This document shows positions 1 to 64,000 of a DNA stretch of 64,000 nt, piece by piece; position 1 is the stretch's first letter, and each line of letters starts with the position of its first letter. Location: assembly GCF_003073045.1 (NCBI RefSeq), contig NC_037594.1:29252737-29316736 (forward strand). Direction: 5' to 3'. Source of the stretch: Pomacea canaliculata. Its lineage: Eukaryota > Mollusca > Gastropoda > Architaenioglossa > Ampullariidae. The notes beneath the pieces are model-generated. The model had not been told where the DNA came from. It worked only from the letters and a program-made list of their open reading frames with translations, and did no database searches. The position numbers and the translations under genes were made by a program.

Positions 1-2557
1 GAATCGAGCTTCATTGACAGTTTCTCGAAATACCAACGCAGACAGTTCGGGTTTCAATCACTCGTGCTCGAGCTTAAAATTATTCTCCAAGGACATCCTC
101 AGCAAACAGTCTGACCTGTTTCATCAGTGAACCACAACAGCTTTGCCACGAAAACATTTTACGACAAAGAGATAGAAATTAATTCTTTGTATACATTACT
201 TTATTCCATGCTTTAGTCACTTTTTTTGGACTGTTTGACCGAATATGAAAGATCTCACTTTATACTTATTCCCAAAATCTGGTGAAATAATTCTGACATT
301 GCAGTTTTTCCCTGGATTTTTTTAATTCCTTATTTCCCATTAATAAATATCTGCTCTCTCGTTGGCTGCGGTCTCCATTCATTTAAGAAAAACGAATTTG
401 TGGCAATTCACGCATTTCTAAAAAACAGAAATAAAACTTGGTTATACACATTGTGATAACAAGAGCTGTGTGTTCTGTTCCCATTCTACTAATTTTGAGT
501 GTAATCTATTGTCTCCCTTCTTAATTTCTAGTTTGTAGGCGAACTATGCATGTGTAAGCTTATTCTAAATTAGAATACATTGCGGTTAAATTACTGTCTA
601 AATTCAGTAGTTCAACAACTCATTGATGCAATGTGATTGTTGATGAGCAAATAGTTTACCGAACACTGAGCTAATTTACTCATTTGATTGCCGGGCTATA
701 TTTAGAAAAGCCTGTGAAAAGTTTGGGCTCAATTTCAGGGATAAAACATGCATTTTTATATATCCGTGCCACCAAATTCCCCCAGGAACCTGACTTTTCT
801 GCAAAATTTAACAGATGTGGTTTTATCTCGCAACAACTCACCCAGCTAAGGCTGAAAGGAGAATACAGAGTTGTGTGGTGACTGCCAAATATCCAGGGGG
901 AGCTAGTAATGACACTGGGGGCTGCAGGGTAATGACCGAGCTGCTCACACTCCAAGTCGTCACGCATGGTAATTGACTTTGAGTCTCGCGAGGAACAGCA
1001 AAGTTAATAGAAGCTCCCTTCGGGAATGGTCCTTCTCTCGTTCTTGTCAACCGATTTGGACACTGTAGTAAAAAAGTACTCTGTTGTAGTGGTTGTATTC
1101 CAGATGTGTGTGTGTGTGGTCTTTTTTTTTACTTTCCCGTTATTTTTCTATTTTGGTTGTAGAGGTTGTCATGGCTGAAAAATCGCTGAACTCTTTAGTG
1201 TACAGTTTGTCAGTATCTTTAGGTGAATGAATAACAAAAAAACACGGAAAAATATTTCTCTATTTATCTCTTTATTAAAAAAAGTTACATTTTATTTTAC
1301 TAAGGGATTCTCTATAGTCTTAATCCTGAGGTAAATGGCCTCTTGTTTGGAAACAGAACGCATTGCAAACAATCAATAAACTGATTCACTTACTTTTTAT
1401 AACTTGCTTTTGTGTGCGGTGGCGAGCCTGCATTTAGTGAGGGTCGTTTTTCTTCACTGCGAATGCTTGTTATGCCAGATATAATCTTGCTATTAAAGAG
1501 CTGAAACCGATAACGATTAAATAAACGATTGGAACATTGTAATTTTTCTTCAGATGTTGTATCCCTTTATATTTTCCAGCAGCCAGTGCCCCAGGGGAAG
1601 ACTTTGAAGGCGTGTCACGTGGATTGGACAGAGGTTTGCCGGCGAAACTTTGTGTTGGCTGCGGCCTGACAGATGGCAGCTGGAGTGTTACTTCTGATCC
1701 TCTGATGTCCTTCTGATGTTGCCACTGTACGCATTAGTGTCAGTTTGTCTGACCTCTGGCTCCCCACAGTGAGTTCATCTGAGTAGACGAAAGAGCGACT
1801 GGGCCCGTCACTAGCTGAGGTAATTAACCTCTTCTTCTCGCCTTGATAACAGGTTTTCTTTCCTTTCCTTTCCTTCCCTACTTCTGTTGGGGTCCAGTCG
1901 ATGGCGCAGTCTCTCAGCCATGGGGGATACACGGAGACTCGTTTACTGGCTGAGATTTTCATCTCTGCTACTAGAACCTCCCCGTGTTTTTTGTTTACTT
2001 TTCGGGGTCCTTAAAGTATCATTTGACACGGTGTGCCGTCAATAATGACTACAGCGGCTTTCAGACAATAACTTAAACTGACTGAAATGTATGCCTATCT
2101 GCATAACTGCATGATGAAACATTTCGTTTTTTTGTTCACTAATACAAAAAATTTTATTTTCAGGTTTCAGAGAAACATTGAAAGCTGTGTCACAATTTTA
2201 AAGCATTGAAGAGACTCATTTTAAACATCCTAGTTGACCTGAAGATTCTCAGCAGTGTCTAGATAACAAAAAAGCACAACAGCAAATGTCACTTTTAATC
2301 TCCAAAAAATCGGATTTGTAGAGTGTATTATGAACGAATATATCGCCCTATGGAAATACTACAACCTTTTGCAGGACAAAGTGTTTGTCCAAGAAGCATG
2401 AAGCTAAGACAGTTCCGCTGTTCTTGTGAGTTGCTTTAGGATTTTCTATCAATCCATCTAAAGACGGACTGGTTACTTGAAATGCCAGTCTCATCATGGT
2501 CCCTGTGCTGTTGTGTGAAGAAACTTCACTCGGAAGCTAGTCAGCAGGGCGTCAGGA
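1..2557. other. Gene-free upstream stretch
   Basis: I see no convincing coding exon, RNA gene or named repeat here. The stretch is AT-rich with a short TG run near 1104. It probably holds the promoter and 5' untranslated exon(s) of the receptor gene that begins at 2558, but I cannot place them. The short open frames in it, such as 1615-1962 on the minus strand, have no domain, no splice partners and no family resemblance. Confidence 0.5.
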
Positions 2558-5500
2558 ATGAAGGACCCAGACCCTTATCTTCTGGAGATGCTTGACGCTG
2601 GAGGACTGGAATCGAAGAACTTCTCCATCAACGATTTTCTGAAAGTCTATCTGGAGTACTCGCAAAACGACCACTGGTTCAGCCAGTCGAGAGAGATGTC
2701 GCTCATCTCCAGCTTCGTCGTCCTCATCGTCCTCGGAATCGTCAGCAACGGGCTCGTCTGCTTCATCATCGTCAGAAACGGCATTCGCAAGTCCAGCCGC
2801 AACCTGTACATCATGAACCTGGCAATCTCGGACATCCTCACCTGCGTATTGTGTAAACCGTTGTCCGTGGTGCGCCTGGTGCTCAAGAACTGGACGCTGG
2901 GCGAAGCCCTCTGCCGGCTGGTGCCGTCGCTGCAGACTATTTACGTCTTCGTGTCGACCCTGACGCTGGTGGCGTTGGCCGTCGACCGTTATCGAGCCAT
3001 CACCAACAACGGCAACAGCATCCGCTCGCGGCTGTCACCCTGTTACGGCCTCGCTTTCATCTGGATCGTCTCCGTTGCCATCGCCGCGCCCTTGTTCGCT
3101 GTGCACCACGTGGAGGAGGTCAAAGGTTTCAATGGCTACGTCATGTACAATCTGTGTCTGGAACAGTGGCGCTCGCCAGTCTCGCTGACCATCTACACGG
3201 TCATCGTCCTTCTTCTGCAGTACCTCTCCCCTCTCCTCGCCATCGTTACCCTTCATCTTCTCATCGGCAGCTTTCTGCGCATGCACATCACGGATGGGCC
3301 CTACCGCCTCCCGGATCTGCATCTCCGTCGAAAGCGGTGCCGACATCGAAAAAACATGATTTTGTTGACGAGCATGGCGGCGGCATTTGCTGTTGCATGG
3401 CTGCCCTTAAACCTCGTCAATACACTCGCCACCATTTACCCTGAGGTAATTAATGGGGGAGTTGAAATAGGGAGTTAGATTTTTTTGTCTAAAATATGTT
3501 TTGTCTTTATTTGAAATAGTTGTGAGAGTTATTGTTTTCCTTTGGGGTTTTTTTCTTGTTGATTTAAGCGGATCTTTTTGTAACGTAGAATTTCAACCCT
3601 AACCCTAACCCTCATTGAAACAATGACACATTAATATTGTTCTTACTGTTTCGCTCTTACTGTTCTTGCTCACAGTTATAGCGGGAAAGAGGGGTACATC
3701 TGAAGACTAAAAATGATCAGAGTAAGAAGAAAGAAAACCTAGGCAAGACGAAAAAAAGAAAATCAAAAAAATGAACAAAGTTTGCAACCGTAACGCAGAA
3801 AAAAAAAATTGAAACGTGTAGGATATCCCTCCAAGATCTTCTTCGTTTGATCATTTACTTTTGTTCTTTTATTACTTTGTCCATCTTGCCGTCTAGCTCG
3901 CTGATTGTCTTTCAGTCGAGTTATCTAGTTTGTATTTAAATATTTTTAAGGTAGGCTGAAAATGACCGTTTTCCTCAATGGATGAATATTCTAGACCTTT
4001 TTCTCCAATCGAATCCTCGAACATCCCCTGAAGGTAAACTAGGTATAAGTAGGTTCTGTAGATTCTCTCTGCAACAAGTGCACCAGCACCAGTCATGAAT
4101 TAATGGCTTTTCTGCCTTTTAAGTAAAATTTTGATAAGGATAAAGGCTGAGGAAGTATACAGCTACAGTAAATCGTAATTTTAACATCACCGTTTGTGAA
4201 TGGGTATTAGTCAAGGGATGAGTGAATGAAAATAGCTGATGGCTAGAGTATGCAGTCCAGTTAGTCACTATAACAGTATAAGCCAATGAAAACCTTAGCT
4301 ACCATCTTAGTTGCCGGTAGGTAAGTTTACAATTCGTTCCAGAAAACAGATTTACTTTGATTTGAGTACAGCCTTCTTTTTTTTCTGTCTCTATGCCAGT
4401 AGAGTTTGGTCACCTCATGTGTCACCTCATGTGTCATGCTAAAGGCTTCATGAAGGCCACAATGAATCTCTCGGACTCCCTGTTGCAGAGACACATAAAT
4501 CCCTCTCGTTCTCTGTTTAACATATCTAGGTCGGAAAGTCATCCACGCGCAAACACCAAAGCCCCTCCACTTCCGATTCCCCGTAGGGACTGCGTGACAA
4601 AAGTCACGTGAGTCACGTTAGCGACAGTACTTCTCTCTCTCTTTGTGCCAAAGAGTTATGGCTCACCCTGGGGAGCATGCGCAGCCAGCTACGGAAGCTG
4701 CTTCCCTGGAGCTGTCTGTCAGCTAGGGGAACTTCCGGTCTCCCCCTGTCACCCAGACAGCTTTTCTCAGCTCGCTGTCATAAAAGAAACAGCGTTAGCG
4801 TGAGACTGTCCATTGTGTTTCAGGAAAAAAATTGATAACATATTAGAACCGATTTATTTTCAGGTGAAACGGCATCATGTCAGCTCTTTAGCCGCAGCAT
4901 TTGACATTTTTCTGACAAAAAAGAGGATAGTGTCCAATTATGCCCATAAAATGATGGGATTTCGTGGACGAATGCGGAATTGACTTTTTGAGGTTATAAG
5001 CGGCATTCGTGCACTGATTCCTATAAAGTCGCATTTTATGTTCACAGTATTTCACAGTTTCGCTTATATTTCCTGTTTACTTATAAATTATTTGGAAGGG
5101 ACCTGCTATTTTAAATAATCGAAAGCATCTACCATTGTACATTCCGTTTAAAGCACATATTTTCTTTGAATCACAATTGTCGCCTTTATCAGTCATATAT
5201 TTTAGGTTAAGAGCTACTTTCACCAAATGTTTAGTATTTGCTTGCATTAATAAAGTAGTAATTTCTGTAATGTTTATGATAGTTTCTAGGCTGGTAGTTC
5301 TGGTTAATACATTCAAAGCACGAAGGATATATATATATTTCTCTGTGTGATCATATATATCTGTTCATGTTTGATTTGTGCATATTCACAGAAAGGCTAA
5401 AAGCAATATATCTGTGTGTATTGTTGCAGGTTTTTCAAGGCATTGATTTTCCTTTCATCCACGCCCTGTGCATTCTTGTGTCCTTCACCTCAGTCTGTAT

Positions 5501-5714
5501 CAACCCTGTCATCTACGGGCTGCTGAACACAAATTTCAAGAGGGATTTGCGGGGAATATGTAAGCCACCGGAGCCGAGGTGCAGTCCTACCTACTGTCGA
5601 TGTTTGAGAGGCAACAGCAGGACCTTAGAGCAGTGTGGTCTCATCTCGGGACTCCCTCAAGAACTTTCCAACTCTACGAACAATAAGTTTCGGGATGTGA
5701 TTACTTCGGTGTAG
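2558..5714 (+). CDS. Class A neuropeptide GPCR (NPY/NPF-receptor-like), two exons
   Basis: A seven-transmembrane rhodopsin-type receptor of about 390 residues, expected at the plasma membrane and coupled to G proteins. Exon 1 is 2558-3445 and exon 2 is 5430-5714; the donor after 3445 (GAG|gtaatt) and the acceptor before 5430 (ttgcag) join in phase 0. Exon 1 encodes TM1 to TM6: TM2 has NLAISDILTC, TM3 starts with the conserved Cys and ends in DRYRAI, extracellular loop 2 has the partner Cys (NLCLEQW), and TM6 has FAVAWLPLNLVN. Exon 2 encodes TM7 with NPVIYGLLN, helix 8 (NTNFKRDLRG) and a Cys-rich tail. The ATG at 2558 gives an extracellular N-terminus of about 45 residues. TM2, TM3 and TM7 read most like invertebrate NPY/NPF or prolactin-releasing-peptide receptors. 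The GPCR class is certain; the ligand is an inference. Confidence 0.85.
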
Positions 5715-8646
5715 ACTGGAAGCTGTGGAGAGAGGTGTTGATGAGATCAGAAAAGAACAGCAAGGAACTCTTTTGTTCAGAAAGGAAACAACTTGGTGCT
5801 TTGTTGACAACAGGTCAACGAACATGTTTCCGTTGGAACTGTCGGTGGCTGGAGTTTGACCAAGACATGCAGCTTTCTCTTTCTCTCTACATTGTTTTTG
5901 TTATGGTATAATTTATTTGTTAATCCCTCGGTTGTGACTTGGGCGAGGTTGAATGAGATGTACCATGCTTTCATGATCTTTAACGATTACCACGTGTTTG
6001 CTCAAATTTATGTGATATTACCCAGTGGTAATAAATCTTGAATCCAATGAAAACAGATGATAATGAAGGAATGATAATATTTACAAGCACATACCTCCAC
6101 ATACAGCTTCAAAATGGAATATAATACTTTGTTTCTGCATTTATCTGAAAATTAGAATAGAATTATCGAATTACGGTCTATAAATATATGCTTGTACTCA
6201 GGGACACTACTCGTTTAATAAATTGTTGATATATTCCTTCGAGGCAGCTGACATTTTGGAAGCTTCATTGAAATATAAGAGAAAGAAAAGCAGCTTTGAT
6301 GACAGACACAAGTTATGTTGATTAGTATGTTGAGAAGAAGCTGTCCTGGTTTCTATGCCTCAGTATTTTTCCATCCGTGCTTGGAGGATGAGTTAGAAGT
6401 TCAGCTGAATGGTAATTAAAGGTTTGCCAGGGAACAAAATTTTGGAAAAATATACACTCCTGCAGATCCCCAGCAAAGCAAGTATATGGAGTGGAGTTTT
6501 CATGTCACGTGATTCAGTCTTCCACCAGTTTTTTGAAGATTTTTCACGAATATAATCCACTTTATCTCAGTTTCTGCGTGCCATCGTTCAGTTTTCAGTT
6601 TCGATATCGACAAAATGATGTCTGACACGCTCCTACCGCTGTTGGGCAACTTTTGGGTTCTAAACATGTGACAAAAATTTAATATTAAAAATATTGCTTA
6701 AATCTTTCCCTCCTGCTCTTATTTCTCCTATTGTTATGAAGATTGTCCCGTTACAGATCATGTATGCTTTAAAGGTGCATCTAGGGTAGGTGCAGTGTAA
6801 TCAGAGGTCCCTAGGCACTTAATTAAGGTTTTAGAAAAACCTATCAACATCGTATGATCCCTAAAATCCTGATTACGATGCGAGTTTTCTTGTTCCACGA
6901 ATTACATTCCTTAATCATCTCTCCTTGAAGTCATTCCTAAAAGGCATGAGTCCAGAAACAGCATGGGGTTAATCCGAGGAAAAGAATTTATTTTCAATTT
7001 ATTGCTTTGTTTCAGGTGCTTTTCGCTGGCCTGCTGCAAGCCCACTAAGTAATTAAGCTTTTAAAACAGTTTTCTACTTTCTTTATGATACAATCATCTT
7101 TATGATACAACTCTGGCTTCGTTTGAATAGTTGCGACAGACAAAATCCGGAAAATACTTTTAATAAAATGCTATCTGAATAGGTTTTAGGAGGATGTTTC
7201 CCATATTCTACTTTCTTCGGACACTTAATATTTTCTATGAAATTTGCATTAACGATAAGAATTTTGAATGGCGTTGCTTCCTTTTACAGAAAATAGTGAT
7301 TATTTTGCATTTGTATGTATCCATACATATCTTCATCTGGCAGCGCATTCATCTATTTATCCATCCCTCATACAATAGAGACATTGTCTCTTTCTCCGCA
7401 AACAGTTTTTTTTTTTATTATTTTCCTCCGTTCTAGTTTGTATAGACTGCGACTGAATGCTTCTATTGCCGAGTCGCATTTTTTAAGTTCATATTTTTAT
7501 GTAAATGGCACGCAGAATATGTCTTCGCTAACTTCAGAGAGATAAAATAAAATGGCTAATATTTCAAAGATCTCAGTTTTGAGCTGATGTTGTTAGATAC
7601 CTATGTAATTCAATGTACATGCCTTCTTTGTTATAAGTGACTTGTAACTAAATAAATTTACAATTTACAAACTATTTACCTTCGTGGTCTACGTTTCTTA
7701 AAGGAGTACGTTGAAAATCTTTCTCTTAATGATTGTCTTGCTTGATTACTGTCATTCATCTCTTCTCTCTGTCTCGCTCGCTGTCTCTGCCTCTCTCTCT
7801 TTTGCACGGTCTTTCTCATGCTTGTGGGTGTCCTTGTGCAAGCGAGGGATTGCCTGTATTCGAGTTATTTCAGTATCATTGGACAGAACTGCTTCTGCTT
7901 TTTTTTTAAACAGCAAAGCAGAGCAAAAGCAGGTTTACCGAACTCTGTTGTTAAGAATGGTTATTATTGAAACATTCTTGCTGGTAAGCACAAAATACCT
8001 GATCTGGGGAACCGAAAATAAACGGTTCCTCTCGGGTCGTGCCTTAGGGCCGTTCTTAACCCCTCAAAGTGCCTCACCATCAAACCTCCAAAGCCCTTCA
8101 AAGCTCCATTAAATTATTCAATCTATTGGCAAACTAGCTTGAAATTAGTTCAAAATGTGAATCAAAATTCCAAAGTCCCTAACTTTAGCACAAAAACCAT
8201 TGGCATCCTGTGACCAGTGTGTGAGTGTGTGCGCGCGAGTGTTGGAGAGATTATTTTATTTCAGTGATGGTGAATCAATGTGTTAGTCGCACTTAATGCC
8301 TATTAACAGTTTGAGTGCATCATCCTTATGTAAGGAACACGCCATAAGTGAGGAAGGTGATGTCCAAATAAACAGTAGTAACAGTATACACACTATTTCG
8401 AACATTCGATATTTACCAGGTGAAAAAGCGTCTTGAACGCAAAAGAAAACAACTCGTTATCTTACTGGGACATTGGAAGCAACTTGTTCCTTGCAAAGCC
8501 GAACATTTTCAGGTCTGGGCACAGCAACAACTTGAATGTTGTCCATTATAATTATCACTAGCACGTGGACTGTATTTTTGTATGTTTTATTTTTTTTCTT
8601 TGTGTTTTTGTTTTGACATTCTGAAGCTTCACGTTTGTTAGTATTT
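5715..8646. other. Intergenic DNA after the GPCR
   Basis: It holds the probable 3' UTR of the receptor and AT-rich DNA with short CT-rich and TG-rich runs (about 7757-7815 and 8218-8240). I see no gene. The 133-residue open frame at 7711-8112 is low-complexity (Ser/Leu from a CT-rich run) and is not supported. Confidence 0.5.
6030..6035 (+). other. Candidate poly(A) signal of the GPCR gene
   Basis: AATAAA lies about 315 bases after the receptor stop codon and is the first such hexamer on the plus strand there. It is a plausible 3' end for the receptor transcript. No transcript evidence is available. Confidence 0.4.
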
Positions 8647-8990
8647 CCCAGATAGCATGCAAACGTTTTAAAAACGTTTTAAAAACGTTTTAAAATGTTT
8701 ACATAAAACATTTTAAAAAGGTTTGCAGAAAACGTTTTAAAAATGTTTATCATGCACATCAAAGTAATGTTTTAAAAACGTTTTCTGCAAACATTGTAAA
8801 ACATTTTAAAAAATATTTTTAAAACGTTTTATAAACATTTTTCTGTAAAACATTTTAAAACATTTAATAAATATTCATATGTAAATGTTTTAAAAACGTT
8901 TTTAAAATGTTTTTTAAACCTAATTTAAATGTTTCGAAGGACACGTTTTTCAACGTTTTAAAATGTTTTTGAAACCTAATGTAAATGTTT
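8647..8990 (+). repeat. Left terminal repeat array of the TIR element
   Basis: Starts with CCCAGATAGCATGC and continues as degenerate short units built around AAACGTTTT and AAAATGTTT, many of them self-complementary (AACGTT core). A longer unit ending in GAAACCTAATGTAAATGTTTC occurs twice near 8905-8990. These look like multiple protein-binding sites as in sub-terminal transposon arrays. The inner limit is approximate. Confidence 0.7.
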
Positions 8991-9969
8991 CACAGTTCAC
9001 ACATACTTTTCACAGTTTCACTTCAAACATGGCATAAATGACGTACAGAGAAGATTTTCATTTGTTGTAATTAAAACATATTTCGTGTCATTGTGGATCC
9101 ATCCAGGAGACAAATTTACATTATACAATAGCAAGTACAAAATGGTGACCATTTGTGACAAAAATGAATAAATGATACTCAAAAAAGAGAACAAGAATAT
9201 GAATTAATTAAACACTGACAAATCAATGCATAGGATTTTTTCTTAAATTAATACTTTTAAATATTTCAATTTCAAATACTTAAAGGGGAGGTGGTGCGGC
9301 ACTGTGCTCCGTGCAGAGTGCCAAGGAATAATTAAACTTATATAATTAAACTAAACTTATAAACCTTTAGATTTACAAAAAAACAGTGAATTGTAAATAG
9401 AATTGGATGATGTACAAAATACACCAAAAAGTACAGTTACCCTGTTGTAGATAACAACATGCACATTATCATCTCTACCCTTCTACAAGGGACATATCAT
9501 TCCAATTAATTAATAATATGAGAATTTCCATACCCTAAAATAAGGCTGAACAATTAAAAGTTCATGTATGTCTGGTAAAGCGGCTTTATGAAAAATGCAC
9601 TTAGAACACTATCAGATCCACATGCCTTCATTTTAACATACTAAAACCTTCTTATATGTAATTATTAGATATCTCAAATATGAGACATTGTTGCTAAATA
9701 TCAGCAAGCGTCCCAATTAGGGTCAAGAGTGGCTTGGTGATAAGCCTGATGTTCCTTATGCAGCAAAGTTAGGCATACATGCCAGTGTAGAGGAGTAAAA
9801 GGAGGCAAAAGCACAGAAGTGTTATATGTGGGAGACAGCTCTTGAGCGTGGGGGAGAGCCAGTGACAAAGGACTGTCAGGACTGCCTGCTGTTGCCGTTG
9901 GAAGCAAATGGCTATGTGACCAGTACTGGCATTCGGCAGCTGTAGGTGGCATTGCAGTCATCGTAGACA

Positions 9970-12639
9970 TTACGTGTATATCTCTAGACTTCTCTGTCGC
10001 TGGGAGAGGAGTCGTCGCTCTCTGATGCGGATGGCAGCTCGGGTGGGAAGGATGACGGACAGGTGGAACAGCACTGTCTGCTGAAGCATTGGTCTCCACT
10101 CTGTGATGGCTCCTGCACTAACTTTATCCGAAGCCTCCATACACCCACGGTTCTTCCGTACAGCTTCTGCAGATAGCAAAAATGGGATTTGTAGATTAAA
10201 GAAGCGCTACAGGTTTATAGATTAAAGATGGACTAAAGAAGTCTCACACTATACATATTGTTTCAGTTTTATGGTGCTTATGCTTGTTCCCCATGTCTTT
10301 CCGTTTTTAAGCTAGTTTCACCCATAGAAGCACAATTAATACTGACAAGAACTACAAATAATTTTAAACTGTAGAGCTAGCAATGAAAAATGTCAATTCA
10401 TGTTATAGAAAAATAAGCATTTAGATCTGCTCTTCTCTTTTTTGTCAAAGTATGTGTAGACAATATATCATATATCTACACCTTTAATAATAATATACAC
10501 TAACATTTATACATCATCACTTACTGTAGATCATGGCCTGCACCTTCAGTCCCTTGAAAAGCACACATCTCTCCCTTTTTGTCCCTTCCAGTTATAGTTC
10601 GAGCAACCTTGTCGGTCAGGAGTCGCCGCATGATTCTTTTCGCACAATCCTTTGCATTCGTTCTACCCACACAGGAGAGGCTTTTGACTTGCAAATCATT
10701 AGAACACAAGAAACATATCTGTCAAAAGTAGGTCACACATCATAAACAAGAAAGGGTGTAGTGAAAATATACATGGCTTTAATTATTTACAATTCAAGGG
10801 CCATACAAAAATTATAAACTGAAAACTTTCACAAAAAGCTGACATTTAATGTTTCCTTCCCCAATAACCATAAAGTTTATGAGGCTGAAACCCTTTGAAA
10901 CTGGATTTAAAATTTGACTTATTGTGTTCCACACTATATATGTATGATAGATTGACAAGAACTGATCATTCTCAAATGAATTCCCTATAAAAACATAAGT
11001 TTTTCAAAAATGTCAAGCTATGCTTTAAAATTCCCCTAAATTATTACAGATTATCATTTCAATCATGGCTTTAACAATGACATCTGCTTTACGTACGAGT
11101 AATTCATGAAAGGAATCATCATCAAGGCGTCCGTCCAGTTCCAACAGCTCTTGCTGTGTTCTAATTGGAAGGATCAAATCTTCTGGCAACATTCAGGCAT
11201 CCTTTGCTGGAGCAGGCTGGTCTTTGCTTATCAGTGACGGAATCACCATATCTTTACTTCCTGTAGCATCAATTTCAATTCTTTGTCTTGTTTCAGAATG
11301 AGCCAGGCAAATGCTGCAACAGTATGAACATAGCACTGTGAGCAAAAGTGGACAATTAACTTTTATAGGTAAATGAAGCCAATCAACAGTGATTTGGGAG
11401 GCAGTAAGAAACTTGTATAACCAACACTATGTTCAACTTGAGATTGTGAAGGGAATTCACAACTAAATTAAATAGGCAAAACAAAAAGCAAGAAAAGTAA
11501 CCCATAATATAAAATTGTCTGAATTACCTTCATTAGACACTCTCTGGGTACCGCCTTTTACTGCTGCAGTTGTGAGGTCTGTCCCCTCTTGTACTCCTTG
11601 CTGCGTCACTACGTTGGTCACTGGGGTGCTCACGTCGTGGGGGCAATATTCTGGTGGTTAGTGCATTTACCTGTGGGCATAACGCTTGTTTTCCACTTGT
11701 GGTTGCAATGAGTCTGGCAATGGTCCTGCTGGCACTGCTGGATGCACTGATTTCCATCTAAAGTCGTCTTCTTCCTCCTCGTCTGGGCTCTCTAGCCCTA
11801 ACCTAATTAACAAGCATACCTATTAATAAGTGTGCAGTGAAATGACAATTATGAAAATTTAAGAATTTCTGGAGTAAAAGATTTAAGAAATAAATAATAA
11901 ATAATTCCTAGGCTATACCTATCATAATATCAATATTACCCTCATAAAAATTGAAATGAACTACTGAAATCTGTACTGATCTTGTAAGTTGTTCTCCAAC
12001 CTAGGGATTCCCTAATCCCTGTCATTCTATAACTCAAACAAGACACAATGTGACTACTTGTTTCTCTTCCTCTTCCGATCTTTTCAACCTTTAGTGCTGT
12101 CATCATCTGTTGTATCCAAGTTTGATGTATACTGGCTGTTATCCACTTTTCGTCTGGCAACCAAATGCTCATCTGAAAGGGTTATTATTTTGTGAAGTTA
12201 TAACATACATCGAGAATAATGGCATGCAATGCTTTACCACACAATATGAATTTCACATGACAAAATCAGTTAACTGTCTGTTCGCTGAGATGTTAATGAT
12301 CATGTGGCTGTATGTTCCAGTCTGTAACCACAATAAACCCTAAGCAAGGTCTGCGTGGACTAAAGACACTAACACTACCTTAAAACCTTTTACAAAATAA
12401 ATATGAACAAACTTTATCAAGAGACTGACCACAAAAATATTAACCAGGCTGATGAAGTCATCAAACATCTAATCTCTATAATAAACATATATATGACAAT
12501 GAGTAAAAAGTATAAAAGTACCCTTTGAACCCAAAATGCAAACAGCTTGAAGAGTCCAGGTATGTCTATCTGGCAGAGCTCCCTCCTGAAGGTGTTTTGT
12601 CAGCTCACTTGGTGGCCAGTATGCTAACCGTTTCGCGTG
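9970..12639 (-). pseudogene. DUF4806-domain gene inside the TIR element, decayed
   Basis: Six exons can be chained on the minus strand with compatible phases: 12522-12639, 12089-12172, 11671-11797, 11048-11313, 10525-10687 and 9970-10166. The first shown has the N-terminal YWPP...W pattern typical of these proteins. The 11048-11313 exon carries LILPIRTQQELLELDGRL, and the next has RIMRRLLTDKVA followed in shifted frames by YNWKGQKG and FKGLKVQAMIY. The last has KAVRKNRGCMEASD and ITEW, matching the end of DUF4806. Damage is visible: an in-frame TGA just before LPEDLILP, and two single-base losses in the 10525-10687 exon. A further 5' exon is expected; an open stretch near 13245-13490 is a weak candidate. 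DUF4806 has no established molecular role. The domain call is from recalled family patterns. Confidence 0.65.
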
Positions 12640-13994
12640 CTGAAAAATAAACATCCTCTATGAACTCTTACCAGGGAGGCTAACTGTGTGTCTTTATGGG
12701 AGTGTTGGACGTTTGACTTCATCTGTCATATTTCCATCAGAGATTATGACTGCATATATTTTATACACTGTTATACTCAAGGAACTATGGTAAATTCAGG
12801 AAGGATAGCATGAATATTGTTCAGCTGAGATATGATTGTATTGACTGCAGTTTGCTTCTGTGGCATGCAATGTTATAATGTAACGTTATTTAATGTTATT
12901 AAAAACTCTATCATCCGTAAGAACATGTAACACAAATTTACACCATAATGAAATGATTACAATACCAGTGGTACCATTTCAGCCATAGATAACGGTTTAG
13001 CAATGAATTCAAGCAAGCAGTTATTACAGGATGCTTTTTGTCGCAACAAGGCAAGAAGTACTGAAAGTGAACTGTTGGAAATTAAATGTTGCGACCCAAT
13101 ATGCAACTGTGTGGCCAAATCTGTATCTGTTTCACTGTCGCTCTCTGAAGATATCCTGAATCAAACCGATCATCAATATAATCTTCAAATTCACTAAAAT
13201 TATATTTCACAACATCATCATCATTATTTTCATCCAAATTGTATTTAGTCGGTAAATATTGCTGGCGTGATGTTATCGCTGAGAGTTCTGGTGTCTGCTG
13301 GTTCGAAACTGTTATTAATTTGACTCTGTAGATCTAAAACTGTGAGCACTTCTCTACGGGACAGTGAATCGTGAATGTTTGTATCAGTGTGTATTGAATA
13401 CAGCTGACTTTCTTCTTTCAGTTCTGCCAACGCTGCTTCTACAAGTTTTATTAACTTTTTTTCGTCCAGTAGGACGACATGATGTGAACTATCAGTTGCC
13501 TTAACGTATTAGAATATTAGATTATGTACGAGCGCTCAATTCAGAAAGTAAACTTTGACACATCACACCCAATAAGCATACATTAAATGTGTGTTGTACT
13601 AGAACACGGTATATAGCGTTTTATAATAAAGAACCTGCAGTACGTGTGTGGTAAACAAAGAGAAAAGATTACAACCTTGGTTTTCAAACATACAGTACAT
13701 CAGCAAAGAAAATGTCGCGCCGCGTGGAATCATGGGAGTACGTGCATCCACAAGAAGAATAGCGAATATTTAGTTACGTAGCATTGATGTTTTAAAAACT
13801 GCAATGATTTTAAACTATCAAACCTAATCATAAGACAAATAAAACAAAGTCTTTAAAAAAGCTTTTTTGTAAGGATTTTCAGTATCTACACCGTGGACTG
13901 GCTCTAAAATTCCGTAGGAAAAGTGAATGCCCGCAAATCAAATAGTGACGTCTTATAAAAAATTACGTCATGACGCAAAGCCATAAAGGTTAAC

Positions 13995-14209
13995 ATTGTA
14001 AACGTTTATAAAACATTTATTTAACATTTTTGTTTTAAATGTTTTATTTTCAAACATTTTAAAAATGTTTTTAAAATGTTTTACTGAAAAATGTTTTTTT
14101 GGTAAACGTTTTTCAAATGTTTTTAAAATGTTTCATCTAACACGTAAACCTTATTACAACCATGTAAACGTTTTTAAAACGTTTTTAAAATGTTTTCATG
14201 CTATCTGGG
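13995..14209 (-). repeat. Right terminal repeat array of the TIR element
   Basis: Mirror of the left end. It contains the same AAACGTTT/AAAATGTTT units and closes with CATGCTATCTGGG, the exact reverse complement of the left terminus. It is shorter than the left array, so only the outermost segment is a strict inverted repeat. Confidence 0.7.
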
Positions 14210-15364
14210 TTTGTTGTCTTTTGTCGTTGTTGTTTTGTTGTTGTTGTTGTTGTTGTTTTGGGTTTTTTGTTTGTTTGTTTGTTTTTGATGTTTTTTTTTT
14301 GGGGGGGGTCTTTTCTTTTCCGCTGCTACTGCTGATAGAGATAATGAATGAGAAAATTAAGAAAGAGCACGCAATAATATGTGCAATAACAATTGCTCAC
14401 TTTCATGTAATTGTATTTTGTATTAACTCGATATGTACTGGCTTGATTTTTTTTTCCTGTAAAATCAGGTCACAGCTGTTGAAATTAACGTTTGTTTGTC
14501 TTAAGGTTGAACAAGCCGTTAAAAAATGAGGGAGTGGAACAGACATTCCATTGCATGACAGAGTCATGTTTGATTTTCCATTTGCTATCTTTTTTTCAAC
14601 TTAGTACTGGTTAAAATCGCTTTATTAATTAGTTTAACAGTCGATAAAAATAAGTTTTTTTTTAACGTGCACGTTATTATCTGTAATTGTATCCTCCTAA
14701 AAATTAACTTACTAATGGGTGTTTTGGGGTTGAACATATTTTTTCTTTCTCTGTAACATGTCTTCCTCGTCATTTTGATCAATGAAGCATTGATGTATCG
14801 CGTTTGAAAATGAGGCCAGAAATTCTAAAGGAATCGAGTTTTGCCTCAAGCTCGTATTTTGGGGGGAAAAAATTACGAATTTTATGCAATTCGTGTTGCG
14901 CACATGAATGATTCAATTTTTTTTTTTAATTCATTACTCCCTTTGACGGATTTGCTAGTTCCCCAGAAAATATTCACCGAGAAGGAAGCCAACATTTGTC
15001 CACAAAAATAGCGATAACTCTGAAACAAATTGTTAAAATGATGTTAATATGTTCTTAAAAATGGACTGCTAAAAAGTACTGCCCTGATTGACAAAATCTT
15101 AAATGTTTGATAACATTCTTGCTCAATATTTCTAAATGATTCGTTCAACACCGAAGTCGCGGTATTGATTCTTTTTTTGTAATGAAACTAGTCATCTGAG
15201 CAGCTGCACTTTGACATTTCAGAATAAAGATATCTTAATATGAAAGACAATGTCGATCACGTTCGCTAAAACTAGACAGGCACTCAAGGAAACTCGAGTC
15301 CAGTATTAGTTTGACAATTTTAAACTAAAAAGTTGAATGAGCTAGGTTTGCTAACATTGTTACA

Positions 15365-15505
15365 ACATCTTGTTTTGTTTTGTTTCGTTTTGGTTTGGTT
15401 TGTTTTGCTCTGCTTTGTTTTGTTTGGTTTGGTTTTTTGGTTTTGTTTTGTTTTGTTTTGTTTTGTTTTGTTTTGTTTTGTTTTGTTTTGTTTTGTTTGT
15501 TTTGT
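15365..15505 (+). repeat. (TTTTG)n pentanucleotide array
   Basis: Tandem TTTTG units, imperfect at the left (TTTGG and CTTTG variants) and perfect over the last roughly 60 bases. It creates false open frames on both strands, of the poly-Phe/Val type on the plus and Lys-Gln-Asn type on the minus. Confidence 0.9.
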
Positions 15506-16259
15506 AGTAATCACAGACGTGGTTCGGTACTGCACACGGACACTTGACGATTGACACTTGGAGTGACAGTCACATTCATGCTTAATTCTCCCAAAAAGGC
15601 GGATATAAAACTTACCTAATTTTGGTACATACCTAATTTAAAGATTAGTATAAATGCACCATCCTATGGCATATACCATGTTTATTTTTATCAGTTTTGT
15701 AAAAGCTGCGTTTCCGCAATAAGTTCTCCCAATTTCTCTGCACGCAGCTGGTGAGGAGTTTATTGATTCCTGGATTTTCCTTTAGGCAGATGCCAGCGAT
15801 GCCCAGAGTATGTTTTTTCTCTGTGGTATTTTTTTTTCTGTGGTATTTTTTTCAGACTCGGTTCGAAGTTCTGGAGTAGTGTTAATGTGTTTATGTTCAA
15901 GTATCTTTTTGTGTCAGTATGTAAACAAGTGTGATATTTGTCTTTCTGTGTTTAAATATATTCAATATATTCTTCCTTCCTGCCTGCCTGCCCACCTGCA
16001 CCATTGCGCATGCGTGCCGCACACACACACACACTATCTCCAGCAAAGCACTTCCACAAACACTTGCCACGAAGACAGACTTAAATTCTGTTTGCCTGCA
16101 CTCACTAATTTCTTTCTCAAACATCAGTCACCTTTGACATGATCCCCCGGGGCTTGAAGTTAGAATGCTTTTGCGTCTCTCAGTCCTAAGATGTGCGCAC
16201 TACAATTACTCGGTGTCTGGGGAGATTTTGTTCTGTGTCTGCTGAGATTTCGATTAGTT

Positions 16260-16556
16260 CAACACACAGCTGTAGACCTTCTCTTCACCACGACTGCCCA
16301 ACCTTTCTGCCATCATTTTGGTGCAGTGTCGTTGTGGCATGTTTGTGTACAGCATTCTCTTTTTTTGCCTTGTATGTCTGTTACTATGTCTTTGTATAGT
16401 TGTTTGTTTATATGTCTGTTCTGTGTTTGAATGTGTGCTATATTATAAGCAGTTTGAATTTGCATTTAAAAGTTCTTTTCATCTGTATAAAGCATAGTCT
16501 TTAGTGAAGGAATGCGCTGTATAAATCTTCTTTATTATTATTTTTTTATATCTATC
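16260..16556 (+). repeat. LINE/SINE-type 3' tail repeat, copy 1
   Basis: It shares GACTGCCCAACCTTTCTG, TGCAGTG and a Phe-rich TTTTTTTGCCTT block with 39165-39420, and the segment from AAGCAG to the end with the reverse complement of 18065-18200. It ends in ATGCGCTGTATAAAT plus TTATTATTATT, an ending common to the 3' tails of CR1/L2-like LINEs and their SINEs. No coding part is attached. Confidence 0.6.
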
Positions 16557-18064
16557 TAATGAGGAACGATGTCTTAAAAATTTTATTTTTTCGTAATTAG
16601 CCTAAGTATAGCTTTTGAAATGGATGCTTAAATGACAGATCGAAGAACGGTGAAAAAAGGTTTGATATTTTTTTAGGTTAGAGGACTGTGATTATAGTAT
16701 ACGATCGCTGATCTGTTTATTTCACCACCATGAATAGGAAAGCATCTGTACAGTTAAGTAGTTTAATCAGGGAGGCACGGCTTACTTTGAACTATTTTTG
16801 TAATATACTTCAAAGGTCACGATTACGAGTTTTCAGACTTTCGAATATCGATCGCAGGCTTCAGTATACGCGGGTCTGTGACATCAGGATGTAGACTCAT
16901 TGGGGAATTAATATCGTTCCTGTAGCTGAGTAACTCGATCTGTAAATTAAGTTTGAGTATTGGCCTCTTCAGTCAGATTATCAAGTTACCAAAGATACCC
17001 AGTGGGTTTCGATGGCAAGCGATTCAAAACCTTTATTCTTTTTTTTTTTTTGTGTTCTTCAGCGCACGCTCAGCTATTCGGTGACGTCATACAACCGCTA
17101 AAAGTTCACACCAAAGATCGCAAAAACACGGAAATCTGATGCTCACTTCTAGAAGTTTCCCTCCTTCAAGCGGAGATCGTGTTGTTGAGTGTGAAAATTG
17201 GCTACCTACACGAAATGTCGAGAAGACTGCGAGCACCGACTGCGATTTCACACACGAATACCTGGCAAATACCGGTAACTCCTACTGACTCGAAGTAAAG
17301 TTGTTACCAGCTTAGTAGTTGTCTCCCTTGCAAACGACGTCATGCTTGCCGCTCGGGAAGCACTTTCCGCATGAACTCTATGAATGTGGTCAGATCAGCT
17401 ATCACTGTGCTTTACGATCTTTAAAGTTATTTCAGATTGATAACGATAACACTTCCTATAAGAACCCTTGCGCCGACACATAGACTCATGTTATAGCAAA
17501 GGTTATTCGCTCATATTTGGGAATAGTTTTTATCTGGTACAGGGTGAATGGTAGTTGTGGAAATAATGGAACTATAAGGGTTAGGGTTATGGAAAAGGAC
17601 AGTCATGCATGTGAAAGGACAGTCATGCATCGTACAGGTCAAAGGCTGTGTAGAACAATAAGTTAAACCACTGCAGAGACATTTTTTGAAGGTGCCGCGC
17701 ATTCTTCTGTGATCGAGCACACACCTGCAGCAAGTGTTTCAACACGAGATCTCGGATTTCAGCACCCTACTGCAAGAAATTGATGCCAGATAAGACCGTG
17801 TGTGTGTGTTTTGTTTCTTTTACATAAGTTATGAAAGCAATCATAAACAGTTTTTTAAAAAAATCTACGAACTAAATTCATTAATGAAATCAAAGAAAAA
17901 AACAATATATGGGAGATAATTTGTAAAGGGAATAAATCTGTACAACTAATGTTTGGAGCCTCAGATTCTCTTCCCATATAGGGATAGCTAAATGAAATTT
18001 GAACTTTAAAAAAATGGAAACTTGTACTTAATAAATGCAATACGACAACAACAGTCAACTAAAA

Positions 18065-18200
18065 TGATCTTTGTTTCATAGAATGATATTCCTTCACTAA
18101 AGACTGTGCTTTATACATGTGAAAACAACTTTTAAATGGAAATTCAAACATTCTGTGGATTCTGCTTAGAACTTGTGTTAAAACATCCTGTATAATGATG
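18065..18200 (-). repeat. LINE/SINE-type 3' tail repeat, copy 2
   Basis: The reverse complement matches the second half of copy 1, including TTTAAAAGTT, TGTATAAAGCA and GTCTTTAGTGAAGGAAT. It lacks the terminal TTATTA run, so it is broken at the 3' end. Confidence 0.6.
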
Positions 18201-19690
18201 GGCCTATGTATTACAAGTGCAAAGAGAACCTGACAATTGTTCACTTCATGCTAAAATGCATGATTTGTTCCCCGTTATTACTAAAGTGAGTGTATATTAT
18301 GTGCATTTTCAAAGCAACTACTTTTTTCCAAAACTTTTATCATACCTAATCTAACTGTCACATAAATAACAAAAATAAATGCCACAAATCTCCATATAAG
18401 TATACAACCTTCGTTTATTTAAAGCTTGTTTAAATACTGAAAGAAATTTCTCACTGACATCACAAATCTCATGCACTTAATATGAATGTAATTGCGTGTC
18501 TGCTCTGGAATATACACATGATGGCTCCACAACAAGTGATAGCCATTTGGATTTTTTTTTAAATGACTTAAAATACATGTAATGCTGAGCAACTTCCACT
18601 TTAACAGATACAGTTTATAACTTTCTGCACCAGTAAATTTTGCAGTAAAAATTTCGAAAGTTGAAAGACTGCCCAGAATCTTATGTTTAAGTTGCATATG
18701 TAACAAAACATTACAAAATCAACTTAGAACTCTTTATCACCTGCATATGTGAAATGCAAGTGTCCCAGCATTGACTTATTTACTTAAACATGAGCCACAT
18801 ACTACTACATAAAGAGTGCCTACCACACTGCTCAGAAGAATTTGTAATTCATTTCTAAGCTTTTTTGCAATGATCAATGGAAGATAAATAAATTAAATAT
18901 CAATGTATTAACTGTATCAATTAACTGGAAAGCTGTGCTAATCAACTGCTAAACCAGCAAACGAAATGACAAATTCTTCTAAAATGACAATGTACATCTC
19001 AGATGCTTCAACTTCAAGAGAGGTAGTAGAAGAATTCAGACTAACTATAAAATCTGCTTAAGTGGGAAAATGGTGGAAAGTAGAAAGTGATATTGGAAAA
19101 TTCCAGGCACAATGTTTTTGAACTTTTTTATCCACTCTGCATTTCACATCAGCTCCCATCAGATATTATCTTTAAGATCCTCCTACAAAATGCAAATGAT
19201 CCTATCTTTAGCCAAAGCTATGGTCTGTATTTACAGAGCTGTTATTAAAGGCCATTAGCATAGTAGTAGCGTGGCAGAGGCAGTGGTTCACTAAATTTAG
19301 GCCACAGCATGTGAAAGGCAGTTTATCCATTTTTTCCTGATAAATAGGTCCCCCATGTCTGCTGAATAGTCAGGGAGTGTTTTCAAGTCACAGAGTATAT
19401 ATCTTTTCATGTATTATGTTTCAGGGATGAAAAAATGTGTTGGACACAACATTATTTAATCAAATATTAAAGAAATCAAGAAAACAAGAAATTAAAAACA
19501 AAAATTAAAAAAAATCTTCTAGAGCATCAGATTTTACAGCAGCATGCTCATTAATTACCTATGCACCTTCAGTTAGAAAAGACTTTTGGCCAACAATTCA
19601 AATATTCTGAAGAAAAAAGAATAGAGAATTATCTAATGACAATTAAAAACATGGTTTTCCCCATTTTTTTCTACAGTGTTATATTTTAAC

Positions 19691-21264
19691 TCAGAAAACT
19701 TCTAATACTCTAAAATGATTCTCAATAGATTTTGGGTCATCTTCGAAATGAATTTTATCAGTAATTTTCATGCCTTCCTTGGTAAGTTGTTCAACAAATC
19801 TGCGCTTCTCCTTTCCAATCCATGCACGCATTTCATCTTTCACCTGGTATGGTGTAACATGCACACTGACTGTGATCGGAAGTGACGCAAAGCATTTTAA
19901 CACTGATCGGTCAGTGATCCATGTGTTACTTCCACCACTATGGCCACCATCCAGCCATGTCATGGCATGCACTCGAGGAAGGAGTGTGGAACGATCTTTG
20001 CATGCAGCCTCTATTTCAAACAACAACTGATTCAGAACAACGCATCCTTTACTGAAGCCAATCAAATGGATAGGGATGTCTGCCACTGAGCTGTTGAAAG
20101 ATGTTTGTCCATCTCCGACAACCTTGTCTACACATGCTAATTCATATTCTCTAACTTCATGTAGATTATCAGAGTCCTCCACAGAACTTTTCTCAGAGCT
20201 TTGCAAGCTTTCTGTTTTCTCAGTAGTGCACAAGTCCTTTAATGAAATAAGACCATTCTTTATAACTTCATGATAAATAACAGAAAGAGTTCTCCAGGCA
20301 CCAAAATCACGAGAATGTTTTGGGCATCCAAAATCGTTGGATTCTACAAACTGACTGTAGACACTAAAAGTGTTGAGATGCATGGACTGTGGTTTGAAGA
20401 CCATCACCATTGCTGTCGGGAATCTTTTAGCTAGGAGTTCAGCAGTGGCAATGCTGTTCCATTGTACATATCGACCATTGTCACGGTGATTCATCATGTT
20501 CTCTGGGTAATCCTATTTTGAAATAGAATAATTTTTTTTTTAAGTAACAAGCATATAGGTATTAGGGAAACAATATAACAGAACTACTGTAAAATACACA
20601 CATATACATTAACTTCAAAATGATGCCATCATCTTGCTGTACTATCAATAAGAGTAAGAGAGATAGAGGGAAAATGCATGACAGATTAAGCTGTCAATAA
20701 GAACCTACAAGAAAAGTCTACAAATACACACCAGCACTGGACTTATTATAAGCTCATTATAAACACTGGCAACAAAAATCATATTATTTGATTATTTGGG
20801 ACGCTGCTGAAGATGGCTTTTCAACACTAACTGGTAGAAAGTTGCATTACCATTTCTATTACTGTATGACAGTTGTTTAACAATTCCATTACTATAGACA
20901 ATACCTGTACATCTCCACCAAAGAAGATAACGTGCTCTGTTGCATCTGATCTACGGCCTGCAACAATGACGTCAGTGTTTTTTTCTATGTTTGCAGCTAA
21001 ATTCTTTAGGCAAATCACGTTAATCTGTGATTTTACTTCAGACATTGCGGCCTGACATAAAAACTGATAATGGCTGTTTATCAGAGTTTGTTCCCAGCCC
21101 TTGTTATACGCTGGCTTGCAAAAATTATGATGAGCACCTGTCAATCCTGGATTGACTTTGTCTGTCACTTTGGACTTAAATGCAAATGATATATATACTA
21201 ATGGTTTTGTGCCAAATAGGACAGAAATGCAGAGCAGACGACAAGTGCTCAGAAAAAGAGACAT
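19691..21264 (-). CDS. C2orf69: C2orf69 homologue (mitochondrial alpha/beta-hydrolase-like protein)
   Basis: Two exons: 20905-21264 (120 codons) and 19691-20512 (273 codons plus stop), joined in phase 0 (CAG|gtattg and tag|GATTAC); about 393 residues against 385 in human. The N-terminus (MSLFLSTCRLLCISVL) is hydrophobic and suits a targeting or signal sequence. The shared family blocks are HVIFFGGDVQ, DFGAW, IHLIGFSKGCVVLNQLLFE, WLDGGHSGGSNTW, HVTPYQVKDEMRAWIGKE and SIENHFRVLEVF. GFSKG has the G-x-S-x-G form of a hydrolase nucleophile elbow; the Asp of WLDGG and the His of ENHF are candidate partners. Human loss causes a mitochondrial multisystem disease; the substrate is not known to me. I chose the ATG at 21264; five further open codons upstream have no ATG. 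It is divergent with MMADHC. Confidence 0.93.
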
Positions 21265-21966
21265 CGAAGTACGAAGCAAACGTCCACTTTAGCTGTTGAC
21301 ACTCGCTAAGCAATTCATAGAGAATGTATTACATACATTGCTTTATACTGACTAGATCAGCATTCTATATGGAATGTCTAAACACGAAAGCTGCACAGCT
21401 GGAATGACTTGACCATTTTCACTATTCAACGATTCGGTTCACGAACTAGTATCACTTGTATACACGTCCGTGACTCGCTTGGTTCATGGTTAGATCTTTG
21501 GACAGTCACGATCGTTCAGAGTAATTTCCCTTCCTTACTTCCGGTAAACAAGGTTTCTCAGGTAGCGAAAAAAATTTAGTGATAACTATTTTATTTTCAT
21601 TGATAAACTTGTCCCTGGTAGAAGATTTATTTTTGTTTGATAGCAAACATGATTAAACAGTTGATAACTTTTAAGCAGAATGCGAAATGTTGTGAGGAAT
21701 GCTTCTCACTTTTTATGACGAAACTTGACCGAACGATTCCAGAAACAGTTTAAGTGCGAACATTGTTTACATTTATCAACGTTGAATTTTAAACATCTGT
21801 GATAAATTGTGACTAAATAGGAAAACAAAATCAAACGAGTAGACCACGTGTCAGTTACTATCAGCATCAGTGTTACCATCTAAACAAGCAAAATAATTTT
21901 GCTAGAATAAGATGAACTGACGTATTAATTTTTGTTTCTGTCAAGGACGATTAAAACTAATCCCAT
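21265..21966. promoter_or_regulatory. Shared promoter region between C2orf69 and MMADHC
   Basis: The two start codons point away from each other and are 702 bases apart, with no other gene between. ACTTCCGGT at 21537-21545 is a consensus ETS/GABP site, common in promoters of nuclear genes for mitochondrial proteins. Transcription starts cannot be seen; 5' UTRs of both genes must lie here. Confidence 0.55.
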
Positions 21967-24900
21967 ATGGCATTGCGGGTGAGTTGTTGATAATTTTTTT
22001 TTTTCCTTTAATAATAATCAGAATTTAAACAAATGTCCATTATTTATTACTTCAAGATGTGAAAGGAATAACTGTTTCAGAAGAAAACGCACTCCTTGAG
22101 TGCTAGGCAGAATTTTAGTCGATTAAAAAAAACAAACCCTAAACTATTCATTTCACCTGGTCTTTTGTCTGATAGTGAAATTTCTTTCTTTTTTCCCCCT
22201 CATTAATTCATAAATGTTATGCAGACAATCATGGCGTTGTTAGAGTTCTTCTCTATGTGATGTGTGCAATAAACAGTTGGCTGCAGCACAGAGATGTGTC
22301 CGTGTATACCTTCCAAATTTAAGAGCAGTCGTAAACCATTTTCGAACATTCTCATCCCATTCACAAGAAGACAGTTACGGTACAACTAGTCGAGGACTTG
22401 AAGATACAGACAGTGAGTTTTGTGTAAAATTGTTCTTTTTCTTACATATTTGAATCAGTAGTAGAGTATCTAATAGTAAATATGCTTGATTTCTTGAATT
22501 AGTGCTATTGTATAATTCATATATATAATACAATCAATTTCCATCTTTTTCTTTCATTTCATTAACTCATGCTGGTAAAGCAAAGTATTTAAAAGAGCTA
22601 ATCATAAACTCTGTCTGACAAGCCGCATCTCTCATTGATAAATATAAATATATAGAAATATATTCTATTAATAATGTCAATACTCAGAATTATGAAGCTT
22701 ACATAGTAATCATGGAAATTCAATATTGTAAACTAAAAACTGTTAATAATATTGTTTGTGTATTTGAAAATATTTTTTATCTGTTGCTTATTTAAGTAAC
22801 ACAGGTTGAGTGGCCAGACCCTGCATTAGGCCCACTTCGCCCTGTGAACCGCCATTTTCCCCTCCCAGGACAGATTGGAGCAACAAACCAGTCATCTTCA
22901 GACATTAATGCAAAACCTGAGGAACTACCCCACTATTTTGGTGACCCACTGACCTTGCTACCTGCTCAGCCTTGTGAGCGACACCTAGGTGTCCTTGCTC
23001 ACTATCTTAACCATGAACTGAAAGTTAGTCTTGGTCATGTTGTGTCTGGATCACTGTGGTGTCTCGCCATGTGTTTGTCTTGAACTTTTATCAACAATGT
23101 TTATCTCACAAGTCCTATTTATCAGAACTTAAACATCAGTCTAGTTCTCACCAATAGTTTCACCAAAAGTCATGTGCCACATGCTGTTTACTTATCATTG
23201 TTGACATCATTTCTTTAAAAAAAAAAAAAGGTGGAAAGAGTTTTAATCTTTGACTGCTCAAAACTTTAAAGCTGAAATGGATTTTCCTTATCGATCTATA
23301 CCAGTTCACTTGCCTGCATGATGTCCATCTCTTTTGATTGCCTTTATAATTTACCTTTCATGATAAAGCAGTTGGATAAACAAAGGTAGCTTAGTTCCCT
23401 ATTATTTTCTTAGTTAGCTAAATCTGTTTATAAATCATCACCATACTGATCAGCTGTAAAAAGAGGTGTACATTTTAATATGGAAAATGAAACTCTCGAC
23501 ACTTTTTTTATGATCATTTCCTCTGACCTCATGGTGGTTGAAAGTGTGTCCGGTTTTTTTCTGCTAAAACAGACATTTAGAGCTCATGTTGGTTTTCTTT
23601 TAAAATTTCATATTTGATAGTATTGTTTTGTACTCGTAAATAACCAACGCTATCAAGAGCAGTGATTGGTCTCCCAGCTTTCATTGTGCTTTGTTTCTTG
23701 CTGGCTGTCTTGTATAAAATCACTTGAGACCATTTCATAGCCCCTTGAAGATTGAAAATCCAAGGTCACGATAAACGCAGATATGCCCTACTGTTATCTT
23801 GCATGTTATATTTGAACATGATTATTTAATCCTTATTTCAGGACAGTATAAACAATCCACAACTAAATATAACACAGTAATCATATCTGTGGCATTTAGT
23901 CCCACCAGTTTAGCCATAGATAAAACCTGAGTGTTCTGACCCTACTAGCATTATTGCCTGCATGTAAGATCTTGATTTATAGAATTAACTGGAGATAAAG
24001 AAATCAGTTCCTTTTTTATTTCCCATATCTTTTTTTAATATTGAGATCAGTTTATTGAATTTTTAAAAATTCTTTTTGTTTGTTTGTTTTTTGTTTTGTT
24101 TTGTTTTGTTTTTTTTTTTGTTTTCCTGTTTGACAACTGAAAATGTCATTTTCTGGGATAATGATTGAGAGTATAATGTAACTTCATTTTGTCCAGCGTT
24201 TTCAGATCAAAAAGTTTTCTCACCCTAATATTGGACTAGAAAAAAAGTTACAGAAATCTGCAGAAAGCATCAAAGTTAATTTCATTTTATTTCTGGTTTT
24301 GTGAATATGTCTGGGTGACTTCCTGAACTGACTGTCACAAGATAGCAGCATTTTAGAGTTTACTCACCACTAAGCTATGTTAGTTTAGTGAATTTAATCA
24401 GTTACGGATTATTGATCTTTGGTTGATAATTGATTAATGTTGTAATCATAATATTCATATCTTTTACAGAATAGTGTCAAAGACATGACAGAACCTTGTG
24501 AAAATACCATGCCAAAACCATCAGACATGCTAGAATGTGTGGCATATGACTGCCCACAGATTCTTCGAAAAGGTGAATACAGTAGCTGAGCCTGTTAATG
24601 TAATAATATTTTAGTATAATAGTTTACCTGGACCATTAACATATTTAGAGAAAAAAATGTTAAACATTATATCAAATGTCATTTACTTGTTGAAGTACTT
24701 GCAAGTTTATTTATCCCAGAGGACAATTAGGAAACAGCTCTATAATGAATCAGTCTATGACTACACTGTACAGTATCAACAGTCAACAATATCATTACAC
24801 ATTTTTACCTGTCACATTTTTCAGTGGCATTATGAACTGGTGTTTTAATGATTTCCTCCAGGATATATATACATTCAGAGAAAATATTAAATATTCTGTG

Positions 24901-25896
24901 TGGTTTACTTTATAAAGTAAAGCAGTGTGCGTGTGAATCTTGTATGGTAATTCCTGTTAATTTTTATGATGATTGCAGATTTCAGTGATTTATTCCCTGA
25001 TCGAGACATATCGCTAGGGCCTTTCACAGCCTTAACATTGAGCCAGCGAACCAAGAATGACATGTCTGCCTGGTCCTATGATGTTGAGATGGAACGTGAA
25101 GAGTTATTAGAAACAGTGAGGATTTTTTCCCCCACCCATCTCTCCCAAGCACAAGGCATTTATTGCAATGAAATTGGGACTGTCTTCATTTTAAAATTGT
25201 GGATTAGTGACATCAGAACTACAGCTTATGACCTTCTAGTGGTCATGATGCAGTGTTGTGGCAAATAACGCTTGCTACTTTGAGATTTTTTAATGAAGGT
25301 GTGCCTAACTTGAATATCTGGATGCTCATCTACTTGTATGCATGTAGATCCAGTTGACTCATTAGACTAACCCACACTGTGTAGTAGGTGTTAAATTTCT
25401 TTATTCCAAGTTTTAAGTTTCTGTTTCAGTTTATGTATGGTGCCATGGAAATCTGCAATGCTTTGCAGAAAAATGGTTTTGGGCTGACTTCATAGATCCC
25501 AGTACTGGAAGACCAGTAAGACCTTTTTCTCTCTTGCTTTTATTCTTACACGGTTCTTCAATAAAAGATTATTCCTCGCATGCTACATCTTCGGTTGAAA
25601 AACTAACCAATGAGTCAAAAACTATCACCATTCCAAGCAAAGCAGCTATTGATATAATTCAAATGGTCTGTTTTACAGTTTAATGGACCACACACAAATG
25701 CTTCCTTCTGTGAGACTGATGAACGGTACCGGAGACTGGGCTTCCAAATAGAGGACCTTGGATGCTGCAAGTTATTCGCCACTCACTCTGGGGCACTCAC
25801 GCCTATGTGAGCTGTCTTTTCACAAATGCTCCAATTTACCATCCAATTATTCATCAGCTTACAAAGAAGTACTTACAGAGTGTCAGTTCAGACTGA
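21967..25896 (+). CDS. MMADHC: MMADHC (cblD), cobalamin-trafficking protein, seven exons
   Basis: It directs cobalamin from MMACHC to cytosolic methionine synthase and mitochondrial methylmalonyl-CoA mutase. Exons: 21967-21978 (MALR), 22292-22412, 22797-23023, 24470-24572, 24979-25115, 25430-25515 and 25679-25896. All junctions are GT-AG and in phase. The expected product is about 301 residues against 296 in human. Matching blocks are [30 protein letters not shown] then [53 protein letters not shown] and DLGCCK then [10 protein letters not shown]. The first residues after MALR suit a mitochondrial leader. Oddities: exon 6 is 86 nt and exon 7 is 218 nt where 87 and 219 are needed. One base is missing in the T-run before GGGCTGAC (about 25470), and one after GGATGCTGCAAG (about 25772). 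Both look like assembly indels in a single-copy conserved gene. Confidence 0.93.
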
Positions 25897-28800
25897 TATC
25901 TGATCGGTGAAGATGTGTTATGTTCTGTGACTGTTGCATTGTTCTTTAACGTTCAGCTTGGAAGAGTACTCAGCTACCCTCATTTTAAATTGCAGTATTG
26001 CTATTTCATTATCCAGAGATTCTGAAACAAAGTCATTGTCTCTGAACAAAAGCATGAGTATGAATTCTGTTTGTGAGCAAGCACTGAGCAAAAGGTCTAT
26101 TGATCTGTTCATAGTCCATGTATTGGACATAGAAGGCAGAGAGCGCACCGTTATATTGTGTAGTGTGCATAATCAAGGTGGAGGGCAATGGCATGGACTC
26201 AGTTTCAAGGATTACTTTGTGTAAAATGTATGTAATTCGTGGTGTTTATTCTCAGTAGGTGATCATGCTTTTCATTTAGGCTGCAGTACAGTAATGCACT
26301 AAATGGCACAAGCTGTCTGCTGTGTTTTAACTTTTTATGCAGGCTCTTGCTCTACCTATTTCTCTGAAATTCTACAACCCAACAAGACAGTTCTGTTCTT
26401 CATCTGATAACTGTATGCTAAGTAATTTCTGTCACCAGAACCACAACATATGGTCACAGGATCTTTAGTTACTGTGCAGCAAAACATATTCACAACCTAC
26501 CCACAATCAACTTATTTAACCAGTACATATCTTCCATGAGCATTAAATAACACAAATAGCCCACTTAATGCTAGTACATCTAAAGAACCTATCATCATTT
26601 CAGCAGTATCCTTTCCCTGCTTGAAGACTAGGAGTTTTACTTCTTCTTAGTTCTTTTTCTGTTTCCTTTAATTGTTTATTTAAAAATAATTCATTTGGCA
26701 AGTGACATCACATGGCTTAATGATAGCTGCCATGGACTCAGCAAATACCAATCTTGCCTACTCTCACACCCTCACAGACACTGGTACATGCTGTCCTACA
26801 TGTGCCCTCCAAAATGAAAAAGATAATTCCTCATCTTGTGCCAACACATGTAGTGCTCACCCCTTCCACTTCTGAAACCCCTTTAAACGTCAGTTTCATT
26901 TCAGATCATCTTGAAAGTGGCTGGTTGACCTTTTGTAATGTGATATTAAAGTTCAGGAGCTGAAAATTTTCACTTTTCCTTTAATTCCTCTCTTCCATTC
27001 CTACAACTGCAAAGTGAAAGACGTCTTTCGTGGTATGTTGGCACGAGCGAAATCTCACATGCTTGCCCAATTTGAAACTACTGGCAAAGGCCAATAAACA
27101 AAAATACTGACTTCATGCCACGCTGACCTCAAAAGACATGGAATTCGAGTATGAATCAATATGAAGTGCTATTTTGATGTCATAATAATAAAAAGCACTT
27201 GATCCTGCATATTTCCCTGCTGAGCAGCAAGCCCAGAGAAAAACATTACAACATAAAGATACAAAAACGATGAAATAAAGGTGGAATTATCTTGTGTAAT
27301 GAAAGAACAATGGAAGAAATCAGAAAATATAATTCCAATCAACATTCCATGAAAGCAGTGTCATCATCAGGTGATGTTAAAAATTGATTTAGATATGAAG
27401 TGGGTACTCTATGTCAAAGAAGGAAAGCATCCACATGAACCACAACTTTATGCCTACCCATTAAAACTGTGCAAGCTGAAAGGCACATCTAAAGCAAACA
27501 CTGTCTCGATGTAGGGCTCATTTATCATTCCAATGATAAATGAGCCCTAAGAAAATAAAGTCCATTAATCAGCAACGGTCAAGTAGCTTAAAGCCAGCAG
27601 AATCATATCATTGTAAGTCTTTTCGACAAAAAAGAAACCACAGCAATCCAGACTGAAGGGGCATCACATTCCAAACACACAGTGACAGGCATGTCACAAT
27701 AGAAAAAGGCAGCCCTCTCCAGCTGGTTAGACAAAGGGACAATACTAACATTGAGGATGCTAAAGTGTGTCATTTGCAATATAAATGCATGTGACACAAA
27801 AGCTATATCCATGATTGCCATGTTCACATAGCAAAGTGGTGTACAAAATAAGTAATGCTCGTAAATTTTTATGCCTTTAATCATTATTTTACCTAGTTTT
27901 CAAACTCAAAGATAATGATAAATGAGCAGGGTTAAATAAGCACATAGGTACTCCTAAGGAGCATGCTCTTGGCACTTACAACAGGAATGGAACATGGACA
28001 GCATACGAGGGACAGAAAGAATAAACAAGCAGTACTGAAGAATAGAAGACAAGTATAGAAAACACACGGAGGCAACAGGAACTGAGAAAATCATGATTCT
28101 GTAGAAGACTATGAGCAGGAAAGTAAAGCAGAAAAGTGGGAGGGTCGAAAAGGACTAGCATTGTGTGGACTGTGTTATGAGTAATGCTCGAGAGAGAGGT
28201 GAATTTTCATTGCAGATTTGAAGGATTTAATTGTAGGTAGGTGGCTGATATGGAAAGGGAGAGAGTTCCATTCTTTTCCTGCACATTAATATTATGTGAC
28301 CATGTATTGTTCTGGTGACAGGAATAGTTAGGATACATTCATCAGAGCGTAGCAGTGTATACTAGTGCACACATAAAAAAATTGCACAAAATTCACAAAA
28401 AGCTAAAAGGATATCTTTGCTTTTATTACCTGAGAGTTGTAGTTTTACATCATAAACATAACAAAAATTATTTAAAAAAACTCTTTTAATTCTTTGGCTT
28501 TTTTTTAATAGTAGTCGTGTTTTTAAAACAAGTGCAACAACACAAAATTTGATTTTGTTTTGCATCATTCTTAAACCACATATTTACCTGTTTGGATGCA
28601 TGTCCTTGGAGTACTTTAACTTTATAAAAACCTATCCTTTTCTCTTAAAAACCAGCCAGGCAAATTAAATTTTGAAGCTATGCTCTAAGTTCATCTTCCT
28701 GCTTGACTTGCAACCAGAGTTTTACTGTGAACTTATTTTAATATGAAAGCCACAAGATAACTAAAAAGAATTCTGTGAACACACAAATTCAAATGAACAA

Positions 28801-29392
28801 CTTGGCTTATGATCCACTACAATAGTACCTGAACAATACTGTAGTACTGAACAATAAATCTGCCATTTAAGTAACAATGATCTGACATGAACACTAAATG
28901 ATCTGATAATTCTCAGAAGCAGATCATACACTGACAATCAAATGTTTTGGGGAAAAAGGTGGATAGATTCAAAAAACAAACTCTCAAAAGTTTCCATCAC
29001 TTTATAAGCTACCAGAACTGTAGAGTTCAAATGCCACAAACTGTAGCCTCTCAAAAGAAACAGACTCAATTATCTCTGAATACTGAATTGCATATATCAA
29101 AAATTTTGATCTATTTGTCCATGTTGCACAAAATACATTTAAAATGAACTATCAAGAAACATTTCCTATGTGCTAAATTTCCTAAATTTTGCAAAACCCA
29201 TCAGGACCTTTGCCTAGCTGCTAGTCTGAAATCAGTAGAGCAAAGTCCCACAAGACTTTACAATCAATTGTTACCTAATACAAAGACAACATATATGTGG
29301 GTTTTAAGGTGAAAACAGATCTACTGTCCTTGAGTTTTAAAAGTCGTGTTCCTTACCATAAAAAAACTAAATGCATATGGTACATAAGGTTT
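25897..29392. other. Intergenic DNA after MMADHC
   Basis: It probably contains the MMADHC 3' UTR; an AATAAA at 27093-27098 is one possible end. The only structured element I see is the perfect hairpin at 27512-27549. The 96-residue open frame at 25934-26224 has no family resemblance and lies where a 3' UTR is expected. Confidence 0.45.
27512..27549. repeat. Perfect 17-bp-arm inverted repeat
   Basis: TAGGGCTCATTTATCAT is followed by a 4-base loop (TCCA) and then its exact reverse complement. A partial copy of the arm (ATGATAAATGAGC) recurs near 27915. It could be a fold-back MITE remnant or a structured RNA arm; nothing decides. Confidence 0.75.
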
Positions 29393-32300
29393 TCATAGAA
29401 GTCTGTCACTTGTAAGGTCAAGACATCTGTTCTCTGGGGAATGATGAAGACAACTTAAATGTCGTTTGCGTGTTACAACAATGGGTGATGGTGAATCATC
29501 CCTGAACGGAAATGGTTTGTCATCTTCTCTCTGAAAAATATTCATATTAAACTACAGAGTTTGTAATCATGATTATAATTTTTTTGCATGTAGATATGTT
29601 TTTAAAAAATGTAAAGCAGTTCAAAGTGATAACAAAAATGACTATGCAAACAAACGAACAAACATATCTACCTTCTGCAGAATGGAACGAGGACAGGTGG
29701 GAAATGCATTAGGTGAGTACATGCTGTCTGGTATTTCAGCTAGAGTGTTGTTCCAAGTGATTCGTGAAGGCTCCTTTGGTGCTGAAATGAAATGTGTAAC
29801 GTTTATAGTCCACTCTGCTGAGTAAAGATTGATGTGTTCATGTTATTGTCTTACTTAAGCACAAAGGCATTGGGAGGGAAAACAAGAAAAACAAAACTTG
29901 CAATTACTTTAGTTCCTACAGATATTCCATGCACGCTGTAAAAAAAATTAAAAGACCACAAATACTCATCTGGTTAAAACAAGATCACATTCCTATAAAT
30001 GCAATGACCCCGAGAAGCAACTTAGGTGTGAATAAAACAAATGCTAAATTGTGAATAAAAACTGTGAAATAAACAACATACGTGGATAGTGTGTAAGGAT
30101 AACTGGTGATGAAGCGCCGTTAGCCAGCTTGTGCTGCTTCTCACCATTAAAGATGGTGTGAAGTCGTGTCACAGCTGCCCTAGCTTCTTCTTCCACCTAA
30201 AACATTACAGATGATAACACAAAATACAGTTCCAAACCATCTCAGACCAGAGAAGCTAGATAGCATGCAGTGACAAACCATATAAAATATGTGGACTCTT
30301 ATCAATTTCAGGACCAAACCTTATACGGTAAATCTTTCCAAAAGCTTTCTCTTGTCTCCATTTTCTACCCATGTTCATATCGAGAGAGAAGGGCATCATG
30401 GGAAGTGCAGGATAAATAATGATAAATTATTTGATAGGCTGAACAAGAAGGACTTTCAAATGTTGTAAATGGTGACCAGACACTAACCAGTGGAATGACA
30501 ATAGATAAAGCATCTAAGCAAAACCAGAGCAGACAAAATAATAATCACCATTTATTTTAGCTTTGAAATGAAACTGAAGAAAGCAATAATGTCTGAATAT
30601 GAAAGTAATGATTCTGACAGAAGACTTAAATGACACACATATTCACATAGATAAAACAAAACACTTTATAAAGAATTATGTAAGCGGAACCAATAAAATG
30701 TTTTTCTTGCTGCAAGATCTGACATGCCCAATCACCAAGTATCAGCAAACTGAAGTTTCTTAAAGGGTTCTGGACAGATCAAAGTCTGTGAAAAGGGTTA
30801 ACAATTTTAACAGAATAGCTCTGAAACAAGAACTTGTAGAGAACTGTTTACACACAGGCAGTGTAGAGGCACAAAGTATAGGAAAATGCATTTTCTTCAT
30901 GCATTCAGAGGATTTAACACATCAACCTCAATGCAAAGTTGTTTTTAAAAATGCATCTATTGCCACAGTAAGCCTATGCCACTTCCATGTCATAGTTGAA
31001 AACACAGTTCAAATGTGAAGGGAGATCTAAGCATAATTACCATAACAATGTTTGAACTGGTGCTAGTACTATTGTAAATCTCTAAATTACTCAGTTAACT
31101 TTAGAAGTTAAAATTGTTTCTAAAACTGCTAAAGCTTTCAGGTTTGTTTTGCTAGTATTTTAAGATCCGAACACTGGCCCCAAGTTCATTTTGGGAAAAA
31201 AACATTAAAAATTATTTCACTTTCTCTGTCACCAAAAGTTTTTTTTTATAAGGTTTATGGTTATAATGCTAAGGGCTAGTATATAACCAAGTGTGCTCTC
31301 TGAAAACTGGAAAGCACACCTAAATCTGTTAGACTTCAAAAGTAGAAGATGAAAGTGATTAGTTAAAACCAGCATTAAAAAAGACAACTTTCCTTGCTTA
31401 CTATGTTTCCAAATTCCTAAAAGTGGACTGCCTATGTAACTTTTATGTCACAAAGATACACTAGCCTTTACTGAACGTTTGCAGTTAGAACTGTCAGAAG
31501 AGGGATGTACAGTTTTTGTGACATTGCTACTGTCTAATCAGTGTTGCTTTCTACCTGCTTTCATTTACCTGTTCCTTTGACAAAGTTGCATCAGAAACAC
31601 AATCCAAAGAGTTGTTGACCTGGGAGATAAGTGGCTGTCTAGAAGGCTGTGCTGTGTGCTTGAACCCTCTTCTCCTTAAATCTTCCAGGTCAGCTGCAGT
31701 CAACCCTGGATACTTTGAGGTACTGAAATGTCTACGAATGCCAGGCTGTTGACAAACAATAACTGTAGTAGCATCAGAGGACAGTTCTAGCTGCATTGTT
31801 GATGCTGCTTGCATAGAAACAGCTTTCATTAAGCCATCACTTTCCACCGGTGCTAAAAGGTAAGTGGCACCAACTGGTGTTGGAAGGCTGTCATTAAGAT
31901 CTGTTTTTGTACAGAAGATTTTATCCTTTACCATTCAAAAGTTCGTCTGCAAGCAGTTGGATTAGTCCATCATGTTTCATGTAATCTACTATCTGCAACC
32001 ATTTGACACACACACAAGCAACAAGGCCCTGTCTGCCATCTTGCTTCCTTATTGGCATTCATTCAACAAATATCTTCAGTAAAGATTTTGTTTTCATCAT
32101 ATCCTATTCGCTGACTACAAGTTTTCACAACCAACCACAAAAAATACTGAAAAATGTACCTGATTATCACTTGAAGACACTTTGTTCTCCTTATTTCGTT
32201 GGTTAACAGTGACTTTTTGGACTGTTTGTACAGGCAAAAATCTTACTGGTTTGATTGCTGATTTTAGGACATTATTCGTAGTCACACCTTTATCTTGCAC

Positions 32301-33839
32301 ACTATCAATACTTCCAGTGCATGGAAAAATAGTACTTCCTCCAAAACTCGTCCTTTCTGTAACTTCTTTTTGAAAACTGTTGACAGAAACAGTTCCTAAA
32401 GCACCTGCTAAATTGTTGTCAATATTATGTGCTACAGGCCGGTGAAATTCTGGGCTTGTTTGACATTTTCCCTTAACCACATGTAGAACATCACTGCTTG
32501 GTTTATGCTCTGGAGTAAAACTGGAAAAACCACCAGAGCATCCTTTGTCTGTAGTGTCACCTGGAATACACAAACTACTAGACGATGAGCTGGTTTGACA
32601 TGGTTCAATAAACTCATCACATTTATCATGCTTTCGTAAAATGTCTGAATGCTTTTGAATGCTTCGACTCAGAATTTTAACATCTCCACATTCAGAGAGC
32701 TTTAAGCTGTTGGAAAATGTGTGTGTCTTTACAGGAATTTTGGAAAATGATTGTCTCCTAGGTCTACATGGATTGCTGTCCCATTGCCCATTGTTCCTTT
32801 TTGCCCCATTTTTCATGAGAAATTCTGTTAGTGGAGAAGCCACAATGGTCTTCTGATTCTCTGTACTGGTGTCTGTACTCCCAATGGACGCACTACTTTC
32901 TCCAACTGAATGCTTCAGATGACTCCCCATTTCAGATAATCTGTCATTAGAGTTCTCCAGCACAATACCCTGAAGTTTATCTTTATCTGCACTGCCAAAT
33001 AAATTTGGCTGATGTTCTCCTGGAATAAATCCAGAACATTTTCCAAAGGGAAAGTCTTTAACCACAGGCAACCTATTTTGGAAAATGACCTCTTCATAAC
33101 ATGGATCCTCTTTGTGGTGAGGATTTATTTTAAGCTTGGACAGTTCATACTTATCACTGAAAGACTTGGAGCTATCAGGTGAATTATCTGAATTGCACAT
33201 ATGAAATCTGCCAACACATGACTTGGTTATTTCTGAGTAGTTTCCCTTGTGAGCCATGTTCCCTTTCACAGTCTGTAGTTTGAGACTGGAATCTTCAAGA
33301 TAGTGAGATTGTTTTTAGGTTATGACAGTGAGCTAGCTGTGTTTACTTTTTTGGTCTTCTGGTGACAACAGGGAATGTGCAACAAACCTCATGTGTAATA
33401 TATTTGTTAAAGATGATTTGTGACTTCACTTATTGAACTTATCCCACTGTCATACCTCTGACTACAGTTACTGTTGTACTCTTTGAATAGTAAACTGTTG
33501 TCAGCATTCATCTGCAGTTTTTCTTTCACTGAATCTAATAGTCTTTCCAAATATGAATGACATGTGTCCTCTAAAAAGACAGCTTTTATTTCTTCATCGC
33601 TATTATTAAAAGTATTTGTATTAACTCCTTGTGATCCTCATAGGGCAAAATTAAAGTGGCATTATCTGCAACGTTTTTGACACTCCTGGTATACAATGCA
33701 CTATCCTAAATCTTCAACTGTACGTTTTTCTATGTTTGTTGTCTTTCTTTGTGATCTTCCTGTCAAACTTTGACTTAAAGACCTCAACGGTATTAGACTC
33801 AAACCACCTCTGACTGAATCTGTGTGACTTTTACAAGAT
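29393..33839 (-). CDS. Serine-rich KEN-box protein, possibly tastin (TROAP)-like
   Basis: Minus-strand exons: 32160-33839, 31569-31992, 30082-30196, 29672-29781 and 29393-29530 (stop). All have good GT-AG borders. The long exon is cleanly open from the ATG at 33257 down to 32160. Upstream of it, 33257-33839 reads as coding only if the frame changes several times (for example EEIKAVFLEDTCHSYLERLL), so I place the gene start there only tentatively. The 424-nt second exon also needs one frame change near 31930. The product is mostly Ser/Thr-rich and disordered, with SFSKIPVKTHTF, a KEN box (NQRNKENK), LVxYM-type and GATYLLAP segments, and a C-terminal EARAAVTRLHTIF...PPKEPSRITWNN block. The order and spacing recall human tastin (SKIPV, ENQ, SAYLAP, GPTRVCTNP), a cell-adhesion and spindle-pole protein. 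That identity is an inference from memory. Confidence 0.6.
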
Positions 33840-34377
33840 CTGTAATGAAAAAAAACGATATATGCATATAAATAAGCATTTACAAGAAAACATGTAGTAA
33901 TATTTAGACATCATTACATACTTTATACTATAATTAATAACTTTTTTGGGTACAATTTATAAATTACTGGAGGTTGGCCATCTCCCCGAGTACTCTGCCT
34001 TTGGTTTTGTTCTTTGTTTTACCATAGACAGTATTTTTTTTTTTTTTAACTATCGATCCTCGAGGCCACATATATTTTTAACTGGAAGGAAAAACAAATA
34101 AGGCATATATAAATCAATTATGCAGAAAATTAAATGATTCAAACGTGACTGTCAATAAAATTACGATCTACTTTACATGCAACTTACAACGTGTACTGTG
34201 TTTACATGATTATTGACATTCGAAATTTGAGTCAATTCCCTATATTTCAACATCCGGCATTGTTGAGAACAGAGAAATTTCATCATCAAAACATTTTAAA
34301 ATCACAAGTAGCACTATTGTTAACGTGCATTAACACATAAAAAATTAATACAGATTTAAGAAAACTCTTGGAAAGCT

Positions 34378-34396
34378 CCGCCATTTTGTTCTCACA
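34378..34396 (-). promoter_or_regulatory. YY1-type ATGGCGG motif, possible start of the minus gene
   Basis: Reading the minus strand, ACAAAATGGCGGAG fits the YY1 site often found just after transcription starts. It lies about 540 bases upstream of the first exon I can support for the tastin-like gene. The ATG in it opens only a short frame, so a first exon here is possible but not shown. Confidence 0.3.
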
Positions 34397-35777
34397 CGAG
34401 GTTAGTGTTTTGTGACAGTAGTGTCTTCTATTCGGATTAAGTGACAGCAAAAATTATACATTAAATCTTTGGTTTCAGGATTCGTATTGTTCTTACCGTG
34501 CCTTCCAAGTCCTTGCATCTAGATTTTTCAACGTGAAGCCTTATAGGAGCTATTTAATTGCCCTCCTGTCCTTGTAATTCCTCACTACGCCGTTATATTT
34601 TCCCTGCTGCCTTTAGAAGTCCTTACGCCGATGGTGCAGACATTTATTTTCCAGGTCTTTAATAAATCCACGAGTATGTACATCTGGATCAACATATAGG
34701 AGCACCACCATTTTAGTCACGTGACTACCAAGTTTCATTCGCGCTACGTTTGTCCACGTCCATGGTTTGCCTGCCCAGGACGCGAATTTATTTTTCCCTA
34801 AAACGATGTTCGGGACCTTATCCGAGCTTTCTGATCGGCTACTTGTTCCAGCCAGAGACTTTAAATAGAGTGCACTTGCTCCAATCCTCATGAATTGTAC
34901 ACACACACACGTGTGGTCTTCTTTCCGGTTGTCGTCTGCTCGATCGTTGTGAAGACTCCACATACATAACTGAGGATATGTTTCTGTGTGGAAATTACGT
35001 CACTGTCAACTACACGGTTACACGACACAATTCTTGCTAGCTCGGCTGCTTGACTAAATGTGATTTTTGTTTCATCTGTCTAAATAAGGACTCAGTCCAG
35101 GTGAAACTTGAATGAAATTCTGCAATTTATTGAGCTGCCATGCAGTAGATTTAACTGGTTCTTCTCACACTAATGTTCTTGTACACAAAAAAACTTGCAT
35201 ACAAAAAAAAAAAAAAAAAAAAGGCAGCTTAGTGGAATGCACACATAGACCGTACATGTATAAGCACGGACTACAAGCCGAATATCGATATCCTCGCTTA
35301 TGAGGAAAGAAAGATATATAGAGATAATTATACAGAAGGATAAAAAAGCAATACAAATAAAGTTTGAAAATTCAGTTGTCTTTATATGTTTGTGTCACTT
35401 GCACCGTTCATCATATTTATATTCTATTTTTTGTTTGTTTGTGGAAAATACATTCAGTCCTAACCATGGCAGTATGTTCAGATAGAAGTCTTTCACCTCA
35501 GCTCTCAGACCCTAACACTGCCTATAGCGTGTCGCTGGGACACTGACATGACACACTGACTGACTGCCATAGTTACAGGTTTGACTGAGCATCTGACTTG
35601 AACCTGTCACTCAAGCCTCACTGGCAACATGACAAATGGTTTTGTGTTTGGCAGACTGACGAGCAGACAGATGGCTATAACTGCGCATTCGGAAGGAATA
35701 AGGCAAGGATGGTGGGAAAGTTTGAGTTTAGTCAGCATGTTGTAGCTTGATATTGATGCTCTTACACAGACTGACAC

Positions 35778-35828
35778 TCGCATCTCTCTCTCTCTCACAC
35801 ACACACACACGCACACACACATACACAA
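35778..35828. repeat. (CT)n(CA)n microsatellite
   Basis: A TCTCTC run passes directly into a CACACA run with one CG interruption. Confidence 0.9.
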
Positions 35829-36589
35829 GGCAAACAATATCCAACAGAAATATATTGTCCAGATGCTACAAGCAGTCCCACGCTCAAAGATTATGACAAA
35901 CACAATGAAACAGAAATGACAAATGAATGTTTTCTGATCAGAATGACCAAAGTATAAATTTGACGGAAATTATTCATTTGTGTTTGATATAGTAAAGGTT
36001 GAACTACAGGTTTATCGTTTTTTAATGTGGTAAGTTTTGAAACGGAGTGCAAGATAAATGACTGTTACACGGTTTTAAGTAGGAAAAGAAGGGAAAATAG
36101 TCTCATAGTTTTAATGGTGTATCATTAGAAATATCTGTAACTGTTAGTCTCCTTCAAGACGATACCGCCATCATGACTTTTCTGTACTGTGGCTATAAAT
36201 AACTCCTGTCAAAGCAAGGTGTGTTTTCATCAGTAAAAGTTTAACGCTATAGTTAATCATAATGTTAATGTGTAGACAAAAACTGTTGTGTGTATATTTA
36301 AGTCTTTAGTCATTGTTAACAATCAGCAGATATCAGCACGAACCGTAAAACCCTTTTATGTGATGTCTTCTGAAACTGAATTACAAGTCTCATGATGTCT
36401 GTTGTGCTAGCCTATACTTTTCTTCTAGACATTAACTTCTTACTGTGAAATGTTGTATTTTGAGCTGTCTACTACCTACTGTTACATTTGTAGTCATGTG
36501 AGAGACAGCACGCTGCTGCAAGGAACAACTTCATGACTGTACTCAACCGACTACCAATGTAGAGCACACGGTAGCAGCGTATCAGAACG

Positions 36590-36745
36590 AAAACGCGCCA
36601 GGTCAAGTCGGCGGCTGCAAGTTTCGCTGCGTCATCTGTCGGCTGCAGTGACGTCACTCGGCAGTTTGCACGGCGGGAAAAAGTTGAAACCGGCAAAGTT
36701 GAACCGGCGGATCGTCTTCCTTCGCTGTTGTCATAAGAACGTAAG
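36590..36745. promoter_or_regulatory. CpG-rich promoter-like block with CRE and E2F-type sites
   Basis: It stands out from AT-rich surroundings by many CpGs. A perfect CRE (TGACGTCA) lies at 36649-36656 and GGCGGGAAA, an E2F-type site, at 36672-36680. AAAGTTGAA followed by CCGGC occurs twice in tandem just after. AAC|gtaagc at about 36738 could be the donor of a plus-strand non-coding first exon. It may drive the CEP76 locus, the tastin-like gene, or both. Confidence 0.45.
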
Positions 36746-37379
36746 CATTGCACTTTGATATTTTGCTTAAAGTTTGTGTAAATGGCGACACTTCACGCCG
36801 CACTCGCTTGATTCACTGATCTTGATGTTGACGCCATATCGCGGTTTTAAGAGAAAGTTTGTACAGACGACATTGCGTGAAGCCATTAGACTGTCAGCAT
36901 GATGTCAGCAGTCACTCTGCTTGTTGTGATCACGGTCACTATCTCACTACAACCACGCACACACACAGCAACTTAACCCCCAAACATGGGCTTTTGTTCA
37001 GCTTTCACCACACAATGGCACAGAATAATCTTCAGATAATCATACTTTTAATCATACATTGCTAGCCAAAAGTATGATCTGGATAATCTTGTGTTCTGAA
37101 AACGAGGCTGTGCCTGACAGGCTGATCTCCAGGGATTTTGTTGCTTTCTTGTGCAAAGTCTTTGCTCTAAAATATCTATAGATTTCTTTTAGTTACAAGT
37201 TGTATTTGTTTCTCTTAAATTTTACTTTGTTGCTGTTTTCACTGCTTGTGATTGCCTTGCTTTCTGTTTCTGTGGATTTTGGCTCTCCGCCATTACCTTA
37301 GATCTGATTCCTACTGCTTGTACTGTTTCCTTTTTTGCTGAAACTTAATCTGCGACTTTCAATAGAAACGAAAAACGTG

Positions 37380-37495
37380 ACAAGTCTATGTGTTGGTCAC
37401 TTAAATGTGCAGTCAGTCTGCAACAAGGCTGTGGACGTTCATGATTTAGTGTTGGATAATGACTTTGATGTACTTTTCTTGTCAGAGACAGGTTA
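37380..37495 (+). repeat. LINE endonuclease fragment
   Basis: The plus strand reads VGHLNVQSVCNKAVDV and then DNDFDVLFLSET, the N-terminal start of an APE-type endonuclease as in I, Nimb, CR1 or Jockey LINEs. It ends at the RTE fragment that follows, so it is a short relic. Confidence 0.55.
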
Positions 37496-37544
37496 AAAGA
37501 GATAGGTGATGAATCAGTAATCAATTCCTATTCCTCTTCGTGCA

Positions 37545-37803
37545 TCAGGTTGCACATAAGGCCTCAACCAGAGTCCGCCACTGATGTCGAACGGCTGAAA
37601 CCCGCTCTAGGTGACCTTTAATTTCATCTCCCTTTCCACCGTTCTTCTCCAAGTTTCCTTTGGGCAGCCTCGTTTTCTTCGGCCGTCTGGAGTCCATCGT
37701 AGGGCGACTGTGGAGAGGTCTGCTGTCTGATGGCGGAGCACATGTCCAATCCATCGCCAACGCCTTTGTTGAACCTGCGTGGTGATGGACTCGGTTATTG
37801 TTT
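37545..37803 (-). mobile_element. 5'-truncated RTE LINE fragment
   Basis: The minus strand encodes TESITTQVQQRRWRWIGHVL and RWTPDGRRKRGCPKETW, nearly identical to the C-terminus of the RTE copy at 43770-46333, and ends with the same GCACGAAGAGGAATAG. Only the last roughly 260 bases of the element are present. It lies beside the endonuclease fragment of a different LINE. Confidence 0.85.
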
Positions 37804-39164
37804 GCTCTTCGAAATACTTTATATGTATAATTGAGATTAGATAGAGACAAAAGGTCACAGTAATAACAAATGACTAATGTACATCCTCCCATAATTCTAC
37901 TTACATACCTCACCACTATTCTCATTTTTCAAGATCAGTTCTAACAGCATTTTCTGTCTTTTCAGGCAACACAATCTACCTGGAACACAAAAACGTGTAC
38001 GTAAAGCCTTACCATTTCCGATTTATTTTGATGATAAGATATCAAAGTATAAACAAAAACACCCTAATGTATGTTCCTTGACATTTCTGTGCACTTCATT
38101 GCTTTATTTTATTAATATTTATTTATTTAGATGCTCCACTTGTTGTAGTGATGTCATGACCAATCAAATCACAAATTTAAGTCCGCAACAGAAATTTATG
38201 CATAAAGAATTATTTCACCTGATCTTGGACAGATATTGTGCCTAGGAAGAAAAAAGCATTCTTTGATTTCAGTAAGGCAACCCTCATTCTATTTCTGATT
38301 ATGTGTTTTCACTTTTTGGTCTGACTGTAGGTATGTAATGCCTGCATGCAGAACCAATCGTAAGCACAACTCATTCATTTCAAATGTCCAAATGTTTTTC
38401 ATCTTCTTCATGCCATTGCCATTATTTTTCGTTGATTTTGATGTGAACTGTTTATCTGTGCTTTGGTTTTGCTGTCTTCTTCTGTTCAGATTTGATTTTT
38501 ATGCTTGTGTCATCTTGTTTTTGTTGACCAATGGGCATTAAAATTCCATTTTTTTCCATTTCCCTGCAAATTTTTTTTCTCATCTCCAAACCACTCAATT
38601 TACTTGTTCACTCACATTTTTAGATTGTGGAACTGCATGTCAGGTGTGTAAACAGAAACCTACTGATCTCTTGTGTACTATTGTGCTTTGTATTAGTGCG
38701 ACATCTCTACCAGCAATCTGTAAGCAAACTAAACACAGCCAGTCATCTGTCTACTTGTCTTTGTCACTGTTTGGACATGCATTAACACTTGCACTTGGTG
38801 TCCTGATGAACTATTCGAAAGAAAGAAATCTCAGCAGACATGTAATAACTACAGTACATAATCATAAACAAATTCAGGTTTGACGATACTGAGAAATACA
38901 TGATCATTCCATTTGGTGCATATCATGTGGTAAAGCCTCTAGCAAGCGAGTCCATTTTTTGTTATATTCTTCAATCCAGTATCATGTTGTGTTTCGGTGT
39001 TTGTGTTCCCTATTATTTTGAGCACGTTGTTTTGGCATAGCGTTTGATAGTAACTACTGTTTTTTCCTTTAGCAATGTAAATGTTATACTGGAAACCATC
39101 TGAATAATAATAGCAACATACACAGAAGAAATAATATTAGGATTTACAAGATACCTGCAGGCTC

Positions 39165-39420
39165 TGCCGTGACTGCCCAACCTTTCTGTTTGATGTTTTT
39201 GATGCAGTGTTGTAATGTCATGCTTGAGTGCAGCATAATCTTTTTTGCCTTTTATTTTTGGCTGTTGTGTTTTTGCATAATTGTTGATGTTTGGTCTGTG
39301 TGTGAAGGTGTGTTTTGAGCATTTTGAATCTATTTAGATGTTATTTTTATTGGTGTAAAGGACATTGAATCTGCTTGACAGCAGAAATGGGCAATGTAAA
39401 TGTACCTTATTATTATTATT
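39165..39420 (+). repeat. LINE/SINE-type 3' tail repeat, copy 3
   Basis: It shares the GACTGCCCAACCTTTCTG block, TGCAGTGTTGT, the TTTTTTGCCTTTTAT block and an AATGTA...TTATTATTATT ending with copy 1 at 16260. It lies immediately before the first CEP76 exon in the window (39562), so the acceptor of that exon follows a repeat tail. Confidence 0.6.
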
Positions 39421-39561
39421 GCAGGTTCCAGTCACCTCTTTTAGAACTGTGCATCCCGTATAGCATAAGCTGAAAGGTGATGTATGTATATGCATATATG
39501 TACATGTGGTTGTACATGTGTGTGTGTGTGGATATGTAACATGAAGTTTGTGTCTTTATAG

Positions 39562-42500
39562 ATTTGTTCACGAGCCTATCGACCCAATGGCTCCACCAGT
39601 GGGCGAGCTGGAGAGTCCAAGCCATCCATATATAACTATTGGCTGTGTTTTTAATCATCAGAGCTTCTATGCTAATTGTCAGGTAGGAAGACTGTAAGAT
39701 AATCCTGGAAATGTTTATTTTAATACATCAGACACTGTCAGTCTTCGTCATCAGAAATTTGAGTTGTGTGTCCATAAATAGACTCTAAAAGGTGTTTTCC
39801 TTCTTTTCTTTGCATGTACATCCATTAGGTTTAAACTTAGATTCACTATCATTTCTGGTGAGAACTTAAAGGGAAATGGTAAGTTAAGATTAAGTAATAG
39901 ATTCTGATATTCTGATGAGACTGATCATGAAGGTGCTTATTTTCTAAATTTGCGGATTGTGCCATAGAATTTCAAGCTAGTTTTAGTTTAGTCCTTGCTA
40001 CTCCTTGAGGAGCATAGGGCTGCAACAACACCTCGCCAGTGGACCCCTTCAGTTGGGCCCATGTGGTTTCGTCATCCTTTGCCTCACTTTCAACTGTTCT
40101 TTTCCAAGTCTGCTTTTGTGTTTTTTTTCCCACAGGCTGATGTTGGATATCTTTTCAAGCTATCTGCTTCCCAGGTTATGGCGTAGGCATCGGTTGGTAA
40201 AGGTCTGGAGCTTGTTGTTGATGGTATATGTCACTCTCCAGGTTTCAGAACCATGCAGTAGGACTGCCTTCACATTGGTGTTGAAGATGCAGGTCCTACT
40301 GCAGAAGAATAATGCTTGGGAGTTCTAGATGGGGCGTACTGCCTGGCCTTGTTGATGCAGCTTTTGATGTCATCGTTTGCTTCACCATCCTTGTTGACAA
40401 TGCGCCCCAGATACATGTTTCCAGAATGTTTTCTCTTTATTAAAGTTGGATTGGAAGTTCCTGTTTGTTGTTGACTCTCATCACTTCGGTCTTTTCCACT
40501 TCCTTTGCTAGCTTACTGAGTTTGGTTTGTGCATGCCGCTGCCGATGAAATTGGAGACTAATGTCATTTGCAAAGTCCAGATCCTCTAGCTCTAGCAGTC
40601 TAGCTGTTTGGTGAAAGTCCACTGATACTGGTGGTGTTGTCTTGGGTCGTCTTATTTATGCATAATCCAGTCTATGACCATTAGGAAGATTGTCATCAAT
40701 AATATGCAGCCCTGTCTTACGCCAGTCTCTATTACGAAAGGTTTAGTGAGCTTGCAGTTGTGGATAACTTGGCAGTACGAGTCTTTGTACAACCCCTAGG
40801 GGCCTAGATAATGTTTATGAGCTTAAGTGGAATGCCATGGTGGATTATCAGCATCCAAATGACGTCTCTGTCTACACTGTCAAAGACCATCTCAAAATCC
40901 ATCAAAATTATGCAGAGGGTGGAATGCCACTCAATAGACTGCTCAATGAGAATACGGAAGGTGGCAATGTGGTCAGTGCATGACCTGTCCTGGCAAAACC
41001 CTGCTCGTTCTGGTGTCGGTCTTGTCCAATGCCTTTTTCAGTCTCTCTAGAATTACCCTTGATAGGACTTTATTGGGAATGGACAGCAGCATGATCTTCT
41101 ACCACTTGTTGCACTGGGAGCGGTCTCCTTTCTTCGGTAACTTGACCAGGTGGCCTAGCTTCCAGTCTGTTAGTACTAGCTCTTGCTCCCAGATCTTGTA
41201 TAGGAGGGGCTGTAAAATTGTTATTTGTGGGTCTGCCTTGAGTGCTTCTGGCGGTATGACATCCAGGCCTGCTGCTTTGCCACTTTTCATAACCTTGATG
41301 ATTTCTGTCTTAGTGGGAGGGCTGGTGTTGACATGAAGTTGTTCTGTTGCTGGTGATATGTCAGGTAAAGATGGTGAATGAGGTCGGTTCATAATCTCTT
41401 GGAAGTACTCCATCCAGCGTACTCTTTGTCCTGCATCGCTTGTTATGGTCTTTCCGTTTTTGTCTTTCACTGGCTTGTTTGGGTTAACGCTCCTACCTGA
41501 CAGAGTTTGTGTTATTTTGTATAGTCTTCAAGCTAGAGCATGGTGATAGCAAACTGACCAAATTAGAGACTAGTGGCGTGACAGAAGATAATGTTACAAA
41601 CAGTAACATACTTTAGTTACTGCATGCTTTCATAAGGCAATTGTAAAAGAAGTATCCAGGCAGACAATCTCAATGTCTGAGGAATAGGATTCCATTGCAA
41701 AACTTAAAGAACCTCCTTCTTGACACTTGCACTAGAGTGTCTAGACAGTCAAATTTTCACAGATCCTCGCAAATAAATGAAGTACCCTGCACACACCATG
41801 CATTTTGCAAGATAGGAATTTAGTGGTTATCACATCTCCTGTGCTAGGATGCAACATCTTTCCCATGAACTCTGTTTTTCCATAAGTTGCAAGTATTTCA
41901 TGCTTCTCAAAGATTGCAGGCTATAAATCAAAGTCACGATGGCCATTCAGCAAAACTGCTAACAGTATTGCAATGTTGTTGTCAAATGGGTCTGCTGCAG
42001 AGCTGCCAACACTACTCCAGCAGTACTCAACACTCTTCTTGTCCCATTGGTCTGCTTGTGCGACGCATTAGTCTGTTGGGCTATATTTTTTTGTAACAAA
42101 AGAGAACACATAGTGACCTTCATCACTCACCTGTGTTTTAGACACGATTGTATCACACAAAATTTTGATCAAACGTGATTCAGAACATCAGCATCGATCA
42201 AAGCCCAAATTAACATTTCCCTTTAATATTAAGCATAATACATTAGCTATACATTAGATTTCATTACAAACTGACAGCTTTTATTAAGTAGGCCATGGCA
42301 AAAGCATAATCATATTTATTGAAGTTGTTCTGACCCTTCCCTGTTCATGATGCCGACTCAAGTGTGATTTCTCTGCTGTCATTTTTATTTACATACACCT
42401 GAATCCATCTTTTTACCCTCCTCATGATCCATAGCATGGCTTATTAAAATTAGCCTCTTGAGTCATATTTTTAATTGGAATGTTACATGATCTTGCAGAA

Positions 42501-45500
42501 TGACTTACTGTCCTGTACACTTCTGTTATCCAGGATATGCAGGACAAGTGGTGACATAATTATACCTTTTTCTGTGTGTTCTTAAAACAGTTTCCACAGC
42601 CAAGTGACAGGGTGGAGGAATGCCACTTTGATCTGCAGAATAAATCTTTGTGGAAGAGCATGGCCAGTGAGCTGCTAGTATCAGTGTGCTGCAACCCACT
42701 GTGGTCCTCTCCCCTACCGTTATGTGCATCCTCCATTGATCCTCCAGTGGTGAGCAATGACCTTGAAGTGCAGTTGCGCAGACTGGTGGCCCAGCATCGA
42801 CAGGTACGTTTTATTATAGCAGTTTGACCAATATTTTTTAAAGCATTGTTCCCACTTAACAATTGACAAAATGAATCCTCTAACAAGTCTTTTCATAAAC
42901 TGAAGAGCCACCAGAACTGGGAACTATCTTGTAAGGTCTTGCTTTGTTTAAAGGACCAGGGACTGACAACACAGTGGGATGACCAGCTGAGTTACATTTT
43001 GACTCCTGCCTTAGCAGCACGTGAGACAGAAATGGTCACAGGTGTGTGCAGTGTTAGATTTCAGTTTTTTTCCAAATATTGAAATATTTTAAATCAAAGT
43101 AAAATTTGAACAGTTGTACAGCTATTTAGTCAAAGCCTGTGCAAGGGATACAACTTTAATGCAAAAATCAGTAAATTGAATGGTGAATTTGAAAAAGGGT
43201 AATATTTCAATAACAAGAAGAAAAAGAATACCACCTTTATCTGGGACTCCAGAAGATTCTCAATATTGTCTGCTATGTGTCCAAAGCAGTAGCATGTCTC
43301 TTCTGCATCTAGGAACTGTTGTTTCAATATCCCTTATGAGATTACAACTTTTGCAGGTGTCGCTGATAATAAAGAATACCAGGATGCTGTACAGCAGGCT
43401 ATGCCAGAGGGGCACCATTTCAATGCCAAATGCATTCACGCCAATCACACAAAGGCATGCAAGATTTTTCAAAATTGCCTTATGTGAGTATGAGTTTTAC
43501 CCCTCCATTTTTACAATCATCTTCTGGGGCTGTGTTTATGAAGTGAGGGTAAACTCTTGCCCTGGGGTAATATGGGAACTCTAGAACAGACATCTTATTT
43601 TCAAACTTATAAAACAGGGCCCAGACCCCACAGATATTGTTTTACCCCTGTAGCTGTAGTTATAAAGTGGTTGGAAATGTGTTCTAGGGTAAAGAAACAT
43701 GAAGCAACAGAGTCCAAAGGGTCTGGGCATTGCTTTATAACATTGAAAATTATGCTTTTCATGGAGTTTTTTACAATCAGCTCCAGGCAGGCTCAGAGAG
43801 TGTTCCAGCCCACGACATGTTGCTCATCATCGGCGATCTCAATGCCAAGGTGGGAAGTGACAACACCTGCAGGGAGCATGTCATGGGCAAACATGGAATC
43901 GGAACCATCAATGACAACGGAGAGAGACTGGCAGACTTTTGTGAAGAAAACAACCTACTGATTGGAGGCACACTCTTCCCACACAAAGACATCCACAAGG
44001 CAACATGGACATCACCAGATGGGATCACAAAGAACCAGATAGACCATGTCATCATCAACCGAAAATGGAGGAGCTCACTTCAAGATGTTAGAGCCTACAG
44101 AGGAGCAGACATTGCCAGTGACCACACTCTTGTGATAGCCACAGTTTCTCTGAAGCTGCGTCGATCACGAGGAAAACAGGCACGTCAGCAGAGAGTGGAC
44201 TCCGGCAAACTAAAAAATCCAGCCACCGAAAGGGCCTTTGCTATGGAAGTAAAGAACAGGTTCCAGGCACTAGGAGACCAACAAGAGATGACCTTAGACG
44301 ACTTCAATCGAGTCTTACACGAATTAGGAGAGAAAATACTGGGCTTCCAACGGAAAAAGAAAGAACAGTGGATCAGAAAAGAGACATGGAAAAAGATAGA
44401 AGAGAGAAAGTCAGCCAAACACAGAATCAACAGCACCAGATCTGAACGCCTGAAGGAACAACACAGACAAAGATATACAAAACTAAACAAAGAAGTAAAG
44501 AGGATGACAAGTACCGACAAAAGAGACCACATAGAGAAACTGGCAGATGAAGCAGAAAATGCAGCAAGTAAAAATGACCTGAAGACACTGTACAAGATAA
44601 ACAAACAGCTAAACAACGGGTTTAAGAACAGTGATGTGCCAGTGAAAGACGTGAACGGTAATGTCGTCGAGGGAGAGGCAGGAAAACTACAGCGCTGGAG
44701 GGAACATTTTGAGTCGGTTCTGAACAGACCAGATCCCCCTCAGCTTGCAGACATCCAGCCAGCAGCTATAGACCTTGACATCTGCACAGACCCACCAAGC
44801 CTGGAAGAAGTGACAGCAGCAGTCAAGACAATGAAGAGCGGCAAAGCACCAGGGGCAGATGGAATAACAGCAGAGATGTTGAAAGCAGATATAAATGTGA
44901 CAGCTCCCAAGCTGACTGAAATCTTCAGGCAACTTTGGGAATCAGGGCAGCTCCCTGTTGCGTGGAAGACAGGGCTCATCTTCAAGTTACCCAAGAAAGG
45001 AGATCTTGGAGACTGCAATAATTGGAGGGGCATAACACTTCTTTCCCTCACCAGCAAGGTCTTCAGCAAGATTGTTTTGTCAAGACTGACGGCAACTCTT
45101 GAGAAAGACCTCCGACCACAGGAAGCAGGATTTCGTCCTTGGCAATCCTGCTCCGAACACATCTTCATTCTGCGACAGAGTCTGGAGCAGAGCAACGAAT
45201 GGAACACACCGCTGTACATCAATTTCATCGACCTGGAGAAGGCTTTTGACAGCATCCACTGCAAGTCCTTATGGAAGATCCTGAGGCATTATGGAGTCCC
45301 TGCAAAACTTGTTCAGGTCATTGCAATGCTGTACAGCGATTTCAAATCCCAGGTTGTCTGTGACACGGAGCTCACAGACCTCTTCAACGTCAGTACCGGG
45401 GTGAAGCAGGGCTGCATTCTGTCGCCGTTCCTCTTCATCCTGGCCATGGACTGGATCATGAAGACTTCCACCGACAGTGAGAGGAGAGGGATCAGATGGA

Positions 45501-47141
45501 CCATGACTATGACAGCAACAACAGCGCTGGAAGACTTGGACTTTGCTGATGACATTGCCCTGCTGTCACACCGCCACCAAGACATGCAGGAAAAAACAAA
45601 TACCTTCTCAGAAACAGCTGGAAAACTTTGCTTGAAGGTCAGCACAAAGAAAACGAAAAGTATGAGAGTGAACGCCAGAGTCCAAGACAGCATCAAACTA
45701 AATGGAGAAGAGATTGAGGAAGTTGACAGTTTCACCTATCTTGGGTCCAAAATGTCAAACACCGGGGATGCGGAGGTGGAGATTCGAGCCCGACTGACGA
45801 AAGGCAGCCAGGCCTTTGCCTCACTCAGGAGCACATGGAAGGCAAAAAACATCAGCCAGAAGATCAAGCTGAGAATCTTCAAGTCAAATGTGATCAGCAC
45901 CCTCCTTTACGGATCAGAATCTTGGAAGATGACCAAAACCATCAGTAACAAGCTTGAAGTCTTCCAAAACAGATGCCTCAGGCGCATACTTAACATCTTT
46001 TGGCCAAATACCATCACCAACGAAGAACTCCACCGAAGAACTGAAACCGAGTCCATCACCACGCAGGTTCAACAAAGGCGTTGGCGATGGATTGGACATG
46101 TGCTCCGCCAGCAGACAGCAGACCTCTCCAGAATCGCCCTGCGATGGACTCCAGACGGCCGAAGAAAACGAGGCCGCCCAAAGGAAACTTGGAGAAGAAC
46201 AGTGGAAAGGGAGATGAAGGGAAAGGGCTGGACATGGGGTCACCTAGAGCGGTTTCAGCCGATCGACATCGGTGGCGGACTCTGGTTGAGGCCTTATGTG
46301 CAGCCTGATGCACGAAGAGGAATAGATAGATAGATGGAGTTTCCCATTTTGAAATGAGGAAGTGACTTGCTTTTGCTTTATAACTATGGCTTCCAGTGAG
46401 AAAAAAATAGTATCTTGTCATTAATGTCCAAGTATGATAAAGCCAAGCACCAAACAACAGAGGTTAATAGATGCATTATTTATATGGCTATGCTCTTGTT
46501 CAATGGTGGGCAATTAATTTTCCCAAGGGGCTGCATGAGAAATTGGGATGGTTTTAAAGGGCCGGACTAATATAGTTAACTCAGTTTTACCCAATACTGT
46601 ATAGTATATATACTGGCGGGCGGGCCGGTCAGAGACAGGAGGCGGGCCGGCCTTTGCCCAGGTCTGCTCTTGTTGATGTAACACTTCCTAGTCAGATGCA
46701 GAAATTGTGATACAAAATTCATACATCTTTGATCAACCGACTTAGTATCCATTTCAATCTCATGTCACATGAAAGCATAATATCACAAAGTGATAAAACA
46801 TCATCCATCATCATTAAAAACACATAAATGTGTATAACCTACAAACATATTTTCTGAAATATTGTTTTAAATGCTTTAAAGCAGGAATAACCAGTGTTTC
46901 ATATGCAAAATCTAAGGTTAATACTTAATCAGATTGCTGGTCTCTCATATGTAAATGACAATAATCCATTTTTTTAATGATGCAAAGCTGTTTTTCTTTA
47001 AAACCATCTTGTGAAATTGTCACTGAATAAAGGAGTCATTATCTATTCAGGACATCTGTGAGTGAAATCATCAACTGTAAAGGAGATCCGATCCAGCTGG
47101 CAGTTCGTGAAAACAAAGACTTACAAGGAAACTCGTGGTAA
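39562..47141 (+). CDS. CEP76: CEP76 homologue, last five exons only
   Basis: CEP76 is a centriolar protein that limits centriole reduplication. Exons: 39562-39682 (HPYITIGCVFNHQSF), 42600-42803 (PSDRVEECHFDLQ...PPLCAS-like block and QLRRLVAQHRQ), 42954-43041 (DQGLTTQWDDQLSYIL), 43357-43483 (MPEGHHFNAKCIH) and 47051 onward (SEIINCKGDPIQLAV). Phases agree at every junction, and the order matches the C-terminal third of human CEP76 (about 210 of 659 residues). No exon for the N-terminal two thirds (C2-like and transglutaminase-like parts, for example a HAWVMT block) is visible upstream in the window. The last exon leaves the family frame after QLAV (about 2 bases lost) and reaches TAA at 47139-47141; further small losses would be needed to follow the usual C-terminus. 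It is either a truncated duplicate or a gene broken by assembly. Introns 1 and 4 carry LINEs. Confidence 0.85.
39985..41530 (-). mobile_element. RTE-type LINE, 5'-truncated and inactive
   Basis: On the minus strand the reverse transcriptase is readable in pieces: PVKDKNGKTITSD, KVMKSGKAAGLDVIPPEALK, LVKLPKKGDRSQCNKW and further down LEDLDFANDI, where the usual FADD has become FAND. Several frame changes and stops separate the pieces. The 3' end reads GGAGTAGCAAGGACTAAACTA on the minus strand. That terminus is shared with 51456-51680 and 57338-57380. It lies in the first CEP76 intron present. Confidence 0.85.
43770..46333 (+). mobile_element. RTE-type LINE with long open frame and 9-bp target duplication
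   Basis: ATGGAGTTT flanks the element on both sides (43761-43769 and 46334-46342), giving exact borders. It is 5'-truncated inside the endonuclease domain and ends in a short GATA repeat (AATAGATAGATAG), as RTE LINEs do. It sits in the last CEP76 intron in the sense orientation. The intact reading frame and clear duplication point to a recent insertion. Confidence 0.92.
43770..46333 (+). CDS. RTE endonuclease/reverse transcriptase, N-terminally truncated
   Basis: One uninterrupted frame runs to the TAG at 46331-46333; about 854 codons belong to the element, and the frame extends 13 codons upstream into the intron by chance. Order: the C-terminal half of an APE endonuclease (IGDLNAKVGSD, FPHKDIHKATWTSPDG, NQIDHVIINRKWRSSLQD, GADIASDHT), a Lys/Arg-rich linker, then reverse transcriptase (KSGKAPGADGITAEMLK, LPKKGDLGDCNNWRGITLL, GFRPWQSCSEHIF, FIDLEKAFDS, GVKQGCILSPFLF, DFADDIALL). 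The two catalytic Asp of FADD lie near frame residue 606. The C-terminus has RRWRWIGHVL and RRKRGRPKETW. The missing endonuclease N-terminus means this copy should not be able to nick DNA itself. Confidence 0.9.
46501..46666. mobile_element. hAT-type MITE, 166 bp
   Basis: Bounded by an 8-bp direct repeat, CTCTTGTT (46493-46500 and 46667-46674), the size made by hAT transposases. The ends are an imperfect inverted repeat (CAATGGTGGGCAA and TTTGCCCAGGTCTG). The interior has the GGGCCGGACTAATATAG and repeated GGGCGGGCCGG blocks seen in many animal hAT non-autonomous elements. It has no coding capacity. It lies in the last CEP76 intron, 160 bases after the RTE insertion. Confidence 0.85.
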
Positions 47142-48339
47142 ATTGAGTGTACAGTCTTGTGTTAAACTAACACTTTGGCTGCTAGAACCTGATTTGGCCT
47201 ACAATGAATCAGACAATATGCATGGAATGAAAGCAATTTTTCTACCTGTATGTCAGGGAAGTGGGCAGTAGAAATATTTTGTTAGTCACACTGCATTGCC
47301 AGTTCGTATTTGAATATAGATAAGGATGTGATCAGTTTGTTTTCAGATATATATATATAGTTCGAGATTTATGTTTGTTACGTTTTAGTTTCAGTCGGCA
47401 TTATTCCTCATTTTTTTTCTGTACATTTTTTAAAATTTGAGATACCTCTTCAGCTTTTTTGTGTTTTTTTTCTAGCTGATTATATCATGTATGATTTTCT
47501 GATGGCTGATGCAGAAAATGTACTGACCACAGTGATTTTCATTTACAGTGATTAAAGGGATGTTAATTTTTGGAAAATTTGCCTGAATTGTTGCATTGTG
47601 ATGGAAGTGAGAATCGAGAGATGGCAGGCCAGCTTGCAAGTGAAACAATCTACAGTTATGTGGCAATTCCATCTAGGTTGTGTTCTTGTACAACTAGCTC
47701 ACCCCTACATAGCCATCAGGCACTGACATGTTGGCTACAGAAGATTTGGTCAGACTTTTCTTCCTAAATCTGAAAAAAAAAACCTGAAAACGTATTGTTT
47801 TGATTAGACCTACATTCGTGTTATTGTCACAAAAGTCGATATTCAGGCTTAAAAAATCTGATTACTGCCAAGCATGTATGTCACCTTTTGTCTTGTGGTA
47901 GTCAATCAAGTGAAGCATTTTCTCTGTTGTGGTGTTGGCAACATCCAATTGATCATGAGAAGTGCTAAAAGTAACTACTTCCTTGCCTTTCTTTGGGCAG
48001 TAAGAAGCCAGCATCCCCATGATCATGAAAAGCAGGGTGTAGTATTTGTTTGCCTCCCTTTTGTTTCTGTAAGTCCTATACCTTAGCGCCAAATCAGTCG
48101 ATCCGTTCCTCTTTGTTATTCCAGGGAAGAGGACGGTTGGTTTGTTTGTGTTTAATGCCGTGCCAGCAACTATAGGGTATATCACGACAACAAGAGTACA
48201 TGTAATTTTAACTTAAGAAATTTAGGGATAAATCTTCTCAAATCATATAAACCATAACATTATTTAAAAGCCAACATAATAAGTAAACAAAATGTAAAAG
48301 AATGGATGAAGCGTAAAAAGGGTAAAGATTGCTGCCGAT
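47142..48339. other. CEP76 3' flank, no gene seen
   Basis: AT-rich DNA with short T runs and a TATATATATATA run near 47347. The 107-residue minus frame at 47862-48185 has no recognisable domain. Confidence 0.45.
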
Positions 48340-48745
48340 GGGATGGACCTAACTAAGGAAAAAGAATTCTCTGTAAAAAAAACTGCCGACGGATAGTCTG
48401 TAGCTCAGGACAGATAATCAAAAGGTGTAACACATTAAAATTTCCCCTACACCAGGGACAAACAGGTGGCGGTTCACATCGCAAGAGGTGGCATAGGTGT
48501 GTCCTATCTTTAATCCTGCAAGAACTATACCTCCTCCCGCCTCGAAGGGTGGCACGAAGGTATAGGCGGTCGGAAAGACAGGGAAGAGTGGTGAATAATT
48601 TGTTTTGGCCCAGAGTGTCCCAGTGGCGTAGCCACAAGGTCTGAATGTAGGCCGAGAAAAAAGGTTTGCAGTCTGATGAAATAAGTGACTGTAGTTTACC
48701 AGAGGACGGGAGTTCCCAAGGAGAATTTTCCACTAAAAATTCTAG
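48340..48745 (-). mobile_element. 3' relic of an RNase-H-bearing (I/Nimb-like) LINE
   Basis: The minus strand reads RIKDRTHLCHLLRCEPPPVC and then CRGNFNVLHLLIICPELQ. This is the C-terminal pattern (R-hydrophobic-x-G-H/T...P-x-C-x-x-C...H-hydrophobic-C-P) that follows the RNase H domain in I-clade LINEs. The upstream half (PWELPSSGKLQSLI and so on) fits the linker. No reverse transcriptase is present. It ends about 100 bases before the sepiapterin reductase promoter region. Confidence 0.65.
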
Positions 48746-48859
48746 CTTTCGTTAGTCGGGTGCGTCGTCTAATCTTTTACCTCGCGTTGTGTTCTTTTTA
48801 ATTTTTTTTTACCTATCCTATCCAACACGCACCCAAACTCAGCCGACCTTGGAGTCCAC

Positions 48860-49256
48860 AAAAGACCTGCTTTACTTTTCCCGCGGATCTTCACGTGTGT
48901 TCTCTCTCTGCTGCTGTGTCACCACTACATGGACAACACACATCTCTCTCACGCTAGTGGTACACGGTCACCTCATTCACACGAGGACACAGTGACTGGA
49001 CAGCTTGGGCACTACGTCACCCGCTGTTGCTGTCCGTCTCGCGCTGCGCGACGCTCGCGCGACCAAGCGTGGGGTGGAAGGGGATGCGGGGTGGAGGAAC
49101 CGAGCACTGTGAGAGCTAAACAAGCGCTCCCGCTAAACTATAATAAAACTCTGTGGCTAGCATTGTCGTACCTGTGCAGAAATGTAATTATCATATGAGA
49201 AGACTACGACCACGTGGTGACATCACACCAGGAGACAACTCTAGCATAACCATAAA
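48860..49256 (+). promoter_or_regulatory. CpG-rich promoter region of sepiapterin reductase
   Basis: A local CpG-rich block (for example CGCGCTGCGCGACGCTCGCG near 49052) in AT-rich surroundings, ending about 130 bases before the start codon. No TATA box is obvious. Confidence 0.45.
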
Positions 49257-51097
<1,841 letters not shown>

Positions 51098-51455
51098 GTT
51101 GACTGGAAATTACCAGAGAAAATACAAAAATGTTCAGAGGATACCATCTGCAATCATCATGCCCCAGCTTTTATTAATGTGCATTGCAACACAGCTCTAT
51201 AGACCACAACCTTTAAGCTGTGTAGGAAGAAGCAGCCAGCCAGTCAGCCTAGCAGTTAAAGCAAGGCCTCTAACACGTGGAGTAAACACTCGTACCTGAA
51301 CTGACCCAGCTGTTTGATAGATACCAACTGGGAAAAGAAAAACAGTGTAAGGGAGAGATTAACACTGCATTCACAAGGTGTTTCCAAGATAAGTGCAATA
51401 TCAAACACTTCATTTGCTGGAAAGTGACATATTAAGAGATCACCTGTTTACATAG

Positions 51456-51680
51456 TTTAGTCCTTTTTATTCCTCGAGGAGCATAGGGCCACAACACCTT
51501 GCCAGCGGATCTGGTTTTGGGCAGTCCCCTTTAGTTGGGCCCATGTTGTTCTGACGTCCTTTGCCTCGCTTTCTTTTGTTCTTTTGAAGTCTGCTTTGGT
51601 CTCCCAACTCTCTTCTTCCCCTGAGGCTTCCAGTCAAGTGCCTGCTTGGCAATGGTGTCAGCTGGGTTTTTTTTTCAACC
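51456..51680 (-). mobile_element. RTE LINE 3' fragment
   Basis: Matches the 3' part of the RTE copy at 39985 (GGAGCATAGGGC, CAGTTGGGCCCATG-like and CCTTTGCCTCGCTTTC blocks) and ends, on the minus strand, in AAGGACTAAACTA. Only the last roughly 220 bases are present. It probably lies inside the SPR 3' UTR. Confidence 0.75.
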
Positions 51681-52049
51681 TTTTCAGACTAGTGGTTTCG
51701 ATGTAAGAACATCTCTATCAAAACATCTTTTTCCCATTTTTAGGTGTGTATTTACACATCAATTTTGTTTCTTTTTATTATACCAGTTTCCCAAGTATCA
51801 TTTTTAATATATGCTTTGGGGTTTACAAAAAAATAATTTGCATTATCATTTCAAAATTAATTTGATCTGAATGGATGATGTAGGGGTATAATGTTTGGAG
51901 TAGACAAGTTTTCAAGTAGTTATAAGGTATGCTGAATATTGAGGCTTACTAAGGGAATTTCAGGAAACAATGTCAGATAATTGTGCTGTGGTATTCACTG
52001 TAGCTTTTTGTATTGCTAATTTTCTTCTCGCTGCTCACCTTTATGAGTT

Positions 52050-52192
52050 TATATATTACTAATGCCTTATGAAGCATTCCAATTCATGTTTAAATTATGA
52101 TGATGATGTAAGTAAATGTGTATATATATTACTAATACCTTCTGAAGCATTCCGATTCATGTTTAAGTTATGATGATGAAAGTACATTTTAA
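52050..52192 (+). repeat. Two-unit tandem duplication, period about 73 bp
   Basis: TATATATTACTAATGCC at 52050 recurs as TATATATTACTAATACC at 52123, and the shared sequence continues through GAAGCATTCC, TTCATGTTTAA and TTATGATGATGA. A few point differences separate the units. Confidence 0.85.
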
Positions 52193-52381
52193 AGAGGAAA
52201 GCATTAGTTGAAATTTCTGGTTGGTGGTGTTTTTGTTTTGTTCATGCTTCTTGATAAAACAAGGAAAATAACTTTTGATTTATACAAGGTTTGTTGTTAC
52301 CTTTGAGTGGTCAAATGCACTTTGGTATTTGAAGGCATGGAAGTTTACAGTAAGAATGTGATATTCCTGTAGATCATAAAA

Positions 52382-52387
52382 AATAAA
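52382..52387 (+). other. Candidate poly(A) signal of sepiapterin reductase
   Basis: AATAAA about 1.29 kb after the SPR stop. It is the first canonical hexamer I find downstream; non-canonical signals nearer the stop cannot be excluded. Confidence 0.35.
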
Positions 52388-54301
52388 AGCACAAATTTAC
52401 ATGATGTAAGATGCCTTGATAAGTACTGAGGAACATTTAATGACTCAAATTCTTACAAAGTTTTTGTAATGGATTTTTTCTAGTCTTGGAGTCAATTCAA
52501 ATTATGCATTTAATTTTTGTTTAAATGATTTGGCTTTATTTTAACATTTTAAACTGTTCACTATTTCTTGATTTTGCATTTATATTTAATATGTATCAGG
52601 GATAGGTTTTGGGATGCTCGTGGTCATTTTGAGATCTCTAAATGCAAACGTTTGAAAGACAAACATGCTTATTAAAATCAGAAATAGTGTACCCTGTGCT
52701 GTGTATTTAGTTCACTTGTTCATTGTACTGAGTGGTTGTATGGTGCATATATATGTATACTGATGTCCACAATATTTTATAGCCTGTATTCATGTTTTTA
52801 ATAATTTATATGAAAATGGTAGGATACTCATAAAAAGTTAAGAGCCAATTTTAATTTTGGGGTACATTTCTCATGATTGTGCAAGTCATGGGTTGCACAA
52901 ACACTGTTCACTAGTTGTCTAGTAGGATGGGACACTGGAGAAAATTGGGCTAAAGCGAATATGTCCTCAAGAAGACATTTAACAATAGTCAACTGTGGCC
53001 ATGCTCTGGGATGGTGGCATACCTAGCAGAGAGGTGTATCAAGGGGATGGAGGTGTCATTTTGCCTTTCAATTAATTTTTGAACTATTTTAGACAACAGC
53101 AGCGCTGAACAACACTGGATGGCTTCAAATGGTGGACCTCTGTCCATACATCCTTGTCTTAGCTAGTGGAACTAGAAGAACCCTAGTTTATTAATGCTCC
53201 CTACACACCAAATGTGTCAGTACTGGCAGAGACAGAACAGAAACCTATAGAACTGATGATCAAGGAGAGGACAGTCAACTAATACCACAGGATGCAGGGT
53301 CTCTCATCAGAACAACCAGTCCAACTTTCACTCATAGCACCGCACAGACTGAAAAGGTCACACTGGAATGGCTCCTCTCTGAATAAAATACTTAAAACAT
53401 AGCTGTTGGGTGTTAAACCTTTAATATGGCAGCCTCTATCTTCTGCTGCAGCTTCTCCCACAGTCCAGCAAAATTTCAGTTTCTGAGGCTGACTGGTGTA
53501 GAATACATGCTAAAGCAGTAAGGCTGGTAAACAACATAAATACTTGGCAATATGAAGGCAACATAAATATATAGTTTTTAGCCTATTAATGCTAATTATA
53601 CAGCTTACAACAATGCACCCTTATTAATTCCACAACAAACTCTCAGTGCAGTTAGTATTAAACTTATCTAAAGTCTGTTTTTAAGAAGTTCAATTATGCT
53701 CTTTGTCATCAGTCCTACATAAATGAATAATAAAATGTTTCCGATGCTAAAAGTCCAAAGACCAGTTTAATGGAGCTTGAATTGTCTGCTGCTACAAAGA
53801 ACTTTCATGACCATGCAGGATTTATTTCAAACCTCTTTTAATTGTTATTTCTTGATCAACACTACATACAACCACAGATGGTGACACATCTCAAGCTTTG
53901 TGAAGAGGATTGGTGTTTTACGCTGAATCAGCAACGAAGGCTATATCATGGCATGTCAAGCTTTGTAAAGACTAGAGACAAATTGATTTTCTTTAAAACA
54001 CAATAGGTAAAATTTCTTTGTACCACAGTGCTAATGTGCATGAGATATGCATGTAAGAAATAAATGCTTTAATATGTCTATTTTACTATGAGAACCATTA
54101 AAAAGGTTGACTTCACTCAAGTTTAATCTTGATACATAAATGGCATCAGGTTAAGATGTCCCCACTGTCATTATACATCATTTGAATGAGAGCATTTCTA
54201 GGTAGACAGCATTTCAATTTCATGTATTTAGTTTGCTTAGTGTGTAAAAATGACTAGGATTCCTGAATGAATCCAGACCTGATTAGCACAAAGTTTATGT
54301 C

Positions 54302-57300
54302 CTAATAATCGTCAGGTTCAGGTGGAGCATTAAGGTAAGGTACAGATGTAAATAAAGCAGAGCAAGAGGTGTTGAAGCTGCAAGGAGAGTACTCCAGTTC
54401 TAGAACAAAGAGGAAATTGTCGCCTGGTATTGCCATGGTTGGAGCTGGTACATAAAGTGTTACCTGAGGTCCTTTCTGAGGCCAGTAGCGACCTACATTG
54501 AAGTCATTTATGAAGGCCTGGCCCTGTCAGACAAACCAAGCAACCATTTTGGACTGTGAGCGCAAATGGAATTTTTGCTAGGTGTGGCACTGACAAACAT
54601 TACAAAATTTTAAAGCCCATTTTTGCTGCAATATCAAAAAAAAAAAACCTTTATCAATAAAACTTACTTTGCTTTTTAAAAAAAAAAACCCAAATCACTC
54701 GTAGTTTGCTAGTTTTGGAACAAACGTTAAGACAAAAAGATATAAATGACCATGATTACCTTGACCCATGGCCTCATGTCAAGGTTTGTATCTCGGGGTT
54801 GATCTGCTGTATTAGGAATGTTGATTTTTCCCTTGTATATAGATGGAGTTTCAAGAGTACCAGAAATTGAAACTTCAGGAGCAAATCTAATCCAAACACA
54901 ATTCACCAGAATAAAGCATCTGTTTATAGATCTAATCTTGCATGCTCACAATTGCAGTAGGAATGCATTGTGATAAAACTGAAAAACAAATCATAATGTT
55001 TTAATGTATGTAATGCCATGTCAAGTTTGCCAGTGGTCCCTATGGTTCCAACAAATTCACCCTTACTGAAAGTAAAACAAAGAAAAAGCCTTCAAGCTCA
55101 TAAAACTGCTTTAAAGCAGAAATCTTTCTTAATTATTCAGATATTTAAGTACCACATAAGTACTACTTAAGTAACTGCATTAGCTATTACAAACTTAATA
55201 GGATTCAGATTAATATGCAATGATGCTTGTGTTTTAAATAACCCACCTGTTAGACCTCTCCACTTTCTGTATGTATTCCAAATGTATTGGGTATATCTCC
55301 CACCCTGACAAAAGATGGCCATCAAGTGTCACATTATAGATGATCCCCTGTTAGACAGAGATGTACAGACTGAAAAATGGGTAGATAGTGTGCTGCTGAA
55401 CATGCACGATAATGAGCTTCTAGGGAGACTAAAAAATTGATGATGGTAAGTATAAGTAAAATATTTCAACATCCTACTCTTTACTCGAAACACACAGACA
55501 GAGAGACAGTAAGATACACGGTACTTGTTCAGATTACTTTGCTCATGAAGTTCATTGCCACGCCGTAGCCCACACGTCCCTGATTCTCCACAAATATGTC
55601 CAGATACTGTCCTGCCAACCCCATCACCTTCACCTGAATGATTTCATCTCTATACAACATGCCCATCGGTTTCTGTAAGAAAAGAAAACTGTGTAGAAAT
55701 CAATGGTATGAATCCTACCCAAAAGAAGAACTTCAAAACTGTAAATAAAATCTCATTCTCTGCTGGAAAATACTGAAGGATTAACATGATTGCCCAAGGT
55801 TTTATCTCTGCAACCATAATAAAAGCAATTACACAAATAAGATAAGGATCCAATTAACTCAACATTCTTCATGTATGCTTCCAAATATAGTATTTGACCA
55901 AAATATACTCAACAAAACAATCTTTATCATGGCTATGAATGCATTCATCATCATAACTTTCAGGTGGGTTTATCACAGCTGGAACACCCAACTAAAAATT
56001 GTAAGGTTAAAAAAATAAAAGTTACAATAAATGACTAGGAAGATTTACTCTTTACCATAAAGCATTGATTGTAATATGTGATTAAGCATCTAGACAGGAA
56101 ATAAATAGACAGGAAATAAATAAACAGTCATGAGGAAACGAAAGGCTACAAATCAGCACCAAATTACTTGAGAAGCCAATAATCACTGTTTTGCAGTATT
56201 GCATACATGCAGTCCTCAGCATTTTCTGTGGTGACTGATACCAAAATGAGAATTTCCATCACATTAATTCTATCCAAATTTCAAAAAAGCGCCAAAGGCT
56301 GCTGTTTAGTAAATTTCTTCACAAGCTTTCTTATCTCAATCTTTTCTTTCCTGCTGTGCCATGGATTTTGCTGATGATGTTTGCACTTACGTGTGTCAAA
56401 CAGAAAGACATCACAAGGGAAACCGAGTGTGTGGGTGTGTGAGGGCTGGTTTTAGAGTTATAAAGTGAAGTGAAGCGAGTTTGGTGTCATGTAATTTTTT
56501 CCGATGATTATTATGAATACAAAGCACACAGAATCCTAAACTTCATACTACAATTCTGCATATGACATTGGAAAATACTTCAAATGTTGTCATGCATGAG
56601 TACATGTCCACCTGCTAATGCGCACGCATACATGCAAATATATCCTATTGATGAATCATATTTGCAAATAAAGTTGAACATTTTAATATAAATTCAATGG
56701 AATTCGCTTATTCTATATGTAATGTTTGTACACTAGGAAGGAGTTTTAATAATTAAAAGGAGTCCAGAGACAGCAAAGTCCACAATGAGTTTCACTTCAA
56801 ACAAGCATATCAGGATGGAAGGAATTATAAAAAGTTTTTGTTAACCAAGACTTGAAAATTCACAGCTGTGCAAGAAAATGGATCTTTGTAGGGGTAGGGG
56901 TGGGTAGAAGGTATATATGTATGCATGTAAGTTTCAGCAAGTGAAAACTTCTTTGATGAGAAAACATTTCTGGAAGAATTAATACAAGAAATTTATGACA
57001 TACACTGACATTAGTGAACTACTAGACAAACAATATTCAGTAATTATGAAAGATTTAACCTAATACATGAAAACTAGAAGGAAGAAAATATCACAGCATT
57101 TTGAAAACAAAAAGTACCTGATTCACCATAACATAACCTCGGTCCCGCACACCTTTTGTGAACAGCTCTCCATCAGCTATATTAGTCTCCAGCTTATGCC
57201 GATATAAGATGTACCCATAGTACTACAACAGATAAACAATAAAGATTCTTAAACTGTGTTTTACAACATGAATATAAGTATTTCATAAATAATTAGAATT

Positions 57301-60300
57301 CCAGGTCTTGTTTTACACCCTCGGTAACATTCCTTTTGCAGCCCTGTGCTCCTCGTAGAGTAACAAGGACTAAACTAAAAAATCACTCCTTTTAGCACAC
57401 AGCAAAAGGATGTATGAATATATCTAAAACATCTATCTCTGAAATAAACTGAAATCTGTGCAACCCTAATTCAATCCTTAGATATAAATCCATTTAACAT
57501 TCCAAGAACACATTTATATGTATATATAAATGCAGTGTAAGGAAATGGCACTATTTAGTAAGGTACTGTTAAAATGCAGCTGTTAAACGGAAGACTCTGA
57601 TCAAAAGCTACATGAAACACTTTTCTTGAATGGGTATGCACTGTAGCCCTATGGTCAAGGAGCTTGACTTTCAACGAGTTAAAAATTACCTGATTTTTCA
57701 GCCAATAAGGCAAGAAATGTAACACCCAGAAATTATTCTAGTAATGAAAGCTTGCTTGACTCACATGTTTGATCTTTTCATCCTCCATAGCCAAGGGATA
57801 TGTTGAGAATATGGGCCCTTCAGGACAAAGTGTAGACAAGGCATCTTGCACAGTGGACACCTGTCAACAAGAGAGAAGGCATCTAATCAAATTTACCCAA
57901 TCACCCACACACACTCCCTCCCCACATTCACATGACACAATCACAACCTCTATCACCTCAAATTTTATATTTATTCTCAGCTTTATTGTAATATTCTCTC
58001 ATAAGCGTGATAAAGTATGCAAGTTAAGGAAATGTAATCAAATAACTAATGTTTTCAGAGCATATTGCCAGTTCTGAATATCATCTCAGTCAACATTTTC
58101 TTCTTGTTCTGCATTTAGAAATTATTAAGATGGGGTCATATTAAGCCATTATTTAGTAACTGTAACAAGAGGCATCAATAATGATAAAACTTACAAACAT
58201 CATCTCTGTTTGACCGTAGCTGGCTTTCAGGGTGTCAGGAGGAACGGGATAAGGTGGCAACTCCAGATACTAGAAAGAATATTTAAAGTTGGTTTGTTCA
58301 CAATTGATCATGATAAAAAAGCACAACCACACAGGACTGAAACCCTAAAAGAAAAAATATTTGCTACTTAAGCCCACCTTTGGCCATTCAGTGTATCAAT
58401 TTACTATCAAAAACCAATCTTGACAAGTAAGATTTTAATTAGTACAAAACATTAAAATAACTGCTTAGTAAGATGAAACAAGCACTCAAATAAATGCATA
58501 AGAAAAGCAGATGTAAGTTTTACAAAGAAGCCATGGCCATATGCTGACTCTGCTACCTTTGATACAATGTCTCTTATGGCATAGTACTTTGGAGAAACAT
58601 CGCCTGATTCATTAAGCGGGGCATCGTAGTCATGACTTGTGGTGGCAGCCATATACGGTGGGTCATCACCCCCACCTGAGATGCCAAAGTTTGTACCTCC
58701 CTCAAACATATACCTGTCAAGTTGAAAATGTGTGAGAAAATACCAATAAGACTGACCAAAGTGCCATTTTCCCCCTTACCTGTATTTTAATAAACACTTT
58801 GTAATATGCAGAAGGGTTCCACTACCTGCTTTCCATGGCCTGATTGTGGGAATAGAAAATATGACAACCGAAATAAGCTTTGGAGAATGCAAAGAGAATT
58901 TCATGCAGAAATCAAAAAGTTTCCATCAGAAATCACATGCTTGGTTTGCTACCTTAGACACAATGTCTCTAACTGCATAGAATTTTGGAGTGACATCGCC
59001 TGACTCATTGAGTGGGGCATCGTAGTCACGACTGGTTACAGAGGTCATGTATGGTGGTTCATCACCCCCATTCCAGAAGCCAAAGTTTGTACCTCCCTCA
59101 AATAAAAACCTGTCAGTTGAGAAAATTTTTGTTTTCAGAGAATTACTAGTGAACCTGAGATACTGTCGGAATTTTGAATAATATTATTCACTTTATTTTA
59201 ATCTAAAGAGAGATTTTAAACAATTTTAATTAGTTTCCTGTGGGCAAGAATAATGAAAGTTGTATAATCACAGCTTTTTGCATGTGATACTGGCATGAAA
59301 TATGGTTAGTGCTTGCTTCTATCAATGTTCAGTTAATACTGTAAAAACTGCATTCATAAAATTATTGTATAACAGCCAAAGCCATCTCCATAAGCTTTCA
59401 TGCACATGCACATGCACACTACAGAATTTCCATAATTATAAAAGTTGCCCAGATGTCAAAATGCATTTTCTAAAAATATATCCACTAGACAAGACATTTA
59501 CTTTAACCAGTACTGTAATAAGCTACTTACAGGTTTACATTAGCACCATAAGCTAATATCAGGTCTAATGACTTGGCCACTGCTGTTTCACTTTGCACTG
59601 AATGTGGATGACCCCAGTGATCAAGCCAGCCAGTGTAGAATTCTGAGTTTACCTGCACCCAGATTGGCAAGGTCTCATGTACACTAATGTAGAAGATATT
59701 TATCCTGCTAAAATAAAGAAAATACCTAAAAGGGTGGAAATAAAAAAATAATTTAAAGAAAGACAAGACAAGTAGGGTTAGAGTTGAATCCTGTTGGATT
59801 ACATTAACCTTATGTATGTATGTCCTTTGCCTAACTTAAAAGAGTCAAGTCAGGGGGTGGGGGAAATGAGTTCAGTCAACTCAAAATACTTTTAACATAT
59901 TTTCAGATGTATTCTTAAGATATTGTTGTATTAGCAGTAGAGGTTGATGTTCAATGGGGTGGGGAGGGAAGCAGGTCCAGGTTAGAAATGAGAATGCAGC
60001 TATTAAAACTGTAAAACTGAAGGTTAGAAACTTATTTACCAGAGGTCCTTTTGGCTCATAGTCCCTCTGTGCCTTAAATGCAGCTGCTGGATCATCTGTA
60101 ATATTCCAGATTTTTAAACTGGGTCAGAATTTTGTAAATAAATTTACAGCATCCTATTGCACAGAACAGTGATATAGCAATATAAAATATATGTTTCAAT
60201 AGCTTATACTTTTCTGAGTTATCTGGAAATACTTCTCTGCCTGTGCTCTTAAATTTAAAGTATCTTAACTAAAATGCACTTTATAGATGCCATCTAATTT

Positions 60301-63300
60301 ACTTGCTTTAAGTGGTTGAAAATATGTTACAAGGATTGTCCTATCTACTTATTAGAAGTGTTTAGAACTCAAACTATAACACTTGGCAGCAAAACTTATA
60401 AAACAAGCTTTTCAAAAAATTTATTAAACAGCCTAGCGAGATAAAAACTTTTTTTTCAAAAGGATCATACTGCAAAACTGAAGGATTATGAAGCTATAAT
60501 ACACAGATTGTCAGATTCCAGAATGTGAAATGAAGTTCCTAATGGCTTTTTTTTTTATTTTAAAGATCAAATATTTATTGATCCAAGAGGGCCATAAAGA
60601 TGAACTGCAAATGTTGTCTTGAAATTATATCTGTTAAATGATACCTGGTCAACTGAAGACGTAAATTCTATCTTTACTAATCTTTTGATGATGATTCTAA
60701 AAGCTTAACTAAAATGAAAGTTGTCCCAAACACCAAAGTTGCCGTAAATACTCACATGTGACACCAAAATCAACTGTGGCATAGGACTCATTTATTACAC
60801 CACATCTTAGGTAGGAATCAGTATTGCCGTCTGTAGTATACACAACAACATTTTCTCCCAGCACAAAACGAACTTTCTTGTACAAGAAACGCAGATAGTC
60901 ATAGTCACATGCAAAGTAGCTGCCATATTCATTTTCAATCTGAAACACATGGAGCTTTTTCGATGAATCTCTTAAAATGAAAAAAGGAAAAAGGAATATT
61001 TTTGTCTGAAATGATGGTTCTCACTGTTTTCTTCCTATATATTCTCTTCTCCATGTAAACTTGCTCCAAAATAGAACTTAAAAATAAAAATCCTGGAAAT
61101 TACACAAAAAACTCTCAAATATTATGTCTCATCATTCCTTTTTGTCTATAAGTGAAAAGTCTGTAAGTATTCTTTGTACATGTTTGTATGACAAATATTT
61201 TGACTAAATATTCAGGGGAAACAAATTAATGAACATCCTTACATTGTGCATAAAGAAAAAAATTTAATGTAAAACCATCATGCATAAAGAACATTGTCCA
61301 CACAAACATTTCTGAACTTGGTCTGTTCATGGTACAGACAGACTTAATGTCAATAAAGGGACTACCATAGTAGTTGTGAGGATACTATTGCTAATATTTA
61401 CTGTCTTGCTAACAAGGACAACTAAGGTAAATTGCTACTGTCAAAAATCTTAATCCTTTAATAGATAATGTTCAAGAGATCCACCATTAGTATTGGCTGA
61501 AGACAGTCTGCTTTATATATGTTACAAAGAGATTTTTTTTACATAAATTTAAAATAATACAAGTTCATTTTAATTTACTACATACAAACCACTTAAAGTT
61601 GGTAATTTGAATATCTTATTTAAAACACTCATGTGAAAATGTACACATACCTGTACCATAACAATAGGACCACCATTTTCATACAAGTAGGGCTGGATAG
61701 TTGTCAGAAGAACAGAGTACCATTTGTCAACACGAGCAAGGTAAACTGAAATTACAAAATCTTTCCAAATGACTCAAGCACATAAAAACTTAATTCACAT
61801 AAATAAAGGTATTACAATATTTGGAAATTTAGAGAATTCTGGTATTTTGCGTTAGCACTAAAATTTTTATAAAATAATAATGAGAAACTATTACAACAAA
61901 AGATAATGAGAAATTCTTCAATAATAGCTAATTAAATCCTGATAAACTCCAAACAAAAAACATGAAATATTGAAAGTAAAACAGCCCTTACTTGGGTCTG
62001 ATGTTCGCACAATCATATCTTTATTGAAAGTAAGCAGCCATGCTGGAAGTCCTCCCTAACAGATAAAATCATATCAGCAATCTCTGCATCTCATATCCCC
62101 AAGTTTATCGTTTAATCTTTTCCAACAGCTATAAAACTAAAAACAACTATAAAACTGACAAATCTTTAAGTGAAAAATTGTACTAAAGGGACACATGTAT
62201 ATATACATGCATGCACACACACATACAAAATAAAATGAATGGTAAATTAAGAGTTATTTCATATTGTTTTCAAAATCTAAATGGTTTATAAATAAAAAGA
62301 GAGTTGTATCATTTGTTAATTCGGCATCATTAACTGGCTTCACATCATTTTGGTTTCCACTAGATTTTTGCTTCTGATGCTTCCATTAATTATGCACAGT
62401 CTCATGCTTCAGTAAAACACACACATATATGTATCCTACAATATTGGATTAATAATATTACATATTGTAAACGTACAAACTCCACTTCTGCACATATGTA
62501 TGGTCCAAGTCGCAATAACACAAGCAGTCCAGCCTCATGGGCAAGGGAGAGAAATTTTGGAAGATCAACAATGCCAGTGAAAGTGTAATTATCAGGCACA
62601 ACTTCATGCATGTTCCATGGGACATATCTATCAACATAAAACATCTCATTTTTTTATTACAGCATTACAACTTAAATTTCTCAAAGCTAGTTAAAGTTAA
62701 AAAAATATTTTAATCCAATCCATAATATGTATAAAAATATTACCTCATTAATCTTTCAGGGGTGTCTGATAATATAGTAGTAGTAACAATAAATGTATTT
62801 ATATAGCTTTTGGATGTTGTGTTTTCTCATAAGCTCTTCTATCTTTTACTTTCAATAGAGTATTTTATAAATTACATGATATTCAACACATGAATTTACT
62901 CATGTACTTTAATGTAACTAAGTGTTCTGAGAATGTTTAAGGTAGACTATAAAGGCTAAGCTATGATGTTTGGTAGATTAGGTTTAGATTTTGGTGGATT
63001 AAAAGCAGTTTTGACTTATGATATTTAAAAGTTACTATAAATTATCAGAATATAAGCCCACTGTAAGTTGAAAAGTATTGATCTATACCGTCGGGGTGTC
63101 AATGCATTAATATATGAGTCCAAATGCTCATTAGGCAAATCCATAGACTTTTGTGACATGGATTTGACTTTTTGCTAATCTAAGCCTAATGTGTGAAAAA
63201 GTTGTATAGTCTATAACATCTTTAATATGTCTGGGTATCATGATCTTTATAAAAATCTGACTGGTGATGAGTGTAGGCCTTTATCTCAAGAATGGAAGGT

Positions 63301-63922
63301 GCATGCACATTCACTCAGATTTGGGAAAATTGTATAGATATATCCAGTCATCAGGAAAAAGCCATTTGCATTCTGCTAAATCTTAAAAAAAAAACATTTT
63401 TAATGAAGTTATGGGATGAAGTATAGGAAAATTTTCATCTTGACTGCCATGGATCAGAGTGGAAGAACATACGTTTGTACAGCGTTTATTCCTGCTGCCC
63501 TCATTTTCAGAAATCTGTCTTTCCAGTAATAAGGATGCACTCGGAAATAGTGAATGCTTCCGGACACGTAACGGAACGGCTTCCCATCCTTTAGGAATGT
63601 CGAATTATTGTAGTCAATGGTGAAAGTATTGCCAACCTGTAATTAATAGTCATTAATTAATGCTCAATTGTGTGGTCAGATAATCACAAGTGCTTATTTT
63701 CTCCACTTTTACGTTCAGTATTCAATACCACTTTGAAAGGTCATTATCTTTACATTTAAATTTTGACATGATCTTTTCCTAAAAAAAATACCTAATATAA
63801 GACTTAATATAAATCTATGCGGCAATGGTGTATGTCATGCAGTACAGACGAAAAAATCTTACAACTGAGACGGCCAAAAACAATGGAAGGTAAGCGATGA
63901 ACCCATGTAGTGTAACAGCCAT
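54302..63922 (-). CDS. GLB1: Lysosomal-type beta-galactosidase (GH35, GLB1/GLB1L), complete
   Basis: Removes terminal beta-linked galactose from gangliosides and glycans. Sixteen exons plus one duplicate: 63863-63922, 63473-63636, 62477-62627, 61992-62055, 61651-61745, 60756-60939, 60040-60095, 59531-59652, then 58953-59109 or 58557-58713, 58195-58269, 57765-57860, 57118-57222, 55538-55672, 55247-55347, 54760-54886 and 54302-54523. With one duplicate used, the sum is 1914 nt, a 637-residue protein (human GLB1 677, GLB1L 654). Exon 1 is a signal peptide ([19 protein letters not shown]). Catalysis: acid/base Glu in [12 protein letters not shown], nucleophile Glu in [13 protein letters not shown]. 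The C-terminal part has [22 protein letters not shown] and LELEYSPC. Oddity: the usual RPGPYICAEWE reads [11 protein letters not shown] here. The tail ends soon after the last beta-domain, as in GLB1L. Which vertebrate paralogue is closer is open. Confidence 0.93.
57338..57380 (+). repeat. Minimal RTE 3'-end fragment
   Basis: CAGCCCTGTGCTCCTCGTAG and AACAAGGACTAAACTA match the 3' terminus of the RTE copies at 39985 and 51456. About 40 bases are present, in an intron of the beta-galactosidase gene. Confidence 0.6.
58557..58713 (-). other. Beta-galactosidase alternative exon, copy B
   Basis: A 157-nt exon with the same phases, acceptor (gacag) and donor (AAG|gtagca) as copy A. It encodes [20 protein letters not shown] through [11 protein letters not shown] to DIVSK. 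It has Tyr at the human Tyr306 position but replaces FWNG with ISGG. It is 39/52 identical to copy A at the protein level and fully open. Confidence 0.9.
58953..59109 (-). other. Beta-galactosidase alternative exon, copy A
   Basis: A 157-nt exon with acceptor gacag and donor AAG|gtagca. It encodes [20 protein letters not shown] through [11 protein letters not shown] to DIVSK. Entry is after two codon bases and exit is at phase 0. It keeps the FWNG segment like human GLB1 (YWNG), but has Phe where human has Tyr306 by my hand alignment. Confidence 0.9.
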
Positions 63923-64000
63923 ATTGTGGTTCAATTTTTTTTTTATAAATTTCGTTTGGCAACAATTGATTACATTGTGATAACCTTAGACCGCCAAGTC

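Follow-up and report, generated by a model that had tools for sequence, protein, structure and literature searches.

A complete gene for a beta-galactosidase of the GH35/GLB1 type lies at positions 54302-63922, on the minus strand, of the Pomacea canaliculata window (the whole stretch of 64,000 nucleotides that was analysed, on contig NC_037594.1, positions 29252737-29316736, of an assembly of 440 Mb and 24 contigs). The gene model was built by hand with GT-AG introns and comprised 16 exons and one additional copy of exon 9. The exons, and the introns around the two exon 9 copies, were placed as follows:

63863..63922, minus strand: exon 1, with the start codon; the start matches P0001 and the N terminus looks signal-peptide-like by eye
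63473..63636, minus strand: exon 2, from the gene model
62477..62627, minus strand: exon 3, from the gene model; contains Val123
61992..62055, minus strand: exon 4, from the gene model
61651..61745, minus strand: exon 5, from the gene model
60756..60939, minus strand: exon 6, 184 nt; acid/base Glu182 (human Glu188); the corresponding block varies among oyster isoforms
60040..60095, minus strand: exon 7, from the gene model
59531..59652, minus strand: exon 8, 122 nt; catalytic Glu262 (human Glu268); last codon split after two bases
59110..59530, minus strand: intron 8, 421 nt, 5' of copy A
58953..59109, minus strand: exon 9 copy A, 157 nt; residues 299-351; the spliced product is P0001
58714..58952, minus strand: inter-copy intron, 239 nt, ordinary GT-AG
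58557..58713, minus strand: exon 9 copy B, 157 nt; open, AG/GT intact, phases as in copy A
58270..58556, minus strand: intron 3' of copy B, 287 nt
58195..58269, minus strand: exon 10, 75 nt, starting at phase 0
57765..57860, minus strand: exon 11, from the gene model
57118..57222, minus strand: exon 12, from the gene model
55538..55672, minus strand: exon 13, from the gene model
55247..55347, minus strand: exon 14, from the gene model
54760..54886, minus strand: exon 15, from the gene model
54302..54523, minus strand: exon 16, including the stop codon

The isoform carrying copy A was identical over 637 residues to P0001, catalogued as 'beta-galactosidase-like isoform X2 [Pomacea canaliculata]' and representing 4 sequences that cluster at 90% identity. 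Pfam domains of P0001 were Glyco_hydro_35 (PF01301, E = 1.2e-111) and the beta-galactosidase beta domains PF21317 and PF21467. Among 27 solved relatives of the predicted copy-B isoform, the beta-galactosidases 7kdv, 3wez and 3thc ranked highest; we take these to be mammalian GLB1. By naming practice, a protein isoform number points to at least one more isoform at a locus, and we infer that isoform X1 of this locus carries copy B. A fragment search with the copy-B protein did not recover that protein among its 28 matches (the top one 56% identical), and scoring of the copy-B region gave 36 matches, with P0001 at 78% and the others at 66% or less; in both searches, clustering at 90% could mask a copy-B entry. 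Comparison with Rfam returned nothing at the gathering score within 54001-64000. Elsewhere in the window, an open reverse transcriptase frame of 876 codons (43703-46333; RVT_1, DUF6451) has the appearance of a non-LTR-type element, which may be young. Positions 2519-3478, 19691-20512 and 49245-49799 hold pieces of a GPCR of the rhodopsin type, of a C2orf69 gene and of a short-chain dehydrogenase, respectively.

Each copy of exon 9 has ...GACAG directly before it and GTAGCA directly after it, the 6-nt donors being identical. The coordinates, 157-nt lengths, phases, acceptors and donors that a previous sequence-only reading had given for this pair were reproduced base for base by the splice model. 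As it had also proposed, both copies are open and 75% identical in protein (40 of 53 residues, the common split-codon Leu counted), with 125 of 157 nucleotides in common; a blastn comparison within the window aligned 150 bases at 80.7% identity (E = 5.8e-36). Its frame arithmetic held equally: placed in the 16-exon coding sequence, either copy alone gives 637 residues, while inclusion of both leads to a stop after residue 354 and omission of both to a stop after residue 312. One of the two copies is thus obligatory for the full protein, because the frame breaks with zero or two. The stops of the zero- and two-copy messages precede several downstream exon junctions.

The published sequence criteria for mutually exclusive exons, as excerpted from a report on such exons, are comparable length, conservation of splice sites and frame, and homology (PMC3228551). 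The same excerpts state that, on the fly X chromosome, 0.56% of the exons that are not mutually exclusive have these properties too (PMC3228551). Copies A and B are neighbouring internal exons of 157 nt each at position 9 of 16; they have conserved splice sites and frame (AG/GT, same phases) and are homologous at 125/157 nt. On these grounds, exclusive use of A or B is strongly suggested.

A further match to copy B, at 70% identity and on the opposite strand, was exon 9 of a neighbouring gene, P0002, whose 16 exons were traced to an exact protein match. The two genes are arranged head to head with start codons 943 nt apart (63922 and contig position 29317602) and possibly share a promoter region. 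Exon 9 occurs only once in P0002, with a length of 157 nt; in introns 8 and 9 of that gene (391 and 267 nt), no relic of a second copy was found, the matches being 9-18 nt long with a best E of 0.041. Exon 9 peptides were placed in a tree of 27 sequences and 53 columns (26 chosen from the best 120 of 7928 proteins, and copy B). Copies A and B appeared as sisters (support 100/98), with end branches of 0.23 and 0.17 and a shared stem of 0.30. A weakly supported group (90/67) joined them to Littorina, Batillaria, Nucella and Babylonia, 16 of the 24 inner branches being left open. The listed proteins of these four snails have one exon 9, and clustering at 90% could mask a second isoform there. The tree and the single-exon paralog suggest that exon 9 was duplicated after the gene had separated from its paralog and after Pomacea had parted from these four genera. 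The lack of a second copy in related species had been named beforehand as a point against the pair; it is true of distant relatives only, and a lineage-specific duplication predicts exactly that.

Tandem duplicates in genome assemblies can be false, and two haplotypes or a paralog fragment could have been set in tandem at this locus. Nothing here indicates such an event, and we regard it as extremely improbable: 20% of the bases differ between the copies, their homology ends about 6 nt upstream and about 19 nt downstream of the exon, and neither is the paralog exon, which agrees with each of them at 108/159 positions compared with 127/159 between A and B. Moreover, a search of the species' own 440-Mb genome with copy-B DNA (E <= 0.001) gave three places in all, namely B, A and the paralog exon 9.

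Residues encoded by exon 9 were compared with the other 119 of the best 120 relatives among 7928 proteins, mostly from vertebrates and molluscs; human numbering was obtained by alignment, residue 262 corresponding to human Glu268. The 13 differences between A and B fall at residues 300, 301, 310-312, 316, 321-323, 326, 339, 342 and 345. A concentration of changes in the loop that reads FWNG in copy A and ISGG in copy B, noticed in the sequence-only reading, was borne out, with 8 of the 13 within 310-326 (p = 0.013, for an interval picked after viewing the data). The conserved catalytic surroundings claimed there are a different matter. The catalytic pair Glu182/Glu262 (human Glu188/Glu268) is intact, as in 119/119 top relatives, but copy A has Phe in place of Tyr306 and neither copy retains Tyr331. 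Human Tyr306 stacks on galactose, according to the available part of the structural report (PMC6566704); at the corresponding residue 300, copy B has Tyr, as have 118/118 aligned top relatives (1 gapped). Residue 326 (human Tyr331) is Tyr in 119/119 top relatives; copy A has Arg there and copy B has His. Both copies retain residue 328 (human Tyr333), whose hydroxyl contacts galactose as described in excerpts of a second report (PMC8100397). Copy B is without the loop Trp and Asn, retained in 94/119 and 116/119 top relatives, respectively; a Tyr-Met pair, its residues present in 118/118 and 117/118 aligned top relatives, occurs in B and not in A.

A further set of 62 matches from the two protein searches for copy B, many of them fragments or bacterial, had 60 Tyr, 1 Asn and 1 gap at position 306, and 49 Tyr, 2 His, 1 Met and 10 gaps or unaligned residues at position 331. 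Given the two His and the Met, loss of Tyr331 is rare and not unique. The changes at Tyr306 and Tyr331 make ordinary galactosidase activity less secure and leave GH35 membership unaffected. Outside exon 9, residue 123 (exon 3, hence in both isoforms) is Val, with Trp in 119/119 top relatives and, among the 62 further matches, 39 Trp, 2 Arg and 21 gaps. Val123 together with the loss of Tyr331 hints at an altered activity of the whole gene product. At 29 positions of exon 9, 90% or more of the 119 relatives share one residue (gaps excluded); both copies keep it at 19, A only at 2, B only at 2 and neither at 6. The ancestral exon 9 had probably already drifted from the family before the copies diverged. 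Each copy would later have lost features retained by the other, a pattern more in keeping with divided labour than with a working copy beside a dead one, the counts of 2 and 2 being small.

Divergence between the copies points to constraint on the pair. Comparison of A with B gave dS 0.63, dN 0.14 and dN/dS (w) 0.22, and substitutions were distributed over the three codon positions as 8/6/18, 18 of 32 being at third positions (Fisher p = 3e-4, on rounded counts). A codon model with the paralog as outgroup estimated w at 0.22 on the A branch and 0.22 on the B branch; w = 1 was not rejected for single branches (A, p = 0.28; B, p = 0.34), so that the strong statement on constraint applies to the pair. 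Parsimony assigned 6 synonymous and 6 nonsynonymous changes to each branch, with 8 changes ambiguous, and 6/12 nonsynonymous against an expected 0.757 gave p = 0.048 for each branch. Neutral evolution was simulated with 0.1 indels per substitution, 85% of them frame-shifting: after 16 substitutions, about 10% of the copies had remained open and spliceable with the frame unshifted, and after 32 substitutions 1.2-1.3% had done so. The earlier argument that a decayed duplicate would hardly keep its frame and splice sites is therefore fair but not decisive, since about 10% survive 16 neutral changes and about 1.3% survive 32. As a whole, the evolution of the copies fits two working exons.

It is against this background that the use of copy A alone must be weighed, copy B then being a still-open duplicate that is rarely or never spliced in. 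The catalogued protein that was found carries A alone, the codon test on the B branch leaves neutrality unrejected, roughly a tenth of the simulated neutral copies survive 16 changes, and B is the copy without the conserved loop Trp and Asn. We nevertheless consider this explanation unlikely in view of the pairwise w of 0.22 and of the survival of only about 1.3% of neutral copies at 32 changes. The donors of A and B are moreover identical, and it is B, not A, that has the Tyr-Met pair of nearly all aligned top relatives.

The reading that we prefer is that a tandem duplication of exon 9 occurred on the Pomacea lineage and that the two copies now serve as mutually exclusive alternatives, with a probability of about 0.8. 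A frame-enforced exclusive pair, as proposed in the sequence-only reading, is supported by the published criteria, by the constraint and by the name 'isoform X2', while the catalogued protein that the searches recovered is that of copy A, none with B being among their matches. The spliceosome would join exon 8 to the acceptor of A or of B, skipping the other copy, and messages with zero or two copies would be removed by nonsense-mediated decay. The choice would swap 13 of 53 residues near the galactose pocket, including Tyr or Phe at Tyr306 and the ISGG or FWNG loop, and the two resulting enzymes would probably differ in substrate preference or activity.

Several known bases of exclusion were considered for this pair. 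No competing RNA structure stood out: for the three intron pairs, the best duplexes were matched or beaten by 38, 80 and 61 of 200 shuffled sequences. Among the inverted repeats, one of 17 nt that pairs the donor of exon 8 with the acceptor of copy A (82%) was discounted, because the consensus sequences of donors and acceptors show some complementarity in every gene. We rejected steric exclusion, the inter-copy intron of 239 nt being long enough to avoid it, and also a minor-spliceosome conflict, both copies having the donor GTAGCA, which is ordinary when judged by the U12 consensus. Both donors are weak, tied as third weakest among the 16 of the gene in a simple frequency matrix entered by hand.

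The pair could also be mainly a switch of expression, in which double inclusion or skipping leads to nonsense-mediated decay and the protein difference is minor. Early stops in both wrong products would suit such a switch, and human cells are described, in the accessible part of one study, as degrading frame-shifted GLB1 transcripts by this route (PMC2631023). A poison exon has no need of the coding constraint observed on the pair, however, and A and B differ at pocket positions, beyond silent sites; we therefore hold this explanation to be quite improbable beside a pair of exclusive, protein-altering exons.

Isoforms of oyster GLB1 offer a comparison within molluscs. Those of Saccostrea echinata (P0029/P0032) and S. 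cucullata (P0030/P0033) differ solely by one homologous block, which corresponds to Pomacea exon 6, and those of Magallana gigas (P0036/P0086) differ by the exon 6 block and, in addition, by an insert of 17 residues within the loop where A and B diverge. This insert, GADYDAAGSKSGSKNLK, lies in the pocket loop of exon 9 in P0086, P0091, P0095 and P0113 (Magallana/Crassostrea), is absent from P0036 and was found with either type of exon 6. The oyster genes are like that of Pomacea in belonging to the same family and in having isoforms set apart by a single homologous block, which is what an exclusive pair would produce; unlike it, their block, seen at the protein level, is at exon 6 instead of exon 9 and is shared by two oyster genera. 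The oyster block is likely to reflect an exclusive exon pair, and alternative exons may have arisen repeatedly in mollusc GLB1. In a more distant animal, a 907-residue Branchiostoma belcheri model (P0028) contained four PTSYDYDAPL-type pieces matching the end of exon 9 and another doubled piece, which reflect duplicated exons joined during gene prediction or else an artefact of the model.

In Pomacea, one gene is probably able to make two pocket versions of a beta-galactosidase, and a functional difference between the A and B products is plausible. The broader proposal, that the choice between A and B gives one gene two enzymes of differing substrate preference and that mollusc GLB1 acquired splice-selected pocket exons repeatedly, is tentative, and we would place it somewhat below an even chance. 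If both copies are used, the gene would encode a glycosidase whose sugar pocket is selected by splicing and, with the oyster exon 6 block, mollusc GLB1 would form a natural series on the origin of exclusive splicing; the same series could show which pocket residues determine specificity.

Tandemly duplicated exons have been reported in about 10% of animal genes, as given in excerpts of a genomic survey (PMC9013439), so exon pairs of this kind are common. The Pomacea pair resembles the tandem-duplicated exclusive exons of Dscam, muscle Mhc, mrp-1 and other genes in length, phase, splice sites and homology; it differs from them in that exclusivity is here predicted from sequence, with no competing RNA structure standing out. 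Judged by titles and abstract openings, none of the papers listed on beta-galactosidase, molluscs, Pomacea, oysters and glycoside hydrolases describes exclusive exons in GLB1. The earlier statement that no such description was known is in line with this search, but oyster GLB1 isoforms already differ at another exon. The human GLB1/elastin-binding protein variant is an example of alternative splicing and nonsense-mediated decay in the same gene family; according to the part of the report available, it arises by exon skipping with a change of frame and, unlike the Pomacea pair, involves no duplicated exons (PMC2631023). The closest published enzyme parallel found, as far as the excerpted text goes, is COQ-2. 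Its exclusive exons, COQ-2a and COQ-2e, change two conserved residues near the substrate and switch the product in C. elegans, and a similar homologous exon pair exists in molluscs (PMC7434440). The COQ-2 switch was proven by exon deletion in C. elegans and the exon pair occurs in several phyla, whereas the Pomacea pair belongs to one lineage and its effect on function is a prediction; in both enzymes, the exons of the pair differ at strictly conserved residues beside the substrate.
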